Source: Paludisphaera rhizosphaerae (GTDB lineage: Bacteria; Planctomycetota; Planctomycetia; Isosphaerales; Isosphaeraceae). Taken from it: a stretch of 64,000 bases of DNA. Position numbers and translations under genes: made by a program. The notes beneath the pieces were generated by a model. It worked only from the letters and a program-made list of their open reading frames with translations, did no database searches and had not been told where the DNA came from. Positions 1 to 64,000 of the stretch are shown piece by piece. The DNA lies in assembly GCF_011065895.1 (NCBI RefSeq), contig NZ_JAALCR010000024.1, positions 1 through 64,000 on the forward strand. Reading direction: 5' to 3'. Position 1 is the stretch's first letter. Each line of letters opens with the position of its first letter.

Positions 1-2
1 CA

Positions 3-638
3 CGAAAGGCCGGGGTCGCAAAGAGGACTGATGCATGGGTCCTGTCGGATCGGGACGCCGTCCGCGTCCTGGTCTGCCTGTCGAACGACCGGCCGCGATT
101 CCGGGACGTCGTCGAAGGGACGGGGCTCGACAACGCCGCATGCCTTCGCCTGCTGAAGCGTCTCCGTCGCGACCAGGTCGTCGGTCGTCGCCAAGCGGGG
201 CGGCATGGGGTCTACGCCCTGACACGCCGGGGACGCTCCCTCTGGGAAGCCGTCTACCGCACGCTGTTGATCGCTGAAGCCGCCCAGGGGATCGACGTCC
301 AGGTCGAAGCCGCAAGCGTCCCTGAGCCCTCTCAGGCCGTCCACGAAGAGGTTGCCGAGCTTCCCGACGTCTCAGTCGGCCGAGTGATCGACTTCACTCG
401 CATAACGGCAAGCGAGATGAAGGTTCGCATCTTAATCGCCCTCAGCGCGGGACCGATGACGTCCCGCCAGATAATCGCAGCCACCAAGGCGAATTGCGCG
501 GCGATGTCCAGCCACTTCAGCGGGCTCAGACTCACGGAACTAATCGAACTACAGCGATCGGGTGATTCGTGGATTTACTCGATCACCCCGAAGGGCCGAA
601 AGCTGGCGTCTGCTCTGATCGAGTGTGCGGCGGGATGA
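3..638 (+). CDS. Tandem winged-helix regulator, 5' end cut by the window edge
   Basis: The reading frame is open from the first bases of the window to a stop at 636-638, so the gene begins upstream; a TTG at 267 is only an internal codon. The visible 211 residues contain two similar winged-helix units of about 80 residues. Each has a helical part (DAVRVLVCLSNDRP in the first, SEMKVRILIALSAGP in the second) and a wing ending in a Y-x-[LI]-T-x-x-G-R motif (YALTRRGR, YSITPKGR). This is the layout of MarR/ArsR-type or PadR-like DNA-binding domains duplicated in one chain. They are separated by a linker of about 50 residues rich in Glu, Val and Pro. No ligand domain is visible. A DNA-binding role is inferred from fold-like sequence only; target genes are unknown. 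Confidence 0.6.
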   Translation, partial: RKAGVAKRTDAWVLSDRDAVRVLVCLSNDRPRFRDVVEGTGLDNAACLRLLKRLRRDQVVGRRQAGRHGVYALTRRGRSLWEAVYRTLLIAEAAQGIDVQVEAASVPEPSQAVHEEVAELPDVSVGRVIDFTRITASEMKVRILIALSAGPMTSRQIIAATKANCAAMSSHFSGLRLTELIELQRSGDSWIYSITPKGRKLASALIECAAG

Positions 639-759
639 TCTGAGGTTCACCCCTTACAACATCGTCCATCGGATGTTTCGTCCATCTACTCAAAGAATGC
701 ATGCGGGCTGGGTTCGTCATCGTCGACGGACCCAGCCAGCTGTACGCGCGGACGAAATC

Positions 760-820
760 GCATTAGTTCATACAAGATATTTTATGTATCTTACATTTTT
801 GATTTTTGATATAATTTGAT
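760..820 (+). promoter_or_regulatory. AT-rich segment with TATAAT -10 box
   Basis: The stretch 639-889 holds no convincing gene. Within it, 760-820 is strikingly AT-rich for this genome and contains TATAAT at 810-815, with a small inverted repeat (AAGATA/TATCTT) just upstream. No well-spaced -35 box is obvious. It lies about 75 bases ahead of the gene starting at 890 and probably holds its promoter. Confidence 0.4.
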
Positions 821-889
821 CGACGGCGGAAGCGAACCGCGACGAACGTGCGTTCTGCCGTCAGGACGAACCTAGGAGGATTCTGAGTC

Positions 890-1363
890 ATGGACGCGAA
901 TCCGAGACCGCCGGACGACGCCGGTTTTGAACCGATGAGCACAGACCCCGATCGCGGAGGTCCGGGCGACTTCGCTCGTTGTGAGGCCGGTTTGAGAGGA
1001 GACGCCAACGACCTGGACCGTTGGTGCGATGATCCTGGGGCTCCGGAGGTCGAAACCGACTCGGTTGCGAACGATCGCCGGGTGACGGCTGCCGCCTATA
1101 CTGCGTACAAGCGGCAGTTCGTTGAGGCCGGCGGATCGGGTCCCCGGTTCGACGATTTAAAGCTCCTACAGGCGGCGCGGCTCCAGGCGAACCGCATTTG
1201 GCTTACTCTGACCAGGGCGCGTGGAGAAGCCGACGCCCCCGCGCCTGAATGCGAGGTTCGCAAATCCCTGGAGGGGTTCGCGATCGAGGCCGACGTCGCC
1301 AGGTCGAAGGGGCGGCTGCGTGCGTTCGCGCGGCGGATATGGCCCTTTGGTATGCCATGGTGA
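890..1363 (+). CDS. Hypothetical protein (157 aa)
   Basis: I do not recognise a family. The ATG at 890 follows a strong ribosome binding site (AGGAGGA at 873-879), which supports a real gene. The first half is acidic and rich in Pro, Asp and Gly and looks disordered. The second half, from about residue 65, is more regular (AAYTAYKRQFVEAGG, then a helix with LLQAARLQANRIWLTLTRAR), and the C-terminus is basic and aromatic (RRIWPFGMPW). There is no signal peptide or membrane segment. Its stop overlaps the start of the next gene by seven bases, suggesting translational coupling. It lies in the accessory-looking left end of the window. Confidence 0.5.
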   Translation: MDANPRPPDDAGFEPMSTDPDRGGPGDFARCEAGLRGDANDLDRWCDDPGAPEVETDSVANDRRVTAAAYTAYKRQFVEAGGSGPRFDDLKLLQAARLQANRIWLTLTRARGEADAPAPECEVRKSLEGFAIEADVARSKGRLRAFARRIWPFGMPW

Positions 1364-1647
1364 CTACGACGCCGGAATTAAAGGATCGATATGACGACTC
1401 GACTTGCGGACGATGCACCGTCTTCACTCGGGTCGTAGACCTTACGTCAGCCGCTCAACTGAACAGACTGCTGTTGAAAATCTACCGCGATGGAGTCGAA
1501 CCGGGGATCCTCGACGCCGCAGACGGTCCTCCGACCCAAGACGGCCACATCGATTTTCGACTCGCTTGCCATCATTGCGGCCGGCGCTTCCGCCTCTACT
1601 GCGAAACGGGGCGCGGATTCACAGGGCGATTCAAATCTGAGATTTGA
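1357..1647 (+). CDS. Small Cys-rich hypothetical protein (96 aa), possible zinc binder
   Basis: The frame is open further upstream, but the ATG at 1357 (MVTTTPELKD) overlaps the TGA of the preceding gene as ATGGTGA, so coupled initiation there is the simplest reading; an ATG at 1339 is an alternative. The protein carries CGRC near residue 18 and CHHCG near residue 75, two C-x-x-C knuckles that could share a zinc ion, separated by an amphipathic stretch (AAQLNRLLLKIYRDGVEPG). No family is recognised. A 7-bp inverted repeat followed by T residues lies about 94 bases after the stop. Confidence 0.5.
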   Translation: MVTTTPELKDRYDDSTCGRCTVFTRVVDLTSAAQLNRLLLKIYRDGVEPGILDAADGPPTQDGHIDFRLACHHCGRRFRLYCETGRGFTGRFKSEI

Positions 1648-1740
1648 TCGCTCGTCTTCCGACGGCCAGTACTCCATCTTCGTAGCGAGACCGGCTGGTT
1701 TTGTGCGCGAAAATCGATCAACACATCGGCATGTACATGC

Positions 1741-1759
1741 CCGGTAGACTACCGGTTTT
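1741..1759 (+). terminator. Probable Rho-independent terminator
   Basis: The perfect inverted repeat CCGGTAG-A-CTACCGG is followed at once by TTTT. It probably ends the 890-1647 transcription unit. A third CCGGTAG copy lies a few bases downstream, at about 1771. Confidence 0.45.
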
Positions 1760-1808
1760 CCACCATTACGACCCGGTAGTGATGTCAAACGGGGGCGTTT
1801 GCGGCGGA

Positions 1809-1836
1809 TTGACGCGAACCGGGGATTTGCTATAAT
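1809..1836 (+). promoter_or_regulatory. Consensus sigma-70-type promoter
   Basis: TTGACG at 1809-1814 and TATAAT at 1831-1836 are separated by 16 bases. This near-consensus pair is unusual in such GC-rich DNA. It sits 43 bases upstream of the tRNA-like remnant, the spacing usual for a stable-RNA promoter. No protein-coding frame with a ribosome binding site follows it. Confidence 0.6.
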
Positions 1837-1879
1837 CTGGCTTCACCAATGGAGTTACCGACCGAAGCAGACCCGGGAC

Positions 1880-1939
1880 GGGCGACGCCTGAACAGTTCG
1901 ACACGCATGAGGTCACAGGTTCGAATCCTGTATCGCCCA
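1880..1939 (+). pseudogene. tRNA-like remnant, tRNA-Val(GAC)-type 3' half
   Basis: The 3' half is a perfect tRNA end: T-stem ACAGG (1915-1919), loop TTCGAAT, T-stem CCTGT (1927-1931), acceptor ATCGCCC (1932-1938) and a discriminator A. GGGCGAC at 1880-1886 pairs with the acceptor at six of seven positions. Only 28 bases lie between the acceptor and T arms instead of about 41. No D arm fits and no clean anticodon stem can be drawn, although TTCGACACGCATGAGGTC resembles a tRNA-Val(GAC) anticodon region. No 3' CCA directly follows. It could be a decayed tRNA, an attachment-site fragment of an integrated element, or an odd tRNA-like RNA; a normal tRNA is unlikely. Confidence 0.6.
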
Positions 1940-1998
1940 CTCCCACCAAGTCTCTCGAACGCGAGCACGATTCGAGAGCCCTCTCTTGAGAGACGACA

Positions 1999-2030
1999 AG
2001 GCCGGCCGGCTGGGCCGGCCTGTTTCGTTT
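1999..2030 (+). terminator. Strong Rho-independent terminator
   Basis: The 8-bp stem AGGCCGGC (1999-2006) and GCCGGCCT (2014-2021) with a 7-base loop is followed by GTTTCGTTTT. It lies 60 bases after the tRNA-like remnant and would end a transcript of roughly 190 bases starting at the 1809-1836 promoter. Confidence 0.7.
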
Positions 2031-2339
2031 TGGGGTTCCCCGCTCAGTCAAGAGGCTCGATCAGCGATCGAGCGTCGTATCGTGATTCCTGGATGTTTCG
2101 ATCGCCGAACCACCTGCGAGGGTTGCCGCACATCCAGCATGAACACGGCTTGCGGTCGACCGAGTAAGCGAGGGCAGGCCGAGGTCCGAAGCCGTCAATT
2201 CCCAGCAGACCGGCGATACGAGCGCCCCGACGTCGAGCGCGTCTGGCCTGGCGGCGACGGAAGGCTCTTCCTCGATCGTGCATGGGAGGGGGTTGGCTGA
2301 CCAGGCGATGGGACGAGCCACAAGGCTCAAGACGCAACA

Positions 2340-2382
2340 AGGCCGCCGGAGGTTCGCGTGGGATACGCGTCTCCGACGGCCT
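2340..2382 (-). terminator. Hairpin terminator after the secreted protein gene
   Basis: The arms AGGCCGCCGGAG (2340-2351) and CTCCGACGGCCT (2371-2382) form a 12-bp stem with one mismatch. On the minus strand it is followed by TTGTTGCGTCTT. It lies 28 bases beyond the stop of the minus-strand gene at 2410. The stretch 2031-2339 holds no supported gene. Confidence 0.55.
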
Positions 2383-2409
2383 CGTGAAGGTCGATTGCCG
2401 CCAACCGTT

Positions 2410-3879
2410 TCAGTTCTCGACGAAGAGTCGGCCGGCCGCCTCGGGGTCGGTGACGACGCGACCGACGAGTTCAAACTCGAGCTTCTGGTTGAACGGCAGC
2501 TTGAGAGCCAGCGGCTTGAGGGGCACCAGGAACTGGGCTCCGTGGAAGGGGATCGGGAAAACTCCCGAGTTCACCAGGCTGTTCAACGGCGGGAAGTTGG
2601 GAAGGCTCTTCAGCGCGGGGAGGCTGAACGAGGACTTGAGAGCCTTCGCGTCCGACTTGGGTTCGCTCTCGGCCGGCGAGGCCGAGGGCTGCATTTGCGG
2701 CGAGGGCTTCTTGCGACTCTGAGGAGTGGCGCGGGTTTCGTCGGACTCGTCGGCGGCATCGACCGGTTCCTCGTCCTCGGGGAGCGTGGGGAGCGCCGCG
2801 GGAGTGCCGTCCGGATGTACGCCCTGGGGAAGCGTGCGGCCGGGAAGTTCGGGAAGCTTGACCGCCGTGCGAGGCGTCTCGATCGGTGCGGGGGGCGCGG
2901 AGTCCGCCTTGGGCTCCTCTGGACGCACCCGATCCGGAACGACGATCGGCGATTCTTCGTCGTCAACCTCGGCGGAGACGACGACAAGATGCTCGCGGAC
3001 GACCGCCTTGCCGTCGGCGTCGGCGATCGTGTGCGGGCCGAAGCCGATGACGAGAACCTCACCGTCGGGGATGAGCCATTCGCCGGCCGCGGAGGCTCGA
3101 CCGATTTCGGGAATCTGCAGCTTTCCCTCAGCGAACCAGGCGGCGCGGGCGGCCGCGGCGTCGGACTTCGCGGCAACGGCCCTGGTCTCGGCCTGGCAGC
3201 ACTCGGCCTTGTCCTTGCAATCGCCGTGAGCTTCAGCCGCCGTGCTCGGCTGCCAGGTCGCCTTTGGGTCGGCTTCCATGGAGGCCGTCACAGAGACGGC
3301 AACCACCGACGTCCGCTCCTCGGCAGCCTGACGCGCCATGTAGGGGCAGGGCTCCGACGCGGGCGTCTCGACCTCCGCTCGGACCTGCTTGACGTGGTTC
3401 GCCGGCTTCAGAGTGTGGACGCTCCGGACGTCGACATCGTCGATCACGAGTTGGGTCAACACGCCCTGGTCGATCTTCCGGCCAACAACCGTGGCCGTGA
3501 CACCCTCGCGGACACTCTCCACGACCGGCTGTGGTGACTTCGCCTTGCCCTTGTAGACGACCCGCGTCACGAACTGCTGGTTGCGGCTCGACGCCAGGTG
3601 GACAGGGGTCTGCGCCAGTCCCTTGACGGCCGAGGGAGCCTCGGCTGCGGCGTGAGCTTCGGCAGGAAGGCGGTCGATGAAGTCGTCTGGGCAGGTCCAG
3701 ACGCTGACGGCGTTGTGCTGGGCGACCGGCTTGAGCCCGATTCCCGCATCGCGCCAGGCGAGGCCGCGAACTTCGACGGTGCGGAACCGGTACGTGATTT
3801 CGGGCTTGGGATCTTCCATCGGAGCGCCCAGGCCCATCGCGGCGAGAGCCAAGGCCAGACTTTCCAGTGAGACACCCAT
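2410..3879 (-). CDS. Secreted hypothetical protein with Pro/Glu-rich central region (489 aa)
   Basis: No family is recognised. The ATG at 3879 follows GGAGG by eight bases. The N-terminus (LALALAAMGLG) resembles a Sec signal peptide. Residues 25-310 look folded, with beta-rich segments such as ITYRFRTVEVRGLAWRD, FVTRVVYKGKAK and WLIPDGEVLVIGFGPHTI. They include a short Cys cluster (GDCKDKAECC, near residue 225). Residues 315-420 are disordered, with repeated Pro, Glu and Ala. The tail returns to hydrophobic, Pro-spaced segments (FPIPFHGAQFLVPLKPLALKLPF). The gene stands alone between a hairpin and the divergent glpD region. Planctomycetes encode many such surface or periplasmic proteins of unknown role. 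Confidence 0.6.
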   Translation of the reverse strand: MGVSLESLALALAAMGLGAPMEDPKPEITYRFRTVEVRGLAWRDAGIGLKPVAQHNAVSVWTCPDDFIDRLPAEAHAAAEAPSAVKGLAQTPVHLASSRNQQFVTRVVYKGKAKSPQPVVESVREGVTATVVGRKIDQGVLTQLVIDDVDVRSVHTLKPANHVKQVRAEVETPASEPCPYMARQAAEERTSVVAVSVTASMEADPKATWQPSTAAEAHGDCKDKAECCQAETRAVAAKSDAAAARAAWFAEGKLQIPEIGRASAAGEWLIPDGEVLVIGFGPHTIADADGKAVVREHLVVVSAEVDDEESPIVVPDRVRPEEPKADSAPPAPIETPRTAVKLPELPGRTLPQGVHPDGTPAALPTLPEDEEPVDAADESDETRATPQSRKKPSPQMQPSASPAESEPKSDAKALKSSFSLPALKSLPNFPPLNSLVNSGVFPIPFHGAQFLVPLKPLALKLPFNQKLEFELVGRVVTDPEAAGRLFVEN

Positions 3880-4141
3880 GCGTCGACCTCCGTTTCGGCT
3901 TCCTCAAAGTCCATCCATGCGGCTTGCTCCAGCCGTCCCGGCCGGTGCGGCGCGGATCATACGTCGGTGCGACGGCTCGGTCAATCGCGACTCTCGGCCA
4001 TCTGAGGTTCGAACTTTAGGGATTCCGCTCAAAGGGATTCGTCGTTCAAGGCGGCTGGAAATCGGGACGCCGGCAACCGACAATCTGTTTGGGGAAGTGG
4101 TCTCGGCGAACGTCACGACGACGGCCGCGGCTGGAACGAGG

Positions 4142-5752
4142 ATGGTCAGGAAGGTTATGTCGCCGAACACGCTCTCGCGAACGGAAAACCTGGATCGGCT
4201 CCGCGCCAGGGAGACATGGGACGTCGTCATCATCGGCGGGGGGGCGACCGGGCTGGGAGCAGCCGTCGACGCGGCTTCACGCGGGTATCGAACTCTCGTG
4301 CTTGAGGCTCTCGATTTCGCCCACGGCACCTCCAGCAGAAGCACGAAGCTGGTCCACGGCGGCGTTCGGTATCTCGCCCAGGGAAACGTCCCCCTCGTTC
4401 GAGAGGCTCTTCACGAGCGAGGGCTGCTCATCAGGAATGCACCGCATCTCGTTCACTCGCGGGATTTCATCGTCCCGGCCTATCGCTACACGCAGTTGCC
4501 TTTCTACGGTGTTGGGTTGTGGCTCTACGACCGTCTCGCGGGCCGACTCAGCCTGGGGCGCTCGCAATGGCTGTCACGGAAGGATGTGCTGAAGCGCGTC
4601 CCCACGGTCCGCGATGAAGGCCTGCGCGGCGGCATCCTCTACACCGACGGCCAGTTCGACGACGCCCGGCTTGCCGTGACGCTGGCCCGAACCGCGGCTG
4701 ATCTCGGAGCCTCGGTCCTGAATCACGTCGCCGTCGTCGGGATGATCAAGGAACTGGGCAGAACGGCCGGAGTCAGGGCGCGGGACGCCGAGACAGGCGA
4801 GGAGTTCGAGGTCCGCTCCAAGGCGGTCGTCAACGCGACGGGCGTCTACGCTGACGCCGTTCGGCGGCTCGACCAGCCTGACGCCTCTGCGCTCCTCGCT
4901 CCCAGTCAGGGGGCGCACATCGTCCTGGATCGGTCGTTCCTGCCTGGCGACGCGGCGATCATGATCCCCAAAACGGATGACGGCCGAGTCCTGTTCGCCA
5001 TCCCCTGGCACGACCGCGCACTGATTGGGACAACCGACGTACCGCTCTCCGACATCCCTCGAGAGCCACGACCGCTCGCCGAGGAGTTGGAGTTCCTCCT
5101 GGAACACGCGGACCGCTATCTGACCAAAGCCCCGTCCGAGGCCGACGTGCGAAGCCAGTTCGCCGGCCTTCGTCCGCTCATCAATTCTGACGTAGGCCGA
5201 GGCGGACAGACCAAGAAGCTCTCCCGTGAGCACGCCGTCGTCGTCTCCGATTCGGGCCTGATCACGATCACCGGGGGCAAGTGGACGACTTATCGCGTGA
5301 TGGGCCGCGACGCCGTCGACCACGCCATCGAGATCGGCGGACTCCCCGTCAAGACATGCTCCACGGAGTCGCTCAAACTCCACGGCTGGACCGATCGACC
5401 GGCCCCAATCGACGAAACGCTCGCGATTTACGGCTCGGAGTCGTCCGAGATCCAGTCCCTTGTTGCGTCCTCGCCCCAGCTCGGGCGAAGGTTGCACGAA
5501 TCGCTGCCGTACATCGAGGCCGAGGTCATCTGGGGCGTTCGACACGAGGCCGCGCGAACCGTGGAGGACCTGCTCGCCCGCCGGACCCGTTCGCTGTTCC
5601 TGGACGCCCGCGCCTGCATCGCCGCGGCACCTCGGGTCGCCGAGCTCATGGCCGGGGAACTTGGCCGTGACTCCGGCTGGCAGGTCGATCAAGTCGCACG
5701 GTTTCGTGAGCTTGCGTCGACCTACCTGCCCCCCTCGCAGAACGGCTCCTGA
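4142..5752 (+). CDS. glpD: FAD-dependent glycerol-3-phosphate dehydrogenase
   Basis: This enzyme oxidises sn-glycerol 3-phosphate to dihydroxyacetone phosphate at the inner face of the cytoplasmic membrane and passes electrons to quinone. The 536-aa length is normal for the family. The dinucleotide-binding motif IIGGGATGLG sits at residues 30-39, followed by the family signature GTSSRSTKLVHGGVRYL that lines the FAD site. The second signature GGKWTTYRVMGRDAV lies near residue 380, and the C-terminal helical domain (VIWGVRHEAARTVEDLLARR) is complete. The frame is open far upstream (to 3677), but that part is the shadow of the divergent gene. ATG 4142 and ATG 4157 are both possible starts; neither has an ideal ribosome binding site. 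No glpK or glpF neighbour is present. Confidence 0.9.
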   Translation: MVRKVMSPNTLSRTENLDRLRARETWDVVIIGGGATGLGAAVDAASRGYRTLVLEALDFAHGTSSRSTKLVHGGVRYLAQGNVPLVREALHERGLLIRNAPHLVHSRDFIVPAYRYTQLPFYGVGLWLYDRLAGRLSLGRSQWLSRKDVLKRVPTVRDEGLRGGILYTDGQFDDARLAVTLARTAADLGASVLNHVAVVGMIKELGRTAGVRARDAETGEEFEVRSKAVVNATGVYADAVRRLDQPDASALLAPSQGAHIVLDRSFLPGDAAIMIPKTDDGRVLFAIPWHDRALIGTTDVPLSDIPREPRPLAEELEFLLEHADRYLTKAPSEADVRSQFAGLRPLINSDVGRGGQTKKLSREHAVVVSDSGLITITGGKWTTYRVMGRDAVDHAIEIGGLPVKTCSTESLKLHGWTDRPAPIDETLAIYGSESSEIQSLVASSPQLGRRLHESLPYIEAEVIWGVRHEAARTVEDLLARRTRSLFLDARACIAAAPRVAELMAGELGRDSGWQVDQVARFRELASTYLPPSQNGS

Positions 5753-5756
5753 ACGG

Positions 5757-6119
5757 TCAGCGCCAGAAGCAGTTCATGGGGTCCTTGGCGATGTACTCCA
5801 ACGCGTCGTCCAGACCGAGGATGACGTCGCCGAAGTCGCCGATCGTCCGCCAGCGTTCGTGGAAGACGCTCCAGTACAGGACGGCGAAGCGGCCGTCAGG
5901 CCTGGGACGAAGCCGGGCGATCGGTTCGCCGCAGTCGTCGCGAAACAGCGTGTAACCGTGCCGGTCCTTCCGCACGCCGACGCCGCCCCCCATCCTGTCG
6001 TTGAACGCCCCAATCCGACTCTCGACGAAGTCGAGGATGATCGGCTCCTCGGCGACTGCGACGCCGGCACCGATCGCGTGCCCGCGACCCTTTCCCGAAG
6101 GCGACTTACGTGCTTTCAT
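5757..6119 (-). CDS. Conserved-looking small protein (120 aa)
   Basis: It is convergent with glpD, its stop lying five bases from the glpD stop. The basic N-terminus (MKARKSPSGKGRG) is followed by a compact domain with ILDFVESRIGAFNDRMG, GYTLFRDDCGEPIARLR and FAVLYWSVFHERWRTIGDFGD, and it ends in MNCFWR. The regular alternation of charged and aromatic residues indicates a folded, cytoplasmic protein. I do not recognise the family. A possible role in binding nucleic acid rests only on the basic head and is weak. Confidence 0.55.
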   Translation of the reverse strand: MKARKSPSGKGRGHAIGAGVAVAEEPIILDFVESRIGAFNDRMGGGVGVRKDRHGYTLFRDDCGEPIARLRPRPDGRFAVLYWSVFHERWRTIGDFGDVILGLDDALEYIAKDPMNCFWR

Positions 6120-6431
6120 CGTCTGAAATCCGGTGCGACCCGGTCCTCCGCGACGTCAGTCGAGATCGAACCGCGCATCCTGCGCCGGCGCGTCGTTCCT
6201 ACAAATCATCACGACCCGCCCGATGGTCCCGCAAGAAAAATCCGGCTCATTCACCCGACATTTGTTCAGATTATGGTAGAGCAAGACGCTGATTTGGCAA
6301 GGGCTGGCTACGCGCGCCAGGGGGGAAAGGACTTGTCACGGAGGTCCCTCGGGCCGACTCTAGAGATATCTCGGAAACCGCGACGACCCGTTGGGGTCCG
6401 CGACTGCCCGACGATTCTCTTCAGGAGCCGC

Positions 6432-6451
6432 CTCCCGGACCGCTCCGGGAG
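6432..6451 (+). promoter_or_regulatory. Hairpin directly upstream of the DinB-like start
   Basis: CTCCCGGA and TCCGGGAG form an 8-bp stem with a 4-base loop (CCGC), and the start codon follows six bases later. The only purine-rich ribosome-binding sequence (GGGAGTCGGGA) overlaps the 3' arm, so folding could limit initiation. The rest of 6120-6431 shows no gene; it has an AT-richer patch near 6240-6300 that may hold the promoter. Confidence 0.3.
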
Positions 6452-6457
6452 TCGGGA

Positions 6458-6961
6458 ATGATCATGTCTGACCAAACGCTGCTGACCCTGTGGGACGACG
6501 TTCGCGCCAAGACCCTGGACGTGCTGAAGGGCCTGGACGACGTACACGCAAGATGGGCGCCTCCCAACCTGCATAATTCGTGCTTGTGGCACGCAGGTCA
6601 TAATTATGTGGTGGCGGAATTCCTGGCTTCGCGGACTCTCCACCTGACGCCGAATCTTCCCGCGGGCTGGCAGAAGATGTTCAGTTGGGAAAGCAACCCC
6701 GCGCACACGCATCCCGAAGACTGGCCGCCGCTGTCGATCGTGGCGTCCGCCCTCTCCGAGCAACATCGCCGACTCCGCGAGGCCTATGCGGCGCTCACAC
6801 CGGAGAAGCTCGACACGGCCGATCCCGGCAAGCCGGAACGCTCGACGCGTCGTACGCTGCTGATCGCCATGCAGGACGAATCGCGGCACACCGGCGAAAT
6901 CATGCTGCTCCGCAAGCTCATGACCCGGACGTTCATCGTGCCGGGGACGACGATCGCCTGA
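6458..6961 (+). CDS. DinB/YfiT-fold family protein
   Basis: The 167-aa protein matches the four-helix DinB-like fold, whose members bind a divalent metal through three His residues and often act as thiol-dependent transferases. Candidate metal ligands are the His pair in WHAGHNYVVAEF near residue 47 and the His of DESRHTGEIMLLRKL near residue 145. The latter is the typical third-helix motif (H-x-G-E/Q). TLLTLWDDVRAKTLDVLKGL is the usual first helix. The start is ATG 6458, or ATG 6464 two codons later. Its 3' end overlaps the convergent SGNH gene by 29 bases. The substrate is unknown. Confidence 0.7.
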   Translation: MIMSDQTLLTLWDDVRAKTLDVLKGLDDVHARWAPPNLHNSCLWHAGHNYVVAEFLASRTLHLTPNLPAGWQKMFSWESNPAHTHPEDWPPLSIVASALSEQHRRLREAYAALTPEKLDTADPGKPERSTRRTLLIAMQDESRHTGEIMLLRKLMTRTFIVPGTTIA

Positions 6962-8324
6962 CCTCGCCCGCGACCTGATCGCGAACCGTTCCGAGGCGAC
7001 TCGCCAGCACGGAGGCGAGCGCCTCGGCGGCGACCTGATGACCTTCCTCGGACCAGTGGACGTCGTCGGGAAGATAGACGAGCTTTCCTCCCTCAGCCGC
7101 CCGACGCATGGGCGTCGTGAGGTCGACGAAGACCACATCCGGTCCTAGCTTCTCCACCAGGCTGCGGAAGTCTTTGGGAAGCTCGTCGAACGGCCAGGCC
7201 GGGCAGGGAGAATCGGCCTGGAAGCGACAGAGGTCGCGATAGATCCTCAGCTTGGCAGGCACGAAGGCGACGACGAGAGCGACGCCGTTCTCGCGGCAGA
7301 GGTCGCTGACGCCGGACAGGATCGTCTGCACTCGCCCGACCTCCTCCGAATTCCCCCTCGGGAATTCTGGCCCCCCCGAACCGTGCTGAACGCCGGTGTC
7401 GAAGTACATGCGGACCTCCTGTCCGCCGGCCGTGACGAACAGCCCCGCGTGCGCCTCGGCCGACCGAGTCGGGCTGGGGTGAATGACGTTTCTAAGCAGG
7501 AATCCTGACCCGTTTCGCACGAAGCTGCGGCCGTACGTCGCCGCACCGCGAGGGTGATCGAGGACGTGCTGGGCGCTCTTTCGATTCGCGTCGTACTCGT
7601 GGAGATCCTGGAGATCGTTCCCCTCGTAGAATGCCCAGACGCAGACGTCAGGCTTGAGGGGAATCGCGAACCGCTGTGCGACGACGGCTTCCTGCTGCGG
7701 GCCGTAGCCCGTGCGCCCCAGATTCGCGACGCTCCTCCCCGTGAGCTCCGCCAACCTGGCCGTCATCAACTGCTTGGCGGCGACGTGCAGACCCTCGATG
7801 ATCGAGTCCCCAATCACAACGACGTCAGCGCGTTCGAAGTCGACGGGGTTGCGGAAGCCGTGCTCGTCGGTGGAGAGTTCGCAGACGTACCGCCGCCAGG
7901 GTGTCGCGCCGCGAAGACCGTAGAGTTCGGACCCATCGTAGCGGAATCTCGTCTCCTCATGAGGCTCACGGACATAAATCAAATCGGCATCGGGGGCGTT
8001 GCCCGTTCGCAGCCAGGACGGCGTCGGCGTGGCGAAGACGACTCGATAATCGATCAAGCCGAAGTAGGCCGGCAACTCGACGGCGGTCAGGATCAGTCCC
8101 ACGACCCCGGTGCAGAGGGCGAAGCGGGCGAGCGTCCCGCCCGTTCCGTGCCTGGAGAAGACGAAGAACGGCCCCCAGGCCGCGAGGTAAGTTAAAGCAA
8201 CCAGACCGATCAGATGCTCCGGGTTCGTGTCGAAGGCCCCGAGCCCAAGTCGAAGCGCCGAGACGACGGCGATCACCCAGATCGCATGGACACCCCATTT
8301 CACCGCGCGATTCCCTGCCGACAT
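6933..8324 (-). CDS. Membrane-anchored SGNH/GDSL-type hydrolase
   Basis: The ATG at 8324 follows GAGGGAGG on the minus strand; the frame is open to 8459 but without a better start. The N-terminal 95 residues hold about three membrane segments (residues 12-30, 37-56, 66-90). A soluble domain follows, with the SGNH block I motif VVIGDSIIEG (Ser near residue 174) and block V DVHWSEEGH near residue 432. An Asn-containing block (FYEGNDLQDL) also fits, so the Ser-His-Asp esterase machinery appears complete. DEHGFRNP just before block I is common in AlgX/AlgJ-like or planctomycete SGNH proteins thought to handle O-acyl groups on polysaccharides. The substrate is not shown by the sequence. Confidence 0.75.
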   Translation of the reverse strand: MSAGNRAVKWGVHAIWVIAVVSALRLGLGAFDTNPEHLIGLVALTYLAAWGPFFVFSRHGTGGTLARFALCTGVVGLILTAVELPAYFGLIDYRVVFATPTPSWLRTGNAPDADLIYVREPHEETRFRYDGSELYGLRGATPWRRYVCELSTDEHGFRNPVDFERADVVVIGDSIIEGLHVAAKQLMTARLAELTGRSVANLGRTGYGPQQEAVVAQRFAIPLKPDVCVWAFYEGNDLQDLHEYDANRKSAQHVLDHPRGAATYGRSFVRNGSGFLLRNVIHPSPTRSAEAHAGLFVTAGGQEVRMYFDTGVQHGSGGPEFPRGNSEEVGRVQTILSGVSDLCRENGVALVVAFVPAKLRIYRDLCRFQADSPCPAWPFDELPKDFRSLVEKLGPDVVFVDLTTPMRRAAEGGKLVYLPDDVHWSEEGHQVAAEALASVLASRLGTVRDQVAGEVRRSSSPAR

Positions 8325-8484
8325 CGCGACCACGCCTCCCTCGCCCTCGAATCCATGCGACGGAATCGGATTAGGCGACAACAGTCGATTCCTGTCAACG
8401 CAAACCGACTGGGTGCACAAAATGAAGTTCAGGCAAAGTTTATGCTTTGGGCTTATCATCAGCGTGTGCTAGATTGACCGTGCG

Positions 8485-9897
8485 ATGGATGCTCCGCTGT
8501 CTCCTGCTCGAACATCGTCGACCTCGGACCTGCCGGCCGCCGACGTCGACCTGAGTGCACACCGCCAGGGGCCGGCCCCATGCTCTCTCGCGCGCCGGGT
8601 CGTGGCGCAAGGATTCATGGCGGCCGGCCTGGTGGTCACAGCGATCTCCGCCCGAGCGGACCTGCCCTATGATCGTGAGCCCATCAACTACCTGAGCGCT
8701 CAGGCTCACGATCCCGTCGCCGAACTCAAGACGCTCGTCGAATCGAAGAAGGTCGTTCTTGAGAAGGAAGGACCGCAAGGCTACCTTCGCGCGGTGCTCA
8801 AGGCCCTGGACGTCCCCGTTTCGTCGCAGGTTCTGGTCTTCTCCAAGACCAGCTTTCAACCGTCGCGGATCTCGCCCAAAACGCCCCGGGCGATCTACTT
8901 CAATGACGACGTCTACGTCGGCTACGTCCAGCACGGCGAGGCGATCGAGTTCTCGGCGTCGGACCCGCAACTCGGCGGCGTTTTCTACACGCTGACCGAC
9001 GCTGAGGAAGGCGCCGAACCTGCGATCGAGCGCCGAACGCACGACTGCCTGTTGTGCCACCTCTCCGGCAGGACCGAGGAAGTGCCAGGCCATCAGGTCC
9101 GGTCGATGAAGACCGAGCCTTCCGGCCGCCCGGTCTTCAGCGCGGGCAGCTTTGCCAGCACCCACGACAGCCCGCTCGGCGAGCGCTGGGGAGGCTGGTA
9201 CGTCACCGGCAAGCTCAGCGGTCAGGCCCACATGGGGAACCTTCTGACTCGCGGGGACGAGGCCGACGTCCGCAAGAATGCGAAGGCGGCCTCGGACGTG
9301 CTCGACCTCTCCAGTCGGCTGGATCTGAAGCCCTACCTCTCCCCGCACAGCGACGTCGTCGCACTCCTGGTGCTGGAACATCAGGTGAAGATGCACAACC
9401 TGCTCACGGTCGCCAACTATCAGGGGAAGCTGGCGCTGCAGTATGCGAAGGATATGAACAGGGCCTTCGGCGAGCCCGAGGGAACGATCTCCGAAGGGAC
9501 GGCCCGACGCTTCGACGGCCCCGCCGAGGCGATCGTGCGGTACATGCTCTTCACCGAGGAGGCCCCGTTGTCGGGCGCCATCGAGGGGACCTCCACCTTC
9601 GCCGCCGACTTCACAAGTCGCGGCCCTCGCGATGATCGAGGCCGTTCGCTGCGGGACTTCGACCTGAACACTCGCATGTTCAAATACCCGTGCAGCTATC
9701 TGATCTACTCCAAGGCGTTCGACGCCCTCCCCACGCCGATCAAGGATCGAACTTACCGACGACTCTGGGAGGTGCTCACCGGTCGCGACCGCTCGAAAGC
9801 CTTCGCGCGACGGACGGCTGAGGAGCGCCGGGCGATCCTCGAGATCCTCCTGGCGACCAAACCGGGACTCCCTGATTACTGGCGCGAGCCAGGCTGA
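8485..9897 (+). CDS. Exported mono-heme cytochrome c family protein
   Basis: A single heme-attachment motif, CLLCH, sits at residues 188-192 of 470. The N-terminus has a non-canonical head and then LARRVVAQGFMAAGLVVTAISARA, which looks like a signal peptide with cleavage after ARA; a start later than ATG 8485 is therefore possible. The rest is mostly helical and does not resemble a small cytochrome; the family is a large single-heme protein seen in planctomycetes, function unknown. It lies 129 bases upstream of the heme- and copper-containing fusion protein in the same direction, so the two may form an electron-transfer pair in the periplasm. Confidence 0.65.
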   Translation: MDAPLSPARTSSTSDLPAADVDLSAHRQGPAPCSLARRVVAQGFMAAGLVVTAISARADLPYDREPINYLSAQAHDPVAELKTLVESKKVVLEKEGPQGYLRAVLKALDVPVSSQVLVFSKTSFQPSRISPKTPRAIYFNDDVYVGYVQHGEAIEFSASDPQLGGVFYTLTDAEEGAEPAIERRTHDCLLCHLSGRTEEVPGHQVRSMKTEPSGRPVFSAGSFASTHDSPLGERWGGWYVTGKLSGQAHMGNLLTRGDEADVRKNAKAASDVLDLSSRLDLKPYLSPHSDVVALLVLEHQVKMHNLLTVANYQGKLALQYAKDMNRAFGEPEGTISEGTARRFDGPAEAIVRYMLFTEEAPLSGAIEGTSTFAADFTSRGPRDDRGRSLRDFDLNTRMFKYPCSYLIYSKAFDALPTPIKDRTYRRLWEVLTGRDRSKAFARRTAEERRAILEILLATKPGLPDYWREPG

Positions 9898-10026
9898 ACT
9901 CCTCAGTTCGTCGACTCGCGACGATTGCCGACCGGATAATCCCGCGATAACCTGTTGGGATCGGGACCAGCCACCGTCCCGAGGCGACGTCACGCCTCCA
10001 CCGCCCCGCCTTCCAGGGTCCAGCCC

Positions 10027-13000
10027 ATGCCGAAAACGACCTCGCCCGACCGCCGCTCGCGGACGCTCGTCTGGTGCCTGTTCCTCGGGATCGTCACGCT
10101 GCTTTCGGCAGACTTCATTCGCGCCCAGGTTCTCCATCGGGAGACGCAGACGGACGACGCGCCGAAGCCCACGCAGAACGCCGGCGTCTACGCACGCAAC
10201 AACCTCATCGCCTGGTGCATCGTCCCGTTCGACTCCAAGAAGCGGAGTCCTGAGGATCGCGCGGCGATGTTGGAACGGCTGGGCTTCAAGCATTTCGCCT
10301 ATGACTGGCGGGCCGAACACGTCCCGACGTTCGACGCCGAGGTCGAGGCCCTCAAGCGTCATGGCGTCGCGCTCGACGCCTTCTGGTGCCCCGGTGAACT
10401 GAACGACGACTCCCGGCGCATCCTGGACGTCCTCAAGCGCCACGGTGTGAAGGCCCAGCTTTGGGCGATGCTGGACCTCGGGGTCGATCGGGTCGCCGGC
10501 GAGGAGCAAGAGCGTCGCGTCTCGGCGGCCGCCGCCAAGCTGGCGCCATTGGCTCGTGCGGCCAACGAGATCGGCTGTTCGGTGGGGCTCTACTGTCACG
10601 GAGGGTGGTTCGGCGAGCCCGAGAATCAGGTGGCGATCATCGAACGCCTCAAGAAGGACGGCCTGACGAACGTAGGCATCGTCTACAACCTTCACCACGG
10701 GCATGACCAACTTGATCGTCTGAAGTCGCTTCTGCCTCTTATGAAGCCGCACCTGTTCACAATCAGCATTAACGGCATGGACACCGGCGGCGATCGCGTC
10801 GGTCGCAAGATCCTGCCTCTCGGACAGGGCGAGCGCGACGTGGAAGTCCTTCGCCTCATCCGCGACAGCGGGTACGCCGGCCCAATCGGCATTCTGGGCC
10901 ACACGCAGGACGACGCCGAGGATCGACTGCGCGACAACCTCGACGGTCTCGACTGGCTCGTCCCGCAACTCGACGGCGCCGCCCCTGGGCCGAAGCCGAA
11001 GCCTCGGACCGTCGTCCCGCCGCGCCCCGCTCCGTCGCCCGCCGCTGCGGCCGCGGGTCTTTCTGCGGTGCAGGCGTTGGAGGTTGCGTCGGCGCTCGAC
11101 TCGGCCCGCAAGACGGGCGACCCCACGCGAGGGGCCGTGGTCTTCACCGACGTTCGATTCACCTGCTTCTCCTGCCACAAGGTCGGCGATCAGGGCGGGA
11201 GCGTCGGTCCGGAACTGACTGCGTTGACGAAAGACGCCAGCCCCGAGGAGATCGCTGCGTCCGTCCTCTGGCCCAAGCTCAAGGTGAAGCAGGGCTACGA
11301 GGCGTTCGCCTACGGCCTGGAAGACGGCCGATTCGTCCAGGGATACAAGGTCGGCGAGACGGCCGACGCCCTCAAGATCCGCGACGCCGCGCTCGACAAG
11401 GTGGTCACCATCAAGAAGTCCGAGGTCGAGGAATCGAAGTCCGTCGGCACGCTCATGCCCGACGGGATCGCCGCGACGATGTCGCCCCGGGAACGCTCCG
11501 ACCTGCTGAGTTTCCTGCTGACCCTCGGCGCACCGGGAGCTTCGCCCCCCGCCTTGACGATCCCAAGCCACGACCACACGGCGGCGACCTTCGAGTACGA
11601 CACCAAGCCGCTTCAGCCCGAGTACTACACGAACGCCGGCGACTTCGTGAACCGAAATCGGCTCTTCGACTTCTACGCAAAGGAGGCCGACCACTTCCGC
11701 AAGATGCCGAATCCGCCTGGACTCTTGCCGGTGTACAAGGGCCTCGACGGCGGCAAGTCGGGCCACTGGGGCAACCAGAACGAGAGCACCTGGGCCGATG
11801 GCCGCTGGAACGAGTCCGACATGGGCTCGGTGCTCGGCGGCGTCTTTCGGGGTGACGGCGTGACCATCCCCAAGGCCGTCTGCCTCCGCCTCGGCGACAA
11901 GGGCGAGCTTTCCGCGTGCTTCAATCCCGAGACGCTCCGCTATGAGGCTCTCTGGTCGGGCGGATTCGTGAAGGTGTCCAGCGTTCGGCACGGCTTCATG
12001 GAAGGGCTGATGCTCGACGGTAAGCCGCTCCCGAAGCCTGAAGGCGCCTCGCCCTCGAATCCGTTCGTCTACAAGGGCTATTTCCGCCACGGCAAACGGG
12101 TGATCTTCTCGTATGCGATCGACGGCGAGGACTGGCTGGACGCCCCATGGGTCGACGACTCCGGTCGGTTCGTCTGCGAGGCCGGCCCCGCCGCGACGCA
12201 TCGCCTTCGCGAACTTACGAAGGGAGGCGGCGGCCGGCGATGGCCCGAGGCTCTCACCACCAAGGGTCGGCGCGGCACCTCGAAGCCGTTCGCGATCGAC
12301 ACGATCGAGCCCCCCTTCCAGAACCCCTGGAAGTCGCTGATGTTCTTCGGCGGCCTCGATTTTCTCCCGGACGGCACCGCCTTCCTGTGCACGATGGAGG
12401 GAGACGTCTGGCGCGTCGAGGGGATTGACGACGAGCTTTCCAAAGTCGTCTGGCGTCGATACGCCTCTGGCCTGCACCAGGCGCTGGGGCTCGTGATCGC
12501 CGAGGGGAAGGTGTACGTCATCGGTCGCGACCAGATCACCGAGTTGCAGGACCTCGACGGCGACGGCGAGGCCGACTTCCATCGCTGCATCAACAACGCC
12601 TACCTCACCTCGCCCGCCGGCCACGACTTCGTCTGCGGGCTTCAACGAGACGCCGCCGGCAACTTCTACACGGCCTCCGGGCCGGAAGGCGTCCTCCGCA
12701 TTCCGGCCGACGGCGGTCGCCCTGAAGTGCTCGCCACCGGGTTTCGAAATCCGGATGGGATCGGGCTGACGAAGGCGGGAGTCCTGACGGTCCCGCAGTC
12801 GGAGGGCGAGTGGGTCCCCACGTCCCAGGTCTGCGAGATCAAACCGGGCTCTCACTACGGTTACAAGGGCCCGAGGAACGGCGAGGTCCCCGCCCTGCCT
12901 CTGGTTTATCTGCCGCGCGGGATCGACAACTCCAGCTCCGAACAGGTCGAGGTGACGAGCGACCGCTGGGGGCCGTTCCAGGGGGATCAGGTTCACCTCT

Positions 13001-14058
13001 CGTTCGGGGCCGGCGGCGCGTTCCTGCTGCTTCGCGACGAGGTCGACGGCCAGGCGCAGGGGGCCGTCGTACCAATCCCCGGCGATTACCTTTCGGGCAT
13101 CCATCGGGGACGATTCAACCCCCGCGACGGCCAGTTGTACGTCGTCGGCCAGGCCGGCTGGGGGACGTACACCTCGCTCGACGGCTGCTTCCAGCGGCTC
13201 CGCTACACGGGCGATCCGATCCAGGTTCCTCGTTCGATCCACGCGGTCGAGAACGGCGTCGTGCTGAAGTTCAACCTGCCGATCGACTCGACCGCGCTGG
13301 CTCAGCCGGGCTCGTGCTTCGCCCAGGTCTGGAACTACCGTTACAGCCCGAATTACGGATCGAAGGAGTATTCGACCCGCCACCCTGGCACGCCCGGCCA
13401 CGACGTTCTGCCGATCCGATCGGCCCACATTGTCGAGGACGGCAAAACGCTCTTCCTGGAGATGCCCGAACTGCAACCGGTGGACACACTCCACATGCGA
13501 CTGGATATCGGCGGTGGAGCCCCGCAGGAGATGTTCGCCACGATCCACAAGCTGGCGCCGCCCTTCACGTCGTTCGAGGGCTACCGACCAGAACCGAAGA
13601 CGATCGCGGCGCATCCACGACTGGCCGACATGGCTGCGCTGAACGTCAAGCGTCCGGCGAATCCGTGGGCCGCCAAGATCGACAAGGCTCGGACCGTCGA
13701 TATCTCCGCGGGCAAGAACCTGACCTTCACGAAACCGGCGATCAAGGTGAAGGCCGGCGAGATCATCCGACTCAGGTTCATGAACCCTGACGTCGTCCCG
13801 CACAACTGGGTGCTGCTCAAACCCGGCACGCTGGCGAAGGTCGGTGACCTCGTCAACAAGGTCATCTCCGAGCCCGATGCCGCCATCCGGAGCTACATCC
13901 CCAAAACCGACGACATCCTGTTCTACATCGACGTCGTCGAGCCGACCTACGAGGCCTCGATCTACTTCAAAGTCCCCGATACCCTGGGTCGGTATCCTTA
14001 CCTCTGCAGCTTCCCCGGCCACTGGATGGTCATGAACGGCGTGATGACCGTTGAGTGA
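10027..14058 (+). CDS. Multidomain fusion: TIM barrel - cytochrome c - beta-propeller dehydrogenase-like - cupredoxin (1343 aa)
   Basis: A membrane or signal segment (LVWCLFLGIVTLLSADFIRA) starts the chain. Residues about 50-315 resemble the xylose isomerase-like TIM barrel (AFWCPGELNDDS, GLYCHGGWFGEPENQ, YNLHHGHDQ). After a Pro-rich linker comes a PVC-type heme domain with CFSCH at 380-384. A region I cannot name (about 520-750) precedes a sugar dehydrogenase-like beta-propeller (about 760-1070; GLDFLPDGTAFLCTMEGDVWRV, ITELQDLDGDGEADF). The C-terminus is a cupredoxin: His1259 (PHNW), Cys1327, His1332 and Met1336, the azurin spacing C-x4-H-x3-M. It probably acts outside the cytoplasm as a self-contained oxidoreductase passing electrons through heme and copper. 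Domain names are from motif recognition; the substrate is unknown. Confidence 0.75.
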   Translation: MPKTTSPDRRSRTLVWCLFLGIVTLLSADFIRAQVLHRETQTDDAPKPTQNAGVYARNNLIAWCIVPFDSKKRSPEDRAAMLERLGFKHFAYDWRAEHVPTFDAEVEALKRHGVALDAFWCPGELNDDSRRILDVLKRHGVKAQLWAMLDLGVDRVAGEEQERRVSAAAAKLAPLARAANEIGCSVGLYCHGGWFGEPENQVAIIERLKKDGLTNVGIVYNLHHGHDQLDRLKSLLPLMKPHLFTISINGMDTGGDRVGRKILPLGQGERDVEVLRLIRDSGYAGPIGILGHTQDDAEDRLRDNLDGLDWLVPQLDGAAPGPKPKPRTVVPPRPAPSPAAAAAGLSAVQALEVASALDSARKTGDPTRGAVVFTDVRFTCFSCHKVGDQGGSVGPELTALTKDASPEEIAASVLWPKLKVKQGYEAFAYGLEDGRFVQGYKVGETADALKIRDAALDKVVTIKKSEVEESKSVGTLMPDGIAATMSPRERSDLLSFLLTLGAPGASPPALTIPSHDHTAATFEYDTKPLQPEYYTNAGDFVNRNRLFDFYAKEADHFRKMPNPPGLLPVYKGLDGGKSGHWGNQNESTWADGRWNESDMGSVLGGVFRGDGVTIPKAVCLRLGDKGELSACFNPETLRYEALWSGGFVKVSSVRHGFMEGLMLDGKPLPKPEGASPSNPFVYKGYFRHGKRVIFSYAIDGEDWLDAPWVDDSGRFVCEAGPAATHRLRELTKGGGGRRWPEALTTKGRRGTSKPFAIDTIEPPFQNPWKSLMFFGGLDFLPDGTAFLCTMEGDVWRVEGIDDELSKVVWRRYASGLHQALGLVIAEGKVYVIGRDQITELQDLDGDGEADFHRCINNAYLTSPAGHDFVCGLQRDAAGNFYTASGPEGVLRIPADGGRPEVLATGFRNPDGIGLTKAGVLTVPQSEGEWVPTSQVCEIKPGSHYGYKGPRNGEVPALPLVYLPRGIDNSSSEQVEVTSDRWGPFQGDQVHLSFGAGGAFLLLRDEVDGQAQGAVVPIPGDYLSGIHRGRFNPRDGQLYVVGQAGWGTYTSLDGCFQRLRYTGDPIQVPRSIHAVENGVVLKFNLPIDSTALAQPGSCFAQVWNYRYSPNYGSKEYSTRHPGTPGHDVLPIRSAHIVEDGKTLFLEMPELQPVDTLHMRLDIGGGAPQEMFATIHKLAPPFTSFEGYRPEPKTIAAHPRLADMAALNVKRPANPWAAKIDKARTVDISAGKNLTFTKPAIKVKAGEIIRLRFMNPDVVPHNWVLLKPGTLAKVGDLVNKVISEPDAAIRSYIPKTDDILFYIDVVEPTYEASIYFKVPDTLGRYPYLCSFPGHWMVMNGVMTVE

Positions 14059-14511
14059 CGAGGCCGTTGGCTTCGAATTGGGTTGGTTCGCCGGCGTGAG
14101 GGAACCCGTACTGTCGTCGCAACTCTTTTCCGAGAGGCTGATTGCAGCGCCGCTGCGGCTTCGGGAATTGGGTTCCTTTGGCCGATTTTCGGACGCCCTC
14201 CGCAGAGTACAACCAGCCCGCTTCGGACGCCATTTTCGAGTTGAGAGTTGAATTCGAGTGTGGTGGCCACGCTTGCGTGACCTTGGCACCCTGCGCTGTC
14301 TCTCTTCGGTGGTGTTCAGTGAGGAATGTCGGATTTCGCGCATCGCGACGCGACCCTCAATAGACACTCGGACGTACCCAGGCCGCGCGAACGACCGTCG
14401 GCGGAGTTGCGCCTCCTATCGATATCTGGGGCTCGGGATGCCGTGCTTGCGCGCGAATCCGCAGGGGAATCGGCGGATTGAGGATCGCGTCATAGCGATT
14501 CGGGGGGTCGC
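14059..14511. other. Intergenic region between convergent genes, no gene seen
   Basis: The 453 bases separate two convergent genes. Short frames exist on both strands but lack ribosome binding sites and family features. I see no strong terminator hairpin or repeat. Confidence 0.4.
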
Positions 14512-15417
14512 TCAGTAGGCTTCGCCGTCGAGGATTTCGCCGTCGAAGCGGTGGGCGAGGGCGCGGAGGACCGAACGGTCGATCCGCGCCTTGAGGAAGT
14601 GGACGGAGCCGTCGCCGAAGAGGAAATTCGCACCGTTGTTGTGCTGAGATGCAAATCCGCCGACGAGGTCCGAGGAAAGCTCGCCGTTGTCGATCATCGA
14701 CTGGAGGACGACCGGGTCGAAGCGGTCGCCCCGAGAAAGTCCTCCCGGCCCTGGGCTCTTCCTCAGCGCGACGTCCGGCGCGTGTTCGTCGTTGACGCCC
14801 CAACCGGCGTTGCGGAGGGTGGCCGTGGTCCCCATGGCCCACGTGCCGAAGGTCATCGAGTAGCGCGTTTCGCCCAGCAGAATCGTCGACGCAGGGCCGT
14901 CGACAAGGTCGCGTCGGGCGATTCGACTGTTGAGGAAGAAAACGCCGTGGTCGTCCACGTCGATCGGCTTCTCCACGTCGTTGTGGCACCCCGCGTAGTT
15001 CGCCCCGCTGGAGATCGCGCTGGACGGGCAGAGGAAGGTGTTGATCCGCATCTTGGTCGCCGTGGTGTTGCCGTCGGCGTAGACGCCCAGAGTGAAGTTG
15101 ATGTTGTGATAAATGTTCTTCTGCTCCATGAACGGCAGGAGCTGCGCCGCCCAGCCGAAGCGGTAGCCGACCGGGTTGGCGTCGATCGGTCCCTGGAAGT
15201 CGACGACGCCCGGGGGATACACCCGGTGCGCTGATGCATAGTTCTCGAGAGCCACGCCCAGTTGATACAGGTTGTTGGTGCACTGGACCCGTCGCGCGAC
15301 CTCGCGCGACGACTGCACGGCGGGCAGCAGCAACGCGATCAGGACGCTGATGATGCAGACCACCACCATGAGTTCCACCAGCGTGAACGCCTTGCGGGGC
15401 TCAGTACGCAGCGTCAT
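14512..15417 (-). CDS. DUF1559 prepilin-like protein (301 aa)
   Basis: The N-terminus has the type IV prepilin signal RKA|FTLVELMVVV with Glu at +5 and a hydrophobic helix (IISVLIALLLPAV), for cleavage by prepilin peptidase. The C-terminal H-X9-DG region (HNNGANFLFGDGSVHFL) and the central GCHNDVEKPIDVDDHG motif define the DUF1559 family, a planctomycete-expanded group of pilin-like secreted proteins. Its ATG at 15417 overlaps the previous gene's 3' end by 17 bases, so the two are probably coupled. It is the last of three DUF1559 genes in the operon and most likely a GspG-like major pseudopilin or cargo of the neighbouring GspE/GspF machine. Confidence 0.85.
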   Translation of the reverse strand: MTLRTEPRKAFTLVELMVVVCIISVLIALLLPAVQSSREVARRVQCTNNLYQLGVALENYASAHRVYPPGVVDFQGPIDANPVGYRFGWAAQLLPFMEQKNIYHNINFTLGVYADGNTTATKMRINTFLCPSSAISSGANYAGCHNDVEKPIDVDDHGVFFLNSRIARRDLVDGPASTILLGETRYSMTFGTWAMGTTATLRNAGWGVNDEHAPDVALRKSPGPGGLSRGDRFDPVVLQSMIDNGELSSDLVGGFASQHNNGANFLFGDGSVHFLKARIDRSVLRALAHRFDGEILDGEAY

Positions 15418-16354
15418 CGATCTCCTCCCCGTCGTTCCGATTCCCCAGCCGGCGGTAAACGCTCTGCTCGATCGACGCTCGGATGAACCTCACCGACCCG
15501 TCCCCAAACGCGAAGATCGCTCCATTCCCCAGATGTCGACTCCCGAACCCGCCGACATAACCCGGGGGGATTGAGACCGTCCCCGCCTTCAGTAACGACT
15601 CCAGGGCCTCGGGCGTCTGCGCCGATGATTGCCACGCCGTCGATCGAGCCAACTCGCCAAGAGCCTCCACCTCCACACCGTTGATCGCAGCCCCCGTGTT
15701 TCGCAGCGAGGTCCGGCCGCTCGCCAGGAAGCAGGAGGCGGTCGGGGCGGCGACCTCGCCGACGAAGAACGTCTGCGAGAGGCCGTCGGCGACGTCCGCC
15801 ATTCGGACCCGGCTGTTGAGGAAGAAGACGCCGTGGTCGTCCACGTCGATCGTCTTCTCCACATCGTTGTGGCAGCCGACGTAGCTCGTCAGACCGGGCA
15901 GCGGGATCGAACGCGGCGTGAGCGGCTGCCCGAGGAAGTAGGCATAGGCAGGGTCGTCCCTCGGGTAGGAGTCCGGACAGGCCAGAGCGCTGATCCTGCA
16001 ATTGGCCGCCGTCATGTTAGCGGCGTGCTCCACGGTCACTTCGAAGTTCAGCGTCTGGTAGATGCCGTACTGTTCCATGAAGGGAAGGAGCGAGCCGATC
16101 CAATCGATCCGATGGCCAGCCGTCCCCTCCGTCAACGGATGCGTCGAGGCGACCGCTCCGGGGGGGAGAACCGAATGCGTCTCGTAATAGCTGTTGAGCG
16201 CCAGGTGGATCTGCTTCAGGTTGTTCATGCACTGGATCCGTCGAGCCGCCTCGTTGCCGGCGTGGAAGGCCGACAGCATCAGCGAGAGGATCACGGCGAT
16301 GATCCCCAGCACGACGATCATCTCAATCAGGGTGAAACCCGACCGGCGTCTCAT
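15401..16354 (-). CDS. DUF1559 prepilin-like protein (317 aa)
   Basis: The start at ATG 16354 gives MRRRSG|FTLIEMIVVLGIIA, a typical prepilin cleavage site with Glu at +5. The frame continues upstream to 16504 only because it crosses the neighbouring gene. The protein shares the motif GCHNDVEKTIDVDDHG and then VFFLNSR almost exactly with the gene at 14512, indicating tandem duplication. It ends with the H-X9-DG segment (HLGNGAIFAFGDGSVRFI). Cys residues are more numerous than in its neighbours. It is expected to be processed and assembled or displayed outside the inner membrane. Confidence 0.85.
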   Translation of the reverse strand: MRRRSGFTLIEMIVVLGIIAVILSLMLSAFHAGNEAARRIQCMNNLKQIHLALNSYYETHSVLPPGAVASTHPLTEGTAGHRIDWIGSLLPFMEQYGIYQTLNFEVTVEHAANMTAANCRISALACPDSYPRDDPAYAYFLGQPLTPRSIPLPGLTSYVGCHNDVEKTIDVDDHGVFFLNSRVRMADVADGLSQTFFVGEVAAPTASCFLASGRTSLRNTGAAINGVEVEALGELARSTAWQSSAQTPEALESLLKAGTVSIPPGYVGGFGSRHLGNGAIFAFGDGSVRFIRASIEQSVYRRLGNRNDGEEIDDAAY

Positions 16355-16383
16355 GGAACGCTTCTCCTGCCGAATTCGCCCGG

Positions 16384-17301
16384 TCAGTAAGAGTCGGCGC
16401 TGAGCATCTCGCCGTCGGCGCGATTGGCCAGGCACCGGTAGACCTCGTGCTGGATGGACGACTTGATGAACCGCACGGCGCCGTCGCCGAAGAGGAAGTT
16501 GCAACCTCCGGGATGGGCGCTGGAGAAACCGCCGACGAACTTCATCGCGGCATCTCCCGTCGCGTTCTGGGCCATGAACGTTCCTGGATCGATCGGGCCC
16601 GTCGTGGTCCAGATCTGCTGAGTGGACGCGGCGTTGGGAAACGTCCCCATGTTGCGAAGGCTCGCCCGAGTGCCCGAGGCCCAGCCCAGGTCGATGCCGT
16701 CGTTTCGCTTCTCGCCGACGAACAGGGTCTGGCTCGTGCCGTCGGGGACTTCCTCATAGCGGATCAGGCTATTGAGGAACAGGACGCCGTTGTTGTCGGC
16801 CGCGATCGGAGCCTCGACGTCGTGATGGACGCCCGCGTAGTTCGTCGCCGGAATCCCCTGAGCGTTCCGCCACTTGAGGGTGTTGTCCGACGGGCAGAGA
16901 AACGACTGAACCAGCTTGCTGCGCGTCGTTCCGTTCGTGGCGTCGTAGACGGAGACGTTCAGGTTGAAGTGATTGTAGATATTCTTCATTTCCATGTACG
17001 GCGTCAGCCTCGTCAGCCAGTTGAAGCCGTACCCCTTGGGCTGGTCGAGCACAGGTCCCTTGCCGTCGTCGACGACGCCGGGGGGAAGCGTCTCATAGGA
17101 ACCCTCGTAGTTGTGCAAGGCCAGGCCCAACTGCATCAGGTTGTTGACGCAGGTGACTCGACGAGCGGCCTCGCGGGCGGCCTGCACGGCCGGCAGCAAC
17201 AGAGCCACCAGCACAGCAATGATGGCGATGACGACCAGCAGCTCGATCAGCGTAAACGCCGATCGCGGTGGGCCGGGTGAATGAAAAGGTCGTTCTCTCA
17301 T
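16384..17301 (-). CDS. DUF1559 prepilin-like protein (305 aa)
   Basis: The prepilin signal [19 protein letters not shown] is canonical for this family, followed by [17 protein letters not shown]. The middle has a divergent form of the subfamily motif (GVHHDVEAPIAADNNG), lacking the Cys of the two downstream paralogues. The H-X9-DG region reads HPGGCNFLFGDGAVRFI. The gene begins 30 bases after the GspK-like gene and precedes the next DUF1559 gene by 29 bases. It is probably the ancestral copy, since it is nearest the DUF1559 consensus. It is likely a major pseudopilin or surface protein of this system. Confidence 0.85.
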   Translation of the reverse strand: MRERPFHSPGPPRSAFTLIELLVVIAIIAVLVALLLPAVQAAREAARRVTCVNNLMQLGLALHNYEGSYETLPPGVVDDGKGPVLDQPKGYGFNWLTRLTPYMEMKNIYNHFNLNVSVYDATNGTTRSKLVQSFLCPSDNTLKWRNAQGIPATNYAGVHHDVEAPIAADNNGVLFLNSLIRYEEVPDGTSQTLFVGEKRNDGIDLGWASGTRASLRNMGTFPNAASTQQIWTTTGPIDPGTFMAQNATGDAAMKFVGGFSSAHPGGCNFLFGDGAVRFIKSSIQHEVYRCLANRADGEMLSADSY

Positions 17302-17331
17302 CGTCGAACTCCTCGATCGCTCAATAGGCTT

Positions 17332-17742
17332 TCACGGCAGCATGATTTCCCGGCTCGATCGCACCCGGCGCGGCGGATCCGGCGGATAGTCGGCCTGCAC
17401 TTTCAGTTTCTTCCGGTTTTCGCCGGGCGATCCGACCACCTCGATCGTCACCACAGCGGCCGATTTGCCTCCGGACGAGTCCGCCCCCAAAGCCTCGGCC
17501 GGAACGTCCCAGCGCTCGCCGGTGTAGTTGGGGTCGCTCGAGAGCTTCGCCAGGGCTCGGTCGAGCCCTGCGTCCGCGAGCAACTCAGACTGGAGCGCCA
17601 GTTCGTGGGAACGAGTCCGCTGGTGATAGGCGACGCTCACGCGGACGAGCGACGCCGCGACGAGGGAGATGACGAACAGCAGGACCAGCACGACGACCGA
17701 CGTCAACCCTCGTCGGCGAGACCGCCTCGATCGGGCGTTCAC
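17332..17742 (-). CDS. GspK/PilX-like minor pseudopilin (136 aa)
   Basis: The GTG at 17742 overlaps the TGA of the upstream gene (GTGA) and follows GGAGG. The N-terminus RRRG|LTSVVVLVLLFVISLVAASL has a prepilin-like cleavage Gly and a hydrophobic helix but no Glu at +5, the hallmark of GspK and PilX-type minor pilins. The segment ALQSELLADAGLDRALAKL resembles the start of the PilX/GspK head. At 136 residues it lacks the large helical insertion of true GspK (about 300 residues). Its order after GspI- and GspJ-like genes suggests a tip complex that primes the pseudopilus. Confidence 0.65.
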   Translation of the reverse strand: MNARSRRSRRRGLTSVVVLVLLFVISLVAASLVRVSVAYHQRTRSHELALQSELLADAGLDRALAKLSSDPNYTGERWDVPAEALGADSSGGKSAAVVTIEVVGSPGENRKKLKVQADYPPDPPRRVRSSREIMLP

Positions 17743-18266
17743 GGCCTGCCTCCTTCCGCCTTCCGGGCCGAAGCCGCCGTCTTGCCGACGAGCGCCTCAA
17801 CCTCGACCGGACGGATCGGATCGACCCGATCCTGCCGCGGTTGGACGTCGACCGAGAGCACGGCGAACCGGCGGCCGTTGATCTCGCGAAGGGCGAGCCT
17901 CGCCCCTGCTGAGCCGGGTATCCGGTAGGCTTCGTGAGCCGTATCCTTGCCTTCAACGACGACGGCTCGCGTCAATTCGCCGTGATCGTCCACGCGGTAC
18001 TCGACTCGTCCGAGCCGCAGCACGCGGCCGTCGAGGGCAGCCTCGCGGGACTGATGAACGTCGTTGCGGAACCGACCCGAGAGGCGGGCGATGGTCTCCG
18101 TCCGCTCGAACGCGGAGCGGCCGTCCGTCTCCAGTCGCATCGTCAGCCCCAGGAGCATGACCGAGATCCCCAGCATCGCGGCGACGGCCGCCATCGTGAC
18201 CATCAACTCGACGAGCGAAACGCCGCGTCGCGAGCCGGCCGATCTGTAGAACGTGAGAGTGCTCAC
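17739..18266 (-). CDS. GspJ-like minor pseudopilin (175 aa)
   Basis: The frame is open to 18320, but GTG 18266 follows a strong GGAGGGGG site and overlaps the upstream stop as GTGA, so it is taken as the start. The N-terminus SRRG|VSLVELMVTMAAVAAML has the prepilin cleavage Gly, Glu at +5 and a hydrophobic helix. The remaining residues form a beta-rich head typical of small pseudopilins (VLRLGRVEYRVDDHGELTRAVV). The position between GspI- and GspK-like genes matches the classic I-J-K order of type II secretion operons, supporting assignment to the tip complex. Confidence 0.65.
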   Translation of the reverse strand: MSTLTFYRSAGSRRGVSLVELMVTMAAVAAMLGISVMLLGLTMRLETDGRSAFERTETIARLSGRFRNDVHQSREAALDGRVLRLGRVEYRVDDHGELTRAVVVEGKDTAHEAYRIPGSAGARLALREINGRRFAVLSVDVQPRQDRVDPIRPVEVEALVGKTAASARKAEGGRP

Positions 18267-18688
18267 GCCCCCTCCTTCCGCCGATGAATCCAGGTCGTCA
18301 GCCGAACCGGCGTCGACCAATCGCCGGCGGCGTTGCGCCAGCGGAGTTGCACGGAGATCCGCTTGGAATCGACGCCGCCCGCCGCGTCGGCGGCGACGAC
18401 CTCCGCTTTCAGGTCGGCGGACGGAAGCCCCTGCGCCTCGGTGGACAACTTCAGACCGTCGACCGGCCCCGACTTGAGTTCCTCGAACCGCCTGGCGGCG
18501 AGACGCTCAACCTGGTTCGAGACCTCGTTCGCGGCGATCATGCGACGGTCCCAGTTGCGTCGGGCGTTTGCGACCGAGCTGATCGCCTGAACGACGATCG
18601 TCATGGCGAGCATCAGCATGAATGCCGACATCGCCGTTTCCAGCAGCAGCGACCCACGCCGGGTCGACCGCCTCCTCGAAGCAGTCAT
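18263..18688 (-). CDS. GspI-like minor pseudopilin (141 aa)
   Basis: The prepilin signal STRRG|SLLLETAMSAFMLML carries the cleavage Gly and Glu at +5. The following residues (VVQAISSVANARRNWDRRMIAANEV) match the extended helix of pseudopilins, with a short C-terminal beta domain ending VRLTTWIHRRKEGA. Size and position fit GspI, which starts the tip complex. The ATG overlaps the stop of the upstream GspF gene (ATGA), so translation is coupled to the platform protein. Confidence 0.65.
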   Translation of the reverse strand: MTASRRRSTRRGSLLLETAMSAFMLMLAMTIVVQAISSVANARRNWDRRMIAANEVSNQVERLAARRFEELKSGPVDGLKLSTEAQGLPSADLKAEVVAADAAGGVDSKRISVQLRWRNAAGDWSTPVRLTTWIHRRKEGA

Positions 18689-19929
18689 CCCGAGAGCCTC
18701 GCGATCAGTGTGACCAGGGGAGTGAAAAAACCGACGGCCAGGAACAACACGAGCGCCGCGATCGCCACGATTACGATGGGCCAGAACGCCTGGGAGAGCA
18801 TCGCAATCTTGAGTCTCTGACGCCGATCGATGGCGTCAGCCAGGTCGTTCATGGCCCAGGGGAGATTGCCGACCGCCGAGGAGGTCGCCAGCACCTCGTG
18901 ATCGGTCGTATTGATGAGCTTCTCCCGCCTCAACGCTTCGCGCCAGTCCATGCCGTGAAGGGCGTTCTGCTCAGCCCGAGCCAACCTTCGACGAACCCAG
19001 CTGACCGGGTATCGCGCAGCCAGGGTATGAAGGCCCTTCTCGATCGGCTGACCAGACTCGGCGCACATCGAGAGCGATCGCAGGATCGTCGCGGAGTGGC
19101 GTCGGGGGAAAAGACGGCCGAGGATCGGCATTTCGAACATCGTGCCGGACGTGAGCGCGATCGGGATCATCAGGAGCAGCGTCAGGGTCAACAACGGAAG
19201 CCAGATCGGCACGAGAAATCGGACGGCCCAGTGCGAGGCCGTGATGATCGCCCGGGTCGTCGCCGGCAGTCCCACGCCGAAATCGTTGAATATCGCCTCG
19301 AACTTCGGAACGATGAAATACAACAGGAAGCTCGTGATGGTTTGGGCCATCATCAAGACGACCAGCAAGTAGCTGGCCTGCGACGCCAGGGTCTGGCCGA
19401 GCGTCGATCGCGACGCGTGCACCGCGGCCGCGCGACGGAGCGCCGGGGCGAGTCGTCCCGCTTCCTCGCCGACCTCGACCAGGATGTTGGCGTCGGGCGA
19501 TGACAGGCCGCGGATCGACCGAAGGGCGTGCGACAGAGGAGCGCCCTGGCTCAGCATCACGGCCAACTTCAGTACTCGGCGACGGAAACGCCCGCGGTAC
19601 TGGTTTGCGAACGCCTCCACGGTGGTCGCCAGCGGCATCTTGTGTTCGGCGGCGATCGCCAGCATCCAGAGCAACGAGTAACGCTGGCCGGAGGCCCCCC
19701 GGATGGTCGTGAAGATCCAACCGATGAATATCGCGAACAGCAGCATGATGAGCAACACGCCCAGCCAGCCGCCGATCACCAGGAAGGCCCAGAACAGGAC
19801 CGCCGCGAAGAAGACCGCGACGATCATGTGCCAGAGCTTCCAGGGCTCGTATTCGGCCAGGCTCGACTGAAGCTCCTCGGGCTTCGGAAGCTTCAAATTC
19901 GAGCCCCCCATGTCGTACTCGGCGCTCAT
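18685..19929 (-). CDS. GspF/PilC-type inner-membrane platform protein (414 aa), third of three
   Basis: Two T2SSF-type cytoplasmic four-helix domains flank membrane segments, as in GspF and PilC. LLWMLAIAAEHKMPLATTVEAF and ILRSLSMCAESGQPIEKGLHTL are the two matching domain starts. SYLLVVLMMAQTITSFLLYFIVPKFEAIF is the conserved membrane segment, and the C-terminus has the typical VLFLAVGFFTPLVTLIARLSG helix. An additional membrane hairpin near residues 30-75 (FAAVLFWAFLVIGGWLGVLL, then more) is unusual. The family couples the GspE motor to pilin extraction. Its start is one base after the stop of the 81-aa gene. Confidence 0.8.
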   Translation of the reverse strand: MSAEYDMGGSNLKLPKPEELQSSLAEYEPWKLWHMIVAVFFAAVLFWAFLVIGGWLGVLLIMLLFAIFIGWIFTTIRGASGQRYSLLWMLAIAAEHKMPLATTVEAFANQYRGRFRRRVLKLAVMLSQGAPLSHALRSIRGLSSPDANILVEVGEEAGRLAPALRRAAAVHASRSTLGQTLASQASYLLVVLMMAQTITSFLLYFIVPKFEAIFNDFGVGLPATTRAIITASHWAVRFLVPIWLPLLTLTLLLMIPIALTSGTMFEMPILGRLFPRRHSATILRSLSMCAESGQPIEKGLHTLAARYPVSWVRRRLARAEQNALHGMDWREALRREKLINTTDHEVLATSSAVGNLPWAMNDLADAIDRRQRLKIAMLSQAFWPIVIVAIAALVLFLAVGFFTPLVTLIARLSG

Positions 19930-19930
19930 C

Positions 19931-20176
19931 TCAGCGTCTCCGCAGCTCAGCGACCAGCGCGGTGAGCGTCCCCAGCACCGTCAGCCCGATCGAAACGGCG
20001 GAGGCAGCCAGCAGGCCGATGACGATCTCCGCGTGGGACGCCCCCGATCGCGAGAGGGCTCGCACCGCGAGAATCAGGACGGCCGGCGCAGCGAGGTAAC
20101 AAAGGCCCTGGCCGATCCGCGCCGGCAGCAGGTCATCCGAGAGTTGCAGCGATGCGATGCGGGACAAGGCTTTCAT
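19931..20176 (-). CDS. Small two-helix membrane protein (81 aa)
   Basis: The ATG at 20176 follows GGAGG by eight bases. Two hydrophobic segments (IGQGLCYLAAPAVLILAVRAL and IVIGLLAASAVSIGLTVLGTL) are joined by a short loop, with a basic C-terminus. I do not recognise a family. It sits between two GspF genes in the operon, so it may be an accessory or assembly factor of the platform, an inference from position only. Confidence 0.55.
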   Translation of the reverse strand: MKALSRIASLQLSDDLLPARIGQGLCYLAAPAVLILAVRALSRSGASHAEIVIGLLAASAVSIGLTVLGTLTALVAELRRR

Positions 20177-20209
20177 CGTTTCGACCTCCGGTTCGGCGAC
20201 ACGGGCGGC

Positions 20210-21397
20210 TCAGCCCGAAAGCTTGGATATCAGGGTCAGCAGCGGTAGGAACAAACCCACGACGACGATGAACACGCCCCAGAAAACGAAGACCATCGCC
20301 ATGAAGCCGACGACGGCCCCCCCCCAACCGGCCTCGGCCCTGGCTCGCGCCTGGAACGTTTCGCCGGCCATGTGAAGGACCTCGGCGATCGACTCGTGGC
20401 TCTCAGCCCACTTCAGGAGTCGGGGAAGTCCTTCCGGCATGACTCGTCGGACGGTCTTCAGGCCGTAGCCCACGTCCAGAAGGTCGCCCAACGGCGGCGC
20501 CTCCGGGGCTCCGTTCGGCTTCCCGAGATGGTCGAACGGGCCTTTACTCGGTGCGGAGGTCGGCAAACCCGTCATCGCGTAGGAGAGCGTCGCGCCCTCC
20601 TCGACGCTCCTCGCCATGGCGCGACAGGCGATGGCCATGTCATGGTCGTCCACGCCGTCGCCGGTCAATCGCAGGGCCTCCGGCAGCGGCAGATGCGCTT
20701 CCAGCAGGATGGCAAGCAGGTGACAGAACTCTGCCCACGAGGTGAGCCTCCAGAGAGGTCCCACAACGGGAAGCCGAGAGAACAGGCTGTTGCGGCGGCT
20801 CCGCGACATCGTCAGCCCCAGCAGGCTCCACAGGGCCAGGACCGCAATCCCCGCCGCGACCAGGATTGGCCAGGCGAACCGAACGGCGTGCGAGGACTGG
20901 AGCAGGAATTGCGTCAGCATCGGGAGAGGAACGCCGAAGTCCATGAAGATCTGCTCGAACTTGCCGACGATCATAAAGTCGACCAGGACGAACAGGACTC
21001 CGGCCATGAAGATGGCGAACAGCGGATAGGCCAGGCCGATCCAGAAGGTCCGCTTGAGCTCCGAGCCGACGCCCGAGACCGCGGCGAAACGGCCCAGCAC
21101 GTCACCCAGATTTCCGGTTCGGAGTCCAGCCTTGATCAACCCCCGAAGGTGAGGAGGGACCTTGGCCGCCTCGGCCTCCACCGCCTGTTCCAGAGGCATG
21201 CCGCGCTCGATGGCGTCGGCCAGCTCACGGAGCGCCGCGCGGTAGGCGCGGCTGTCGGTCTCCTCGGCTAGTGCTCGCAGTCCGGGCCCCAGCGGCAGGC
21301 CCGAATCGGCCGCGCCGGCGACGTGCTGGGAGAGTCTCACCGCCTCCTCGGCGGTCAACCTCCCTCCGCTTGATCTGTCTTCTCCCGGCTCGTTCAT
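20210..21397 (-). CDS. GspF/PilC-type inner-membrane platform protein (395 aa), second of three
   Basis: The true start is MNEPGEDRSS at ATG 21397; the frame is open upstream only across the neighbouring gene. The first T2SSF domain reads LSQHVAGAADSGLPLGPGLRAL and PPHLRGLIKAGLRTGNLGDVL. The central membrane segment is FAIFMAGVLFVLVDFMIVGKFEQIF, and the second domain starts FCHLLAILLEAHLPLPEALRL. The end VVGLFLPLLTLISKLSG matches the family. An insertion of about 40 residues in the second domain (near TSAPSKGPFDHLGKPNGAPE) is not usual. It is closest to the consensus of the three GspF copies. Confidence 0.85.
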   Translation of the reverse strand: MNEPGEDRSSGGRLTAEEAVRLSQHVAGAADSGLPLGPGLRALAEETDSRAYRAALRELADAIERGMPLEQAVEAEAAKVPPHLRGLIKAGLRTGNLGDVLGRFAAVSGVGSELKRTFWIGLAYPLFAIFMAGVLFVLVDFMIVGKFEQIFMDFGVPLPMLTQFLLQSSHAVRFAWPILVAAGIAVLALWSLLGLTMSRSRRNSLFSRLPVVGPLWRLTSWAEFCHLLAILLEAHLPLPEALRLTGDGVDDHDMAIACRAMARSVEEGATLSYAMTGLPTSAPSKGPFDHLGKPNGAPEAPPLGDLLDVGYGLKTVRRVMPEGLPRLLKWAESHESIAEVLHMAGETFQARARAEAGWGGAVVGFMAMVFVFWGVFIVVVGLFLPLLTLISKLSG

Positions 21398-21450
21398 GGC
21401 GGACGCGGCCTCGGCTACCGGACTGGCGAAGTTGACGATAGGCCGAGTCC

Positions 21451-22533
21451 TCAGGGACCGGCCAGTTCCTTCAGGAGACCCGTGAGGGGTAGAAAGAGCG
21501 TGAGGGCGTAGATCAGGGCGGCCGTCGCTCCGACGAAGACGACGATTAGCGATGGCAAAAGCGTTCGAAGCTTCGCCGCCCTGAGTGCGGCCCGCGAGCG
21601 ATACATCGGCGCCAGGTTGCGAAGCGCCTGGACGACGGAACCCTCGGTTCTCCCATGAGCAAGCACCCAGCGGAGCATCGGCGAGAACGAGCTGGCCGAG
21701 CCTTCCACCACCGCCTGATCGGCGGGCCGGCCCGAACGCATCGCCTCGGCGATCTTGTGGGAATCGCCGATCAGCCCGGCCTCCCCCGTGGCCTCCGCGG
21801 CCAGCGTGACGGCGTCGGGATAGCCGATGCGATTCTCCAGCAGCAGGGCCAGAAGCTCGGCGAACGCCGCCGACCGATAGTCTCGGACCAGCGAGCGCAT
21901 CCAGGGAAAGAGGCCCAGGAAGTTCCACGACCTGGCGTCAAACCATGACGCCTTCCCCGAGCGAACCCAGGCGAACGCAATCAGGACCAGCAGGACAGGC
22001 CAGATCGGCCACCAGGCCCAGGCCGTGCGCCCGACTCCATCAAGGATCTCAAGAGTACGCGTCGCCGGAAGGCCGAGATGGGCGAACGCGGAGACGAATC
22101 GGGGAACCAGGACGACGGCCACCCCAAGAAACAGGAAGTAGGCCAGCGTCGCGACCAGCAGCGGATACCAGAGCGCCAAACCCACCGCGTCGCGCGCCTC
22201 GGCATAGCCGCGGAGGTATTTCGACAAGCCCTCCAGAGCCGAGGCCACGTTCCCTGTCCTCGACCCGGCCTCGACCACGGCGCGGTAGAGCGGCGGGATC
22301 GTCCCCTTCTCCGCGTCCAGCGCCTCGACGAGCGTCTGGCCCCGTTCCATCCGCGCCGAGAGCTTCGAGGCGACCTGGCCAAGCCGGCCGGGGAGATCCT
22401 TGCCCGATCGACCCAGCCCGAACTCGAGCGGTGACCCAGCCCGCACCAGAGCCGCAATCTCCGCGTTGAGAGCGATCAACTCCTCGACGGTAATCGGCCG
22501 ACCGCCCGCCTCGTCTGATCCGCCGCCGACCAT
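21451..22533 (-). CDS. GspF/PilC-like platform protein (360 aa), first of three
   Basis: The ATG at 22533 follows GGAGG by eight bases and lies just downstream of a 36-base inverted repeat. The protein has a first T2SSF-like domain (LIALNAEIAALVRAGSPLEFGL; PPLYRAVVEAGSRTGNVASAL) and a membrane segment (LLVATLAYFLFLGVAVVLVPRF). The second domain begins FAELLALLLENRIGYPDAVTL, and the end is FVGATAALIYALTLFLPLTGL. It is shorter and more divergent than the two downstream copies. Three non-identical GspF proteins with one GspE raise the possibility of a hetero-oligomeric platform. Confidence 0.8.
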   Translation of the reverse strand: MVGGGSDEAGGRPITVEELIALNAEIAALVRAGSPLEFGLGRSGKDLPGRLGQVASKLSARMERGQTLVEALDAEKGTIPPLYRAVVEAGSRTGNVASALEGLSKYLRGYAEARDAVGLALWYPLLVATLAYFLFLGVAVVLVPRFVSAFAHLGLPATRTLEILDGVGRTAWAWWPIWPVLLVLIAFAWVRSGKASWFDARSWNFLGLFPWMRSLVRDYRSAAFAELLALLLENRIGYPDAVTLAAEATGEAGLIGDSHKIAEAMRSGRPADQAVVEGSASSFSPMLRWVLAHGRTEGSVVQALRNLAPMYRSRAALRAAKLRTLLPSLIVVFVGATAALIYALTLFLPLTGLLKELAGP

Positions 22534-22555
22534 CGGAATCCGCCTCCGCGCCTAC

Positions 22556-22591
22556 GACAATTGTGACAGATTCAGGTCTATCACAATTGTC
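22556..22591. promoter_or_regulatory. Long inverted repeat, candidate operator
   Basis: GACAATTGTGACAGA (22556-22570) and TCTATCACAATTGTC (22577-22591) are inverted copies with one mismatch in 15 and a 6-base spacer. Each arm itself contains the palindrome ACAATTGT. The element lies 23 bases upstream of the first GspF start and 65 bases after the GspE stop, and is AT-rich compared with its surroundings. It looks like a binding site for a dimeric regulator controlling the gspF-to-pilin part of the operon; as a hairpin it could also act in RNA. Confidence 0.6.
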
Positions 22592-22651
22592 CCAGGAGGT
22601 CAAGCGGCGCGACTCGAAATTCGGACTTTTGTCCGAGGGCAAAGTGTCCCC

Positions 22652-23869
22652 TCAGTCGGGGATGGGCAGGTCGCCGCCCATGCCCAGGACGCGGCGGACC
22701 TCGGCCGGCGAGGTGCTCCCCTGCTCCACGGCCTCGCGAGCGCGGACCCAGCGCGTGGTCATCCCGGCGGCGACGGCCAATTCTTCCATGCGACGGACGT
22801 CGGCCCGTTCGAGCACGGCGCGACCCAGATCGTCGTCGAGCGGCGGCAGCATTTCGGCCAGGACGAGTCGCCCGCTGTAGCCGGTCCCCTTGCAGGCCGC
22901 GCAGCCGACCGGAGCACGAGCGGAGCGGACAGGGAGGCCGAGGAATTCGGCCCGGTCGCCGATCGGCTTCGAGCACTCGGCGCAGAGTCGGCGGGCCAGC
23001 CGAAGAGCGACGACCGCGCGGAGGCCGCTGCGGATGGCGTAGGGTTCAATCCCCATGTCCAGCAGTCGACCGACGACCTCGCAGGCGCTGCCGGCGTGAA
23101 ACGTCGTCAGGGTGAGGTGGCCCGTGAGTGCGGCTTGAAGGGTGGTCTCAGCGGTCGCGCGGTCGCGAATCTCACCGACGGCCAGAACCTCCGGATCCTG
23201 CCTGAGCAGGGCTCTAAGTCCGACATCGAGGGTGAGACCGGCCGCCGCGTCGACCTGCGATTGGGAGACGCCGTCGATCGCCGATTCGATGGGGTCCTCA
23301 AGGGTCGCCAGGCTCCGCCGTCCTTCCGAGCGGCGGGCGATCTCTCGAAGGCAGGCGTAGATCGTGGTCGTCTTGCCACTCCCCGCCGGCCCGGCCAGAA
23401 CGATCGCGCCGGAGGTTTCGTCGAGGAGACGCGACAGGTTGTCGCGAATCTCGTCGGGCAGCCCCAGATCTGCGAGGCCGAGGAAACGACCCGGACCGGC
23501 GAAGATCCGGACAACGGCCTTCTCGCCATGCAGGGTCGGGAAGGTCGAGAGCCGCATCTCCACTCGACCCGGCAGGCGACGAATCCGCCCCTCCTGAGGG
23601 ACGTCCGTCCGGTAGGTCAGCAACTCTGCGAGCACCTTCAGCCGTGCGACGACGTTCGGCGCTCCTTGACGCGGAAGCGTCGCGACGGCTTGCAGAACGC
23701 CATCGACACGCCAACGGACATCCAGCCCATTTTCGATGGGTTGGACGTGGACGTCGCTCGCTCCCGCCGCAACGGCCGCGGCGAGGAGCGCGTCGACGAC
23801 CTCTGGAGCGTACTGGGGATTCCCTGGGTTCAACGCCTTCAGGCGGTCGGCGACCGACGTCTCGTCCAT
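22652..23869 (-). CDS. GspE/PilB-type secretion ATPase (405 aa)
   Basis: This hexameric ATPase powers pseudopilus assembly at the cytoplasmic face of the membrane. Visible motifs are Walker A GPAGSGKTT (residues 160-168), the Asp box near LATLEDPIE, Walker B LRQDPEVLAVGEIRD and the His box LTLTTFHAG. A zinc-binding C-x2-C...C-x2-C segment (LCAECSKPIG, GCAACKGTGYSGR) is also present. The protein begins almost directly with the N2 domain (DALLAAAVAAGASDVHVQP) and lacks the N1 domain that normally binds GspL or PilM-type partners. At 405 residues it is therefore short. Its ATG lies six bases after the zinc-ribbon gene. Confidence 0.9.
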   Translation of the reverse strand: MDETSVADRLKALNPGNPQYAPEVVDALLAAAVAAGASDVHVQPIENGLDVRWRVDGVLQAVATLPRQGAPNVVARLKVLAELLTYRTDVPQEGRIRRLPGRVEMRLSTFPTLHGEKAVVRIFAGPGRFLGLADLGLPDEIRDNLSRLLDETSGAIVLAGPAGSGKTTTIYACLREIARRSEGRRSLATLEDPIESAIDGVSQSQVDAAAGLTLDVGLRALLRQDPEVLAVGEIRDRATAETTLQAALTGHLTLTTFHAGSACEVVGRLLDMGIEPYAIRSGLRAVVALRLARRLCAECSKPIGDRAEFLGLPVRSARAPVGCAACKGTGYSGRLVLAEMLPPLDDDLGRAVLERADVRRMEELAVAAGMTTRWVRAREAVEQGSTSPAEVRRVLGMGGDLPIPD

Positions 23870-23875
23870 GTCAAC

Positions 23876-24049
23876 TCACCCTTGGCCGCCCTCGCAGCAG
23901 GTTTCGCAGATGGTCCGGCAGCGCGAGCAGATCAGCTTCTGCTTCTGCTCGACGAGCCGCCCGCCGCACGCTGGGCAGGCGGGACGGCAGGCGTCGACGT
24001 CGGGAGTCTGACCGGAGGGAGCAGGCTTCTCGGGCTTCGGGTCGGGCAT
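23876..24049 (-). CDS. Small zinc-ribbon protein (57 aa)
   Basis: The frame is open to 24121, but ATG 24049 (MPDPKPEKPAP), 11 bases after the upstream stop, is the likely start. After a Pro-rich head it has CPACGG, ICSRCR and CETCC, six or more Cys in the arrangement of a double zinc knuckle. Such peptides may bind partner proteins or nucleic acid. It is sandwiched between the PVC dehydrogenase and gspE with tiny gaps, which ties the two into one transcript. No family is recognised. Confidence 0.6.
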   Translation of the reverse strand: MPDPKPEKPAPSGQTPDVDACRPACPACGGRLVEQKQKLICSRCRTICETCCEGGQG

Positions 24050-24060
24050 GAGACGCTCCG

Positions 24061-27000
24061 TCACTTGCCGAGGACCGGACGAGCCTTCGCCGGCGAGCCC
24101 TCGACGTCCTCGAGAACGCATCGGAAGCCGTCAGGACGGCGCCCCGGCTCGAACGCCACGTAGAAAGCGTGGACGCCCGCGCCCAGGTCGACGGTAAAGG
24201 CGTCCGCGTTCTTGGGATCGGGTTCGATGCGACGGCCTTCGACCCAGACCGCCAGATCGCGACCCGAGTCGAACTTCAAGCGCACCGCGCCGGGAGTCGT
24301 CACCTCAACTTCGGAGCGAAGCAACGAGATCGGCGGAGCCCCGCCGACGCGAGGGACGGCGGGGAGTTCGCGAGGCAGCACGCGACCGGCGACCGTGGTG
24401 TAATACCGCTTCCAGGGCATCGACTCCTGGCCGTGGATCACCGCCTCGACGCTGGTCCGAATCATCGCCGTGGCCGACTCCTTGGTCGACATCAGGGACT
24501 GCCAGCGACGCAGAACGCGCTCCTTGCTGACGGCGTAGTCGCCGATCTTGCCCAGTTCCGAGAGGAACCGGACCATGTCGACCAGCTCGCCGCGCGTCAG
24601 AGGTTCGACGAGGCCCGCCGGCATGATCGAGCCGGCGACCTTCTGTTCCTCGATCGAAGCGAGCGGAATGGAGACCTCGTTGTCTTCCGAGTCGCGGAGG
24701 ACGAGGTCCTTGTCCGTCTGCCGAACGCGAATACCGGTCAGGATTCGACCGTCCTCGGTGGCCACAGCCGTCGAGTGGAAGTTCTCCTTCACAGCCTTGT
24801 TCGGCTCCAGGACGGAGTCGAGCAGGTAATCCGCCGGGGCGCTCGCGCCGATGCTCTCCAGGCTGGGGCCGACCTGCCCACCAGCACCGGCGACAGCGTG
24901 GCACTTCAGGCAGGTCATCTCGTCGCGACGGAAGACGGCCTCGCCCCGGGCCGGATCGCCCTTGGCCAATTCAGCAAGGATCGCCGTCTTCTCGGCCGCG
25001 GAGTAGGTTCGGTTGGTCTCGCCGAGTGAGCCGGCCTTCGCGAGGGCGTCGACCAGTTCCTGCGCCGGACGACCGCTGGCGCGGATGTCGCGGACGGCGA
25101 GCTTGGCGAGGTCCGGATCGACTTTCACGGCGGCCAGCGCTTTCGCGAGGGCAGCCGGTCCGTCTCGACGTGCGACGAAGGCCGCCAGGACGGACTGTGC
25201 TTCGTTGAAGCGAGCCGCGTTCAGCTCGGCCAGCCAATGAGCGGTCCGCTCAGCGACAGCCGCCGGCCCGTTCGCGGCAAGGGCGGCGAGGGCCAGCGAC
25301 TGGCCGACTGGATCGCCAGAAGCCGCCGCAAGTTTGTCGACGGCTGCCGACGCCTCGGGATCGCCGAATGCGAGCAGACCTCGGATCGCCTCCAACCGCA
25401 CCGGTGCGGGAACGTCGATCGCCGTCGCGGCTTCGGCAATTCGAGGCTTGAGCGCGGCGACCTTCCAAGCACCGGCCGCGGCCACGGCCGCCGCCCGCAA
25501 GGAAGCGTCGGAGTCGTCAAGGAGCCCACCGATTCGCGCGAGGTCTCCCGAGGGGATCACCTTGCGATCGCGGGCGGCCCGGACAAGCGTCTCCAGAAGC
25601 GCTGCGCGACGCGGGGTCGGCATCCCTTCTTTCTTCTCGACCACATCGAGCATCGTCCCGAGTTCGTTCGGCCCGCCGAGAGTCGCGATCAGGTTGAGCG
25701 CCGCGGCATCCTGTTCGTGAGGGATTCGGCCTTCGTTGTAGAGCTTGAGCAAGGGCTGCAAGACGGCCGCGGAGCCGAGGGCCTGGAGTGCGAACGTGAG
25801 ATTCTTCGCGTCGCCGAGTGCGTCGAGCTTCCCGGCCTCGACGGCGGGGAGCCAGGACGGGGCCAGGTCGCGGGCGGCCAGCCAGAGGGCGTAGTCGAGG
25901 AAAGCGTCCATCGGCTTGCCCAACGCACGGAAGGCCGTCGCAGCGGCCTTGCCGCTCGGCATGGCGGCCAGGGAACGCACCGCCTCCAGCCGCACGCGCG
26001 GGTTGTCGTCGAGGACGAGCGTGTCGAGCCACGAATCCGAGCCCGGAATCCTCCCCTGCCAGAGCGGGACGATCCGCGCCCCGGCCGCTCGCACGCGGAA
26101 ATCCTTCGAGGCCAGCGCCTGCTTGAGGAGGTCCGGGTTGGGTACGTCGAGACCCTGGTACATCCAGAGCCCCTCAAGTCGGTTGCGCTCGAACTCGGGA
26201 TCTTTGGGATCGAGGGCGGCGACCCAGGTCTTGAGCGCCGGGATCACCTCGTCCGCACCGCGTTCCTTGAGAACGCGCTTGGCCTGACGCCGCGTGTACT
26301 GCTCCGGAGCCTTGAGGGCTTCGAGAAGCGCTGGAACCTCGGCGCCGACCAGCTTGGGGCGTTCGACGAGCGGGCGATTCTTGGCCGTCACACGCCAGAT
26401 GCGGCCGCGAGTGTGGTCGCGGCGCGGGTCGCGGAAGTCGACCTCGCCGTGCTGGATGATCGGGTTGTACCAGTCCGCGATGTAGATCGCCCCGTCGGGC
26501 CCCATCAGGACGTCGATCGGGCGGAAGGAAACGTGCTTCGTCTTGATGAGTTCGGACTGCTCGCGCGACGAATACCCCGCGCCGTCGTCGCTGACGACGA
26601 ACCGACAGACGCGGTTGCCCCGGAAGTCGTTCGTCAGCAGGCTGCCGCGCCAGGACTTGGGGAGATGCCGGCCGTCGGCGACCTCCAGGCCGCAATACTT
26701 CGGGCTACCCGGATTGAGCCCCTTGAGCAGCCTGACGGCATCGACGGCCGTCACGTAATAGGCTCCCGGAAGGCAGTAGTTAATCCCCTCGCCCCCGGCC
26801 CCGTCGGTCGCGAACGACTGACCCCAGGCGTCGGTCTGATGTCCCCAGGGATTGACGAGGCCACGGATGAAGACGTCCAGCCCCATCGTCTCGGGACGGA
26901 ACCGCCAGATCCCGCCGCCATTGAGGCGACGGACGCCGTTTGGGGTCTCGATGTGGCTGTGGATGTAGATCGACTGATTGAAATACATCATCCCGTCGTG

Positions 27001-27528
27001 ACCCCACCGCAGCGTATGAAGCAGGTGGTGGGTGTCCTCCGTGCCGAAGCCCGAGAGGACGACGCGGGTGGAGTCGGCCTTGCCGTCGCCGTCAGTGTCT
27101 TTCAGGTGGAGCAATTCCGTGCTGTTGGCGACATACACGCCACCGTCGCCGGGCTCGACGCCCGTGGGGATCAGCAAACCGTCGGCGAAGACGGTCGTCT
27201 TCTCGGCCTTGCCGTCGCCGTCCTTGTCTTCCAGGATCAGGATCTTGTCATTGGCCTGCTGGCCGGGGGCGATCTGAGGATAGACCTCGGAGCTGGCGAT
27301 CCAGAGGCGGCCCTGGGGGTCGAAGTTCATCTGGATCGGCTTGGCGATCAGGGGGTCGGCGGCGAAGAGGTTTACCTCGAAGCCATCGGCCATGATGAAC
27401 GACTGACGCTCGACCTCAGGGTCGGGATCGGGCAGAGGCCCAACGGCGTTCTGGGCGCGGGCGGTTGCGGCGAGGGAAAGAACGAACAGCGCCGCGGCGA
27501 GGCGTCGGCGACGGGAGGTCTGATTCAT
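24061..27528 (-). CDS. PVC-type membrane-bound dehydrogenase with HEAT repeats and cytochrome c domain (1155 aa)
   Basis: A signal peptide (LAAALFVLSLAATARAQ) leads to a beta-propeller of the glucose/sorbosone dehydrogenase type (about residues 40-390). It is recognisable by FEVNLFAADPLIAKPIQMNFDP, DKDGDGKAEKTTVF, HTLRWGHDGMMYF and GPDGAIYIADWYNPIIQHGE. HEAT-like helical repeats follow (about 400-810). A PVC heme domain has CLKCH at residues 873-877, with ILTGIRVRQTDKDLVLRD and LTRGELVDMVRFLSELGKI. A C-terminal beta domain of about 130 residues ends the chain. Such proteins are numerous in planctomycetes and are thought to oxidise sugars or alcohols in the periplasm, though substrates are unproven. 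Its start overlaps the upstream SGNH gene stop (ATGA). Confidence 0.85.
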   Translation of the reverse strand: MNQTSRRRRLAAALFVLSLAATARAQNAVGPLPDPDPEVERQSFIMADGFEVNLFAADPLIAKPIQMNFDPQGRLWIASSEVYPQIAPGQQANDKILILEDKDGDGKAEKTTVFADGLLIPTGVEPGDGGVYVANSTELLHLKDTDGDGKADSTRVVLSGFGTEDTHHLLHTLRWGHDGMMYFNQSIYIHSHIETPNGVRRLNGGGIWRFRPETMGLDVFIRGLVNPWGHQTDAWGQSFATDGAGGEGINYCLPGAYYVTAVDAVRLLKGLNPGSPKYCGLEVADGRHLPKSWRGSLLTNDFRGNRVCRFVVSDDGAGYSSREQSELIKTKHVSFRPIDVLMGPDGAIYIADWYNPIIQHGEVDFRDPRRDHTRGRIWRVTAKNRPLVERPKLVGAEVPALLEALKAPEQYTRRQAKRVLKERGADEVIPALKTWVAALDPKDPEFERNRLEGLWMYQGLDVPNPDLLKQALASKDFRVRAAGARIVPLWQGRIPGSDSWLDTLVLDDNPRVRLEAVRSLAAMPSGKAAATAFRALGKPMDAFLDYALWLAARDLAPSWLPAVEAGKLDALGDAKNLTFALQALGSAAVLQPLLKLYNEGRIPHEQDAAALNLIATLGGPNELGTMLDVVEKKEGMPTPRRAALLETLVRAARDRKVIPSGDLARIGGLLDDSDASLRAAAVAAAGAWKVAALKPRIAEAATAIDVPAPVRLEAIRGLLAFGDPEASAAVDKLAAASGDPVGQSLALAALAANGPAAVAERTAHWLAELNAARFNEAQSVLAAFVARRDGPAALAKALAAVKVDPDLAKLAVRDIRASGRPAQELVDALAKAGSLGETNRTYSAAEKTAILAELAKGDPARGEAVFRRDEMTCLKCHAVAGAGGQVGPSLESIGASAPADYLLDSVLEPNKAVKENFHSTAVATEDGRILTGIRVRQTDKDLVLRDSEDNEVSIPLASIEEQKVAGSIMPAGLVEPLTRGELVDMVRFLSELGKIGDYAVSKERVLRRWQSLMSTKESATAMIRTSVEAVIHGQESMPWKRYYTTVAGRVLPRELPAVPRVGGAPPISLLRSEVEVTTPGAVRLKFDSGRDLAVWVEGRRIEPDPKNADAFTVDLGAGVHAFYVAFEPGRRPDGFRCVLEDVEGSPAKARPVLGK

Positions 27529-28736
27529 CGGGACGCCTCGCTCTCTCGGACCAGCTCGAAGGTGTGTTGGACGGGCTTGCGGAGCGCGGCGATCTCCTTC
27601 TCCTTGGCGTCGACCAGGGGGTCGAACTGCGGGATCTCGACGGCGTTGCGGCCCTGCTCGTGCTTTCGGAAGCCGAATAGGTAAGTGATGTTCTGGGGTC
27701 GCCAGCGGTAGAAGAAGAGCCGGTTCTTGGCGACGATCGCGGCCCGGAGCTTTTCAACTTGCTCGGCCTCGGGACCTGTCGGCAGTGCCTGGCCCTTCGA
27801 CCACTCCTGCGCGGTTTTCGTCACGACGTTTCGGCCGTCGACTTTGAGCGTGTACCGGCCGGGCTTGAGCTTCTCCACGCGGATCGAACGTGCACCGTCG
27901 GGGCTCTTCCCCGTCGCGGGGGAGGCCGGCAGCGGCAGCCGTGAGTCCGTGGCCGTGAACTGAACGCCCTGTTCGGTCGTCTTGAGATCCTTGCTCGGCA
28001 AATACGCCCCGGGCTTAACCCCGAGTTCGGGCATGCTTGCCAGCCGCCAGAAGCCGAGGTCGGTCGGATGAATTCCGTTGTCGGTGTCGGGCTCGGACTG
28101 AGTCGGCTGATCCTCGCGACGAGCCCTCGCCTTGCCGACGATGTCGAAAAGGTCGACGAACGCCGCATCGCGTGAAACCGCGATCGACCGAACCGCCTCC
28201 GCATAAGCCGCCAGGTCGCGGTTGTGGGCGGTGGGATCGGGGAGTGGGGGAGCCATCGCCTCGTGCGGGAGCGGAGAGAGCAAAACGAGACGCGCCTTGA
28301 GAGGGGCGACGGCGTCCAGGAGGGCGTTGTAGCCTTCCACGAAGCGAGGCAGTCCCGCCTGGCCGTCGAACGACTCGGCCATCCCGTAGCCGACGACCAG
28401 AACCGTCGGCTTGGCGTCGGTCACCTGCTTCACCAGCTCGCGAAAACCGGCCGCCGGCGGGTCGAATCCCGCTCGTGAGAGCCCGCGGACGGTGTCGCCG
28501 CTCCATCCCAGGTTGCGGAACGTCAGGTTCTTGTCGGGGTTCGCCAGCGTGAGCACGGTCTCAACATAGCCGTAGCGCTGTTCGCGCTCCACGAAGGTGT
28601 CGCCGACGAAGACGATGCAGTCGCCGTCGCGGAACTCCCAGGGGGGCGGCGGTTGAGCGACAGCCGTCGTCGCAACGAGGGCGAGGAACCCGGCGGCCAG
28701 GAGGCCGCGGGCTGTGGTGGGGAGGATGGCGGGCAC
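27525..28736 (-). CDS. SGNH/GDSL-like secreted protein with Thr at the nucleophile position (403 aa)
   Basis: GTG 28736 is chosen because GGAG lies eight bases upstream and it gives a clean signal peptide (GLLAAGFLALVATTAVAQ); a TTG at 28805 is an alternative. The GDSL block I reads VFVGDTFVER, with Thr where the catalytic Ser is expected. Block III-like (LVVGYGMAESFDG) and block V (DNGIHPTDLGFW) are kept. Planctomycete relatives often occur next to PVC dehydrogenases, as here. It may be a weak or altered hydrolase or a carbohydrate-binding protein. The 3' end overlaps the dehydrogenase start (ATGA). Confidence 0.7.
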   Translation of the reverse strand: MPAILPTTARGLLAAGFLALVATTAVAQPPPPWEFRDGDCIVFVGDTFVEREQRYGYVETVLTLANPDKNLTFRNLGWSGDTVRGLSRAGFDPPAAGFRELVKQVTDAKPTVLVVGYGMAESFDGQAGLPRFVEGYNALLDAVAPLKARLVLLSPLPHEAMAPPLPDPTAHNRDLAAYAEAVRSIAVSRDAAFVDLFDIVGKARARREDQPTQSEPDTDNGIHPTDLGFWRLASMPELGVKPGAYLPSKDLKTTEQGVQFTATDSRLPLPASPATGKSPDGARSIRVEKLKPGRYTLKVDGRNVVTKTAQEWSKGQALPTGPEAEQVEKLRAAIVAKNRLFFYRWRPQNITYLFGFRKHEQGRNAVEIPQFDPLVDAKEKEIAALRKPVQHTFELVRESEASR

Positions 28737-28859
28737 GATCGGGCTCCGACGTTTGCGGGGGACGACGAGCGGACGGTCGAAATCCGGCAAGGTGTATGGA
28801 AGCAATCTAACGCCGTCGCGGTCCCTGGTCGAGGGTCTGTCGCCGACGAGGCAGACGGC

Positions 28860-29333
28860 TCACTTAGCCGGCCGAGGCAGCCACTTCATGAAGTAGAAGA
28901 CGACCGGTTCGGGACCATCGCTGGTGATGTTGTGGGGGACGTTCGGGGCCGAGAACATCACCGAGCCCGGGCCGACCTTGGTCGTCTTGCCGTCAACGAA
29001 GATCGAACCATGCCCGGACTCGACGATCAGGATCTCCTCGTCGGGATGAACGTGCGGCGGGTGGGGAGACTTGCCGGGGTCGATCACGAACCGGCCTGTC
29101 ACCATGCTGGAGCAGAGTTCGGTCGGACCGTCGAAATAGAGGCCGACCTTCCCCACGGGTTTTCCCTCGTCCTTGTAGACGGACATCGCCACATCGTCGA
29201 CGATGACCGTCTTCGAGGCGACCATCGACTTGGCCTCCTTCGCGTGGACCACTTCACGCCAGGCCCAGCCGAGAGCCAGGGCCAGAGCGAGAAGGCTCGG
29301 TACGATCGACGGATGGAGGCGGAAGCGCGGCAT
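28860..29333 (-). CDS. Exported single-domain cupin protein (157 aa)
   Basis: An N-terminal membrane or signal segment (SIVPSLLALALALGWAW) precedes a cupin barrel. Motif 1 reads HPPHVHPDEEILIVESGHG, with the usual His and Glu metal ligands, and motif 2 is GPGSVMFSAPNVPHNI, with the fourth ligand His. Small cupins bind Fe, Mn or other metals and act as enzymes or sugar/small-molecule sensors. It lies 54 bases upstream of the SGNH-like gene in the same direction and may belong to the same oxidation operon. The reaction cannot be told from the sequence. Confidence 0.75.
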   Translation of the reverse strand: MPRFRLHPSIVPSLLALALALGWAWREVVHAKEAKSMVASKTVIVDDVAMSVYKDEGKPVGKVGLYFDGPTELCSSMVTGRFVIDPGKSPHPPHVHPDEEILIVESGHGSIFVDGKTTKVGPGSVMFSAPNVPHNITSDGPEPVVFYFMKWLPRPAK

Positions 29334-29545
29334 GACGGGGCTCCAGTTGGGGGGAGGTTCGAACCTTCAGGGCCCACATCGTAATCCGTCGCCTCCGTCA
29401 CGCGAAACCAGCCAGGTCGTCAGGAGGCATGGAATGGTTTTCGCACGGAGAATCGCCGCCCGGATGATTTCAGCCCAAGACGCGAAGTCGCGCAACGAAC
29501 AACCTGGCGATGAGCCTCGGCCGCACGATCTGGAGATCCTTGTTC

Positions 29546-30577
29546 ATGCCTCACCTTCACATGATCCAACTTCCCGTCTTCCTGATTCTCCTCTTCGGGG
29601 GCCTTGGGCTGCTGGGCCTTGCCATGCTCTACCGCCGCAACCGACAGGTGCAGGCGGAAGCGGAAGCCCAGTTCAAGGAATTCCGCGAGCGGGCCGTCGG
29701 GTTGATGGACCAGATCGACGCGCTTCGAAATCGGCACAAGACGCTCCCAAGCACGGATCCGGACTACACCCAGCCCATGAAGGGAGCGACGCTCGCCCTT
29801 TACGAGAGGGTCGCCGTTGATCTGGACCGGCTCTGGGAGCGCTGGCTCTCCGTGATGGAGATGTGGAACAGGGCCGAGGAGCGCATGAAGTCGACCTCCG
29901 CTTTCAGCACGAGGTCGAGCGATGAGGCCCGCGAGATCATCTCCCAGAGTCGGCTGGAGGATCTGCTCCACGACTCGGCCCAGTGCAAGGCCGAGCTGGA
30001 TCGCCTGAACCTGGCCCACGAGGTCGCCGCCAAGTCGCTCAAGGACGCCCGATGGGAGGCTGCGGCGTTCGCCCGCTCGATCGATCGCGGCGGCCCCCGG
30101 GGCGGCGAGGGAGATCTCTACGAACGCGAGCTTCGGCTCGTTGATCGTGAACTTGAGGACGCCGAGAAGAACCTCGTGGCGGATCCTATCGGGGCGACCG
30201 AAGCGATCGAGCGTTCGCGAGACGCGATCGCCGAAATCCAGCAACCGCCCGCTCGTCGGCCTCGGTCCGGTTACGCACCTTCGGGCCCGGCCGGGTCGAT
30301 CCTCGACGACCTCGTGATCGCCGCCGGCCGGCTCCAGGAACTGGCCTCGAAGATTCGAGTCATCGATATCGTCGGGCTGCTGATCAAGGGATGGGTGGTT
30401 CTCTGGATCCTCGGCCTCTTCCTGGCGGTGCTGCCCGCGCTGATGCCGATGATCCTCTTCTTCATGGCGTTCGTCGTGCTCGGATCAGGCCTCCGCGTCT
30501 TCCAGCGGCTGACCGCTCCGTGGGCCTGGGATTGGATGGGTCCAAGGCAAAAGCGCAAGCAACCCTGGAGGCGATGA
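29546..30577 (+). CDS. Membrane protein with long coiled-coil region (343 aa)
   Basis: ATG 29546 follows GGAG by ten bases; ATG 29510 is an alternative without a clear site. An N-terminal membrane helix (LPVFLILLFGGLGLLGLAML) is followed by about 200 charged helical residues with heptad character (AEAEAQFKEFRERAVGLMDQ; LDRLNLAHEVAAKSLKDARW). Then come a Pro-rich hinge and two more membrane helices near residues 285-325 (VLWILGLFLAVLPALMPMIL), ending in a basic tail. I do not recognise a family. A structural or scaffold role at the inner membrane is possible, as coiled-coil proteins are abundant in planctomycetes. Its 3' end is 12 bases from the convergent zinc-ribbon gene. Confidence 0.55.
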   Translation: MPHLHMIQLPVFLILLFGGLGLLGLAMLYRRNRQVQAEAEAQFKEFRERAVGLMDQIDALRNRHKTLPSTDPDYTQPMKGATLALYERVAVDLDRLWERWLSVMEMWNRAEERMKSTSAFSTRSSDEAREIISQSRLEDLLHDSAQCKAELDRLNLAHEVAAKSLKDARWEAAAFARSIDRGGPRGGEGDLYERELRLVDRELEDAEKNLVADPIGATEAIERSRDAIAEIQQPPARRPRSGYAPSGPAGSILDDLVIAAGRLQELASKIRVIDIVGLLIKGWVVLWILGLFLAVLPALMPMILFFMAFVVLGSGLRVFQRLTAPWAWDWMGPRQKRKQPWRR

Positions 30578-30589
30578 GAGAGGGCGAAA

Positions 30590-31216
30590 TCATCGAAACC
30601 AGACCCTGATCTCGTACAGCACATACGCCGCACACGCGAGTAATTCGAGGACCACCAACGCGTACCATCCGCCCCTCCCAGATCGGGAACGGCTGTCGGC
30701 CCCCCCTAGCCCGTCGGAATCCTCGAGGTCGTCCCAATCGTCGTCGGGCTCGATCCCGAGTTCGGCGGCGTCGCGTGACCAGGTCTGCGAGAGGATCACT
30801 CGAGCATCCGCGGCGAGCGATTCCGGGACCTTGAGCGTGGCCCCGCCGGTGGCGACCTGATACATCGATCGCGAGCCCATCCGGCCGTCTTCGATCAGCG
30901 TGGGTATCCCCTCGGCCTCCAGTCGGATCCGCATGGGCTCCCATCGCGTCGGGTCGAGGCCGCCGGCCACCTCGACCCAGGGTCCCTGGATCTCATCCAG
31001 CGGCGGCCCCGCGGGCGGCTCCGAAAGCAATTCCACATCGTGCTTCGCGCAGAGTGCGCCTGGTTCGCGAGGCTGGAAAGCCTCGCAAACCGGGCAGTAG
31101 CCTTGCGGCAAGTAGCGATCCCCACAACGCGGACAGAGCGACGCGGCGGAAAGGTCGCTGACCGTCTTGTTGCACGAGGGACAATACCCAGGGGCTGACT
31201 TCGAGACCTTGATCAT
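30590..31216 (-). CDS. Zinc-ribbon protein with DUF2007-like domain and C-terminal anchor (208 aa)
   Basis: The first 60 residues carry repeated zinc knuckles (YCPSC, LCPRCG, YCPVCE, LCAKH). Residues about 78-145 match the DUF2007 putative signal-transducing domain (ARD-like fold: LDPTRWEPMRIRLEAEGIP, then TLKVPESLAADARVIL). An acidic stretch (DDDWDDLEDSD) precedes a membrane helix at the end (YALVVLELLACAAYVLYEI), so the protein is probably tail-anchored with its zinc domains in the cytoplasm. It is followed, on the minus strand, by no close partner; OsmC lies 26 bases upstream of its start. Confidence 0.65.
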   Translation of the reverse strand: MIKVSKSAPGYCPSCNKTVSDLSAASLCPRCGDRYLPQGYCPVCEAFQPREPGALCAKHDVELLSEPPAGPPLDEIQGPWVEVAGGLDPTRWEPMRIRLEAEGIPTLIEDGRMGSRSMYQVATGGATLKVPESLAADARVILSQTWSRDAAELGIEPDDDWDDLEDSDGLGGADSRSRSGRGGWYALVVLELLACAAYVLYEIRVWFR

Positions 31217-31242
31217 CGAGGTGACTCCGCCGCTGTGATCGT

Positions 31243-31668
31243 TCAGTCTTCGAGTTTGGCGTCGAGGGTGATCTCGGCCTTGAGTAGCTTCGAAACCGGG
31301 CAGCCGACCTTCGCCTTGCCGGTCAGTTCCTCGAACTTCGCCTGATCAGCGCCGGGGATCTTGGCCCGCAGCGTCAAATGGACGGTCTTGATGGCGTAGC
31401 CGTCGCCGTCCTTGTCGAGCGAGACCTCGGCCGTGGTCTCCATCCGGTCAGCCTTCAATCCGGCCTCGCCGAGGATCAGCGAGAGCGCCATCGTGAAGCA
31501 GCCGGCGTGCGCAGCGCCGATGAGTTCCTCCGGGTTCGTCCCCGGTTTGCCCTCGAAGCGGCTCGAGAACCCATAAGGGTAATCACTGAGAGCGCCGCTC
31601 TTGGTAGAGATCGCCCCTTTGCCGTCCTTGATGCCGCCGCTCCAGACGGCCGAGCCGGTGGTCTTCAT
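31243..31668 (-). CDS. osmC: OsmC family peroxiredoxin
   Basis: OsmC proteins reduce organic hydroperoxides in the cytoplasm using two Cys residues. Both are present: Cys57 in AAHAGCFTMALSLIL and Cys123 in VGCPVSKLLKAEI. The 141-aa length and the N-terminal strand pattern (GSAVWSGGIKDGKGAISTKSG) fit the OsmC rather than the Ohr branch, as does GTNPEELIGAAHAGC. It is preceded by the PlsY-propeller gene on the same strand with a gap of 94 bases, so it may be read separately or at the end of that operon. No regulator such as OhrR is next to it. Confidence 0.85.
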   Translation of the reverse strand: MKTTGSAVWSGGIKDGKGAISTKSGALSDYPYGFSSRFEGKPGTNPEELIGAAHAGCFTMALSLILGEAGLKADRMETTAEVSLDKDGDGYAIKTVHLTLRAKIPGADQAKFEELTGKAKVGCPVSKLLKAEITLDAKLED

Positions 31669-31762
31669 CGGAAGTTCATCCTCGCAGGTGGTCGACGCTG
31701 GGAAGTTCTTCGTTCGATCCCAGGTATCATTACCAACGAGCGGGATGAATCAACCCTCGGTC

Positions 31763-33538
31763 TCAGCGGGAGAGGACTGGCGCGGCCGGCGGACGAACGG
31801 CGATGGGATCGGCGCGCGACTCCATCCGGACGATGTGGACGGTTCCCGGCTTGGTCGCCGCCGCGAGCAGTCCGCGACGACCGCAGTACGCCAGGCCGCT
31901 CGCCTCGGCGCTTCCCAGATTGAGCGGGCCTCGGACGGGGAATCGACCGAGCACGGTGGGCGTGGCCCCGGCGCGGACGACGTCCAATTCGCCGGCCTCC
32001 GGCTGAGCAACGATGAGATGGATGTCGGTTGCGCCTTGGCCGGGCATCGCTACGACCTCCCGCTCTCCTCGCGCGGGCACGACGATCCAGTCGCCGTCCT
32101 CGGAACGCGTGAGATACGGCTCGTTCGCCTCATGCAGGTCGAGTCGACCCGCCTCACGGGGAGCGGAGAGGTCCGCGAGATCGATCGCAACGGCCCGTTC
32201 CCCACGATCCAGCGTGACGAGAGCGCGAGTCCCCAGATTGGACAGGACGAGACGATCGGGATCGCCCTTGTCGACGAGTTCGATCCGGCTCACCGGGGTC
32301 GCGGGGGTCGATCCCAGCAAGGCCGTGGTCGCGAACACCTCAAGCTGAGGAGCGTGCTTGGAGTCGTCGCCTTCGCCTCGGCCCGAGGCCACGATGAGGA
32401 GGTGCGAGCCGTCGGGAGTCGGGGCCATGTCGTCGGGATAGTAGCCCGCCTCAACCCTCGTCCCAACCTTCGTCCCCTCGAGTGCGAACACGTCCAGCCA
32501 TCCGGGGCCGAGGTGCTTGGCGTCATTCACGGGCCGCTGCAGAACCGCAAGATTGCTGCCAACGACCGCGATCGCGACCGGCCTCCCTTCGACGGCGATC
32601 TCGGTGATTCGTGCGAGCGACGCGTCAGGAAGCACGCGATATGTGAGTACACGGTTGTAACGAGGGCAGAGAACAGCGAGACGCTCGCCTGACTCGTCGA
32701 ACGCCACCTGTGATGCACGCTGCTGGCCGGTGGACTCCCGATGCGTCTCGCGCATCAGCCACGGGCCCGCAACGGCTTCAACGGGCGTTCGAGCCTGCTG
32801 AACGACCCACAGCCCAACGCCAGCCATCACAACGACGACTGCCAGGACCGCCACCACCACGAGGCCGACCTTGCCCGAGGGGGGAGCCTGTGGAGCGTCC
32901 GGTTTGCGCTTGCCGAAGTTCACCCGATTCTCCGTCCCGGCGAGCAGCCGGCTGATGTTCTTGCGATGGCGCACGATCAGCAGCACCACGACGGCCGTGA
33001 CAAGAATGCTCATGGCGCGATGCTCCGGAGACCACGGCGCGGCGGTCCTGAGGAAGTAAGCAGCGGCGAACGCCACGCCCCCCGCCATCGACGACAACGA
33101 GACGTAGTGCGACGGCAGAAAGACAGCAAAGAACGCAACCGCCGCGACGCCGCACGCCACCGGCTGGAGGGCGATGAGCGCCCCGAGGCTGGTCGCGACC
33201 CCCTTCCCTCCCTTGAACCCGAGGTAAACCGGGAAGTTGTGCCCGAGGATCGCTCCGACCGCCGCGGCGATCGGCAGTTCGTTCGACACTTCGTGTCCCA
33301 TCCGATCGATCAGCCAGGGGAGGCCGATCGTGGGCAACAACCCCTTGAGAACGTCGAGGACGAACACCAGCACGAAGTACCGGAACCCCAGCAGGCGGCC
33401 GACGTTCGTCGCCCCGATGTTCCCCGAACCTGACTCGCGGACGTCCTGACCTGTCAGCGCGCGATAGATCAGGTAGCCGAAGGGAATCCCGCCGATCAGA
33501 TAGGCGGCAAGGGCGGTTGCGGGGAGAGTCCAGCTCAA
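31763..33538 (-). CDS. plsY: PlsY acyl-phosphate:glycerol-3-phosphate acyltransferase fused to a beta-propeller-like domain (591 aa)
   Basis: Residues 1-205 are a full PlsY, which adds the first acyl chain to glycerol 3-phosphate in phospholipid synthesis. The motifs GSGNIGATNVGR and GHNFPVYLGFKGGKGVATSLG, the LDVLKG loop and five or six membrane helices are all present. An additional membrane helix (VGLVVVAVLAVVVVMAGVGLWVV, in part) leads to about 330 residues outside the cytoplasm. These have repeating strand units (QVAFDESGERLAVLCPRYNR; MAPTPDGSHLLIVASGRG; LVLSNLGTRALVTLDRG), like a YVTN/WD-type propeller. PlsY is normally about 200 residues, so this is a fusion. The start is TTG 33538 with GGAG ten bases upstream. 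The role of the extra domain is unknown. Confidence 0.8.
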   Translation of the reverse strand: MSWTLPATALAAYLIGGIPFGYLIYRALTGQDVRESGSGNIGATNVGRLLGFRYFVLVFVLDVLKGLLPTIGLPWLIDRMGHEVSNELPIAAAVGAILGHNFPVYLGFKGGKGVATSLGALIALQPVACGVAAVAFFAVFLPSHYVSLSSMAGGVAFAAAYFLRTAAPWSPEHRAMSILVTAVVVLLIVRHRKNISRLLAGTENRVNFGKRKPDAPQAPPSGKVGLVVVAVLAVVVVMAGVGLWVVQQARTPVEAVAGPWLMRETHRESTGQQRASQVAFDESGERLAVLCPRYNRVLTYRVLPDASLARITEIAVEGRPVAIAVVGSNLAVLQRPVNDAKHLGPGWLDVFALEGTKVGTRVEAGYYPDDMAPTPDGSHLLIVASGRGEGDDSKHAPQLEVFATTALLGSTPATPVSRIELVDKGDPDRLVLSNLGTRALVTLDRGERAVAIDLADLSAPREAGRLDLHEANEPYLTRSEDGDWIVVPARGEREVVAMPGQGATDIHLIVAQPEAGELDVVRAGATPTVLGRFPVRGPLNLGSAEASGLAYCGRRGLLAAATKPGTVHIVRMESRADPIAVRPPAAPVLSR

Positions 33539-33553
33539 AGAAGGGAACTCCGG

Positions 33554-34309
33554 TTATTCATCCCGGCCGATCATGACGCTCGACTTCTCCGGCCGGCCCA
33601 GAAACGCGGCGCGGCGGTTGTCGAAGATCTCATTGGCCGTGGCGTAGTCGTCGTGGCGGCCGATGTCCAACCAGTAGCACTTCTGACGGTAGCAGTGGAC
33701 CGGCCGGCCGGTCGTCCGCATGGCTTCCAGCAGCTCGGGCATGGTCACGGACTGACCGGCGACGAGATAGTCCCAGGCCTGGGGATCCAGGATGTAAACG
33801 CCCATGCTGACCTGGAACGAATACTCGGGCTTTTCCTGGTAGCCCGTCAAGACGTGAGGATCGTCGCCGAACTGGAGGACGCCGAAGTCGATCTTCACCT
33901 CGCGCGGGTAGGAGGCGATCGTCGCCGAGGCGCCTCTCGTCCGATGGAAGTCGTACATCGAGCCGTAGTCGAGCGTCGTGAGGATGTCGCCGTTGATGAC
34001 GAGCACCGGCTCCTGGGGACGGTCCACGAGCGTCAAGCCGCCAGCCGTGCCGAGGGGCGTCACCTCACGGCGATAGGAGATCTTAGCGCCGAACTTCCGG
34101 CCGTCGCCACAGAAGGTTTCGATCAGCTCGGTGAGATAGCCCGTGATGATGGTCACGTCGCGGAAGCCGAAGCGGACGAGTTGCCGGAGGACCACCTCGA
34201 TGATCGGCATCGGGTCGTCTTCGCCCAGCGGCATCAACGGCTTGGGCAGAACGTGGGTGTAGGGCCGCAGTCGCGTTCCCTTGCCTCCCGCCAGGATCAC
34301 GGCCTTCAT
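33554..34309 (-). CDS. Sugar-1-phosphate nucleotidyltransferase
   Basis: The signature AVILAGGKGTRLRPYTHVLPKP is followed by GTAGGLTLV and VLVINGDILT. These are the nucleotide-binding loop, product-site and metal-site motifs of the glucose-1-phosphate thymidylyl/mannose-1-phosphate guanylyl group. At 251 residues it is a single catalytic domain without the left-handed helix tail, as in RfbF or HddC/NTP_transferase types. ATG 34309 follows GAGGGG; the earlier ATG 34324 would place that site inside the gene. It lies 15 bases before the PlsY fusion and 54 after the GT4 gene, and supplies an activated sugar for the surrounding envelope pathway. The nucleotide and sugar are not certain. Confidence 0.8.
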   Translation of the reverse strand: MKAVILAGGKGTRLRPYTHVLPKPLMPLGEDDPMPIIEVVLRQLVRFGFRDVTIITGYLTELIETFCGDGRKFGAKISYRREVTPLGTAGGLTLVDRPQEPVLVINGDILTTLDYGSMYDFHRTRGASATIASYPREVKIDFGVLQFGDDPHVLTGYQEKPEYSFQVSMGVYILDPQAWDYLVAGQSVTMPELLEAMRTTGRPVHCYRQKCYWLDIGRHDDYATANEIFDNRRAAFLGRPEKSSVMIGRDE

Positions 34310-34363
34310 GACGTCCCCTCCCATCCGTAGTTCACGATCTTGTTTCGAGCCAGCCGGGCCAGG

Positions 34364-35602
34364 TCATCCCCGTCCCGCGTGCTTTCGGTTCTTGCGACGG
34401 CCCGCATGCGGCCCGCGAGAATGCAACGGTTTCCCACGCTTCTCCTGGGCGACGGCCTCGAACACCTTCACAAGAGCCTCGACATGGCGGTCGAAGGTCC
34501 ACTCGCGGCCGAGCTTCGAAGCCGCCTTGGACATCGCCGCCCGTCGTTCGTCGTCGGCCATCAGATCGAGCGCCGCAACCAGTTCGGCCTGAGCGCCGGG
34601 TGCGGATAGAACGCAGCCCTGACGGCCGTCGACCATCATTTCGCTCGCCCCGTTACAGGCGGTCGTGACGACGGGCAATCCGCAGGCGAGCGCCTCGAAG
34701 ACGACCAGCGAACAGGGGTCGTAATAGGTGGGCGAGACGAAGAAGTCGCTCGACCAGTAGCACTCGCGGACGTCGTCGTGGAAGCCCAGGAAATGGACGA
34801 ACTCGCCCACGCCCAACCGTTCGGCGAGCCGGCGATATTTGCCGGGACGGCCGCCGCCGCAGACCAGGATATGAACCGGCCGGACTCCGTCGCGATGCCG
34901 CGCGGCGAGGCCGCGGATGAGCGGTTCCAGCCCCTTCAGAGCGTAGTTGTGGCCCACGAAGAGGCCGACGAGATCCGTCGACTTGAAGCCCAGCTTGCTC
35001 CGAAACGAGGCGCGGATCGCACCGGGATGGGGAACGACGACGCGGTCCGGGTCGATCGCGTTATGGACGACGTGGATTCGCCCCTTCGGCACGCCGACGA
35101 ACTCCTGGACGTGCCGCGCGACCATCCGGCTGACCGCCACCACGCGCGCCCCTCGCGCTGGATCGTACTGACGCTTTTCGATGGCTCGATACGACCAGAA
35201 TTTGGGGTTCAGCATCTTGCCGAGCACGTAGAGCCGCCGCAGAACCGGGTTGGCGAACCGCTGCGAGTTCGCTCGCAGGCTGCCGCCGTGAACGCCCCCC
35301 TGGGGGACGATCACGTCATGCTCATAGGTATTGATGAAACCAACGGTGCAATCGTAATCAGCGCCCTTGAGAAGACGGGCGGAAGCCTCGGCGAAGCCGA
35401 CGATTTGGGCCTGGCGTGAACGGGTCTCGACCTCGACCTTGACGCAGCGGACTTCAGGCGGCAGGGCTCCTTCCGCCCAACTCGACGTGTAGAGGTCGAT
35501 CCCATGGCCGCGACGGACGAGCGCCCGGCAGAGATCCACGATGTAGGTCTCGGCTCCGCCTTTCGTGGGATCGACCCTCGGGAAGTTCAGGGCCAGCCGC
35601 AT
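34364..35602 (-). CDS. GT4 family glycosyltransferase, LPS core type
   Basis: The GT-B fold is complete. The N-terminal domain starts at ATG 35602 (MRLALNFPRVDPTKGGAETY) with the glycine-rich acceptor loop. The C-terminal domain has VGHNYALKGLEPLIRGL, LVCGGGRPGKYRRLAERLG, FLGFHDDVRECY and the donor-binding PTYYDPCSLVVFEALACGLP, containing the E-x7-E-type element. It resembles RfaG/WaaG, which adds the first glucose to heptose of the LPS inner core. Its neighbours (LPS kinase, heptosyltransferase, lpxK) support this. A Lys/Arg-rich tail of about 25 residues is unusual. The frame open to 35659 has no better start. Confidence 0.8.
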   Translation of the reverse strand: MRLALNFPRVDPTKGGAETYIVDLCRALVRRGHGIDLYTSSWAEGALPPEVRCVKVEVETRSRQAQIVGFAEASARLLKGADYDCTVGFINTYEHDVIVPQGGVHGGSLRANSQRFANPVLRRLYVLGKMLNPKFWSYRAIEKRQYDPARGARVVAVSRMVARHVQEFVGVPKGRIHVVHNAIDPDRVVVPHPGAIRASFRSKLGFKSTDLVGLFVGHNYALKGLEPLIRGLAARHRDGVRPVHILVCGGGRPGKYRRLAERLGVGEFVHFLGFHDDVRECYWSSDFFVSPTYYDPCSLVVFEALACGLPVVTTACNGASEMMVDGRQGCVLSAPGAQAELVAALDLMADDERRAAMSKAASKLGREWTFDRHVEALVKVFEAVAQEKRGKPLHSRGPHAGRRKNRKHAGRG

Positions 35603-35725
35603 CGTTCCGTCTCCGCGTCCTTGCTCGGAATCATCAGCCCGCGCCCGGCGAGCCGTCATCGTCCCTACATCGCGTCCAGGCGAACCCGGACTGAAGTCTT
35701 TCCGGTGAATCGGTCGTGATTTCTC

Positions 35726-36577
35726 TCAAGCCCGATTGTGAGCGGAATATCGGGCAGCCTTGAGCCGGACCATCCGCGCCTGCCACTCGGGACGTTTCAA
35801 CCGCGCCTCGCGACGGTAATGCATCCAGAAACGGAGAACATCCCTCTCCGAAACGCCCTCGACGCCCTCGATCGAGAAGAGCAACTGGCCGAGGTCCTTC
35901 CATCGCCAACGGTCGGCGAACAGCCGATGTTCCTGAAGCCGGTGGAGGTCGATCAGCGTCAATTCCACGTCGCGAGGGTCGCTCGCCAGTTTCTCGAGAT
36001 TGAGAAAGAAGTGGCAGAGGTACAGGTCTTTGTGAAAGACGTTCGCGCGATGGAGCGCTCCGCTCATGCGGGCCATCTCCCGGACGATCCGACGCTTCAT
36101 CGCCTCGAACAATTCGCGATCGAGCGACTCCTGCAATCCGGGAAGGATCTCGTTCAGCTCGCGGCCCGGCAATTCGGCGACGGCTAGGTAGCTTTGCAAG
36201 CCGCACCAGGGGCCGATCCGTTCGCCGACGGCGACGACTTCCGGCACCGGCACGCCGAGCGTCCGCGCCCGCTCCAGGTGGGCCCATTCCGCGGCCCCCG
36301 GCGAGTGCTTCCCGGAAGGGTCGACGGTCGCCGCCAGGCGAGCCGGCCAGGGGAGTCGAAAATGGCGCTTGAGGTAGACCGAGATGCGCCGGCCTTCGCC
36401 CGCATGGAAGACGACGCGGGCGGTCGACCTCCCCTGCTTCGCGTGCAGCCGGTCGCGGCTTTCGATCGACATCACCGAGGCGTCGAAGTCGGCCGGAAGC
36501 GCGGGTCGGTATCGCTCGTCGATCCACGACCAGCGGGAACCCTCGACGATGCGGCGCCAGAGAGCGCGAAGGTTCAT
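35726..36577 (-). CDS. Lipopolysaccharide kinase (InaA/WaaP family)
   Basis: These protein kinase-like enzymes phosphorylate heptose or Kdo in the LPS inner core. The catalytic loop is HKDLYLCHFFLN near residue 183 and the metal-binding motif is LIDLHRL near residue 210, the DxHR version typical of WaaP/KdkA. The N-lobe Lys is probably in ISVYLKRHFRLP. The length (283 aa) is normal. Its start overlaps the stop of the GT39 gene as ATGA, so it is co-translated within the LPS operon. Whether heptose or Kdo is the substrate cannot be decided here. Confidence 0.8.
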   Translation of the reverse strand: MNLRALWRRIVEGSRWSWIDERYRPALPADFDASVMSIESRDRLHAKQGRSTARVVFHAGEGRRISVYLKRHFRLPWPARLAATVDPSGKHSPGAAEWAHLERARTLGVPVPEVVAVGERIGPWCGLQSYLAVAELPGRELNEILPGLQESLDRELFEAMKRRIVREMARMSGALHRANVFHKDLYLCHFFLNLEKLASDPRDVELTLIDLHRLQEHRLFADRWRWKDLGQLLFSIEGVEGVSERDVLRFWMHYRREARLKRPEWQARMVRLKAARYSAHNRA

Positions 36578-38169
36578 GGTGCGAAGCCTTCCCAGGAGAC
36601 GGGCTGATTCAAGCGGAAAACCTGCGTCCCAACGTCGCGACCTTCGACGACGACAGGGAAGTCCTTCACGGGCGTCGCTGCGTAGGCGAGCAGGGCGTTC
36701 AGGCTTTCGGCCCGACGACTCTTCGCCTCAAGCTCATCCCGCCCCACGACCACGTACGCCAGGCCGCGGTCCGAGAGCGCCTGCCGGACGTGCCAGTAGT
36801 CGTAGCCGTCGTTCCGATCGGCCACGAAGCGGGCCCAGCCGCGCGTGTCCAGGATCCGTTCCTCGGGCCGTGCATTGGCGGCCAGCCAGCGACCGGCCTG
36901 CCAGTGGCCTCGACGGCTCTCGTGGCTAGTCCGGAGTTGATAGACGACGAGGATCGTCGACACCGCCGCAGCACCCGCGACGACCGCCATTCGCCACGTC
37001 CGGCGCGAGAACGGCAGCCTTTCCCCCAACCGTTGCAGACAAATGAACACACCAGCGCCCGCCCAGATCGAGGAAACAACCACAACCGGCAACACGTGTC
37101 GGCCTGAGAGGTACCCGAGCTTCGCTCCGTGGAGAGTCAGGGCGAGAAGGTATGTCGCGACAAAAGCCCCGAGAACCAGGCGTTCCGACGCGCCGGATTC
37201 GCGGGCGGATTGGAGTGTCGCTCGGATGAACCGGCTCCGGACAAGGCCCCAAACGGCCATGATCGCGAATCCGCCGCACATCGCGTCCCACCAGCGGCGG
37301 ACCGCAGACTTCAGGACGTCGACCGGACCAGCGAGGGCCTTGTCGTCAGATTCCTCTTTAGGAGATAGATCGAGCTTCGCCCGCTCCAGGCCCGGCGGCA
37401 ATGGCTGAGGCGTGTTCCGCTTGACGTTCGTCTGGGCGCCGAGCGACGCCGCGTGCCTCAGCGCGAGTTTCTCGGAGACCTGCCCCTTGGCGAGAGCGTA
37501 TCCGCCCACGCAGACCAACAGGGCCAGGCCGAGCGCTGGAATGGCGGGCGACGCGGCGAGCGTTCGCAGGCCTCGAGTGCGAGCCAGATGGACGCAGCAC
37601 GCCAGACCGACGGCCAAGGGCGCGAGGATCGCCTCAGGCCTGGCCGTGTAGCCGAGTCCGCCGACAAGTCCGGCCGCAAGCGCGTACGGCCAGGAATCGC
37701 GGCGGATCGCCTGCGAGCCCAACCAAAGTGTGGCCGTCATCGCGAGCAGTCCAACCGCGTTCCCCAGCACGTCGCGACCGACTTCCGCTGGGACCGGCAG
37801 CAAGACGTAGATGAACGTTGCGATCAAGGCGACGCGCTCATCAAAGACGGCGCGAGCCAGCGCGAACAGACACAGCAGCAGCGTGAGCGATGCGAGAACC
37901 GACACTCCCTGACCGGCGATACGCCACGATTCGGGCCCCGCACCGAGGACCAAAGCCGAGATGGGTTGCACCAAGGCGACAATCGCCGGATAGAGCGGGT
38001 GCTGGTCCGTCCCACGGATCACGTCCACCCAGGGATCGGTTTGGAACCGACGGGCGACGGCCAGGAACTTGAGACCGTCCTGCGCCGGAACCAACGTCCG
38101 GCACACGGCGGCGACGTCGAGGATCGCCGCAAAGGCCACGATTCCGATGAGCCAGCGACGATGCGTCAC
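36574..38169 (-). CDS. GT39/ArnT-like membrane glycosyltransferase (531 aa)
   Basis: GTG 38169 is preceded by AGGAGG with a six-base gap; the frame reaches GTG 38187. The chain has about ten membrane helices. An early acidic loop (LVPAQDGLKFLAVARRFQTDP) and TDQHPLYPAIVALVQP fit the first periplasmic loop of GT-C enzymes, with the catalytic Asp probably in AQDG. Such proteins transfer sugars from polyprenyl-phosphate carriers to lipid A or glycans at the outer face of the inner membrane. A C-terminal soluble domain (SHESRRGHWQAGRWLAANAR) is usual. It is read with the LPS kinase. The donor sugar is unknown. Confidence 0.7.
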   Translation of the reverse strand: MTHRRWLIGIVAFAAILDVAAVCRTLVPAQDGLKFLAVARRFQTDPWVDVIRGTDQHPLYPAIVALVQPISALVLGAGPESWRIAGQGVSVLASLTLLLCLFALARAVFDERVALIATFIYVLLPVPAEVGRDVLGNAVGLLAMTATLWLGSQAIRRDSWPYALAAGLVGGLGYTARPEAILAPLAVGLACCVHLARTRGLRTLAASPAIPALGLALLVCVGGYALAKGQVSEKLALRHAASLGAQTNVKRNTPQPLPPGLERAKLDLSPKEESDDKALAGPVDVLKSAVRRWWDAMCGGFAIMAVWGLVRSRFIRATLQSARESGASERLVLGAFVATYLLALTLHGAKLGYLSGRHVLPVVVVSSIWAGAGVFICLQRLGERLPFSRRTWRMAVVAGAAAVSTILVVYQLRTSHESRRGHWQAGRWLAANARPEERILDTRGWARFVADRNDGYDYWHVRQALSDRGLAYVVVGRDELEAKSRRAESLNALLAYAATPVKDFPVVVEGRDVGTQVFRLNQPVSWEGFAP

Positions 38170-38238
38170 CCGATCCTCCTTGATCACACGCCGGTTAGGG
38201 TCGATCCTCGACCCAGGCCGCGATTATAGGTGGACCAT

Positions 38239-39183
38239 TCAGGCCGTCAATGGCAGGGCTTTTCCATTGCGTGCAAGCGCGGAGGCCCAGAGGTCGGCGA
38301 TCGACCGCTCGAACGGAATCTTCGGCTCCCAGCCGACCTCGGCCGTGATCCGCGAGATGTCAGCGCGGGTGTCGTCCGGCTCGCCCGCTCGCTGGGCCCC
38401 AGCGTCGAACGCCACCTGCGCGGTACGGCCACTGAGACTCACCAGTCGATCGAGCCCATCTTGAATCGTGTACGAGCGTCCCGAAGCCACGTTGTAAACA
38501 CGACCCTGCCGCCCTCGCTCCGCCAGAGCGATGAGGGCGCGAGCGGCGTCGCGAACGTCGACGAAATCCCGGCGCGAATCCAGACGCCCGGCCTGAATCT
38601 CGACCCAGTGGTCTTTTGCAGCAGCAAGCTGCGTGGCGAACCGTCCGAACGCCAGCGATGACGGCGTTCCCGGTCCGATCAGATTGAACACTCGCCCGAC
38701 GACGATTCGCAACTCGCCCCAGTTTCTCAGGGCGAGTGTCGTCGCCGCCAGCTTGCTCCGCCCATAAGCCTGAGTTGGCCGACAGGGCTGGTCCTCGACC
38801 ACCGGCAGATCGGCCGGCTGGATCGGACCAAGTTCCGCCGCCGACCCGACGACGACCACGCGGGTCGGACCAGCTAAATCACGAAGTGCTTCCAGGAGGC
38901 GCTCCGTCCCGCGCACGTTGGTCTCGTACAGTTCATCGTCGACGGCGGGGGGGGTCTTCCCCGCGAGATGAAGCACGAAGTCAGGGGCGACCTCACGGAC
39001 TACTCGATTGAGCCCATCGTTGTCGTGGAGATCGGCCGAAACGAACTGGCCCCTCGGCAAGGCGCTCGGCCGATTCCGCCCCAGGACGACCAGGCGGTCG
39101 TCTGGTGCAAGCGTCGGCTCAAGCGATTCCAGAACGTGGCCGCCGAGCCAGCCGCCAGCGCCGGTGATCAGCCAGGTCGCCAT
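38239..39183 (-). CDS. NAD-dependent sugar epimerase/reductase (extended SDR)
   Basis: The Rossmann motif TGAGGWLGG begins at residue 7, and the catalytic YGRSK (Tyr-x-x-x-Lys) lies near residue 140, with Ser in VGSAAELGP. HLAGKTPP is the usual active-site wall. NLIGPGTPSSLAFGRF and the C-terminal WEPKIPFERSIADLW match GDP-4-keto-6-deoxymannose reductase and related epimerases of nucleotide sugars. At 314 residues it is complete. It overlaps the heptosyltransferase gene by 16 bases, so it belongs to the same operon and should feed a modified sugar to the LPS glycosyltransferases. The exact substrate is uncertain. Confidence 0.8.
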   Translation of the reverse strand: MATWLITGAGGWLGGHVLESLEPTLAPDDRLVVLGRNRPSALPRGQFVSADLHDNDGLNRVVREVAPDFVLHLAGKTPPAVDDELYETNVRGTERLLEALRDLAGPTRVVVVGSAAELGPIQPADLPVVEDQPCRPTQAYGRSKLAATTLALRNWGELRIVVGRVFNLIGPGTPSSLAFGRFATQLAAAKDHWVEIQAGRLDSRRDFVDVRDAARALIALAERGRQGRVYNVASGRSYTIQDGLDRLVSLSGRTAQVAFDAGAQRAGEPDDTRADISRITAEVGWEPKIPFERSIADLWASALARNGKALPLTA

Positions 39184-40250
39184 GTCGAATCCTCGGCGGT
39201 CGTTCGGAGGTCCGTTCGTTTCAGAAGCAACCGCTGCGAGGCCGAGAAAACGGACTCGGGGGTGAGTTGCTTCATGCAGAGATGGTGTCCCTGTGGACAG
39301 ACCGGCCGCTGGCAGGGGCCGCAGGGAACGGGATGAAACAGGTGAATGGCATTAGGCTGATTCGTCCGCGTCCACTCGATCCGAGTCGGACCGAACAACG
39401 AGACGACGGGCGTCCCGAAAGCCGCCGCGAAGTGTCGAGGACCGGAATCCGTCGTTACCAGAAGGTCGGCTCGCTTCACCATCGCCTTGGAAAGTCCCAG
39501 GCTCAATTTCTGGTCGGCCAGTGAGACCACCCGAGGGTGCGCCGCGAGTTCAGCAATCCGGCGCGATTCTTCGCGTTCGGAAGGACCGCAAAGGGCGACG
39601 ACCGCCACGCCGGACTCCTCGGCCAGTCGACGGGCTAGACGACCGAACGACTCGACGGGCCACGCCTTGGCTGGGCCAAACGCGCCGCCGGTGTTCAGGC
39701 AGACCAGGCCGTTGGATGCGTCAACGCCCAGCGCGGCGAGTGCTTCGTCGGCCGCCGTTTCGTCGGCTGTCGTGGTCGCCAATTGAAGGCGGACGCCGTC
39801 GCCATGGCAGCCGAGCGCCCGGGCCGTGGCAAGGTAATACTCCACGATCGGACAAGGGAGCAGCTTACCGTGAGCGTCGCGCGGAGGTTGCAAACGGTCC
39901 GTCAGCAACCAGCCGCGAAGATATCGATCGTAGCCGACGCGGCGGCCGATTCCGGCCAGCCGGGAAATCCAGGCGGTTCGGATCGAGTTGGGCAGGAGAA
40001 CGGCGGCGTCCGGCCGATTGGCTCGCAGGCGACGAATCAAGGCCGGCGTGCGCTGCTCGGCGACCTTCGACCGAGGGTGGAAGTGGATGACTTGGTCGAA
40101 CCAGTCGAGGCCGTCGAGAACCGGCGCCACGTTCGGCCGAGAGACGACCGTGAGTCGACCCGAAGGAAACCCCTTCCGCAGTGCGCGAAGGGTCGGCGTC
40201 GCCATGACGGTGTCGCCAATAAGGCTGGGGAGAAAAACCACGAGGTTCAT
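39168..40250 (-). CDS. GT9 family heptosyltransferase (WaaF-like)
   Basis: GT9 enzymes add ADP-heptose to the LPS inner core. Typical elements are the N-terminal VVFLPSLIGDTVMATPTLRAL, the C-terminal nucleotide-binding NTGGAFGPAKAWP, and LLVTTDSGPRHFAAAFGTPVV followed by SLFGPT. These are the GPRH/SGP donor-site motifs seen in WaaF. A Cys cluster near the end (CGPCQRPVCPQGHHLC) is common in the family. The length is 360 residues. It is preceded by lpxK with a 61-base gap and overlaps the epimerase gene. A role as heptosyltransferase II is likely but the acceptor is inferred. Confidence 0.85.
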   Translation of the reverse strand: MNLVVFLPSLIGDTVMATPTLRALRKGFPSGRLTVVSRPNVAPVLDGLDWFDQVIHFHPRSKVAEQRTPALIRRLRANRPDAAVLLPNSIRTAWISRLAGIGRRVGYDRYLRGWLLTDRLQPPRDAHGKLLPCPIVEYYLATARALGCHGDGVRLQLATTTADETAADEALAALGVDASNGLVCLNTGGAFGPAKAWPVESFGRLARRLAEESGVAVVALCGPSEREESRRIAELAAHPRVVSLADQKLSLGLSKAMVKRADLLVTTDSGPRHFAAAFGTPVVSLFGPTRIEWTRTNQPNAIHLFHPVPCGPCQRPVCPQGHHLCMKQLTPESVFSASQRLLLKRTDLRTTAEDSTWRPG

Positions 40251-40311
40251 GCGCGGCCAGGCCCTTCCGTGGGTCGTCCGTCCAAGGCCCTCCCGCGGCC
40301 GTCGACGGCCT

Positions 40312-41385
40312 TCAGGCTCCTGGAACCGGCCGATTCTGGGGAAGCAAAGCCGCCAACCGGTCGTCCAGCGGCCGTGGGTCTCCCAGCAGATCGAGGCCGA
40401 TTCGGAGCGCGCGGAGGGGGGCGGCCCCGAGATCCGAGAGGCGGAGTTTCACCAAGTCCTTCTGAGTGGTCAAGATGAGATCCGCCGCGCTTCCATCGGC
40501 CCACCGACTCAGTTCCTCGACGTCCTCGGCGGCATACGAATGGTGATCCGGGAAAACCCTCAGTTTGACCACTCGACAGCCCAACGACTCCAACGTGCGT
40601 CGAAAGCCCTCGGGGTTGCCGATCCCGCAAAACGCCGCGACGGCCCGGCCTTCCAATCCTTCGAGGGGCGTCGCATGTCCTTCGCCGTCGATGAGGTCGC
40701 GGGGAGCGTGCCGCGCCTCAAGGATCGGAGCTTCACCCGTGTATCGCTTCGCCTCCTCGCGAATCCAGTTCCGACGTTCCGGCGGCACGAGGTCTGCGCG
40801 TGAGACGACGATCACGTCGGCTCTCTTCAAAGACGAGACCGGCTCGCGAAGCAGGCCGCGAGGGAAAATCCGGCCCAGTCCGAAGGGCTCAAGCGCGTCG
40901 AGCAGCACGATATCCAGATCGCGGGCCAACCGCCGATGCTGGAATCCGTCGTCGAGGATGAGGAGTTCCGCCTCCAACTCCTCGACGGCGATCCCAGCGA
41001 GGCGGACGCGATCGGGATCCTGAAGGTGTGGGACGTCGGGGAGGTTCTCCTCCAGGACGAGCGCCTCGTCGTTGACGGAGTCAGCCCGGCCGTATCCTCG
41101 GCTGATGAGACAGACGCGCACGTCGCGATCGCGATACCAGCGGGCCAGCCACTCGACCATTGGCGTCTTGCCGGTTCCACCCAGAGTCAGGTTGCCGACC
41201 GAGACGACCGGCGCGGCCGCCCGATGGACGTCCTTACCGACGTCGAACCGTGCGTTCCGATAGTTCGTCCCCAGCCGATAGCCGACCGACGCCAGCGACA
41301 ACCCCGCGCGGACCGTCGCCGCCAGAGGCCCTCGGATCTCGCCGCGAATCAATCTCAGATAGCTCTCAGGTCGGATAAAGGCCAC
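40312..41385 (-). CDS. lpxK: Tetraacyldisaccharide 4'-kinase
   Basis: LpxK phosphorylates the 4' position of the lipid A precursor at the inner membrane. Its P-loop, SVGNLTLGGTGKTP, appears near residue 65-75, followed by ISRGYGR and LILDDGFQHRRLARDLDIVL, the family signature with catalytic Asp/His. The C-terminal domain is complete (FCGIGNPEGFRRTL; LTTQKDLVKL). GTG 41385 follows AGGA by seven bases and is preferred to the TTG at 41406. It heads the minus-strand LPS operon, divergent from the Mpo1-like gene across about 120 bases. Its presence is strong evidence that the organism makes lipid A. Confidence 0.9.
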   Translation of the reverse strand: MAFIRPESYLRLIRGEIRGPLAATVRAGLSLASVGYRLGTNYRNARFDVGKDVHRAAAPVVSVGNLTLGGTGKTPMVEWLARWYRDRDVRVCLISRGYGRADSVNDEALVLEENLPDVPHLQDPDRVRLAGIAVEELEAELLILDDGFQHRRLARDLDIVLLDALEPFGLGRIFPRGLLREPVSSLKRADVIVVSRADLVPPERRNWIREEAKRYTGEAPILEARHAPRDLIDGEGHATPLEGLEGRAVAAFCGIGNPEGFRRTLESLGCRVVKLRVFPDHHSYAAEDVEELSRWADGSAADLILTTQKDLVKLRLSDLGAAPLRALRIGLDLLGDPRPLDDRLAALLPQNRPVPGA

Positions 41386-41505
41386 TCGATCGTCCTGTCG
41401 GTTCAACTCCGGCGTCGACGACTCCCACGCCGCCGCCCCGGCCGCTACGATTGATCGAGGAAGCTAACCGCCGGCAGCGGAGATCGTCAACCCGCACAGC
41501 CCGCC

Positions 41506-41937
41506 ATGCCCATTTGGAAGAACGACCGACGAATGATCGCGACCCCTGCCCCCCCCCACCCCCTGGTCGTCCACTGGCTGAAGCGGCACCGAAGCGCCGT
41601 CAGCTTCATCCTCCACATGATCGGCATCCCGCCCACAATCCTGGGCGTCCTCCTGTTCGCCGTCTACGTGTTCCAGATCTCGTTCCCGATCTTCGTCCTG
41701 GCGCTGGGGCTGTTTCTTGGAGGGTACGGGCTCCAACTTGCGGGGCACGCCCTGGAAGGGACGGACGCCGGCGAGGTCATCTACTTCAAGCGACTCTTCG
41801 GCATCCCTTACGTCGAGTTCCCCCCCGGCTTCGGTCCTTTCCACGAACTGCCGGAGTCGACCTCAGCGCCAGCCGGCGACGCCCGGGTTCAATCCGCATC
41901 CTCCACGGGAACCTCGGCTGGGCCAAAGTCCCTTTGA
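41506..41937 (+). CDS. Mpo1/DUF962-like membrane protein (143 aa)
   Basis: The conserved HPLVVHWLKRHRSAVSFILH with HMIGIPP, followed by two or more membrane helices (ILGVLLFAVYVFQI; IFVLALGLFLGGYGLQLAGH), resembles the Mpo1/YGL010W group. In yeast that family oxidises 2-hydroxy fatty acids. The His residues flanking the helices (HP, HxxG, GHALEG) would be the metal ligands. The tail after residue 115 is disordered. The family call rests on these motifs alone and is moderate. It is transcribed away from lpxK. Confidence 0.55.
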   Translation: MPIWKNDRRMIATPAPPHPLVVHWLKRHRSAVSFILHMIGIPPTILGVLLFAVYVFQISFPIFVLALGLFLGGYGLQLAGHALEGTDAGEVIYFKRLFGIPYVEFPPGFGPFHELPESTSAPAGDARVQSASSTGTSAGPKSL

Positions 41938-42362
41938 GGTTGCGACTCACGACGGCGCGAGGAGATTTCTCGGCGCATTGACTGCGCCCGGAGCATTTTC
42001 CCCTAGAGGAGAATCGAACTGATCGGTAAATTCTCCGCCATCGCTTCAAGTCTCGGGACGCGAACGACCGATACCATTCGACAGCCCGATTCTCCACCCA
42101 TTCGGGAGGGTTTTGGGATCCACTCGTTTGGTGTTCGCTCACAGGCGAGTTGCTTTCGGCACGAGCGGTCGGCCAACCGCATGTCTTCGTCAGGGCCGGC
42201 CTCGTGGGAGTTGGAGAAGGGTCGCGACCGAGTCGGCCCGAATGCGACGGCGACAGTCGAGTCGTGGTGATGGACTCCGTGAGCCAAGCCAGGGATGGCG
42301 CGGCGTGATCCCACGCCTCGGGTTACGCGTCACATGGCGATCTTAGTCAAGGACGGCTGGCC
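41938..42362. other. Intergenic region upstream of the TolC-like gene, no gene seen
   Basis: The 425 bases hold no frame with a ribosome binding site. A TTGACT at about 41981 is a possible -35 box but has no good -10 partner. AAGGA at about 42349 is a fair ribosome binding site for the TolC-like gene. Confidence 0.35.
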
Positions 42363-44798
42363 ATGCGATTGACCTTGAAACGGAACCGATGGACTCGAGC
42401 GGCCGTGCTGGCGGCCTGGCTGAGCTCCACCGGTTGCCAGAGACTTCCTTACATCGACCAGAGCAAGACCGTCCCCCACGACAACATGGGGAAGATGGCC
42501 CTGGAGGATTCGGAGGTCAAGCAGGCCGATTTCCTTTCGAGCAGCACTCCGCTGCCGATTCCGAAGATCGCCAAGCCGCGCACGACCAACGATCCGGAGG
42601 CCGATGAAATTTGGCCGATGACGCTCCAGGAAGCGATCCGGATCGGCCTGGACAACTCCGAGGTGGTCCGCGTGATCGCCTTCGGCGCCCAGGGCATCCC
42701 GGTCGGCGGCTTCGAGCCCTCGCCGTTGAACAACGGCGCCGCGGGCGGCATCGCGAGCTCCCTTGGTGCAGGAACGCTGCAGTCGGTCTACGACCCGGCG
42801 ATCCAGGAGACGCAGATCGCCCAGGCGCTCAGCGTCTTCGACACCGCCCTGATCACGAACCTGACCTACGGCAAGAGCACCCAGCCGTTCAACAACGCGG
42901 TCCAGGGCGGTACGCTGACCCTGGGCGGGATCAAGACGCCGGTCATTTCGATTCAGGACACGGCCAATTTCCAGGTCGGCCTGCAGAAGCGAAATGCCCT
43001 CGGCGGCACGATGAGCGTCACGCACAACGTCAACTGGCTGTATCAGAACAGCACGTTCCTCGTGTACCCATCGGCGTACACGACGAACCTCCAGTTGTCC
43101 TTGAGCCAGCCGTTGATGGGTAGCGCTCCGCTGCCCGGCCAGTCCGCTGGTCCGGCCGTCGGTCTGGAAGCCAACCGCGCTCCGATCGTCGTGGCCCGGC
43201 TCAACGCCGACGCCGCCGTCTGGCGGTTCAAGGCTGAGATCATGTCTCAGGTCCGGTCGATCGAACAGCAATACTGGGCCCTGGCTCAGCAGCACGTTCA
43301 GCTCTGGTCGGCTGAGAAGGCCGTCGAACTGGCCCGCCAGATCGTCGATCGTGAGCAGGCCGAGCTGGTCGTCGGCAAGGGAACCGTCGCCGACGTGGCC
43401 GAGGCCCAGCAGCGGATGGAGCAGTTCAACCTCGACCTGGTGACCAAGACGGCCGACGTCATCACCACCGAGCGTCAGCTCCGGAACATCCTCGGCCTGC
43501 CGCCGGCCGACAACCGCCGGATCATCCCCGTCACCCCGCCGACCGACGCCCGGCTCGAACCGGACTGGGAGTCGAGCCTGGCCCAGATGGTGACCTTCCA
43601 GCCCGACATCGTTCAGCAGCAGTTGTTGGTGCGGATCGCCGAGCTTCAGCTCCTGGTCTCCCGCAACCAACTGCTGCCGCAGCTCAGCCTGAACATCCTC
43701 TACCAGTTCAACGGGTTCGGCCAGAGCCTCGACTCGGCTGAGTCCGTCATGACGGGAGGAACGCTGAAGGCCCTGGAGCCGGTCGTCGCCGCCCAGATGC
43801 GGAATGCCGGCGTGGCGGGAAATCCGGGCTTCTACAACAACTTCCGGACCTGGCAGGTCGGCTGGCAGTTCCAGATGCCGCTCGGCATGCGGTCTCCGCT
43901 GGCCACGGTTCGCAACTCGCAGTACGTCCTCCTGCGACAGCGGGCCTACCTCCAGCAGGTCATCCACCAGACGGTCCACTCGCTCAGCCGGTTCTTCCTG
44001 GAAGTCGACGCGAACTACAAGCAGTTCAAGACCGCCTCGCGACTGCGGGCCGCCGCCGCCGAGCGTCTGGCCGCTCAGCGAGCCTACTATCAGGAAGGCA
44101 AGATCACGATCGACCGCTTCCTGGACGCCGTCAGCCAGTACGCCCAGGCCGTGGCCCTGGAGGCTCAGTACAAGACGACGTACAACATCTCGATCGTCGC
44201 CCTCGAAGAAGCCAAGGGGACGCTTCTGGCCTACAACAACATCGCGGTCGCCGAAGGACCGAACCCGAGGAAGGCGTACGCTCAGGCCCGCGATATCCAG
44301 GAAGGCCACAAGCAGATCCCGATCCCGCACGACGGTCCGAAGTACAAGGAACGCGTCACCGGCCCGATGATGCCTGACCCGGTCACGCCTCAGCCGCCGC
44401 CGAACGTCGAGCAGGACAGCAATCTGCCTGCGATGCCGGCCCCCATCGGCCCACTCGGACCGCCGCCGACCCCGCTTCCGCCCGCCCGGCCGGCCGGCGA
44501 GGCCCCGATCCTCTCGGGCGAGCCGACTCCAGCCCCGGGGACCATCGCCGAAGCCCCCCGAGCGGACTCTGAGACCGTCCCGGCCGGAGCGACCGAGCCC
44601 GCCCCCGCGAGCCCGGCGCCGGAACCGACTCCGATGCCAGAGGCGGCGCCCGGAGCGCTTCCCGACCTGCCGACGTCGCCTCCGACCGAGCCGCTCCCCG
44701 AGCTGCCGCCGTCGACTCCGACCGCTCCGGCCCCGAGTTCTTCGGCTGAGCCGCTCCCCGAGCTGCCTCCGTCCGTCGACCTGCCGCCGCTCCCCTGA
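42363..44798 (+). CDS. TolC-family outer-membrane efflux lipoprotein with long Pro-rich tail (811 aa)
   Basis: The N-terminus WLSSTGC looks like a lipobox, so the mature protein starts at Cys25 and is lipid-anchored. Residues about 85-625 have the TolC/OEP pattern of two beta-helical halves with long helices (VRSIEQQYWALAQQHVQLWS; ERQLRNILGLPPADNRR; LQQVIHQTVHSLSRFFLEVD; LAAQRAYYQEGKITIDRFLD). LRNILGLPP is typical of the family. Residues 650-811 are a Pro/Ala/Glu-rich tail with repeats of EPLPELPPS, far longer than usual. No inner-membrane pump or adaptor gene is adjacent, so the partner is elsewhere. A strong terminator follows. Confidence 0.8.
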   Translation: MRLTLKRNRWTRAAVLAAWLSSTGCQRLPYIDQSKTVPHDNMGKMALEDSEVKQADFLSSSTPLPIPKIAKPRTTNDPEADEIWPMTLQEAIRIGLDNSEVVRVIAFGAQGIPVGGFEPSPLNNGAAGGIASSLGAGTLQSVYDPAIQETQIAQALSVFDTALITNLTYGKSTQPFNNAVQGGTLTLGGIKTPVISIQDTANFQVGLQKRNALGGTMSVTHNVNWLYQNSTFLVYPSAYTTNLQLSLSQPLMGSAPLPGQSAGPAVGLEANRAPIVVARLNADAAVWRFKAEIMSQVRSIEQQYWALAQQHVQLWSAEKAVELARQIVDREQAELVVGKGTVADVAEAQQRMEQFNLDLVTKTADVITTERQLRNILGLPPADNRRIIPVTPPTDARLEPDWESSLAQMVTFQPDIVQQQLLVRIAELQLLVSRNQLLPQLSLNILYQFNGFGQSLDSAESVMTGGTLKALEPVVAAQMRNAGVAGNPGFYNNFRTWQVGWQFQMPLGMRSPLATVRNSQYVLLRQRAYLQQVIHQTVHSLSRFFLEVDANYKQFKTASRLRAAAAERLAAQRAYYQEGKITIDRFLDAVSQYAQAVALEAQYKTTYNISIVALEEAKGTLLAYNNIAVAEGPNPRKAYAQARDIQEGHKQIPIPHDGPKYKERVTGPMMPDPVTPQPPPNVEQDSNLPAMPAPIGPLGPPPTPLPPARPAGEAPILSGEPTPAPGTIAEAPRADSETVPAGATEPAPASPAPEPTPMPEAAPGALPDLPTSPPTEPLPELPPSTPTAPAPSSSAEPLPELPPSVDLPPLP

Positions 44799-44829
44799 GC
44801 CGGCTGAACACGAAGCCGAAAGCACTTGC

Positions 44830-44866
44830 AAGGCCGACGCCCTCTCCCTGGGGCGTCGGCCTTTTT
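44830..44866 (+). terminator. Strong Rho-independent terminator after the TolC-like gene
   Basis: The perfect 13-bp stem AAGGCCGACGCCC (44830-44842) and GGGCGTCGGCCTT (44851-44863) with an 8-base loop runs into six T residues. Confidence 0.85.
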
Positions 44867-44984
44867 TCATGGACTACGATGATTCAGGAGAGAGCGCTTG
44901 TCGGCGTCGATCCGTCGCCGATAAACTTCATCGTGGGACCAGCACTCGAAGCTCTGCAACTCGACACGGAAGGGGCGAGCCATC

Positions 44985-46271
44985 ATGTCTCGGCGTCTTC
45001 GATCGGTCCTCCTCGTCGTCCTGGCGGCAGCGCCGGCGTCCTTGATCAAGGCTGAGCAACCATCGACGCCAAGATCGACCCCGTCCCCCGAACAGACCGT
45101 GGTCGACGCCCTTCGAGCCAATCCCCTCATCCTGCCGTATTCCGTCCGAGTGACGACCGGCAAGAGCGGCGAGATCATCCTCGCCGGCAAAGTCGGGACC
45201 AAGGCCGTTCATGACATGGTGATCCGCACGGTCATCGATCTGGGCCTCGTTCCCCACGACGACCTCGTGATCGACACCGGCGAAGCCCAGCGAGTGGCGA
45301 TGGAGCAGACCTACGCTCCGGGTCCCGGAACCCCCGCCCCAATCGGCCCGGCCCCCTATTTCGTCTACCCCGAACCGCTTTTCGGCCGGCTCGACGACCC
45401 GTTCTGGGGCATGGAACCCCCGATCCTCAGCATCCCCCCCGCCTTCGCGCGACGCGGGGACGTCCCCATCGCCGCCGCAACCCGGCCCTCGCCGACGCCC
45501 GACGAGCAGGTCCGCCGCGCATCGGCTCCAGTGAAGGGCCAGATCCAACTCTCGGTCGACGAGTTCGGCCAGGTTTCGCTCTCCGGCGTCGCGGCGACCG
45601 AGGAGGACAAGCGGCTGATCGAGGCGGAAGCCCGCCGCGCCCCCGGCGTCACCCGGGTCACGAGCAATATCCAGGTCGCAAGCCGGATGACGCCGCCCCC
45701 TCCGCCGCAGCCTTATGACGGTCGTCCCGTCGAGCTTGAACCGGCCGTGCCGGCGCCGCCCCCCGCGGCGGTCGCAGTTCCGGCTCCCGCGGCCGCACCG
45801 GCCGCCCAAGTACGTTCGGGAGGGCTCGCCGGCCGCATCGAAGACGCGCTCTCGCGCCGTCCTCAACTTAAAGGGCTGGGGGTCGACGTCACGGCCAACG
45901 GCGACGTCGCCACGATCAGCGGCAAGGTCCCCTCGATCTACGAAGCCATGCTCGCTTACCGAGCCGCCGAACAAACCCCCGGGGTTCGCGAAGTCGTCGA
46001 CCGGCTCGAGTTCCCACTTCCGGACGAGAACAACCCCAACGTTCTCAAGACCAAAGCCAGGCCCGACGACCTGGAGCCTTACCTGCTTCATCACCTCCGC
46101 CGCCAGGCCGGCGGCGCCGCGCACATCGACAAGGTCCACGTTCAGGGGGATCTGATCCAGGTCCGAGGAACGCTCCCCGCCGGCGACGATCCATCACGAA
46201 TCAACGCCCTGCTCCGTTCAATTCCGCTGCTCCGCGACTTTCACATCGAGTCGAGCTTCAACCCGGAGTGA
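44985..46271 (+). CDS. Periplasmic BON-domain protein (428 aa)
   Basis: A signal peptide (LRSVLLVVLAAAPASLIKAE) starts the chain. At least three BON-like units are visible: about residues 35-100 (VVDALRANPLILPYSVRVTT; EIILAGKVGTKAVHDMVI), 180-230 (QLSVDEFGQVSLSGVAATEE; APGVTRVTSNIQV) and 280-345 (IEDALSRRPQLKGLGVDVTA; VATISGKVPSIYEAMLAYR). A possible fourth lies at the end. They are separated by Pro-rich linkers. BON domains bind phospholipid or outer-membrane components. GGAAGGGGCG precedes the ATG. It lies just downstream of the TolC-like gene but beyond its terminator, so it has its own transcription. Confidence 0.7.
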   Translation: MSRRLRSVLLVVLAAAPASLIKAEQPSTPRSTPSPEQTVVDALRANPLILPYSVRVTTGKSGEIILAGKVGTKAVHDMVIRTVIDLGLVPHDDLVIDTGEAQRVAMEQTYAPGPGTPAPIGPAPYFVYPEPLFGRLDDPFWGMEPPILSIPPAFARRGDVPIAAATRPSPTPDEQVRRASAPVKGQIQLSVDEFGQVSLSGVAATEEDKRLIEAEARRAPGVTRVTSNIQVASRMTPPPPPQPYDGRPVELEPAVPAPPPAAVAVPAPAAAPAAQVRSGGLAGRIEDALSRRPQLKGLGVDVTANGDVATISGKVPSIYEAMLAYRAAEQTPGVREVVDRLEFPLPDENNPNVLKTKARPDDLEPYLLHHLRRQAGGAAHIDKVHVQGDLIQVRGTLPAGDDPSRINALLRSIPLLRDFHIESSFNPE

Positions 46272-46370
46272 CCGTTTCGCCCCGCCGCCGCGCGACTTTG
46301 GAAAGGATGGGAAAACTCACCGCCCCCTCGATTCGATCCCGGGGGGAACGGTCGCAAATCGCGGAGGGGT

Positions 46371-46406
46371 TTGATCTTGATCGAATCTTGAGAACGCGCT
46401 TAGGAT
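46371..46406 (+). promoter_or_regulatory. Candidate promoter for the hopanoid genes
   Basis: TTGATC occurs twice in tandem (46371-46382); from the second copy, TAGGAT at 46401-46406 lies 18 bases downstream. It precedes the shc start by about 96 bases. The remainder of 46272-46501 shows no gene. Confidence 0.35.
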
Positions 46407-46501
46407 GACCTCCCAATCCTAGCGGGAGCTCTGAACGCTCGTCTGCGCGCCGAAGGTCATCGTCGACCCGTGGCGGGGATGTCGTCCATCAAGTTCGTGA
46501 G

Positions 46502-48550
46502 ATGAATGAGGATCGACCACGTATGATCGCCAACAAGGACGGGGGCGTTCCCAACGGTGAGGCGGCCCATTCCATCCTCGGGTCGAAGCCGCACCGTGAC
46601 ACAACCCTCGCCGGCGGTTATGAGGTCGCTCTCGACCGAACCCGCGGTTGGCTTCACGCTCGCCAGCAGTCGGACGGCCACTGGGTGGGCGAACTTGAAG
46701 GCGACACGATCCTCGAATCCGAGACCACCCTCCTCATGGCCTTCTTCGGCCGCGAAAACGAGGAGGTTTGCAAGCGTTCGGCCCGGTATCTCCTGAAACA
46801 CCAGCTTGAGGACGGCGGCTGGCCCAACTACCCCGGCGGCCCCGCCGAGATCAGCACTTCGGTCAAGGGTTACTTCGCCCTGAAGCTGACCGGAACACCG
46901 ACCGACGACCCGGCGATGGTGAAGGCCCGCAAGGCCGTCCTCGCCATGGGGGGCGCGGCGGCCTGCAACAGCTTCACGCGGTTCTACCTCGCGCTGCTGG
47001 GACAGCTCTCGTACGACGAATGCCCGACCGTCCCACCCGAGTTGGCGCTGATTCCCAAGCACTGGAACTTCAGCCTTTACGCGATGTCCTCCTGGACGCG
47101 GACGATCGTCGTTCCGCTCTCGATCGTTTCCCACTTCAAGCCCGTCCGAAAGCTCCCCCCTGAGAAGAGCATCGACGAGCTGTTCATCGACGGCGTCAAG
47201 AAGTGGTCCCGACCTCGTCTGCCCCTATTCTCGTGGGGCAGGTTCTTTCTCGCCGTCGACCGTGGTCTGAAGTGGGCCGACCGCCTGCTGCCGACCGCCG
47301 TTCGTCGTCGCGGCGTCCAGGCCGCTCACCGGTGGATGGTCGAGCACTTCGAGGACTCGGACGGCCTGGGCGCGATCTATCCGCCGATGGTCTACACGAT
47401 CCTCGCTCTGCGTTGCCTGGGCTATGAGGACGACTCCGCCAGCGTCGTCTGGGCCTGGAGGCAGCTCGAAGATCTGAAGATCGACGAGGGCGATACGACT
47501 CGCTTCCAACCTTGCGTCTCTCCCGTGTGGGACACGGCGATCACGGCCATCGCTCTCTCCGACGCCGACGAACCCTCCGACGAGGCGGCCCTTGAGAAGG
47601 CGGGCGACTGGCTTCTCGACAAGGAACTCCGTCGCGGCGGCGACTGGCAGGTGCGTCGGCCGGGGGTCGAACCGAGCGGCTGGCACTTCGAGTACGCCAA
47701 CGGGTTCTATCCGGACATCGACGACACGGCCATGGTCCTGATGGCACTGCTCCGGTCGCCTGCATCCGCCGAACCGCGATACGTCGAGTCGATCAAGCGG
47801 GGGACCGACTGGCTGCTCGCGATGCAGAACCGCGACGGCGGCTGGGCGGCCTTCGATGTGGACATCGACAACGAGGTCCTCACCCAGGTCCCGTTCGCCG
47901 ACCACAACGCGATGCTCGACCCGAGCTGCGCCGATATCACGGCCCGAATCATCGAGGCGTTCGGCCATCTCGACTTCCCGCTCGACCACCCCGCGATCGC
48001 CCGGGGACTCGACTACCTCTGGCGGACCCAGGAGCCCGAGGGCTGCTGGTACGGCCGCTGGGGCGTGAACTACATCTACGGCACCTGGCAGGTGCTTCAG
48101 GGTCTCCATGCCGCGGGCCATCCGATGGACGCTCCGGCCCTGATCCGCGCGGCCGACTGGTTGGAATCCGTCCAGCAGTCCTGCGGCGGCTGGGGCGAGA
48201 CCTGCCGAACTTACGACGAGCCCGAGCTCAAGGGGACCGGCGTCCCCACGGCCTCGCAGACTGCGTGGGCGGTCCTCGGCCTGATCGCCGCCGGCCGCGC
48301 CAGGAGCCATGCCGTGGCTCGAGGCATCCAGTATCTCGTCGACACCCAGCTTGAAGATGGTTCGTGGGACGAGGTCGAATTCACCGGCACGGGCTTCCCC
48401 CGGGTCTTCTATCTTCGTTATCACCTATATCGGATCTCGTTCCCCCTGATGGCGCTCGCCCGCTACGGCCAGGCCGTGGCCGGCGAAAGGGGACTGGCCC
48501 CTGGCGCCCTGGCGAGCCGAATTCCGGCCGATCCTCGCCCGACGGTCTGA
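46502..48550 (+). CDS. shc: Squalene-hopene cyclase
   Basis: The enzyme cyclises squalene to hopene, the hopanoid backbone, at the membrane. The catalytic D-x-D-D motif is present as YPDIDDTAMVLMAL (Asp405-Ile-Asp407-Asp408). Several QW repeats are visible (for example ARQQSDGHWVGELEGD, KHQLEDGGWPNYPGG, AMQNRDGGWAAFDVD, SVQQSCGGWGETC, DTQLEDGSWDE). The 682-aa length is normal. The start is ATG 46502 or ATG 46523. It is followed by hpnH and hpnG in the same direction, 72 bases on, giving a compact hopanoid operon. No squalene synthase genes (hpnCDE) are in the window. Confidence 0.95.
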   Translation: MNEDRPRMIANKDGGVPNGEAAHSILGSKPHRDTTLAGGYEVALDRTRGWLHARQQSDGHWVGELEGDTILESETTLLMAFFGRENEEVCKRSARYLLKHQLEDGGWPNYPGGPAEISTSVKGYFALKLTGTPTDDPAMVKARKAVLAMGGAAACNSFTRFYLALLGQLSYDECPTVPPELALIPKHWNFSLYAMSSWTRTIVVPLSIVSHFKPVRKLPPEKSIDELFIDGVKKWSRPRLPLFSWGRFFLAVDRGLKWADRLLPTAVRRRGVQAAHRWMVEHFEDSDGLGAIYPPMVYTILALRCLGYEDDSASVVWAWRQLEDLKIDEGDTTRFQPCVSPVWDTAITAIALSDADEPSDEAALEKAGDWLLDKELRRGGDWQVRRPGVEPSGWHFEYANGFYPDIDDTAMVLMALLRSPASAEPRYVESIKRGTDWLLAMQNRDGGWAAFDVDIDNEVLTQVPFADHNAMLDPSCADITARIIEAFGHLDFPLDHPAIARGLDYLWRTQEPEGCWYGRWGVNYIYGTWQVLQGLHAAGHPMDAPALIRAADWLESVQQSCGGWGETCRTYDEPELKGTGVPTASQTAWAVLGLIAAGRARSHAVARGIQYLVDTQLEDGSWDEVEFTGTGFPRVFYLRYHLYRISFPLMALARYGQAVAGERGLAPGALASRIPADPRPTV

Positions 48551-48622
48551 ACTGATTTCATCCTCCGTTCGATTCCGCCTCGATCCGGTCTCGCGCAAGC
48601 AGAACAAGGGAGTGATCGCCGC

Positions 48623-49624
48623 ATGCGTTTCCCATTCCAGGCGACCAGCCGGATCGCCGGCTACATTGCCAAGAAGAAGCTCTCCAGGGCCAAGAAGTTC
48701 CCGATGGTCCTGATGCTGGAGCCGCTTCACGCCTGCAACCTGACCTGCACCGGCTGCGGACGGATTCGCGAATACTCCCAGACGATCAAGCAAAAGCTGT
48801 CGATCGACGAATGCCTCGCCGCCGTCGACGACTGCGGCGCGCCGGTGGTCTCGATCTGCGGCGGCGAGCCGATGATCTACCCGGGGATCGGCGAACTCAC
48901 CGCCAAGATCCTGGAGCGCAAGAAGGTCGTCTACCTTTGCACCAACGGCATGTTCATCCGCAAGAAGATCGCGGACTTCAAGCCGAACAACCGCTTCTTC
49001 TTCAACGTCCATTTCGACGGCATGCGGGAGAACCACGACCTTGCCGTTGAGCGCAAGGGGGTCTTCGACATCGCCATCGACGGCGTCAAGGCCGCCAAGG
49101 AAGCCGGCTTCCTCGTCTGCACGAACACGACGGTCTTCAAGGAGACCGACATGAACGAGCTCGACGAGTTGTTCGGCCACCTCACCGGCCTGGGCGTGGA
49201 CGGCTTCCTCATCTCCCCTGGCTACGGCTACGACGCCGTCGCCGACAAGGAGATGTTCCTCACCCGCGCCGATATCCGGGCCAAGTTCCGCGCGGCCGAG
49301 GCCATGTTCCGCAAGTACCGCTTCTACACCTCGCCGATCTACCTGGAGTTCCTCCAGGGCAAGCGCGAGCTGAGCTGCACGGCCTGGGCCAATCCGACCC
49401 GAAACATCAAGGGATGGAAGGGCCCCTGCTACCTCATCACCGACACCCACCACCCGACCTTCGGCGACCTGATCGACAAGACCAACTGGGAGAACTACGG
49501 CCCAGGCCGCGACCCGCGCTGCGAGAACTGCATGATGCACTCGGGCTTCGAGACATCCGCAGCGCTCGGCGTCAACAGCCGGCTTGGCGACACGCTCAAG
49601 ATGGTCAAGTGGCAGTTCCTTTGA
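48623..49624 (+). CDS. hpnH: Adenosyl-hopene transferase, radical SAM
   Basis: HpnH is a B12-independent radical SAM enzyme that joins 5'-deoxyadenosine to hopene, the first step to extended hopanoids. The cluster motif C-x3-C-x2-C is CNLTCTGC at residues 38-45. GGEPMIYPG is the SAM-binding GGE element. The C-terminal half carries additional Cys (GPCYLITDT; CENCMMHSGFE) found in this family. The 333-aa length is typical. Its stop overlaps the start of hpnG. Confidence 0.95.
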   Translation: MRFPFQATSRIAGYIAKKKLSRAKKFPMVLMLEPLHACNLTCTGCGRIREYSQTIKQKLSIDECLAAVDDCGAPVVSICGGEPMIYPGIGELTAKILERKKVVYLCTNGMFIRKKIADFKPNNRFFFNVHFDGMRENHDLAVERKGVFDIAIDGVKAAKEAGFLVCTNTTVFKETDMNELDELFGHLTGLGVDGFLISPGYGYDAVADKEMFLTRADIRAKFRAAEAMFRKYRFYTSPIYLEFLQGKRELSCTAWANPTRNIKGWKGPCYLITDTHHPTFGDLIDKTNWENYGPGRDPRCENCMMHSGFETSAALGVNSRLGDTLKMVKWQFL

Positions 49625-50379
49625 GCCACGCCCCTGACCAACTGGCGCCTCCGCCTTCATCGGCCGACATCGGCGTGCTGACTGCACTGCCGATGGAGGC
49701 CGGCCACCTGATCGACCGGCTGTCGCACGTCCGGCGCTACACCAGCCGGTCCCTCACGGTCGTTGAGGGAGAGCTTGAGGGCCGCCTCGTCGTGGTGCTC
49801 GCCTCCGGCGTGGGTCGAGAATCGGCCCGCCGTGGGGTCGAGCACCTGATCGACGGCCATCGCCCGCGCTGGATCGTCTCCGCCGGATACGCCGGCGCGC
49901 TCGATCCCGACCTGAATCGGAATGACCTCGTCGCCCCGCGCGCCCTCGTCGACGACGCCGGGGCCGAGATCGTGCTGGACTCCTCGCCCTTCGAAGCGGT
50001 CCCCACCGTCCGCATCATCTCCCGCCTTCTCCTGGTCGACCGCGTGATCGGCGACGCCTCGGAGAAGGCCGAACTGCGACGACGCCACCAGTCCGACGCG
50101 ATCGACATGGAGACCTTCGCGGCGGCCGAGGTGGCGCGAGCACGTCGCGTCCCTTTCCTCTCGCTCCGCGTCGTCAGCGACGACGCTCGCACCGATCTCC
50201 CGCCTGAGATCGGCCGGATGCTCAACGCCTCGGGGAGCTACCGCGTCGGTGCGGCGCTGCGTGCGCTGTGGGGACGGCCCTCGGCGATCAAGGACTTCTG
50301 GAACCTGCACGCGCACGGCATGGAAGCCGCGGACCGCCTGGCCGATGGGCTCCAGGTTCTCATCCGCGGCCTCAACTGA
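49621..50379 (+). CDS. hpnG: Adenosylhopane nucleosidase (purine phosphorylase family)
   Basis: HpnG releases adenine from adenosylhopane to give ribosylhopane. The protein has the phosphorylase superfamily motifs: N-terminal DIGVLTALPMEA, glycine-rich VLASGVGRESARRGVEHLI, VSAGYAGALDP and the catalytic region SDAIDMETFAAAEVARA. TTG 49621 overlaps the hpnH TGA (TTGA) and is the only start that keeps the N-terminal strand; ATG 49693 would delete it. The length is 252 residues. Confidence 0.85.
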   Translation: MSHAPDQLAPPPSSADIGVLTALPMEAGHLIDRLSHVRRYTSRSLTVVEGELEGRLVVVLASGVGRESARRGVEHLIDGHRPRWIVSAGYAGALDPDLNRNDLVAPRALVDDAGAEIVLDSSPFEAVPTVRIISRLLLVDRVIGDASEKAELRRRHQSDAIDMETFAAAEVARARRVPFLSLRVVSDDARTDLPPEIGRMLNASGSYRVGAALRALWGRPSAIKDFWNLHAHGMEAADRLADGLQVLIRGLN

Positions 50380-50395
50380 GCAGGTCGCTCAGAAC

Positions 50396-50878
50396 TTACT
50401 TCTTGGCCGGGGCCGGCGCGGAGCCTTCCGGCGGAGTCGGCACCGCGCCTCGGGGCGAGAGCGAGCCCCGAACGGGCGTCGTCGGGATGTTCGTCCCCCT
50501 CCGGATCGATCGGACCTGCGCGTCCGGGGCGAGCATGCTGTCCACGCCCATCGTCGCCAGCGGAGCCACCAGGCACATCATCAGCAGCCCAAGGCCGAGT
50601 GCGTGCCACGGGTGGAACTGAAGCACGAACATGAAGACCAGGAACCAGATGATCGCCTGGAGGACCGTCAACGACACCTGCGAGGTGAACATCGTCTCGA
50701 ACGACGGGTGGAAGTAGGCCATCACCAGACCCAGGATCAGCGAGGCCAGGGAGACCTTCAGCCCGGCTTTGGGAGTCACCTCGTCGTAGAGAGCGTCCTG
50801 CGCCACCTCCACGGCGGTGAAACACCCCACAAAGGCCACGACCCAGTAGACCAAGAACGTCAGAAGCATCGTCCACAT
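50396..50878 (-). CDS. Membrane protein of unknown function (160 aa)
   Basis: Four membrane helices are predicted by eye: LLTFLVYWVVAFVGCFTAV, VSLASLILGLVMAYF, VLQAIIWFLVFMFVLQF and LGLGLLMMCLVAPLATM. They are followed by a disordered Pro-rich tail (SLSPRGAVPTPPEGSAPAP). I recognise no family. It is convergent with hpnG, 16 bases away, and divergent from the isomerase gene. Confidence 0.55.
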   Translation of the reverse strand: MWTMLLTFLVYWVVAFVGCFTAVEVAQDALYDEVTPKAGLKVSLASLILGLVMAYFHPSFETMFTSQVSLTVLQAIIWFLVFMFVLQFHPWHALGLGLLMMCLVAPLATMGVDSMLAPDAQVRSIRRGTNIPTTPVRGSLSPRGAVPTPPEGSAPAPAKK

Positions 50879-51056
50879 GAGCAGGCGTCCCCGGATGCCG
50901 GGCGGTTGTTGCGGGTCCTCGTCGATCGACCGGACGTATCGTACTCCGATCCAGCAAGCCGCACCACCGGCCCCTGGAGGTTTCCCGTCGAACTGCTATC
51001 ATCGGCCTTTAGAGGAACCCTACGACACGAACGAGATCGACGCGAGACCTGCCCCG

Positions 51057-51881
51057 ATGATCCGCCTCAGCGCCTTCGCCGACGAGATCTCCCAGGACCC
51101 CCGCGAGCAGATCGACGTCTTGACCCGGCACGGCGTCAAGCACATCGAATTCCGGGCGATCCACGGCACCAACGTGCTGGACCTCTCCGACGAGCAGCAC
51201 CGAGAGTTCCGCTCCATGCTCGGCGACGCCGGGTTCGGCCTCAGCGCGCTGGGCTCGCCGATCGGCAAGATCAAGATCACCGACCCGTTCGAGCCTCACC
51301 TCGACCGCTACGCCAAGGCTCTGGACCTGGCCGATTTCTACGGCTGCCCTCGGATCCGAATCTTCAGCTTCTACATGCCGGCCGGCGACGATCCGACGAT
51401 CCACCGCTCCGCCGTGATGGACCGCATGTCGCAGCTCGCGGACATCGCCGTTGAGCGCAACGTCGCGCTCTTCCTCGAGAACGAGAAGGGCATCTACGGC
51501 GACCTGGCCGACCGCGTCCACGACCTTCTGACCACTGTGGACTCGCCCGCCCTCTCGCACGCCTTCGACCCGGCGAACTACGTCGAGGTCGGTCAGTCGA
51601 TCGATCCCGCCTGGACGCTGCTGAAGCCGTTCCTGACGCACTTCCACGTCAAGGACTACAGCGAGGCCCAGCACAAGAACGTCCCCGCCGGTGAAGGCGA
51701 CGGCCAGATCCCGGCGTTGCTCGCCGATGCGGTCGGTGGAGGGTACGACGGCTTCGTCGTGCTCGAACCGCACCTGACCGTCGCCGAACTCTCTTACGGC
51801 TTCACCGGCCCGGAACGCTTCGCCGACGCCGCCAATGCCCTGAAACGGATTCTCAAAGAGAAATCGATCCCCTTCGCCTGA
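51057..51881 (+). CDS. Sugar phosphate isomerase/epimerase-like TIM barrel (274 aa)
   Basis: The protein resembles the xylose isomerase-like AP endonuclease 2 family (IolE/IolI, hydroxypyruvate isomerase). It starts IRLSAFADEISQDPREQID, followed by HIEFRAIHGTN, ALFLENEKGIYGD and FHVKDYSEAQHKNVPAGEGDGQ. Glu in LENEKG, Asp/His in AFDPANY and FHVKD, and Glu in VVLEPHL are the probable metal ligands. ATG 51057 is chosen because the upstream frame crosses the divergent gene. It lies 25 bases before another TIM-barrel protein with a Tat signal. The sugar is unknown. Confidence 0.75.
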   Translation: MIRLSAFADEISQDPREQIDVLTRHGVKHIEFRAIHGTNVLDLSDEQHREFRSMLGDAGFGLSALGSPIGKIKITDPFEPHLDRYAKALDLADFYGCPRIRIFSFYMPAGDDPTIHRSAVMDRMSQLADIAVERNVALFLENEKGIYGDLADRVHDLLTTVDSPALSHAFDPANYVEVGQSIDPAWTLLKPFLTHFHVKDYSEAQHKNVPAGEGDGQIPALLADAVGGGYDGFVVLEPHLTVAELSYGFTGPERFADAANALKRILKEKSIPFA

Positions 51882-51906
51882 CCCCTCCTCCGAGATGGAG
51901 TGCCTC

Positions 51907-52863
51907 ATGCATCGCCACGACTCGCTCAACCGTCGTTCGTTCCTTCAGGGCGCCGCGGCCGGCGGTGCTTTGCTCGGCCTCGGTCTTCGCGGCCTCCCCG
52001 TCCTGGCTGCCGACCCGACCGGCAAGCCCTCGGCCGGCAAGATCGGCGACTTCAAGATCTCGCTCGCCGAATGGTCCCTGCACAAGGCTCTCCAGGCCAA
52101 GAAGATCGACAACCTCGACTTCCCCAAGATCGCCCGCGAAGAGTACGGCATCGAGGGCGTCGAGTACGTCAACCAGTTCTTCAAGGACAAGGCCCACGAC
52201 TCGGTCTACCTGGCCGACCTGAAGAAGCGGGCCGCCGATCACGGCGTGACCAACGTCCTCATCATGATCGACGGCGAGGGGGACCTGAGCGCCCCCGAGC
52301 AGGCCGACCGGGTTAAGGCCGTGGCGAACCACAAGAAGTGGGTCGACGCCGCCGCCGCTCTCGGCTGCCACGCGATCCGCGTCAACACCGGCAGCCATTA
52401 CAGCCCGACCGACGTCGCCAACGCCGCCGAGGCCTGTGCGGCGCTGGCCGACTACGGTGCCCAGAACAAAATCTCCATCATCTGCGAGAACCACGGCGGA
52501 CCGTCCAGCAATCCGGACGCCCTGCTGGCCCTCATCAAGGGAGTCGGCAGCAAGCAGTTCGGCACCCTCCCGGACTTCGGCAACTTTCCGAAGAAGGAAG
52601 GCAAGTACACGATCGACGTCTACGACGCGATCGCCCGGATGATGCCGTTCGCCAAGGGCGTCTCCGCCAAGAGCTACGACTTCGACGATGAGGGGAACGA
52701 GAAGAACCTCGACTTCGCCCGCATCATGAAGATCGTCACGGACGCCGGCTATCACGGCTTCGTCGGCATCGAGTACGAGGGAAGCCGCCTCAGCGAGCCC
52801 GACGGAATCAAGGCCACGAAGAAGCTGCTGGAGAAGCTCCGGGGCTCGGAATACCACGGCTGA
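51907..52863 (+). CDS. Tat-exported sugar isomerase/epimerase-like TIM barrel (318 aa)
   Basis: ATG 51907 follows GGAG by six bases, preferred to ATG 51895. The N-terminus is a twin-arginine signal (SLNRRSFLQGAAAGGALLGLGL), so a folded, probably metal-loaded enzyme is exported. The barrel shows FKISLAEWSLHKALQ, IEGVEYVNQFF, IICENHGGPSSN, TLPDFGNF and VGIEYEGSRLSE, with Glu in CENHGG, Asp in PDFGNF and Glu in IEYEG as likely metal ligands. Similar Tat-linked members are abundant in planctomycetes. A 12-bp hairpin terminator follows 28 bases after the stop. Confidence 0.75.
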   Translation: MHRHDSLNRRSFLQGAAAGGALLGLGLRGLPVLAADPTGKPSAGKIGDFKISLAEWSLHKALQAKKIDNLDFPKIAREEYGIEGVEYVNQFFKDKAHDSVYLADLKKRAADHGVTNVLIMIDGEGDLSAPEQADRVKAVANHKKWVDAAAALGCHAIRVNTGSHYSPTDVANAAEACAALADYGAQNKISIICENHGGPSSNPDALLALIKGVGSKQFGTLPDFGNFPKKEGKYTIDVYDAIARMMPFAKGVSAKSYDFDDEGNEKNLDFARIMKIVTDAGYHGFVGIEYEGSRLSEPDGIKATKKLLEKLRGSEYHG

Positions 52864-52890
52864 GCGGCCCTGCTTACAGCCTGCTTCCAC

Positions 52891-52928
52891 ACGGGGACCC
52901 GGCCTTGACCGGGTCCCCGTCGTTTCGT
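52891..52928 (+). terminator. Rho-independent terminator
   Basis: The perfect 12-bp stem ACGGGGACCCGG (52891-52902) and CCGGGTCCCCGT (52909-52920) with loop CCTTGA is followed by CGTTTCGT. It ends the isomerase unit ahead of the glycan operon. Confidence 0.8.
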
Positions 52929-53005
52929 AAGGTACGCGACGAAATCGGCGGATTCCGGCGCATTAGCCGCGCCCGCTCCGAGCCACGACCGACGACGAAC
53001 CAGGG

Positions 53006-53950
53006 ATGGAACCCGTGTCGCTCGATCGCACCCAGATCCTGGTGCTCAACTACAACGGCCGAGCGCTCCTGGAGGAGTGTCTCCCCTCCGTCGTCGAGGC
53101 CGCGCGGCGATCGCCCATCCCCTGCTCCGTCATCGTCGTCGACAACGATTCGACCGACGACTCGCTCGTCTGGCTGGCGGTGAATTGCCCGGAAGTCCAG
53201 GCGATCCGCCGCCCCAACCGGGGTCTGACCTCGTTCAACGACGTCCTCGCCGATCGCGGCGAGCGATTCGTCTTCCTGCTCAACAACGACGTGAAGCTCG
53301 CGCCCGACTCCGTCGCACCGTTGCTTCGCGCATTCGACGATCACCCGGACGCCCTGTTCACCGCGCCGCAGTGCTGGACCTTCGACGGCCAGACTTACGA
53401 GGGGATGCGGACGCGGGTCCGAACGCGGTTCGGCATGGTCCAGGGAATGTCGCGCGTCCCCGGTCATGAGTCGACCGCCCACCTGGCTGACCTCACCGCC
53501 GCGGCCGGTCCGGTCCTGGCCGTCGACCGTGCGCGATTCCTGGCTCTCGGGGGGTATGACCCGATCTACTTCCCCGGCCGCATCGAGGACCTCGACCTCG
53601 GTTTCCGAGGCTGGATGGCCGGTCTTCGCGGCTATTACATCCCGGAGTCGGTTGCCTATCACAAGGGCTTCGCAACCTTCGCCCCGGAGTTGGGCGAGGA
53701 GCGTTGCGACGGCCTGGCGATCAGGAATACGTTGATCTTCGCCTGGAAGAATCTCCGAGGTCGACGTCTCGCGAGCCACCTGGCCTGGCTGACCGTTCGG
53801 CTGGCTAGGGGCGGACGGATCTTCCGACAGGCCTTTTTGGAAGCCGCAGCGCGTTGGCGTGAAGTCCTTCAGGCTCGTCGCGCCCTGCATGCGGACACCG
53901 TCGGCTGGGTCGATCGGCAGGAGGCGTTCTTTCAGCGCTTTGAGTGGTAG
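53006..53950 (+). CDS. GT2 family glycosyltransferase (314 aa)
   Basis: The GT-A fold signature is clear. The nucleotide-sugar binding part reads ILVLNYNGRALLEECLPSV and VIVVDNDSTDDSL; the D-x-D-equivalent is FVFLLNNDVKLAP. The acceptor/base region reads LALGGYDPIYFPGRIEDLDL, with the catalytic Asp in the ED motif. It resembles rhamnosyl/galactosyl-type GT2 enzymes of cell-surface glycans. About 60 residues at the C-terminus (LRGRRLASHLAWLTVRLARG) form a basic amphipathic helix, possibly a membrane contact. It opens the glycan operon that runs to 60627. Confidence 0.8.
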   Translation: MEPVSLDRTQILVLNYNGRALLEECLPSVVEAARRSPIPCSVIVVDNDSTDDSLVWLAVNCPEVQAIRRPNRGLTSFNDVLADRGERFVFLLNNDVKLAPDSVAPLLRAFDDHPDALFTAPQCWTFDGQTYEGMRTRVRTRFGMVQGMSRVPGHESTAHLADLTAAAGPVLAVDRARFLALGGYDPIYFPGRIEDLDLGFRGWMAGLRGYYIPESVAYHKGFATFAPELGEERCDGLAIRNTLIFAWKNLRGRRLASHLAWLTVRLARGGRIFRQAFLEAAARWREVLQARRALHADTVGWVDRQEAFFQRFEW

Positions 53951-54040
53951 TCGATGGGTCCGCAGCCTGGTCGCGAAGGAATCGCGACCGAGGCGAGGCA
54001 CGAGGGAGTTCGATCGATCCGACCGCATGGAGGCGAACGG

Positions 54041-55084
54041 ATGGCCGCCGAGACGTTCAACCTGGTGATCGACGCCCGCCCGAGCGGGCCTCGCGGCCTG
54101 CTCGCCGCTGAGGTCGTGCTGGGTCGTTCGCTGCTCGCCCGGCTGATCGACCAGGGTCTCGCCGCCGTCGGCCCAGGCCGCCGCATCGCCGTCGTCGCGG
54201 ATCGCGGCCAGATCTCCAAGGTCTCGGGCATGATCAGCGACGCCAACCTCGGGCGCGTCGACCTGGTCGAGACGGAACCTGCCGACAGCAGCGCCGTGCT
54301 GCGAACCGATCGTCTCTACGACGGCCGTCGCCTGGCTCGCGCGGTCCGTCGCGGCCGCGATCCCGAAACCGCCGCGTTCTGGCGACTTGACCGTCCCGAA
54401 AGGCTCGCCGGCGCGGAACAGGAACTCAACCGACGGCTCAACTATCAGCCCCTCGGCCGGTACTGGGCGTTCCCGCTCGCTGAACGCCTGGCCGCGACGC
54501 TCGCCCCGACGCGCATTGGTCCGAATTCACTGACGCTCACCGCCGGCACGCTCATGCTGGTGGGCGTTGTAATCGTGGGACTCGGCGGGCTTGGTCCGTT
54601 CGGACAGGCCGCGACAGCACTCGCCTTCGCGGCGGCCCTCGTCCTGGACACGGCCGACGGCCGCCTCGCTCGGCTGCAGGGGTCGTGCTCGGCCTTCGGG
54701 AAATGGCTCGATCAGGTCCTCGACGAACTCGCGGATCTCGCCCTCCACGGTGCGATCGCCTGGAGCGCCTTCGTGGCCTCGGGTTGGCCGGGTTGGCTTG
54801 TGCTGGGGATGACCTTCGCCGCAGGCAAATACATGTTCCTGATCCAGTCGTTGACCGGCGAGGAACTGGAGAAAGCCGCCACGGCTGGACCGGCCGCTAA
54901 CGTTCGCTCGCCGAGACCGCTGCAACGCTTCGTCGGTCTGATCGGGCACGCCGACCTGCGCTGGCACCTCTGGATCGTCCTGGCGGCGATCGGCCGGCTC
55001 GACGTCGCCCTCGCGGCCTACGCCGTCTACTTCCCCGCGCGTGCGTTCGCCGGCATCGTGAGGAAGGGGGCGGCTCATGCCTGA
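54041..55084 (+). CDS. CDP-alcohol phosphatidyltransferase with degenerate nucleotidyltransferase-like N-terminus (347 aa)
   Basis: ATG 54041 follows GGAGG by seven bases; the frame reaches 53954. The C-terminal half contains the family motif D-x2-D-G-x2-A-R-x8-G-x3-D-x3-D as LDTADGRLARLQGS followed by GKWLDQVLDELAD, with six membrane helices. The N-terminal 150 residues (LVIDARPSGPRGLLAAEVVL; RRIAVVADRGQISKVS) look like a reduced cytidylyltransferase domain without its G-x-G-T-R loop, as in some IPCT-DIPPS-type enzymes. It should join a CDP-alcohol with a polar alcohol, perhaps an inositol or sugar phosphate. The product may be the lipid carrier or anchor for the glycan of this operon. Confidence 0.75.
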   Translation: MAAETFNLVIDARPSGPRGLLAAEVVLGRSLLARLIDQGLAAVGPGRRIAVVADRGQISKVSGMISDANLGRVDLVETEPADSSAVLRTDRLYDGRRLARAVRRGRDPETAAFWRLDRPERLAGAEQELNRRLNYQPLGRYWAFPLAERLAATLAPTRIGPNSLTLTAGTLMLVGVVIVGLGGLGPFGQAATALAFAAALVLDTADGRLARLQGSCSAFGKWLDQVLDELADLALHGAIAWSAFVASGWPGWLVLGMTFAAGKYMFLIQSLTGEELEKAATAGPAANVRSPRPLQRFVGLIGHADLRWHLWIVLAAIGRLDVALAAYAVYFPARAFAGIVRKGAAHA

Positions 55085-55844
55085 GCCCCGGATCACGGCC
55101 CTGATCGTCGCTCGGAACGAGGAGGCCAACCTCCCCGGCTGCCTGGCGTCGGTCGCCTTCGCTCATGAGCGCGTGGTCGTCGTCGACCCCACGAGCGACG
55201 ACGAGACGCTGGCCGTCGCTCAACGATTTGCCGACGTCGTCCTGGTTCGCCCGTTCGACGACTTCGCCTCCCAGCGCAACGCAGGCCGGGCCGCGGCTTC
55301 AGGCGACTGGCTCCTCTCAATCGACGCCGATGAGCGGGTTACGCCCGAACTTGCCGACGAGATTCAGGCCGCGCTCCGCGATCCCTCAAACACCTCCGAT
55401 GGCTTCCGGATCCCGATCCGCAGCGAGATCCTCGGCCGACCGTTCGGCTACTCAGGGACGCAGCAGGATCTGCCGTTGCGGCTCTTCCGCCGCGATCTGG
55501 GCGAGTGGGTGGGTAAGGTCCATGAGACCGTGAAGTTCGACAGCGAAATCGGCCGGATGAACGCTCCGCTCGATCATCGGACGATCCCCGACGTCCGCGT
55601 CTTTCTTCGCAAGATCGACCAGTACACGACCCTTGAGGCTCGCGACCTCCACCGCGCCGGGGAGAGGTTCCGGACGCGCGATTTGACGCTGCGGCCGGCC
55701 TGGTTGTTCCTCAAGCTGTACCTGTACAAGCAGGGGTTTCGCGACGGCCTGGAAGGGTTGATGTTCTGCGCGTTGTCAGGCGTGTCGGCGGCGGTCCGCA
55801 CATGGAAGTTGCGGGAAATCGACCACATGGAGGCGGCGGGATGA
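55077..55844 (+). CDS. GT2 family glycosyltransferase, WaaE/KdtX-like (255 aa)
   Basis: The sequence ITALIVARNEEANLPGCLASV, RVVVVDPTSDDETLAVAQRF and WLLSIDADERVTPELADEI is close to the WaaE/KdtX group, which adds glucose to LPS core heptose or Kdo. The metal-binding motif D-A-D is present in SIDADE, and FASQRNAGRAAASG is the usual donor-site segment. The C-terminal region (KLYLYKQGFRDGLEGLMFC) contains a short membrane-associated segment typical of the group. It overlaps the preceding gene by eight bases and the next one as ATGA. Confidence 0.8.
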   Translation: MPEPRITALIVARNEEANLPGCLASVAFAHERVVVVDPTSDDETLAVAQRFADVVLVRPFDDFASQRNAGRAAASGDWLLSIDADERVTPELADEIQAALRDPSNTSDGFRIPIRSEILGRPFGYSGTQQDLPLRLFRRDLGEWVGKVHETVKFDSEIGRMNAPLDHRTIPDVRVFLRKIDQYTTLEARDLHRAGERFRTRDLTLRPAWLFLKLYLYKQGFRDGLEGLMFCALSGVSAAVRTWKLREIDHMEAAG

Positions 55845-56545
55845 TCTCGGCACACGAGGCTGAAGTCACGTTCCGATTCGACGCCCTGCACTGGCGGTTC
55901 AAGGACTCGCTGGAGCCCGACGACTACCGCCTGCGCGGGGTCCTGGACGCCATCGGCTCGGTGGAAGGCCTGCGGGTCCTGGACCTCGGCTGCGGCAAGG
56001 GCCGGTTCGCCCGGGCGCTTCAGAATCACGGGGCGATCGTCACCGGGATCGACGTCTCCACCGCCATGCTCGCCGAGGCGCAGGGCATCGACCGCGTTCG
56101 CGGCAGCGCCCGCTGTCTTCCCTTTTCCGACGCGAGCTTCGACGCCGTGGTGGCCGTCGAGGTCTTCGAGCACCTCGAACCCTCAACCTGGCGCGAAGCC
56201 ATCGCCGAGGCCCAACGCGTGCTGACCCCGCGCGGAGTGCTGGCGATCGTCGACAAGAGCCTGGCCTCGCTCAACGCCCAGCGCCCCTGGATGCCCGGGG
56301 CCTTGGTCAAGAGAATCGACGAACGCCGCGGCCTCTGGATGTACCCGGCCGACGGCCCCGTCCGCGAGCGCTGGTTCTGGCCCAGCCGGCTTCGCAAGGA
56401 ACTCCTGAAGTCGTTTCCCGACGTCCGCGTCGTTCACCTGCTGTCGCCGGCGGAACGTCGTCTCGTCCTCTTTCGGCGTGTGCCTGGAGCCCGCTTGATG
56501 GCCCTCTGGGTGGCTCGGCGCGATGGAGGCGAAGGCGATGTCTGA
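55841..56545 (+). CDS. SAM-dependent class I methyltransferase (234 aa)
   Basis: ATG 55841 overlaps the TGA of the upstream gene (ATGA). Motif I is LRVLDLGCGKGRFARAL, motif II-like GIDVSTAMLAEAQ, and motif III FDAVVAVEVFEHLEPSTW with LTPRGVLAIVDKS. This is the UbiE/methyltransf_11 pattern. The N-terminal part (VTFRFDALHWRFKDSLEPDDYRL, in part) is an acceptor-specific cap. In the operon it may methylate a sugar or lipid headgroup. It overlaps the deacetylase gene by eight bases. Confidence 0.8.
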   Translation: MISAHEAEVTFRFDALHWRFKDSLEPDDYRLRGVLDAIGSVEGLRVLDLGCGKGRFARALQNHGAIVTGIDVSTAMLAEAQGIDRVRGSARCLPFSDASFDAVVAVEVFEHLEPSTWREAIAEAQRVLTPRGVLAIVDKSLASLNAQRPWMPGALVKRIDERRGLWMYPADGPVRERWFWPSRLRKELLKSFPDVRVVHLLSPAERRLVLFRRVPGARLMALWVARRDGGEGDV

Positions 56546-58034
56546 GAGCAGCCGGACGACTCCGGCGGTTCTTCCGTTCCTTCTCTGGAAGACGCCGCCG
56601 GGCCTCGAAATGATCCTCGCCCAGGAGGGTGTCGCGTTCGAGGTCGTGAACGACTCGCATCCGTTCGCATTCCGGAGCGGCCGGTTCGTCCTCTTCGACG
56701 GCCGCCGCGAGTCGCCGGCGACGATGCGAGCATTGCTCAACTCCTCCCACGTCGCCATCGACGTGGATGAGTTCCGCCGCAACCAGCCCATCGACCCATT
56801 CCAGGCGCTCGTGGACGACCGTCCCATGCGAGGTACCTGGGACGTGGGCGGCTTCACCCTCCGCGAAAAGGTCGCCCGTCACCCCAAGGCGCAGATTCGC
56901 GAGACGATCATCGAGCGGCTTCGGGAGATCGTCGGAACCCATCAAGGCGTCTGGCTGCGGCTTGCTCCGTTCCCGCATCCGTTCCTCTCGGCGTTCAACC
57001 TGCGAGTGGACCTCGACGAGCCGGTGGCCGAGGATTACTTCCGATTCGCCCTGAGCCGCAACCTGCTCGACGACTGCACCACCCATTTCGTCAGCACTCA
57101 GGCCTACCAGGCCGAGCGCGAGGTTCTGTCGAATCTTGCCGGTCGCGACGCCCAATCGCACGGTCATTACCATTACGTCTACCGCGACCCCGAGGCCAAC
57201 CTTCGCAACCTCGAACGGGCCGACCTGATCCTCCGGGATCGCGGTTTCGAGATCGAGGGTTTCGCCGCCCCCCACGGCCGCTGGAACCCTTCGCTCGACG
57301 ACGCCATCGAGGCCCTGGGGTATTCGTACTCGTCCGACTTTCAGCTCGGCTACGACGACCTGCCGTTCTTCCCCTGGAAGGACGGCCGGTTCTCACGCGT
57401 GCTGCAGGTTCCCGTCCATCCGATCTGCGAGGGCCTCTTCCTCGATGCGGGTGCGGTCGACGGCCGACCCGTCGCCGAGCACCTCGCGGCGGTGGTCGAA
57501 GAAAAGATCGAGGCGGGCGAGCCGGCCTTCGTTTACGGTCATCCCGAGCGAAGATTGGGGCGGATGCCCGAGGTCATGCTCGCGCTGGCTTCAACGCTCT
57601 CGAATCGCCCCCTCGTCTGGCGGACGACGCTCACCGAGATGGCTCGCTGGTGGCGCTGGCGGGCCTCCCGCAAATGGCTGGCGATCTCGCGCGGCGCCGG
57701 CCGGGTGGAGATCCAGTTCGAGGACTGGAACGCCGACTATCCGCTCGCCGTGGAGATCCAGAAGGGCTCGTTCCGCTGCCTGCTGCCGATCACAGGCCCG
57801 CGAACGCTCCTCGACCTGGACTCGCTGGCCTACGAGCGCCGGCCGGCGCCAGCAAGACGGGCCGTGCGTCCGCCGACGCTGGATCCCAGGCCGGCCTCGC
57901 TGAAACAGATCGTGCGGCAGGCTCTCGACTGGGAGACGGTCACGCCGATCGACGAGATTCCGGGAACGACCATCGCCGGCCGCGTGAAGAAGGGGCTGCG
58001 GCGTTGGAAGCTCTCGAAGACGGGGACGAGTTGA
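56538..58034 (+). CDS. Polysaccharide deacetylase-like (NodB-fold) protein (498 aa)
   Basis: ATG 56538 follows GGAGG by eight bases. The central region matches the CE4/NodB-like fold: FNLRVDLDEPVAEDYFRF (metal Asp pair), a His pair in QSHGHYHYVYRD, FAAPHGRWNPSLDDAIEALG and FVYGHPERRLG. These supply the usual D-D, H-x3-H and final His elements in modified form. N-terminal residues 1-110 and the C-terminal 120 residues are extra domains I do not recognise. It probably removes acetyl groups from an oligosaccharide or lipid-linked sugar. Its TGA shares one base with the next ATG. Confidence 0.7.
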   Translation: MSESSRTTPAVLPFLLWKTPPGLEMILAQEGVAFEVVNDSHPFAFRSGRFVLFDGRRESPATMRALLNSSHVAIDVDEFRRNQPIDPFQALVDDRPMRGTWDVGGFTLREKVARHPKAQIRETIIERLREIVGTHQGVWLRLAPFPHPFLSAFNLRVDLDEPVAEDYFRFALSRNLLDDCTTHFVSTQAYQAEREVLSNLAGRDAQSHGHYHYVYRDPEANLRNLERADLILRDRGFEIEGFAAPHGRWNPSLDDAIEALGYSYSSDFQLGYDDLPFFPWKDGRFSRVLQVPVHPICEGLFLDAGAVDGRPVAEHLAAVVEEKIEAGEPAFVYGHPERRLGRMPEVMLALASTLSNRPLVWRTTLTEMARWWRWRASRKWLAISRGAGRVEIQFEDWNADYPLAVEIQKGSFRCLLPITGPRTLLDLDSLAYERRPAPARRAVRPPTLDPRPASLKQIVRQALDWETVTPIDEIPGTTIAGRVKKGLRRWKLSKTGTS

Positions 58035-59158
58035 TGGACGACCGTTCGCTGGAGACCCCCGACACCGAGCCGACGGCCGCCCGCTGGGTGGCGTCGCGTT
58101 CGCATGGGCCCTACGCGGCGGGCTCCGCGTTCCTGCACGCCCCGTCGTTCGCCTTCCAGGCCTGGGGCGGGGGTGAGAACCAGTTGATTCAGACCGGGCG
58201 GCACCTGGAAGGTTTCGACCTCCCCGTCCGCCTCTTCCATCCCTGGACGGACCGGCTGATCGACGCCCGCGTGCTCCACCTGTTCGGGATGTCTCGCGAG
58301 GGGCTGGAGTTGGCGAAAGCCGCTCGGGCTCGCAATGTCCCCGTGGTCCTCTCGCCGATCTGCTGGTACGAGCCTCGCTCGCTTTGGGCCTTGGAGCCGA
58401 CGGTCGCCCGAAAACTCGCCGCCGTCGGCCTCTGGTCGATGCGGCGGACGTTCCCAGCGTTCTCTGGTTGGCGTCGCGAACTGCTGCAACTCGCCGATCG
58501 GGTGCTGCCGAACTCGGAAGACGAGGCCGAGCAACTCATCCGCATGTTCGGGGTGGACCGACGACGGATCGCCGTCGTCCCCAACGGCGTCCTTCCCGAC
58601 TTCGGCTGGGGGTCGCCCCAACTCTTCCGCGAGCGCGTCGGCGACTTCGAATTCGTGCTGTTCGTCGGCCGCATCGAGCCCCGCAAGAATCCGCTGGGCT
58701 TGATCCGAGCGACGCGACGCCTGGGGCTGCCTCTGGTGGTCGTCGGCGAGGCTCCTCCCCAGCACGAGAACTACGAACGCCTCTGCCGCCGCGAGGGAGG
58801 AGACCGCGTGGTCTGGCTGGAATCGCTCGACCACCACGACCCGCTCCTGATCTCGTCGTACGCCGCGGCCCGGGTCTTCGCCCTCTGCAGTTGGTTCGAG
58901 ACCCCCGGCCTGGCGGCGCTCGAGGCGGCTCTCGCCGGCGCAGCGATCGTCATCACCCCCCACGGCTCGACGCGATCCTACTTCGGCGACCGCGCGGAAT
59001 ACGCTCGACCCGGCCGGGTGGACGAAATCGGCGCAGCGCTTTCGCGAGCCTGGCGTGAAGGGCCAAGACCTGGTCTTGCCGCACACGTCGCTTCAAACTA
59101 CCTTTGGGACCGCGTCGCCAAGCTCACGGCGGAGGTTTATGACCAGGTCGCCGACTGA
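58034..59158 (+). CDS. GT4 family glycosyltransferase (374 aa)
   Basis: ATG 58034 overlaps the previous stop by one base (TGATG). The GT-B C-terminal domain is plain: VLFVGRIEPRKNPLGLIRAT, LVVVGEAPPQHENYERLC, VVWLESLDHHDPLLISSYAAA and CSWFETPGLAALEAALAGAA, which holds the E-x7-E donor-site motif. The N-terminal domain begins with GGGENQLIQTGRHL. It probably transfers a hexose to the growing lipid-linked or core glycan built by this operon. Confidence 0.85.
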   Translation: MDDRSLETPDTEPTAARWVASRSHGPYAAGSAFLHAPSFAFQAWGGGENQLIQTGRHLEGFDLPVRLFHPWTDRLIDARVLHLFGMSREGLELAKAARARNVPVVLSPICWYEPRSLWALEPTVARKLAAVGLWSMRRTFPAFSGWRRELLQLADRVLPNSEDEAEQLIRMFGVDRRRIAVVPNGVLPDFGWGSPQLFRERVGDFEFVLFVGRIEPRKNPLGLIRATRRLGLPLVVVGEAPPQHENYERLCRREGGDRVVWLESLDHHDPLLISSYAAARVFALCSWFETPGLAALEAALAGAAIVITPHGSTRSYFGDRAEYARPGRVDEIGAALSRAWREGPRPGLAAHVASNYLWDRVAKLTAEVYDQVAD

Positions 59159-60491
59159 CCTCAAGCCTGTTCAGACCGGGCGCTATCGCTACAGCAAGCT
59201 GCGATGGCGGATCCTGGTGCGCGCCTTCGACACGGCCGGCAGCCTCGTCGCGCCTCTCTGGCGCGGTCTGCGGCCAAGCCCGAAGGTGGACGCGCCCCGG
59301 CGCATCCTGGTCGTCCAACTCGACCACCTGGGCGACGCCGTCCTTTCCGCCCCGCTCATCGCGCAGCTCCGTCAGGCCTACCCGGACGCCGAGATCGACG
59401 TCCTGGCTTCGCCGAGCAATCACGAAGTCTTTGAGGCCGACCTCAACGTGACGCGGGTTCAGATCGCCGAACGGACCTGGTTCGAACGCAGCCCGTCGCG
59501 ACGGGGACTGGCTGCCGAGGTCTGGCGGCTCGGTCGCTCGCTCCGGGGGGCTCGTTACGACCTGGGCGTCGACGTTCGGGGCGACGTGCTTTCGATCCTC
59601 GTCCTGGCGATCGGCGGCGTCTCGCGTCGCGTCGGTTTCGCGATGGGCGGAGGTTCGTTCCTGTTGACCGACGTCGCGGAATGGACGCCAGGCCGGCACG
59701 AGGTCCGCTCTCGGCTGGAACTCCTCAGGCCGCTGGGGATCACGCCCGATTTCGACGGCCGAGCCCTCGTTCACGTCCGCGACGAGGACCGAGCGGAGGT
59801 CGCGGCGCGGATCTTCGACGCCTGGCCGAGTCGACCCGATCATCGCTCACGACGATTCGGCAAGGCGGCTCGCCGCGGTTCCGACGCCCGGCTGCATGCG
59901 GATCAATTCCGACCGCAATCGCCGATGTTGGCCGTCCACCTCGGTGCGGGGACCGCTGCCAAACGCTGGCCCAAACGGCACTGGAAAGATCTGATCGAGC
60001 GATTCCTCGCCGACGGCTGGCGCGTCGTCATCGTGGGAGGGCCGGAGGATCCGCCGCTTTCACGAATCCTGGCTCCCCATGACCAGCTCGTGGATTGGTC
60101 GGGCCGACTGACTGTCCGAGAAACGACGGCTCTGCTGGAGCGCGCCGACCTGTTCATCGGTGCGGACTCCGGCCCGGCGCATCTCGCAGCCTCGGCGGGC
60201 GTTCTCTCGCTGATCCTCTTCAGCGGGACGAACAACCCGATCCAGTGGCGGCCCTGGTCGTCGCGTTCCCTGGTTCTGCGCAACCGGGTCCCCTGCCGGC
60301 CGTGCCACCAGAAGACTTGCCCGCTGGCCGACCACCCCTGCATGACGGGCCTGAGCCCCGCGCGAGTCTATCGAGTCGCTCGGCGATGGATCGCACGGTG
60401 GAATCCCACCGCCGCCGACTCGAAACCTGCCGTCCCCAGCTCCGCCCCACTGGAGATCGCCTATGAACCCGACTTCAACGCCGCACCCTGA
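59139..60491 (+). CDS. GT9 family heptosyltransferase-like (450 aa)
   Basis: ATG 59139 overlaps the GT4 gene by 20 bases. The N-terminal ILVVQLDHLGDAVLSAPLIAQL, central LAVHLGAGTAAKRWPKRHW and C-terminal LFIGADSGPAHLAASAGVLS, with the Cys cluster CRPCHQKTCPLADHPC, match WaaF/WaaC-type GT9 enzymes. An internal insertion (SRRFGKAARRGSDARLHADQ) and a C-terminal tail of about 30 residues make it longer than the 330-360 usual. A second GT9 enzyme exists in the LPS operon (39168), so the two may act on different acceptors. Confidence 0.85.
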   Translation: MTRSPTDLKPVQTGRYRYSKLRWRILVRAFDTAGSLVAPLWRGLRPSPKVDAPRRILVVQLDHLGDAVLSAPLIAQLRQAYPDAEIDVLASPSNHEVFEADLNVTRVQIAERTWFERSPSRRGLAAEVWRLGRSLRGARYDLGVDVRGDVLSILVLAIGGVSRRVGFAMGGGSFLLTDVAEWTPGRHEVRSRLELLRPLGITPDFDGRALVHVRDEDRAEVAARIFDAWPSRPDHRSRRFGKAARRGSDARLHADQFRPQSPMLAVHLGAGTAAKRWPKRHWKDLIERFLADGWRVVIVGGPEDPPLSRILAPHDQLVDWSGRLTVRETTALLERADLFIGADSGPAHLAASAGVLSLILFSGTNNPIQWRPWSSRSLVLRNRVPCRPCHQKTCPLADHPCMTGLSPARVYRVARRWIARWNPTAADSKPAVPSSAPLEIAYEPDFNAAP

Positions 60492-60627
60492 CGCCGATCA
60501 TCGCACGATCGACGTCAGGGGCTGGCTGATCCTTGCCTGGGTCGTGGTCTGGTCGGCCGCATACTTCCACTTTGCGCTCGCCACGCGCTTCCCCTGGCTG
60601 CGTTCGTGGCTCGGCTGGTTCTCCTGA
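60463..60627 (+). CDS. Small single-pass membrane peptide (54 aa)
   Basis: ATG 60463 follows GGAG by seven bases and overlaps the GT9 gene by 29 bases in another frame. After a hydrophilic head (MNPTSTPHPDADHRTIDVR) comes one membrane helix with many aromatic residues (LILAWVVVWSAAYFHFALAT), and the end is FPWLRSWLGWFS. It is the last gene of the glycan operon. No family is recognised. The ribosome binding site and the helix support it; codon-scale conservation was not testable here. Confidence 0.5.
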   Translation: MNPTSTPHPDADHRTIDVRGWLILAWVVVWSAAYFHFALATRFPWLRSWLGWFS

Positions 60628-60650
60628 GCGCGGCGACTCAGTCATCCTGA

Positions 60651-61607
60651 TCAATAGGCGTCGGCCGAGACGATCTCGCCGCCGGCGCGCGTCAGGAGCG
60701 CGGCGAACGTCTCGATCGAGACCGTCTCCCTGATGAACCGCGTCGAGCCGTCGGCCATCACGACGTTCGCGCCGCCGGGGTGGAAGGCGTAGACGGCGTA
60801 GACGTTCGAGCAGTTGAGAGCGCAGCGCCCCTTGTTGACCACGCCCCCCTGGTCGTATCCGCGAATGCTGAACGCGTTGGGCTCGCCCCAGCCGCACAGC
60901 AGCGAGGCGTTGGCCGTCGTCTGGCCTGAGTCCGGCACCATCTTCAGTCCCGTCCGCCAGATCTGGGGACGACCGGCCGACTCCACCAGCATGATCGTGT
61001 TGCTGGTGCCGTCGAGGATCTCGGCGACGTTCCGCCGCCCTGCCGTGTTGTTCCCCTGCAGGACGCCGTCGTAGTTGCCCGGATCGCCGCTGCTCATCAC
61101 CGACGGCTTGACCCACAGGTTGGAGCTGATCCCCGTGCTGGCCGCGTAGTCGGCCGCGGCCGAGGGCCACTTGTCCATCCCCTGTCCGGGCTTGGCGATG
61201 AACGTCGGGTTCATCCGAGGAGAGTTCGGCGAATCCGGGCAGATGAACACCGAGAGCGGATACTGGATGGCCGTGCTGTTCTCGGGGACGTTGTAGTTGG
61301 CGTCGATGTTGTACAGGTTGTACAGGTTCACCTGTTCCATGTACGGGATGATCTGCGGTCCCCAGTAACGCGTCACCGGCGTCGTCTCGTTCATCGGGAA
61401 GCTGTTCATCGCCGCATGGACGTTGTGCATCCCCAGCCCAAGTTGCTTCAGGTTGTTGGCGCACTGCATGCGACGCGCCGCCTCGCGTGCAGCCTGGACG
61501 GCCGGCAACAGCAGACCGATCAACACGGCAATGATCGCAATCACGACCAACAGTTCGATCAGTGTGAATCCACGACGACGTGAGCGAACGAATGGACCGG
61601 CAGCCAT
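60651..61607 (-). CDS. DUF1559 prepilin-like protein (318 aa), unlinked to the main cluster
   Basis: The prepilin signal [18 protein letters not shown] is canonical, followed by [17 protein letters not shown]. The C-terminus has the family H-X9-DG region ([18 protein letters not shown]). Unlike the three copies at 14512-17301 it lacks the CHND-V-E motif and belongs to a different DUF1559 branch. It lies 26 bases after the cytochrome c peroxidase gene and may be co-transcribed with it. Like other family members it probably needs prepilin peptidase and a GspE/F machine encoded elsewhere, possibly the one in this window. Confidence 0.85.
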
Positions 61608-61633
61608 GAGGGGTCTCCAGGGGTGGGAAAGGT

Positions 61634-62839
61634 TCAGCGGGGGGCGGATGATGAGGCGAGGCCGGGAAGCGCGGGAGCGCGAACCCGGAGCTTGGGCTCG
61701 GTGAGCGATTCCAGGAACGCCTTGAGATCGCCCAACTCCTGCTTGTTGAGGCCGAGGGGCTTCAGCAGGGGGGACTTGGTGGGGAAGAGCGGGTCGACAG
61801 CCTGCTCGGGCTTGCGCCGAAGCGTGGCCATGCCGGCGTTGTACATGTTCAGAACGCCGGTCAACTCGAACAATCCATTGTGCATGTAAGGACCTGTCGC
61901 GGCGACGTTCCGGAGGCTCGGCGTGCGGAACCGGCCGACGTCCTCCGCCTTGTTCGTCACCTTGTAGCGACCAAGGTCCTCCAACTCGCGGCCGTAATAG
62001 CTCAGGCCGAGATCATGGAACTGGCCGTCGCTCAGGGCGGGCCCGTTGTGGCAGTTGATGCACCGAGCCTTGCCTCGAAACAGGTCCAGGCCAAGGAGCG
62101 CCTCGTTCGAAAGGGCCTCGCGATCGCCTCGCAGGAACTTGTCGAAGTCGCTGCGACCGCCGACGACCGAACGCTCAAAGGCCGCGATCGCCCTGGCCGC
62201 CGAATCGAGGCCGACCTCGTCTGAACCGAAGATCGCCTTGAAGGCTTCGCGATACTCGGGGACGGCGTTGAGTTCCTTGGCGACCTGATCGGGAGTCGCA
62301 CTCATCTCGGAGGGATTGAGGATAACCTGACGAGCCTGTTCTTCCAGGCTGCCGGCTCGGCCGTCCCAGAACATGGCCGGCAAATAGGCCAGGTTCATGA
62401 TGCTCGGCGCGTTCCGCTTGAGCGGCTCGCGACGATGCCCGTAAGCCGTCGTTCGGCCGTCAGCCCAGCCCAGATCCGGGTCGTGGCACGAGGCGCATGC
62501 GAGCTGTCCGCTCCCCGACACCCGAGGGTCGAAGAAGAGCTTCTTTCCTAGCTCGACCTTCTCCTTGGTCGTGGGATTATCCGCGGGCGGGACAGAAGCC
62601 GGGAGAAGCCCCAGCTCACGCCAGTCGACGCCCGAGTCGACCTGCGGGGCCGGCCACTCGGCCGCCGGCCGTTGGTAGACCTCGCGCAGTCGCGTCGCTC
62701 GCGTCTCTCGATCCGCCGCCGACTCCATGGCCGCCGGAGTCCGCCTCGGCGAGACAGGCACCTGCGCCCGACATGTCTCGACCAGCCCCCACGACACCCA
62801 TGCCAACCACAGCAAACGCCGCAACGAGCACCCTCTCAT
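61634..62839 (-). CDS. Di-heme cytochrome c peroxidase/MauG family (401 aa)
   Basis: ATG 62839 gives a signal peptide ([21 protein letters not shown]). Two heme motifs are present: CASCH at residues 115-119 and CINCH in the second half. [37 protein letters not shown] and [22 protein letters not shown] are the family signatures. The enzyme reduces hydrogen peroxide in the periplasm using electrons from a small cytochrome or copper protein, or acts as a MauG-like oxidase. The C-terminal tail is short and Pro-rich. Confidence 0.9.
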
Positions 62840-62958
62840 GTCGCCTTCGACTCTTTCACCCAATTGCGTGATTCCAGGATGCACAGCCCGACGGCGATTG
62901 AGATCCAATCTCAATCAACGGGCGAGGAGTCCTAGAATAACAAAGGGCGTTCGGAGTT

Positions 62959-63768
62959 TCAACGCGTCGCGCGGGGAGAAGCGTCGGCCGGGGTGAGACC
63001 GAGAATCCATCGGGTCGATTCGAGCCACATGTCGCGAAACTCCTGTTCTTCCCAGACCTCGCGACGATGACCGAGACCGTTGTAGAGGATGCGTCCCTTG
63101 CCATACGGACGCGCCCAGGCGACGGGGAAATCGTTCTGAGGGCGAACACCCTTGCGGGTGCGGTCCAGCTTGTCGGGATCGAGTCTCAGGAGCACGCGCG
63201 AGTCGGCCGGTGAGAAATCGCGGATCTGATAGATCTCATCCTTGAGGGAGAAAGCGGGAGGCAGCTTTCGGAAGCCGGGAAAGTCGGGCGCGTCGACGAT
63301 GAGCGGCGCGTCGAACTGCCCCCAAGGGTGGCCGTCGAACGCACCGCCGAGCATCTTGCGATACTCGGGCCATGATGGGAACGTGATCGTGGCGCTGTGG
63401 ATTCCCATGAAGCCCTTGCCGTCGTCCCGAATGAAGGCGAGGAGATCGGCCTTCTGGGAGTCGTCCATGTCGAGATCGCCGTCGGTGAAGAAGACGACGG
63501 CGTCGAACTGGTCGAGGTTTTTGGCCTCGTACTTGAGAGGCTTCTTGGTGATGTTGCCGCAGTCGGTGCGGAGAGTCGCCTCCCAGTCGCCGGTGCTGCG
63601 GCCGAGGTCGTAGAGCGTCGCCATGGCCGTGGAGACGGCGTCGTGCTGATAGCCCTTGCTCTGGCCGACGAACAGGAGACGCTTCGGCACGCGCGGCTCC
63701 TCGCCGAATGAGGAGCCGAAGCCGGCCAGAATGAGAACCGCCATCGCCGTGGCGAGTCGCTTGCTCAT
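62959..63768 (-). CDS. ThuA-like exported protein (269 aa)
   Basis: ATG 63768 follows GGAGGAAGG; the frame is open to 63846 only across the previous gene. A signal peptide (LATAMAVLILAGFGSSFGEE) is followed by the ThuA/class I glutamine amidotransferase-like fold: RLLFVGQSKGYQHDAVSTAM, FDAVVFFTDGDL, GKGFMGIHSATITFPSWPEY, MLGGAFDGHPWGQF and RILYNGLGHRREVWEEQEF. This family is widespread in planctomycetes and has been linked to trehalose or other sugar use, though activity is unproven. The ATG overlaps the stop of the gene before it (ATGA). Confidence 0.8.
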   Translation of the reverse strand: MSKRLATAMAVLILAGFGSSFGEEPRVPKRLLFVGQSKGYQHDAVSTAMATLYDLGRSTGDWEATLRTDCGNITKKPLKYEAKNLDQFDAVVFFTDGDLDMDDSQKADLLAFIRDDGKGFMGIHSATITFPSWPEYRKMLGGAFDGHPWGQFDAPLIVDAPDFPGFRKLPPAFSLKDEIYQIRDFSPADSRVLLRLDPDKLDRTRKGVRPQNDFPVAWARPYGKGRILYNGLGHRREVWEEQEFRDMWLESTRWILGLTPADASPRATR

Positions 63769-64000
63769 CGACCTTCCTCCGTGGCGGCGGCCGACTCTCC
63801 CCTGGCCTCCAGCTTGCCGATGGCGTCGAAGACGGCCTTGAAGCAAGCCGCCTCGGATTCGTCGGCTCGCGCGTTCTTGCGCGGCGGACGGCGGCCGTAA
63901 AACTCGTCCAGGAAGCCTTCCGCCCCAGACCAGACCGTTTGGACGACTCCCCTCAGGTGGTTGCGGGTGGCTCGGCTCGAGTGTTCGCGGAACCGCGTCA
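63765..64000 (-). CDS. 3' end of an unidentified gene, cut by the window edge
   Basis: On the minus strand a frame is open from 64000 to TGA at 63765-63767, overlapping the ThuA start as ATGA, which supports a real gene co-translated with it. The visible C-terminus of about 77 residues includes RATRNHLRGVVQTVWSGAEG, FLDEFYGRRPPRK and FKAVFDAIGKLEARGES, a basic and then acidic helical tail. I cannot name the family from this fragment. Confidence 0.55.
   Translation of the reverse strand, partial: TRFREHSSRATRNHLRGVVQTVWSGAEGFLDEFYGRRPPRKNARADESEAACFKAVFDAIGKLEARGESAAATEEGR

Follow-up and report, generated by a model that had tools for sequence, protein, structure and literature searches.

The window analysed here, a stretch of 64,000 nucleotides from Paludisphaera rhizosphaerae, contains a gene for a 1343-residue protein that can be translated without a break from an ATG at position 10027 to a stop codon at 14056-14058, in an open frame that extends upstream to a TTG at 9955. 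A sequence-only reading of this DNA had placed four domains in this single frame, namely a TIM barrel, a cytochrome c-type heme domain, a beta-propeller and a blue-copper domain, and translation, Pfam, NCBIfam and AlphaFold models confirmed the arrangement (Table 1). Structure prediction had been proposed as a check, and the confident models support all four domains, with a mean pLDDT of 92.1 for the barrel and heme domain together. The same reading took the protein to be exported, which is likely because the N-terminus is hydrophobic; a hydrophobic 14-mer precedes the first domain in 66 of the 70 relatives tested, as judged on stop-to-stop frames that may include untranslated residues, two further relatives being too short. 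The frames downstream of the gene are of the DUF1559 and pilin types.

Table 1. Features of the gene for the 1343-residue protein and of its upstream neighbour (positions in the window).
Feature	Position	Strand	Basis
Upstream gene, 470 aa, one CxxCH; possible redox partner	8485..9897	+	No Pfam match
Whole coding sequence, 1343 aa and stop	10027..14058	+	Translation without internal stop
Probable Sec signal peptide (aa 1-33)	10027..10125	+	Basic N-terminus, then hydrophobic stretch; putative cleavage site
Xylose-isomerase-like TIM barrel (aa 50-318), metal ligands replaced	10174..10980	+	AP_endonuc_2, AlphaFold, Foldseek
c-type heme domain with beta insert (aa 364-498)	11116..11520	+	TIGR02603 above cut-off
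CxxCH, C380-F-S-C383-H384	11164-11178	+	Sequence
Probable axial Met477	11455-11457	+	Alignment conservation
DUF6797 (aa 630-704), inside beta-strand-rich region aa ~602-721	11914..12138	+	Pfam, model strands
Beta-propeller (aa ~752-1064), NHL- and PQQ-sugar-dehydrogenase-like fold	12280..13218	+	VIA-align
H866-D867 in propeller	12622-12627	+	Sequence, invariance
R907-N908 in propeller	12745-12750	+	Sequence, invariance
Beta domain between propeller and cupredoxin (aa ~1068-1173), highly conserved	13228..13545	+	Model strands, conserved residues
Auracyanin-like cupredoxin (aa 1220-1343)	13684..14055	+	Pfam Copper-bind, structure match
Predicted copper ligand H1259	13801-13803	+	Sequence, alignment to auracyanin A
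Predicted copper ligand C1327	14005-14007	+	Sequence, alignment to auracyanin A
Predicted copper ligand H1332	14020-14022	+	Sequence, alignment to auracyanin A
Predicted copper ligand M1336	14032-14034	+	Sequence, alignment to auracyanin A

The genus is represented by five further genomes, four of which have full-length matches with 68-76% identity, the match being split over two frames in the fifth (G031); this search scored the best 14 candidates per genome, and another genome search scored four. Relatives were taken as the best-scoring 80 of 290, a choice that favours complete ones, with the window's own copy (L001) outside the 80. The domain-architecture search that the sequence-only reading had suggested recovered barrel, heme domain, propeller and copper domain in one frame in 54 of these 80. 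The barrel is absent from the frame in 20, including a cut sequence (L099) that is nevertheless labelled as barrel-bearing in our tree; the heme domain is missing in five, all from Verrucomicrobia, which keep the copper domain and have no CxxCH; and the remaining one (L095) is cut and was left out of the Pfam counts (79/80 scanned) and of the tree (79 loci and the window). The core alignment A1 comprises 76 rows, excluding L075, L095, L097, L098 and L099; alignment A3 holds 39 of these rows and alignment A4 holds 30 of 36 barrel rows. Some relatives encode the barrel in a gene of its own, which lies in an adjacent frame in G031, L071, L101 and L106, and a lectin-like domain has been added in others, Laminin_G_3 being matched in 21 of the 23 relatives that have a stretch of 208-259 residues between the barrel and the next domain (the lectin labels in the tree derive from insert size, which Pfam confirmed in these 21). 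Across family genomes, the barrel occurs in 30 of 31 with the core, the exception being G009, versus 6 of 14 without it, in counts uncorrected for kinship, and 36 of 45 have a single barrel. Two of the six cases of a barrel without the core are contig-end fragments in genomes that are 77% and 68% complete. Five stretches around stand-alone barrel genes, compared by eye, revealed no common context, with a crude gene picker that kept the barrel frame in three of the five.

In the barrel, the AP_endonuc_2 model scores 30.9 bits at residues 83-306, just under its cut-off of 31.1; the same model reaches 35.7 bits, above the cut-off, in a near relative (L038), and 54 of the 59 relatives that have a barrel match it at E 0.001. 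The top Foldseek match is YcjR (6wn6; E 4.2e-9, 18% identity), which VIA-align places among many tied barrels (Z 19.9 versus 20.9). The Glu-Asp-His-Glu positions of 3wqo, which we take to be the metal ligands of this fold, lie opposite Tyr189, Asn221, Asn249 (or Ser247) and Leu290 (alignment E 1e-4), and the usual ligands are found in none of the relatives aligned. A canonical isomerase can be rejected on this ground, so the earlier description as a sugar-isomerase-like barrel holds for the TIM-barrel fold and is doubtful for the substrate chemistry. A pocket of invariant Tyr, Asn and His residues is nonetheless kept.

The heme domain matches TIGR02603 with 74.6 bits against a cut-off of 68.15, and scores far below cut-off with TIGR02604, the model for PVC-type heme-binding CxxCH proteins (16.9 versus 122.2 bits). 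The CxxCH motif is invariant wherever the domain is present (74/74 relatives), and the probable axial Met477 is conserved in 73 of the 76 rows of A1, the exceptions being the heme-less L087, L092 (a Brevifollis form) and L102. Its counterpart in alignments is the C-terminal heme domain of Kustd1711, a protein with bound calcium in which the His/Met hemes have potentials near +350 mV (PMC11791136).

DUF6797, which the sequence-only reading overlooked, scores 50 bits against a cut-off of 24.9 and is present in all 79 relatives scanned; the protein described here is the only one with this domain found in the genome at E 0.001. The propeller that follows superimposes by VIA-align on the NHL domain of PknD (1rwl; Z 20.4 over 244 residues) and on the PQQ sugar dehydrogenases 2ism (Z 19.2, 275 residues) and 3a9g (Z 19.1, 289 residues), NHL and designed propellers scoring slightly higher (Z ~20) over fewer residues. 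His866, Asp867, Arg907 and Asn908 are each invariant in 80/80 relatives. When compared with four proteins of the same genome that score above the GSDH cut-off, Arg907 lies opposite Arg in all four, Asn908 opposite Asn in three and His866 opposite His in two, the His being one residue off in L121 and absent in L124; in sGDH, the His and Arg-Asn positions belong to the active site. GSDH itself gave no Pfam match in the 1343-residue protein at E 0.1 and none among the 79 relatives at E 0.001, and when the propeller was compared by hhalign, using a shallow profile, with each of two GSDH proteins, the probabilities were <1. PqqE is below cut-off in this genome, and scavenging of PQQ is possible. 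The link between the propeller and PQQ dehydrogenases is weak. Between the propeller and the cupredoxin lies a further beta domain that had also escaped the sequence-only reading.

The C-terminal domain matches Copper-bind (residues 1224-1343) with 32.2 bits against a cut-off of 21.2, and 70 of 79 relatives match this model at E 0.001, a few being cut. Rechecking of the letters bore out the C1327-x4-H1332-x3-M1336 motif with an upstream H1259 and its numbering. The modelled domain superimposes on auracyanin A (2aan) with Z 18.6 and an rmsd of 1.5 Å over 118 aligned residues at 29% identity, and sequence alignment pairs the four residues with the His, Cys, His and Met ligands of auracyanin A, which together argue for the predicted copper site. 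'Azurin-type' is a loose label: membership of the azurin family (TIGR02695) can be rejected, at 30.3 bits against an equivalog cut-off of 105.1, and the domain is auracyanin-like. The predicted ligands are invariant (78/78 to 79/79 relatives) and the domain is present in all uncut relatives, a constancy that applies within this family only, among relatives chosen by score; a DUF6797-Laminin_G-propeller protein of the same genus (L128) has no Copper-bind match.

The 470-residue gene, not remarked on previously, ends 129 bp upstream of the main gene, and its product could be assigned to no family. At 7 further loci out of 117, a homologue immediately precedes the main gene; these loci seemingly represent 5 genomes, L010/L038 and L014/L051 being apparent duplicates; CxxCH is present in 7/7 upstream-gene sequences inspected, the window's own included and the cut L018 excluded. 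Most relative loci have only ~1.5 kb of flank for such neighbour counts. An amidohydrolase-type frame lies upstream in 8/80 loci, and the one scanned (L102) matches PF01979. Of the 80 loci, 21 are flanked by members of clusters that hold DUF1501 proteins and 18 by members of those that hold PSCyt/PSD1 proteins (two members of each cluster were checked with Pfam), and both kinds lie downstream on the same strand in L042, L045, L046 and L047. DUF1501 genes (PF07394) number at least 24 in 20 of 21 genomes searched, lower bounds obtained with ~54 candidates scored per genome, and are so common that chance alone would yield 4 to 14 neighbours of this kind; the overall excess of DUF1501/PSCyt neighbours is modest.

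Our best explanation, to which we give a probability of about 0.4, is that this is an exported, dehydrogenase-like propeller protein of PVC bacteria with copper as the main electron port and heme as an optional one. Catalysis would most likely reside in the propeller, which is distantly like the soluble PQQ sugar dehydrogenases and would act on a group resembling a sugar or an alcohol, oxidising it. The type 1 copper domain would serve as the exit for electrons, joined, where it is present, by the His/Met heme domain, which is probably of high potential; carriers in the periplasm, for example the mono-heme protein encoded upstream, would receive them. With its usual metal site gone, the barrel may bind the substrate or process the product. 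Sequence, domains, predicted folds, ligand invariance and the modular gains and losses are established, whereas we infer export, catalysis, the substrate class and the electron path; on this reading a compound resembling a sugar may supply the protein with electrons outside the cell membrane.

A tentative alternative, to which we lean less, is that the protein is a non-catalytic element of electron wiring or docking, in which an NHL-type propeller offers a platform to which a polysaccharide or a partner enzyme binds, and the heme and copper domains only relay electrons between an outside partner and the respiratory chain. The highest propeller Z-scores, from PknD and designed propellers, and the lack of a GSDH match fit this alternative, and the PSCyt1-PSCyt2-PSD1 and DUF1501 proteins could exemplify such partners: in L047 their genes follow the main gene on the same strand after gaps of 38 and then 6 bp, and the flanking clusters in other loci point the same way. 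However, the invariance of His866, Arg907 and Asn908, partly common to GSDH-type proteins, suggests an active centre, the number of DUF1501 neighbours must be set against that expected by chance, and the window has other kinds of frame downstream.

It is improbable that the protein is a 3-keto-sugar machine, in which the propeller, heme and copper domains perform the C3 oxidation of a glycoside and leave epimerisation or elimination of the 3-keto product to the barrel, in the way that YcjR and its relatives work with soluble partners. YcjR, the top Foldseek match, is a 3-keto-glucoside epimerase, and enzymes are reported to act on C3-oxidised glycosides by beta-elimination (PMC10628242). Against this, YcjR is only one of the tied barrels, and a metal mechanism is not available to a barrel whose four ligands have been replaced.

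A copper enzyme resembling nitrous oxide reductase, built from the propeller and the C-terminal cupredoxin, is very improbable. Nitrous oxide reductases make up most of the 50 matches listed for the core model, but with a TMq of 0.11-0.16 and an rmsd of 24-31 Å, reflecting loose chaining of two domains. CuZ requires seven His, whereas His866 and His990 are the only invariant His residues of the propeller (39 rows of A3), and the copper site is H-C-H-M rather than CuA; we therefore reject this likeness. An assembly or frameshift artefact joining separate genes, towards which the separate adjacent barrel frames might point, is ruled out since the 54 relatives with the same fusion come from other assemblies.

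Returning to the dehydrogenase-like reading, the five heme-less relatives weaken the necessity of the heme-copper relay that had been proposed, and an obligatory relay is unsupported because copper persists where heme has been lost. 'Unusual wiring' was half right, given that another protein encoded in this genome also has heme, propeller and cupredoxin in one chain, in a different order; the genome has 22 further matches to the heme domain, and such mosaics are common in PVC bacteria. The interpretation given in the sequence-only reading is partly supported. In its most ambitious form, which we regard as unlikely, our explanation would describe a new family for extracytoplasmic sugar oxidation, specific to PVC bacteria. 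Its members would be exported dehydrogenases built as one chain, whose barrel, a pseudo-isomerase lacking metal, would pass a carbohydrate on to a propeller of a new quinoprotein type; copper would be the constant outlet and heme an optional second one. The parts would repeatedly have been fused or split apart, lost, or combined with lectins.

Heme mosaics whose function is not known are numerous in PVC genomes, as He et al. (2017; PMC5615132) state for PSCyt proteins. We found no study of the barrel-heme-propeller-blue-copper string in the literature. The protein recurs in a fixed domain order and its copper ligands do not vary; since some natural forms lack heme and others the barrel, comparison could test the need for each domain. 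Should the protein prove to be a dehydrogenase, it would reveal how carbohydrates outside the cytoplasm serve PVC bacteria as a source of electrons.

Each part of the protein has counterparts in known systems. The barrel shares its TIM-barrel fold with YcjR and other AP_endonuc_2 sugar isomerases and epimerases, from which it differs in having replaced metal ligands and in being fused and probably exported. The heme domain, with its beta insert, CxxCH and probable axial Met, is shared with the diheme cytochrome c Kustd1711 (7zs0), which has two heme domains and is encoded in an anammox nxr cluster, whereas a single heme domain is set within a mosaic here. The propeller has the fold of soluble PQQ sugar dehydrogenases of the GSDH family (2ism, 3a9g) and may share with them the Arg-Asn position and the His, which lines up in two of four comparisons, but differs from that family in its lack of a GSDH Pfam match. 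Auracyanins A and B of Chloroflexus (2aan, 1qhq) have the fold (Z 18.6 and 17.4) and four copper ligands in common with the cupredoxin, and are small proteins rather than the C-terminal domain of a 1343-residue chain. PSCyt1, PSCyt2 and PSD1 are absent from the Pfam matches of the protein at E 0.1, and the modular redox proteins of PVC bacteria (TIGR02603/TIGR02604 heme proteins; PSCyt/PSD) are likewise mosaics, in which a heme domain is joined to a propeller, a lectin or unknown domains, and compared with which the present family is set apart by its recurring order of barrel, heme domain, DUF6797, propeller and cupredoxin.

Translation of the main gene gave one uninterrupted frame, in which the motifs and residue numbers of the sequence-only reading proved correct. 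The N-terminus resembles a Sec signal peptide, and a hydrophobic stretch precedes the first domain in 66 of 70 relatives tested, as measured on stop-to-stop frames. The long open frame antisense to this gene and to the upstream 470-aa gene most probably just mirrors coding sequence rich in GC.

Features of the fusion protein, its window and two related proteins
Feature	Position	Details
Main gene	window 10027-14058 (+)	1343 residues
Xylose-isomerase-like barrel	aa 83-306	30.9 bits, a hair below the Pfam cut-off
TIGR02603 heme domain	aa 364-498	profile score above cut-off
DUF6797	aa 630-704	profile score above cut-off
Propeller, predicted model	aa ~752-1064	clear
Propeller, TIGR02604 profile	aa 816-887	weak, 16.9 bits vs 122.2
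Plastocyanin/azurin domain	aa 1224-1343	profile score above cut-off
Antisense open frame	window 8440-14367 (-)	1975 aa
Three adjoining frames	window 14512-17301 (-)	pilin-like N-termini; the one scanned has DUF1559 and an N-methylation motif
Type II/IV secretion ATPase frame	window 22652-23869 (-)	
DUF7133 propeller protein	window 24061-27528 (-)	1155 aa; HEAT repeats, weak cytochrome c matches, a match to the fusion protein's heme domain
Second own-genome mosaic	L127:616-5829 (G000:C19)	1737 aa, one frame; GDSL, DUF7133 propeller, HEAT, F5/8-type, cupredoxin, TIGR02603 heme
Same-genus paralogue	L128:176-3223 (G029)	DUF6797, Laminin_G_3, propeller

The host is a planctomycete, and the closest named relative among those found is Paludisphaera soli (Isosphaeraceae), with 75% identity in the best segment. 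Among 45 family genomes, the own one counted, 37 have matches at E 1e-50; as read from the match table, 31 of the 45 possess the core, which starts in the heme region or shortly behind it and runs through the cupredoxin. Across the phylum, with scoring limited to the top four candidates of each genome, 39 of 197 sampled genomes (own included) matched the core profile at E 1e-100; nine of these matches span heme to cupredoxin, those in G104 and G164 span propeller to cupredoxin, and the remainder cover the propeller and the following beta domain. In the own genome (8.05 Mb, 110 contigs), another 23 matches were found at E 1e-5, of which 22 concern the heme domain.

From 290 relatives confirmed by a contig scan, we analysed the best 80, a choice favouring complete ones. 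The four-part architecture first read from the sequence was found again in this search: 54 of the best 80 combine barrel, heme, core and cupredoxin within a single frame. The barrel is absent from the fusion frame in 20 (among them L099, which is cut), three of which (L071, L101 and L106) have a barrel frame directly upstream; five have barrel and cupredoxin without a heme domain, and one is cut ahead of the cupredoxin. The five heme-less relatives are verrucomicrobial by record title (the species of L092 belongs to Verrucomicrobiota) and contain no CxxCH anywhere in the frame. Pfam identified DUF6797 in 79/79 relatives scanned, Copper-bind in 70/79 and AP_endonuc_2 in 54 of 59 barrel-bearing relatives. 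Of the 23 relatives carrying a long insert behind the barrel, 21 matched Laminin_G_3 and 18 matched TIGR02603, the latter being the expected number. A tree of the 80 core sequences (a quick search with SH-aLRT support only) calls for at least 10 changes in barrel presence, 10 in the insert and one in heme. From these domain counts and repeated changes it follows that a DUF6797-propeller-copper core underlies an otherwise modular chain. Outside the family the core is sometimes incomplete, as in paralogue L128, where a Pfam scan gave no copper-domain match.

The barrel is clearly predicted to adopt the sugar-isomerase fold (mean pLDDT 92.1 for barrel plus heme). Foldseek placed YcjR, a 3-keto-D-glucoside 4-epimerase, first (E 4.2e-9, 18% identity), and VIA-align left many barrels tied. 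In an alignment with 3wqo (E 1e-4), the four metal ligands of the fold (Glu, Asp, His, Glu) are faced by Tyr189, Asn221, Asn249 (or Ser247, where most relatives have Asn) and Leu290. Among rows that have a residue at the position, Tyr189 is conserved in 60/60 and Asn221 in 63/63, and His191, Glu197, Asn200, His223, His224 and His226 are nearly invariant; judged by residues, the pocket looks rebuilt, not decayed. A search at E 1e-30 gave a single barrel per genome in 36 of the 45 family genomes, the two fragments in G021 being taken together. The barrel is present in 30 of 31 core-bearing versus 6 of 14 core-less genomes (Fisher p 1e-4, without correction for kinship). Several genomes encode it as a gene of its own, sometimes with a signal-like N-terminus. 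Such stand-alone genes were seen at L129, L132, L133, L134 and L135 and in G004 and G040; four genomes of one genus (G039-G042) have the barrel without the heme-copper core.

In the core model (mean pLDDT 89.1, pTM 0.80), VIA-align of the propeller ranked NHL and designed propellers highest (Z ~20, some 240 residues), followed by the PQQ-type dehydrogenases 2ism and 3a9g (Z ~19, 275-289 residues). H866, D867, R907 and N908 are invariant in 80/80 rows. Catalysis and PQQ binding in soluble glucose dehydrogenase involve a His and an Arg-Asn pair. Four own-genome proteins (L121-L124) exceed the cut-off of the PQQ sugar dehydrogenase family GSDH, and the propeller profile matched them at E 1e-13 to 6e-5, computed over 62 frames. 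R907 faces Arg in all four, N908 Asn in three and H866 His in two; the His of L121 is shifted by one residue and faces D867, and L124 has no His at the H866 position. Against a quinoprotein count the absence of a Pfam GSDH match from the fusion protein, the lack of signal in a profile comparison of the propeller with two GSDH proteins, and a PqqE score below cut-off in the own genome. We tentatively regard the fusion protein as an exported dehydrogenase-like enzyme, with a probability of about 40%; a non-catalytic protein with a wiring role is a slightly less probable alternative.

The 470-aa gene, with one CxxCH and no Pfam match, is encoded on the strand of the main gene, 129 bp upstream of it. 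Its homologues occupy the same position in seven other loci, apparently from five genomes, and CxxCH is present in 7/7 inspected sequences of its family, the window's own included. At L047, PSCyt1-PSCyt2-PSD1 and DUF1501 genes closely follow the main gene (gaps of 38 and 6 bp); because such genes are very common, their excess as neighbours is modest overall. In 8/80 loci of various lineages (L040, L055, L073, L079, L081, L098, L102, which was scanned, and L113), the fusion gene has an amidohydrolase-type frame upstream.

The sequence-only reading had called the wiring unusual. Given the 1737-aa mosaic in the same genome it is not quite unique, and its distinguishing feature is the DUF6797 core behind the apparently rebuilt barrel. 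As a mosaic the fusion protein is ordinary for these bacteria; it is unusual in its fixed order and barrel. The family is real and conserved, and we found no study of it in openly licensed literature; no description of the protein appeared by title or start of abstract among the papers listed under auracyanin, azurin or cupredoxin in planctomycetes, DUF6797/TIGR02603, multidomain redox proteins, 3-keto-glycosides, PSCyt1, or Isosphaeraceae dehydrogenases and cytochromes. An azurin survey excluded matches of >200 aa (PMC8779525), so the fusion protein would have escaped it.

Both redox domains resemble characterised proteins. There is strong evidence that ligands H1259, C1327, H1332 and M1336 converge in the predicted copper domain, since H1259 is invariant in 79/79 rows of the alignment of relatives and the other three in 78/78, auracyanins A and B are the best solved relatives (E 1e-11 and 2e-10), and the modelled domain, alike in fold, fits onto auracyanin A (Z 18.6, rmsd 1.5 A across 118 residues). 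In the heme domain, C380, C383 and H384 are invariant in 74/74 rows possessing it, and Met477 is present in 73/76 core rows, the exceptions being heme-less L087, L092 and L102. The C-terminal heme domain of Kustd1711 aligns with it, axial Met included. The hemes of Kustd1711 are described as His/Met-ligated, calcium-tuned and at ~+350 mV (PMC11791136); by homology, the heme of the fusion protein would likewise have a high potential.
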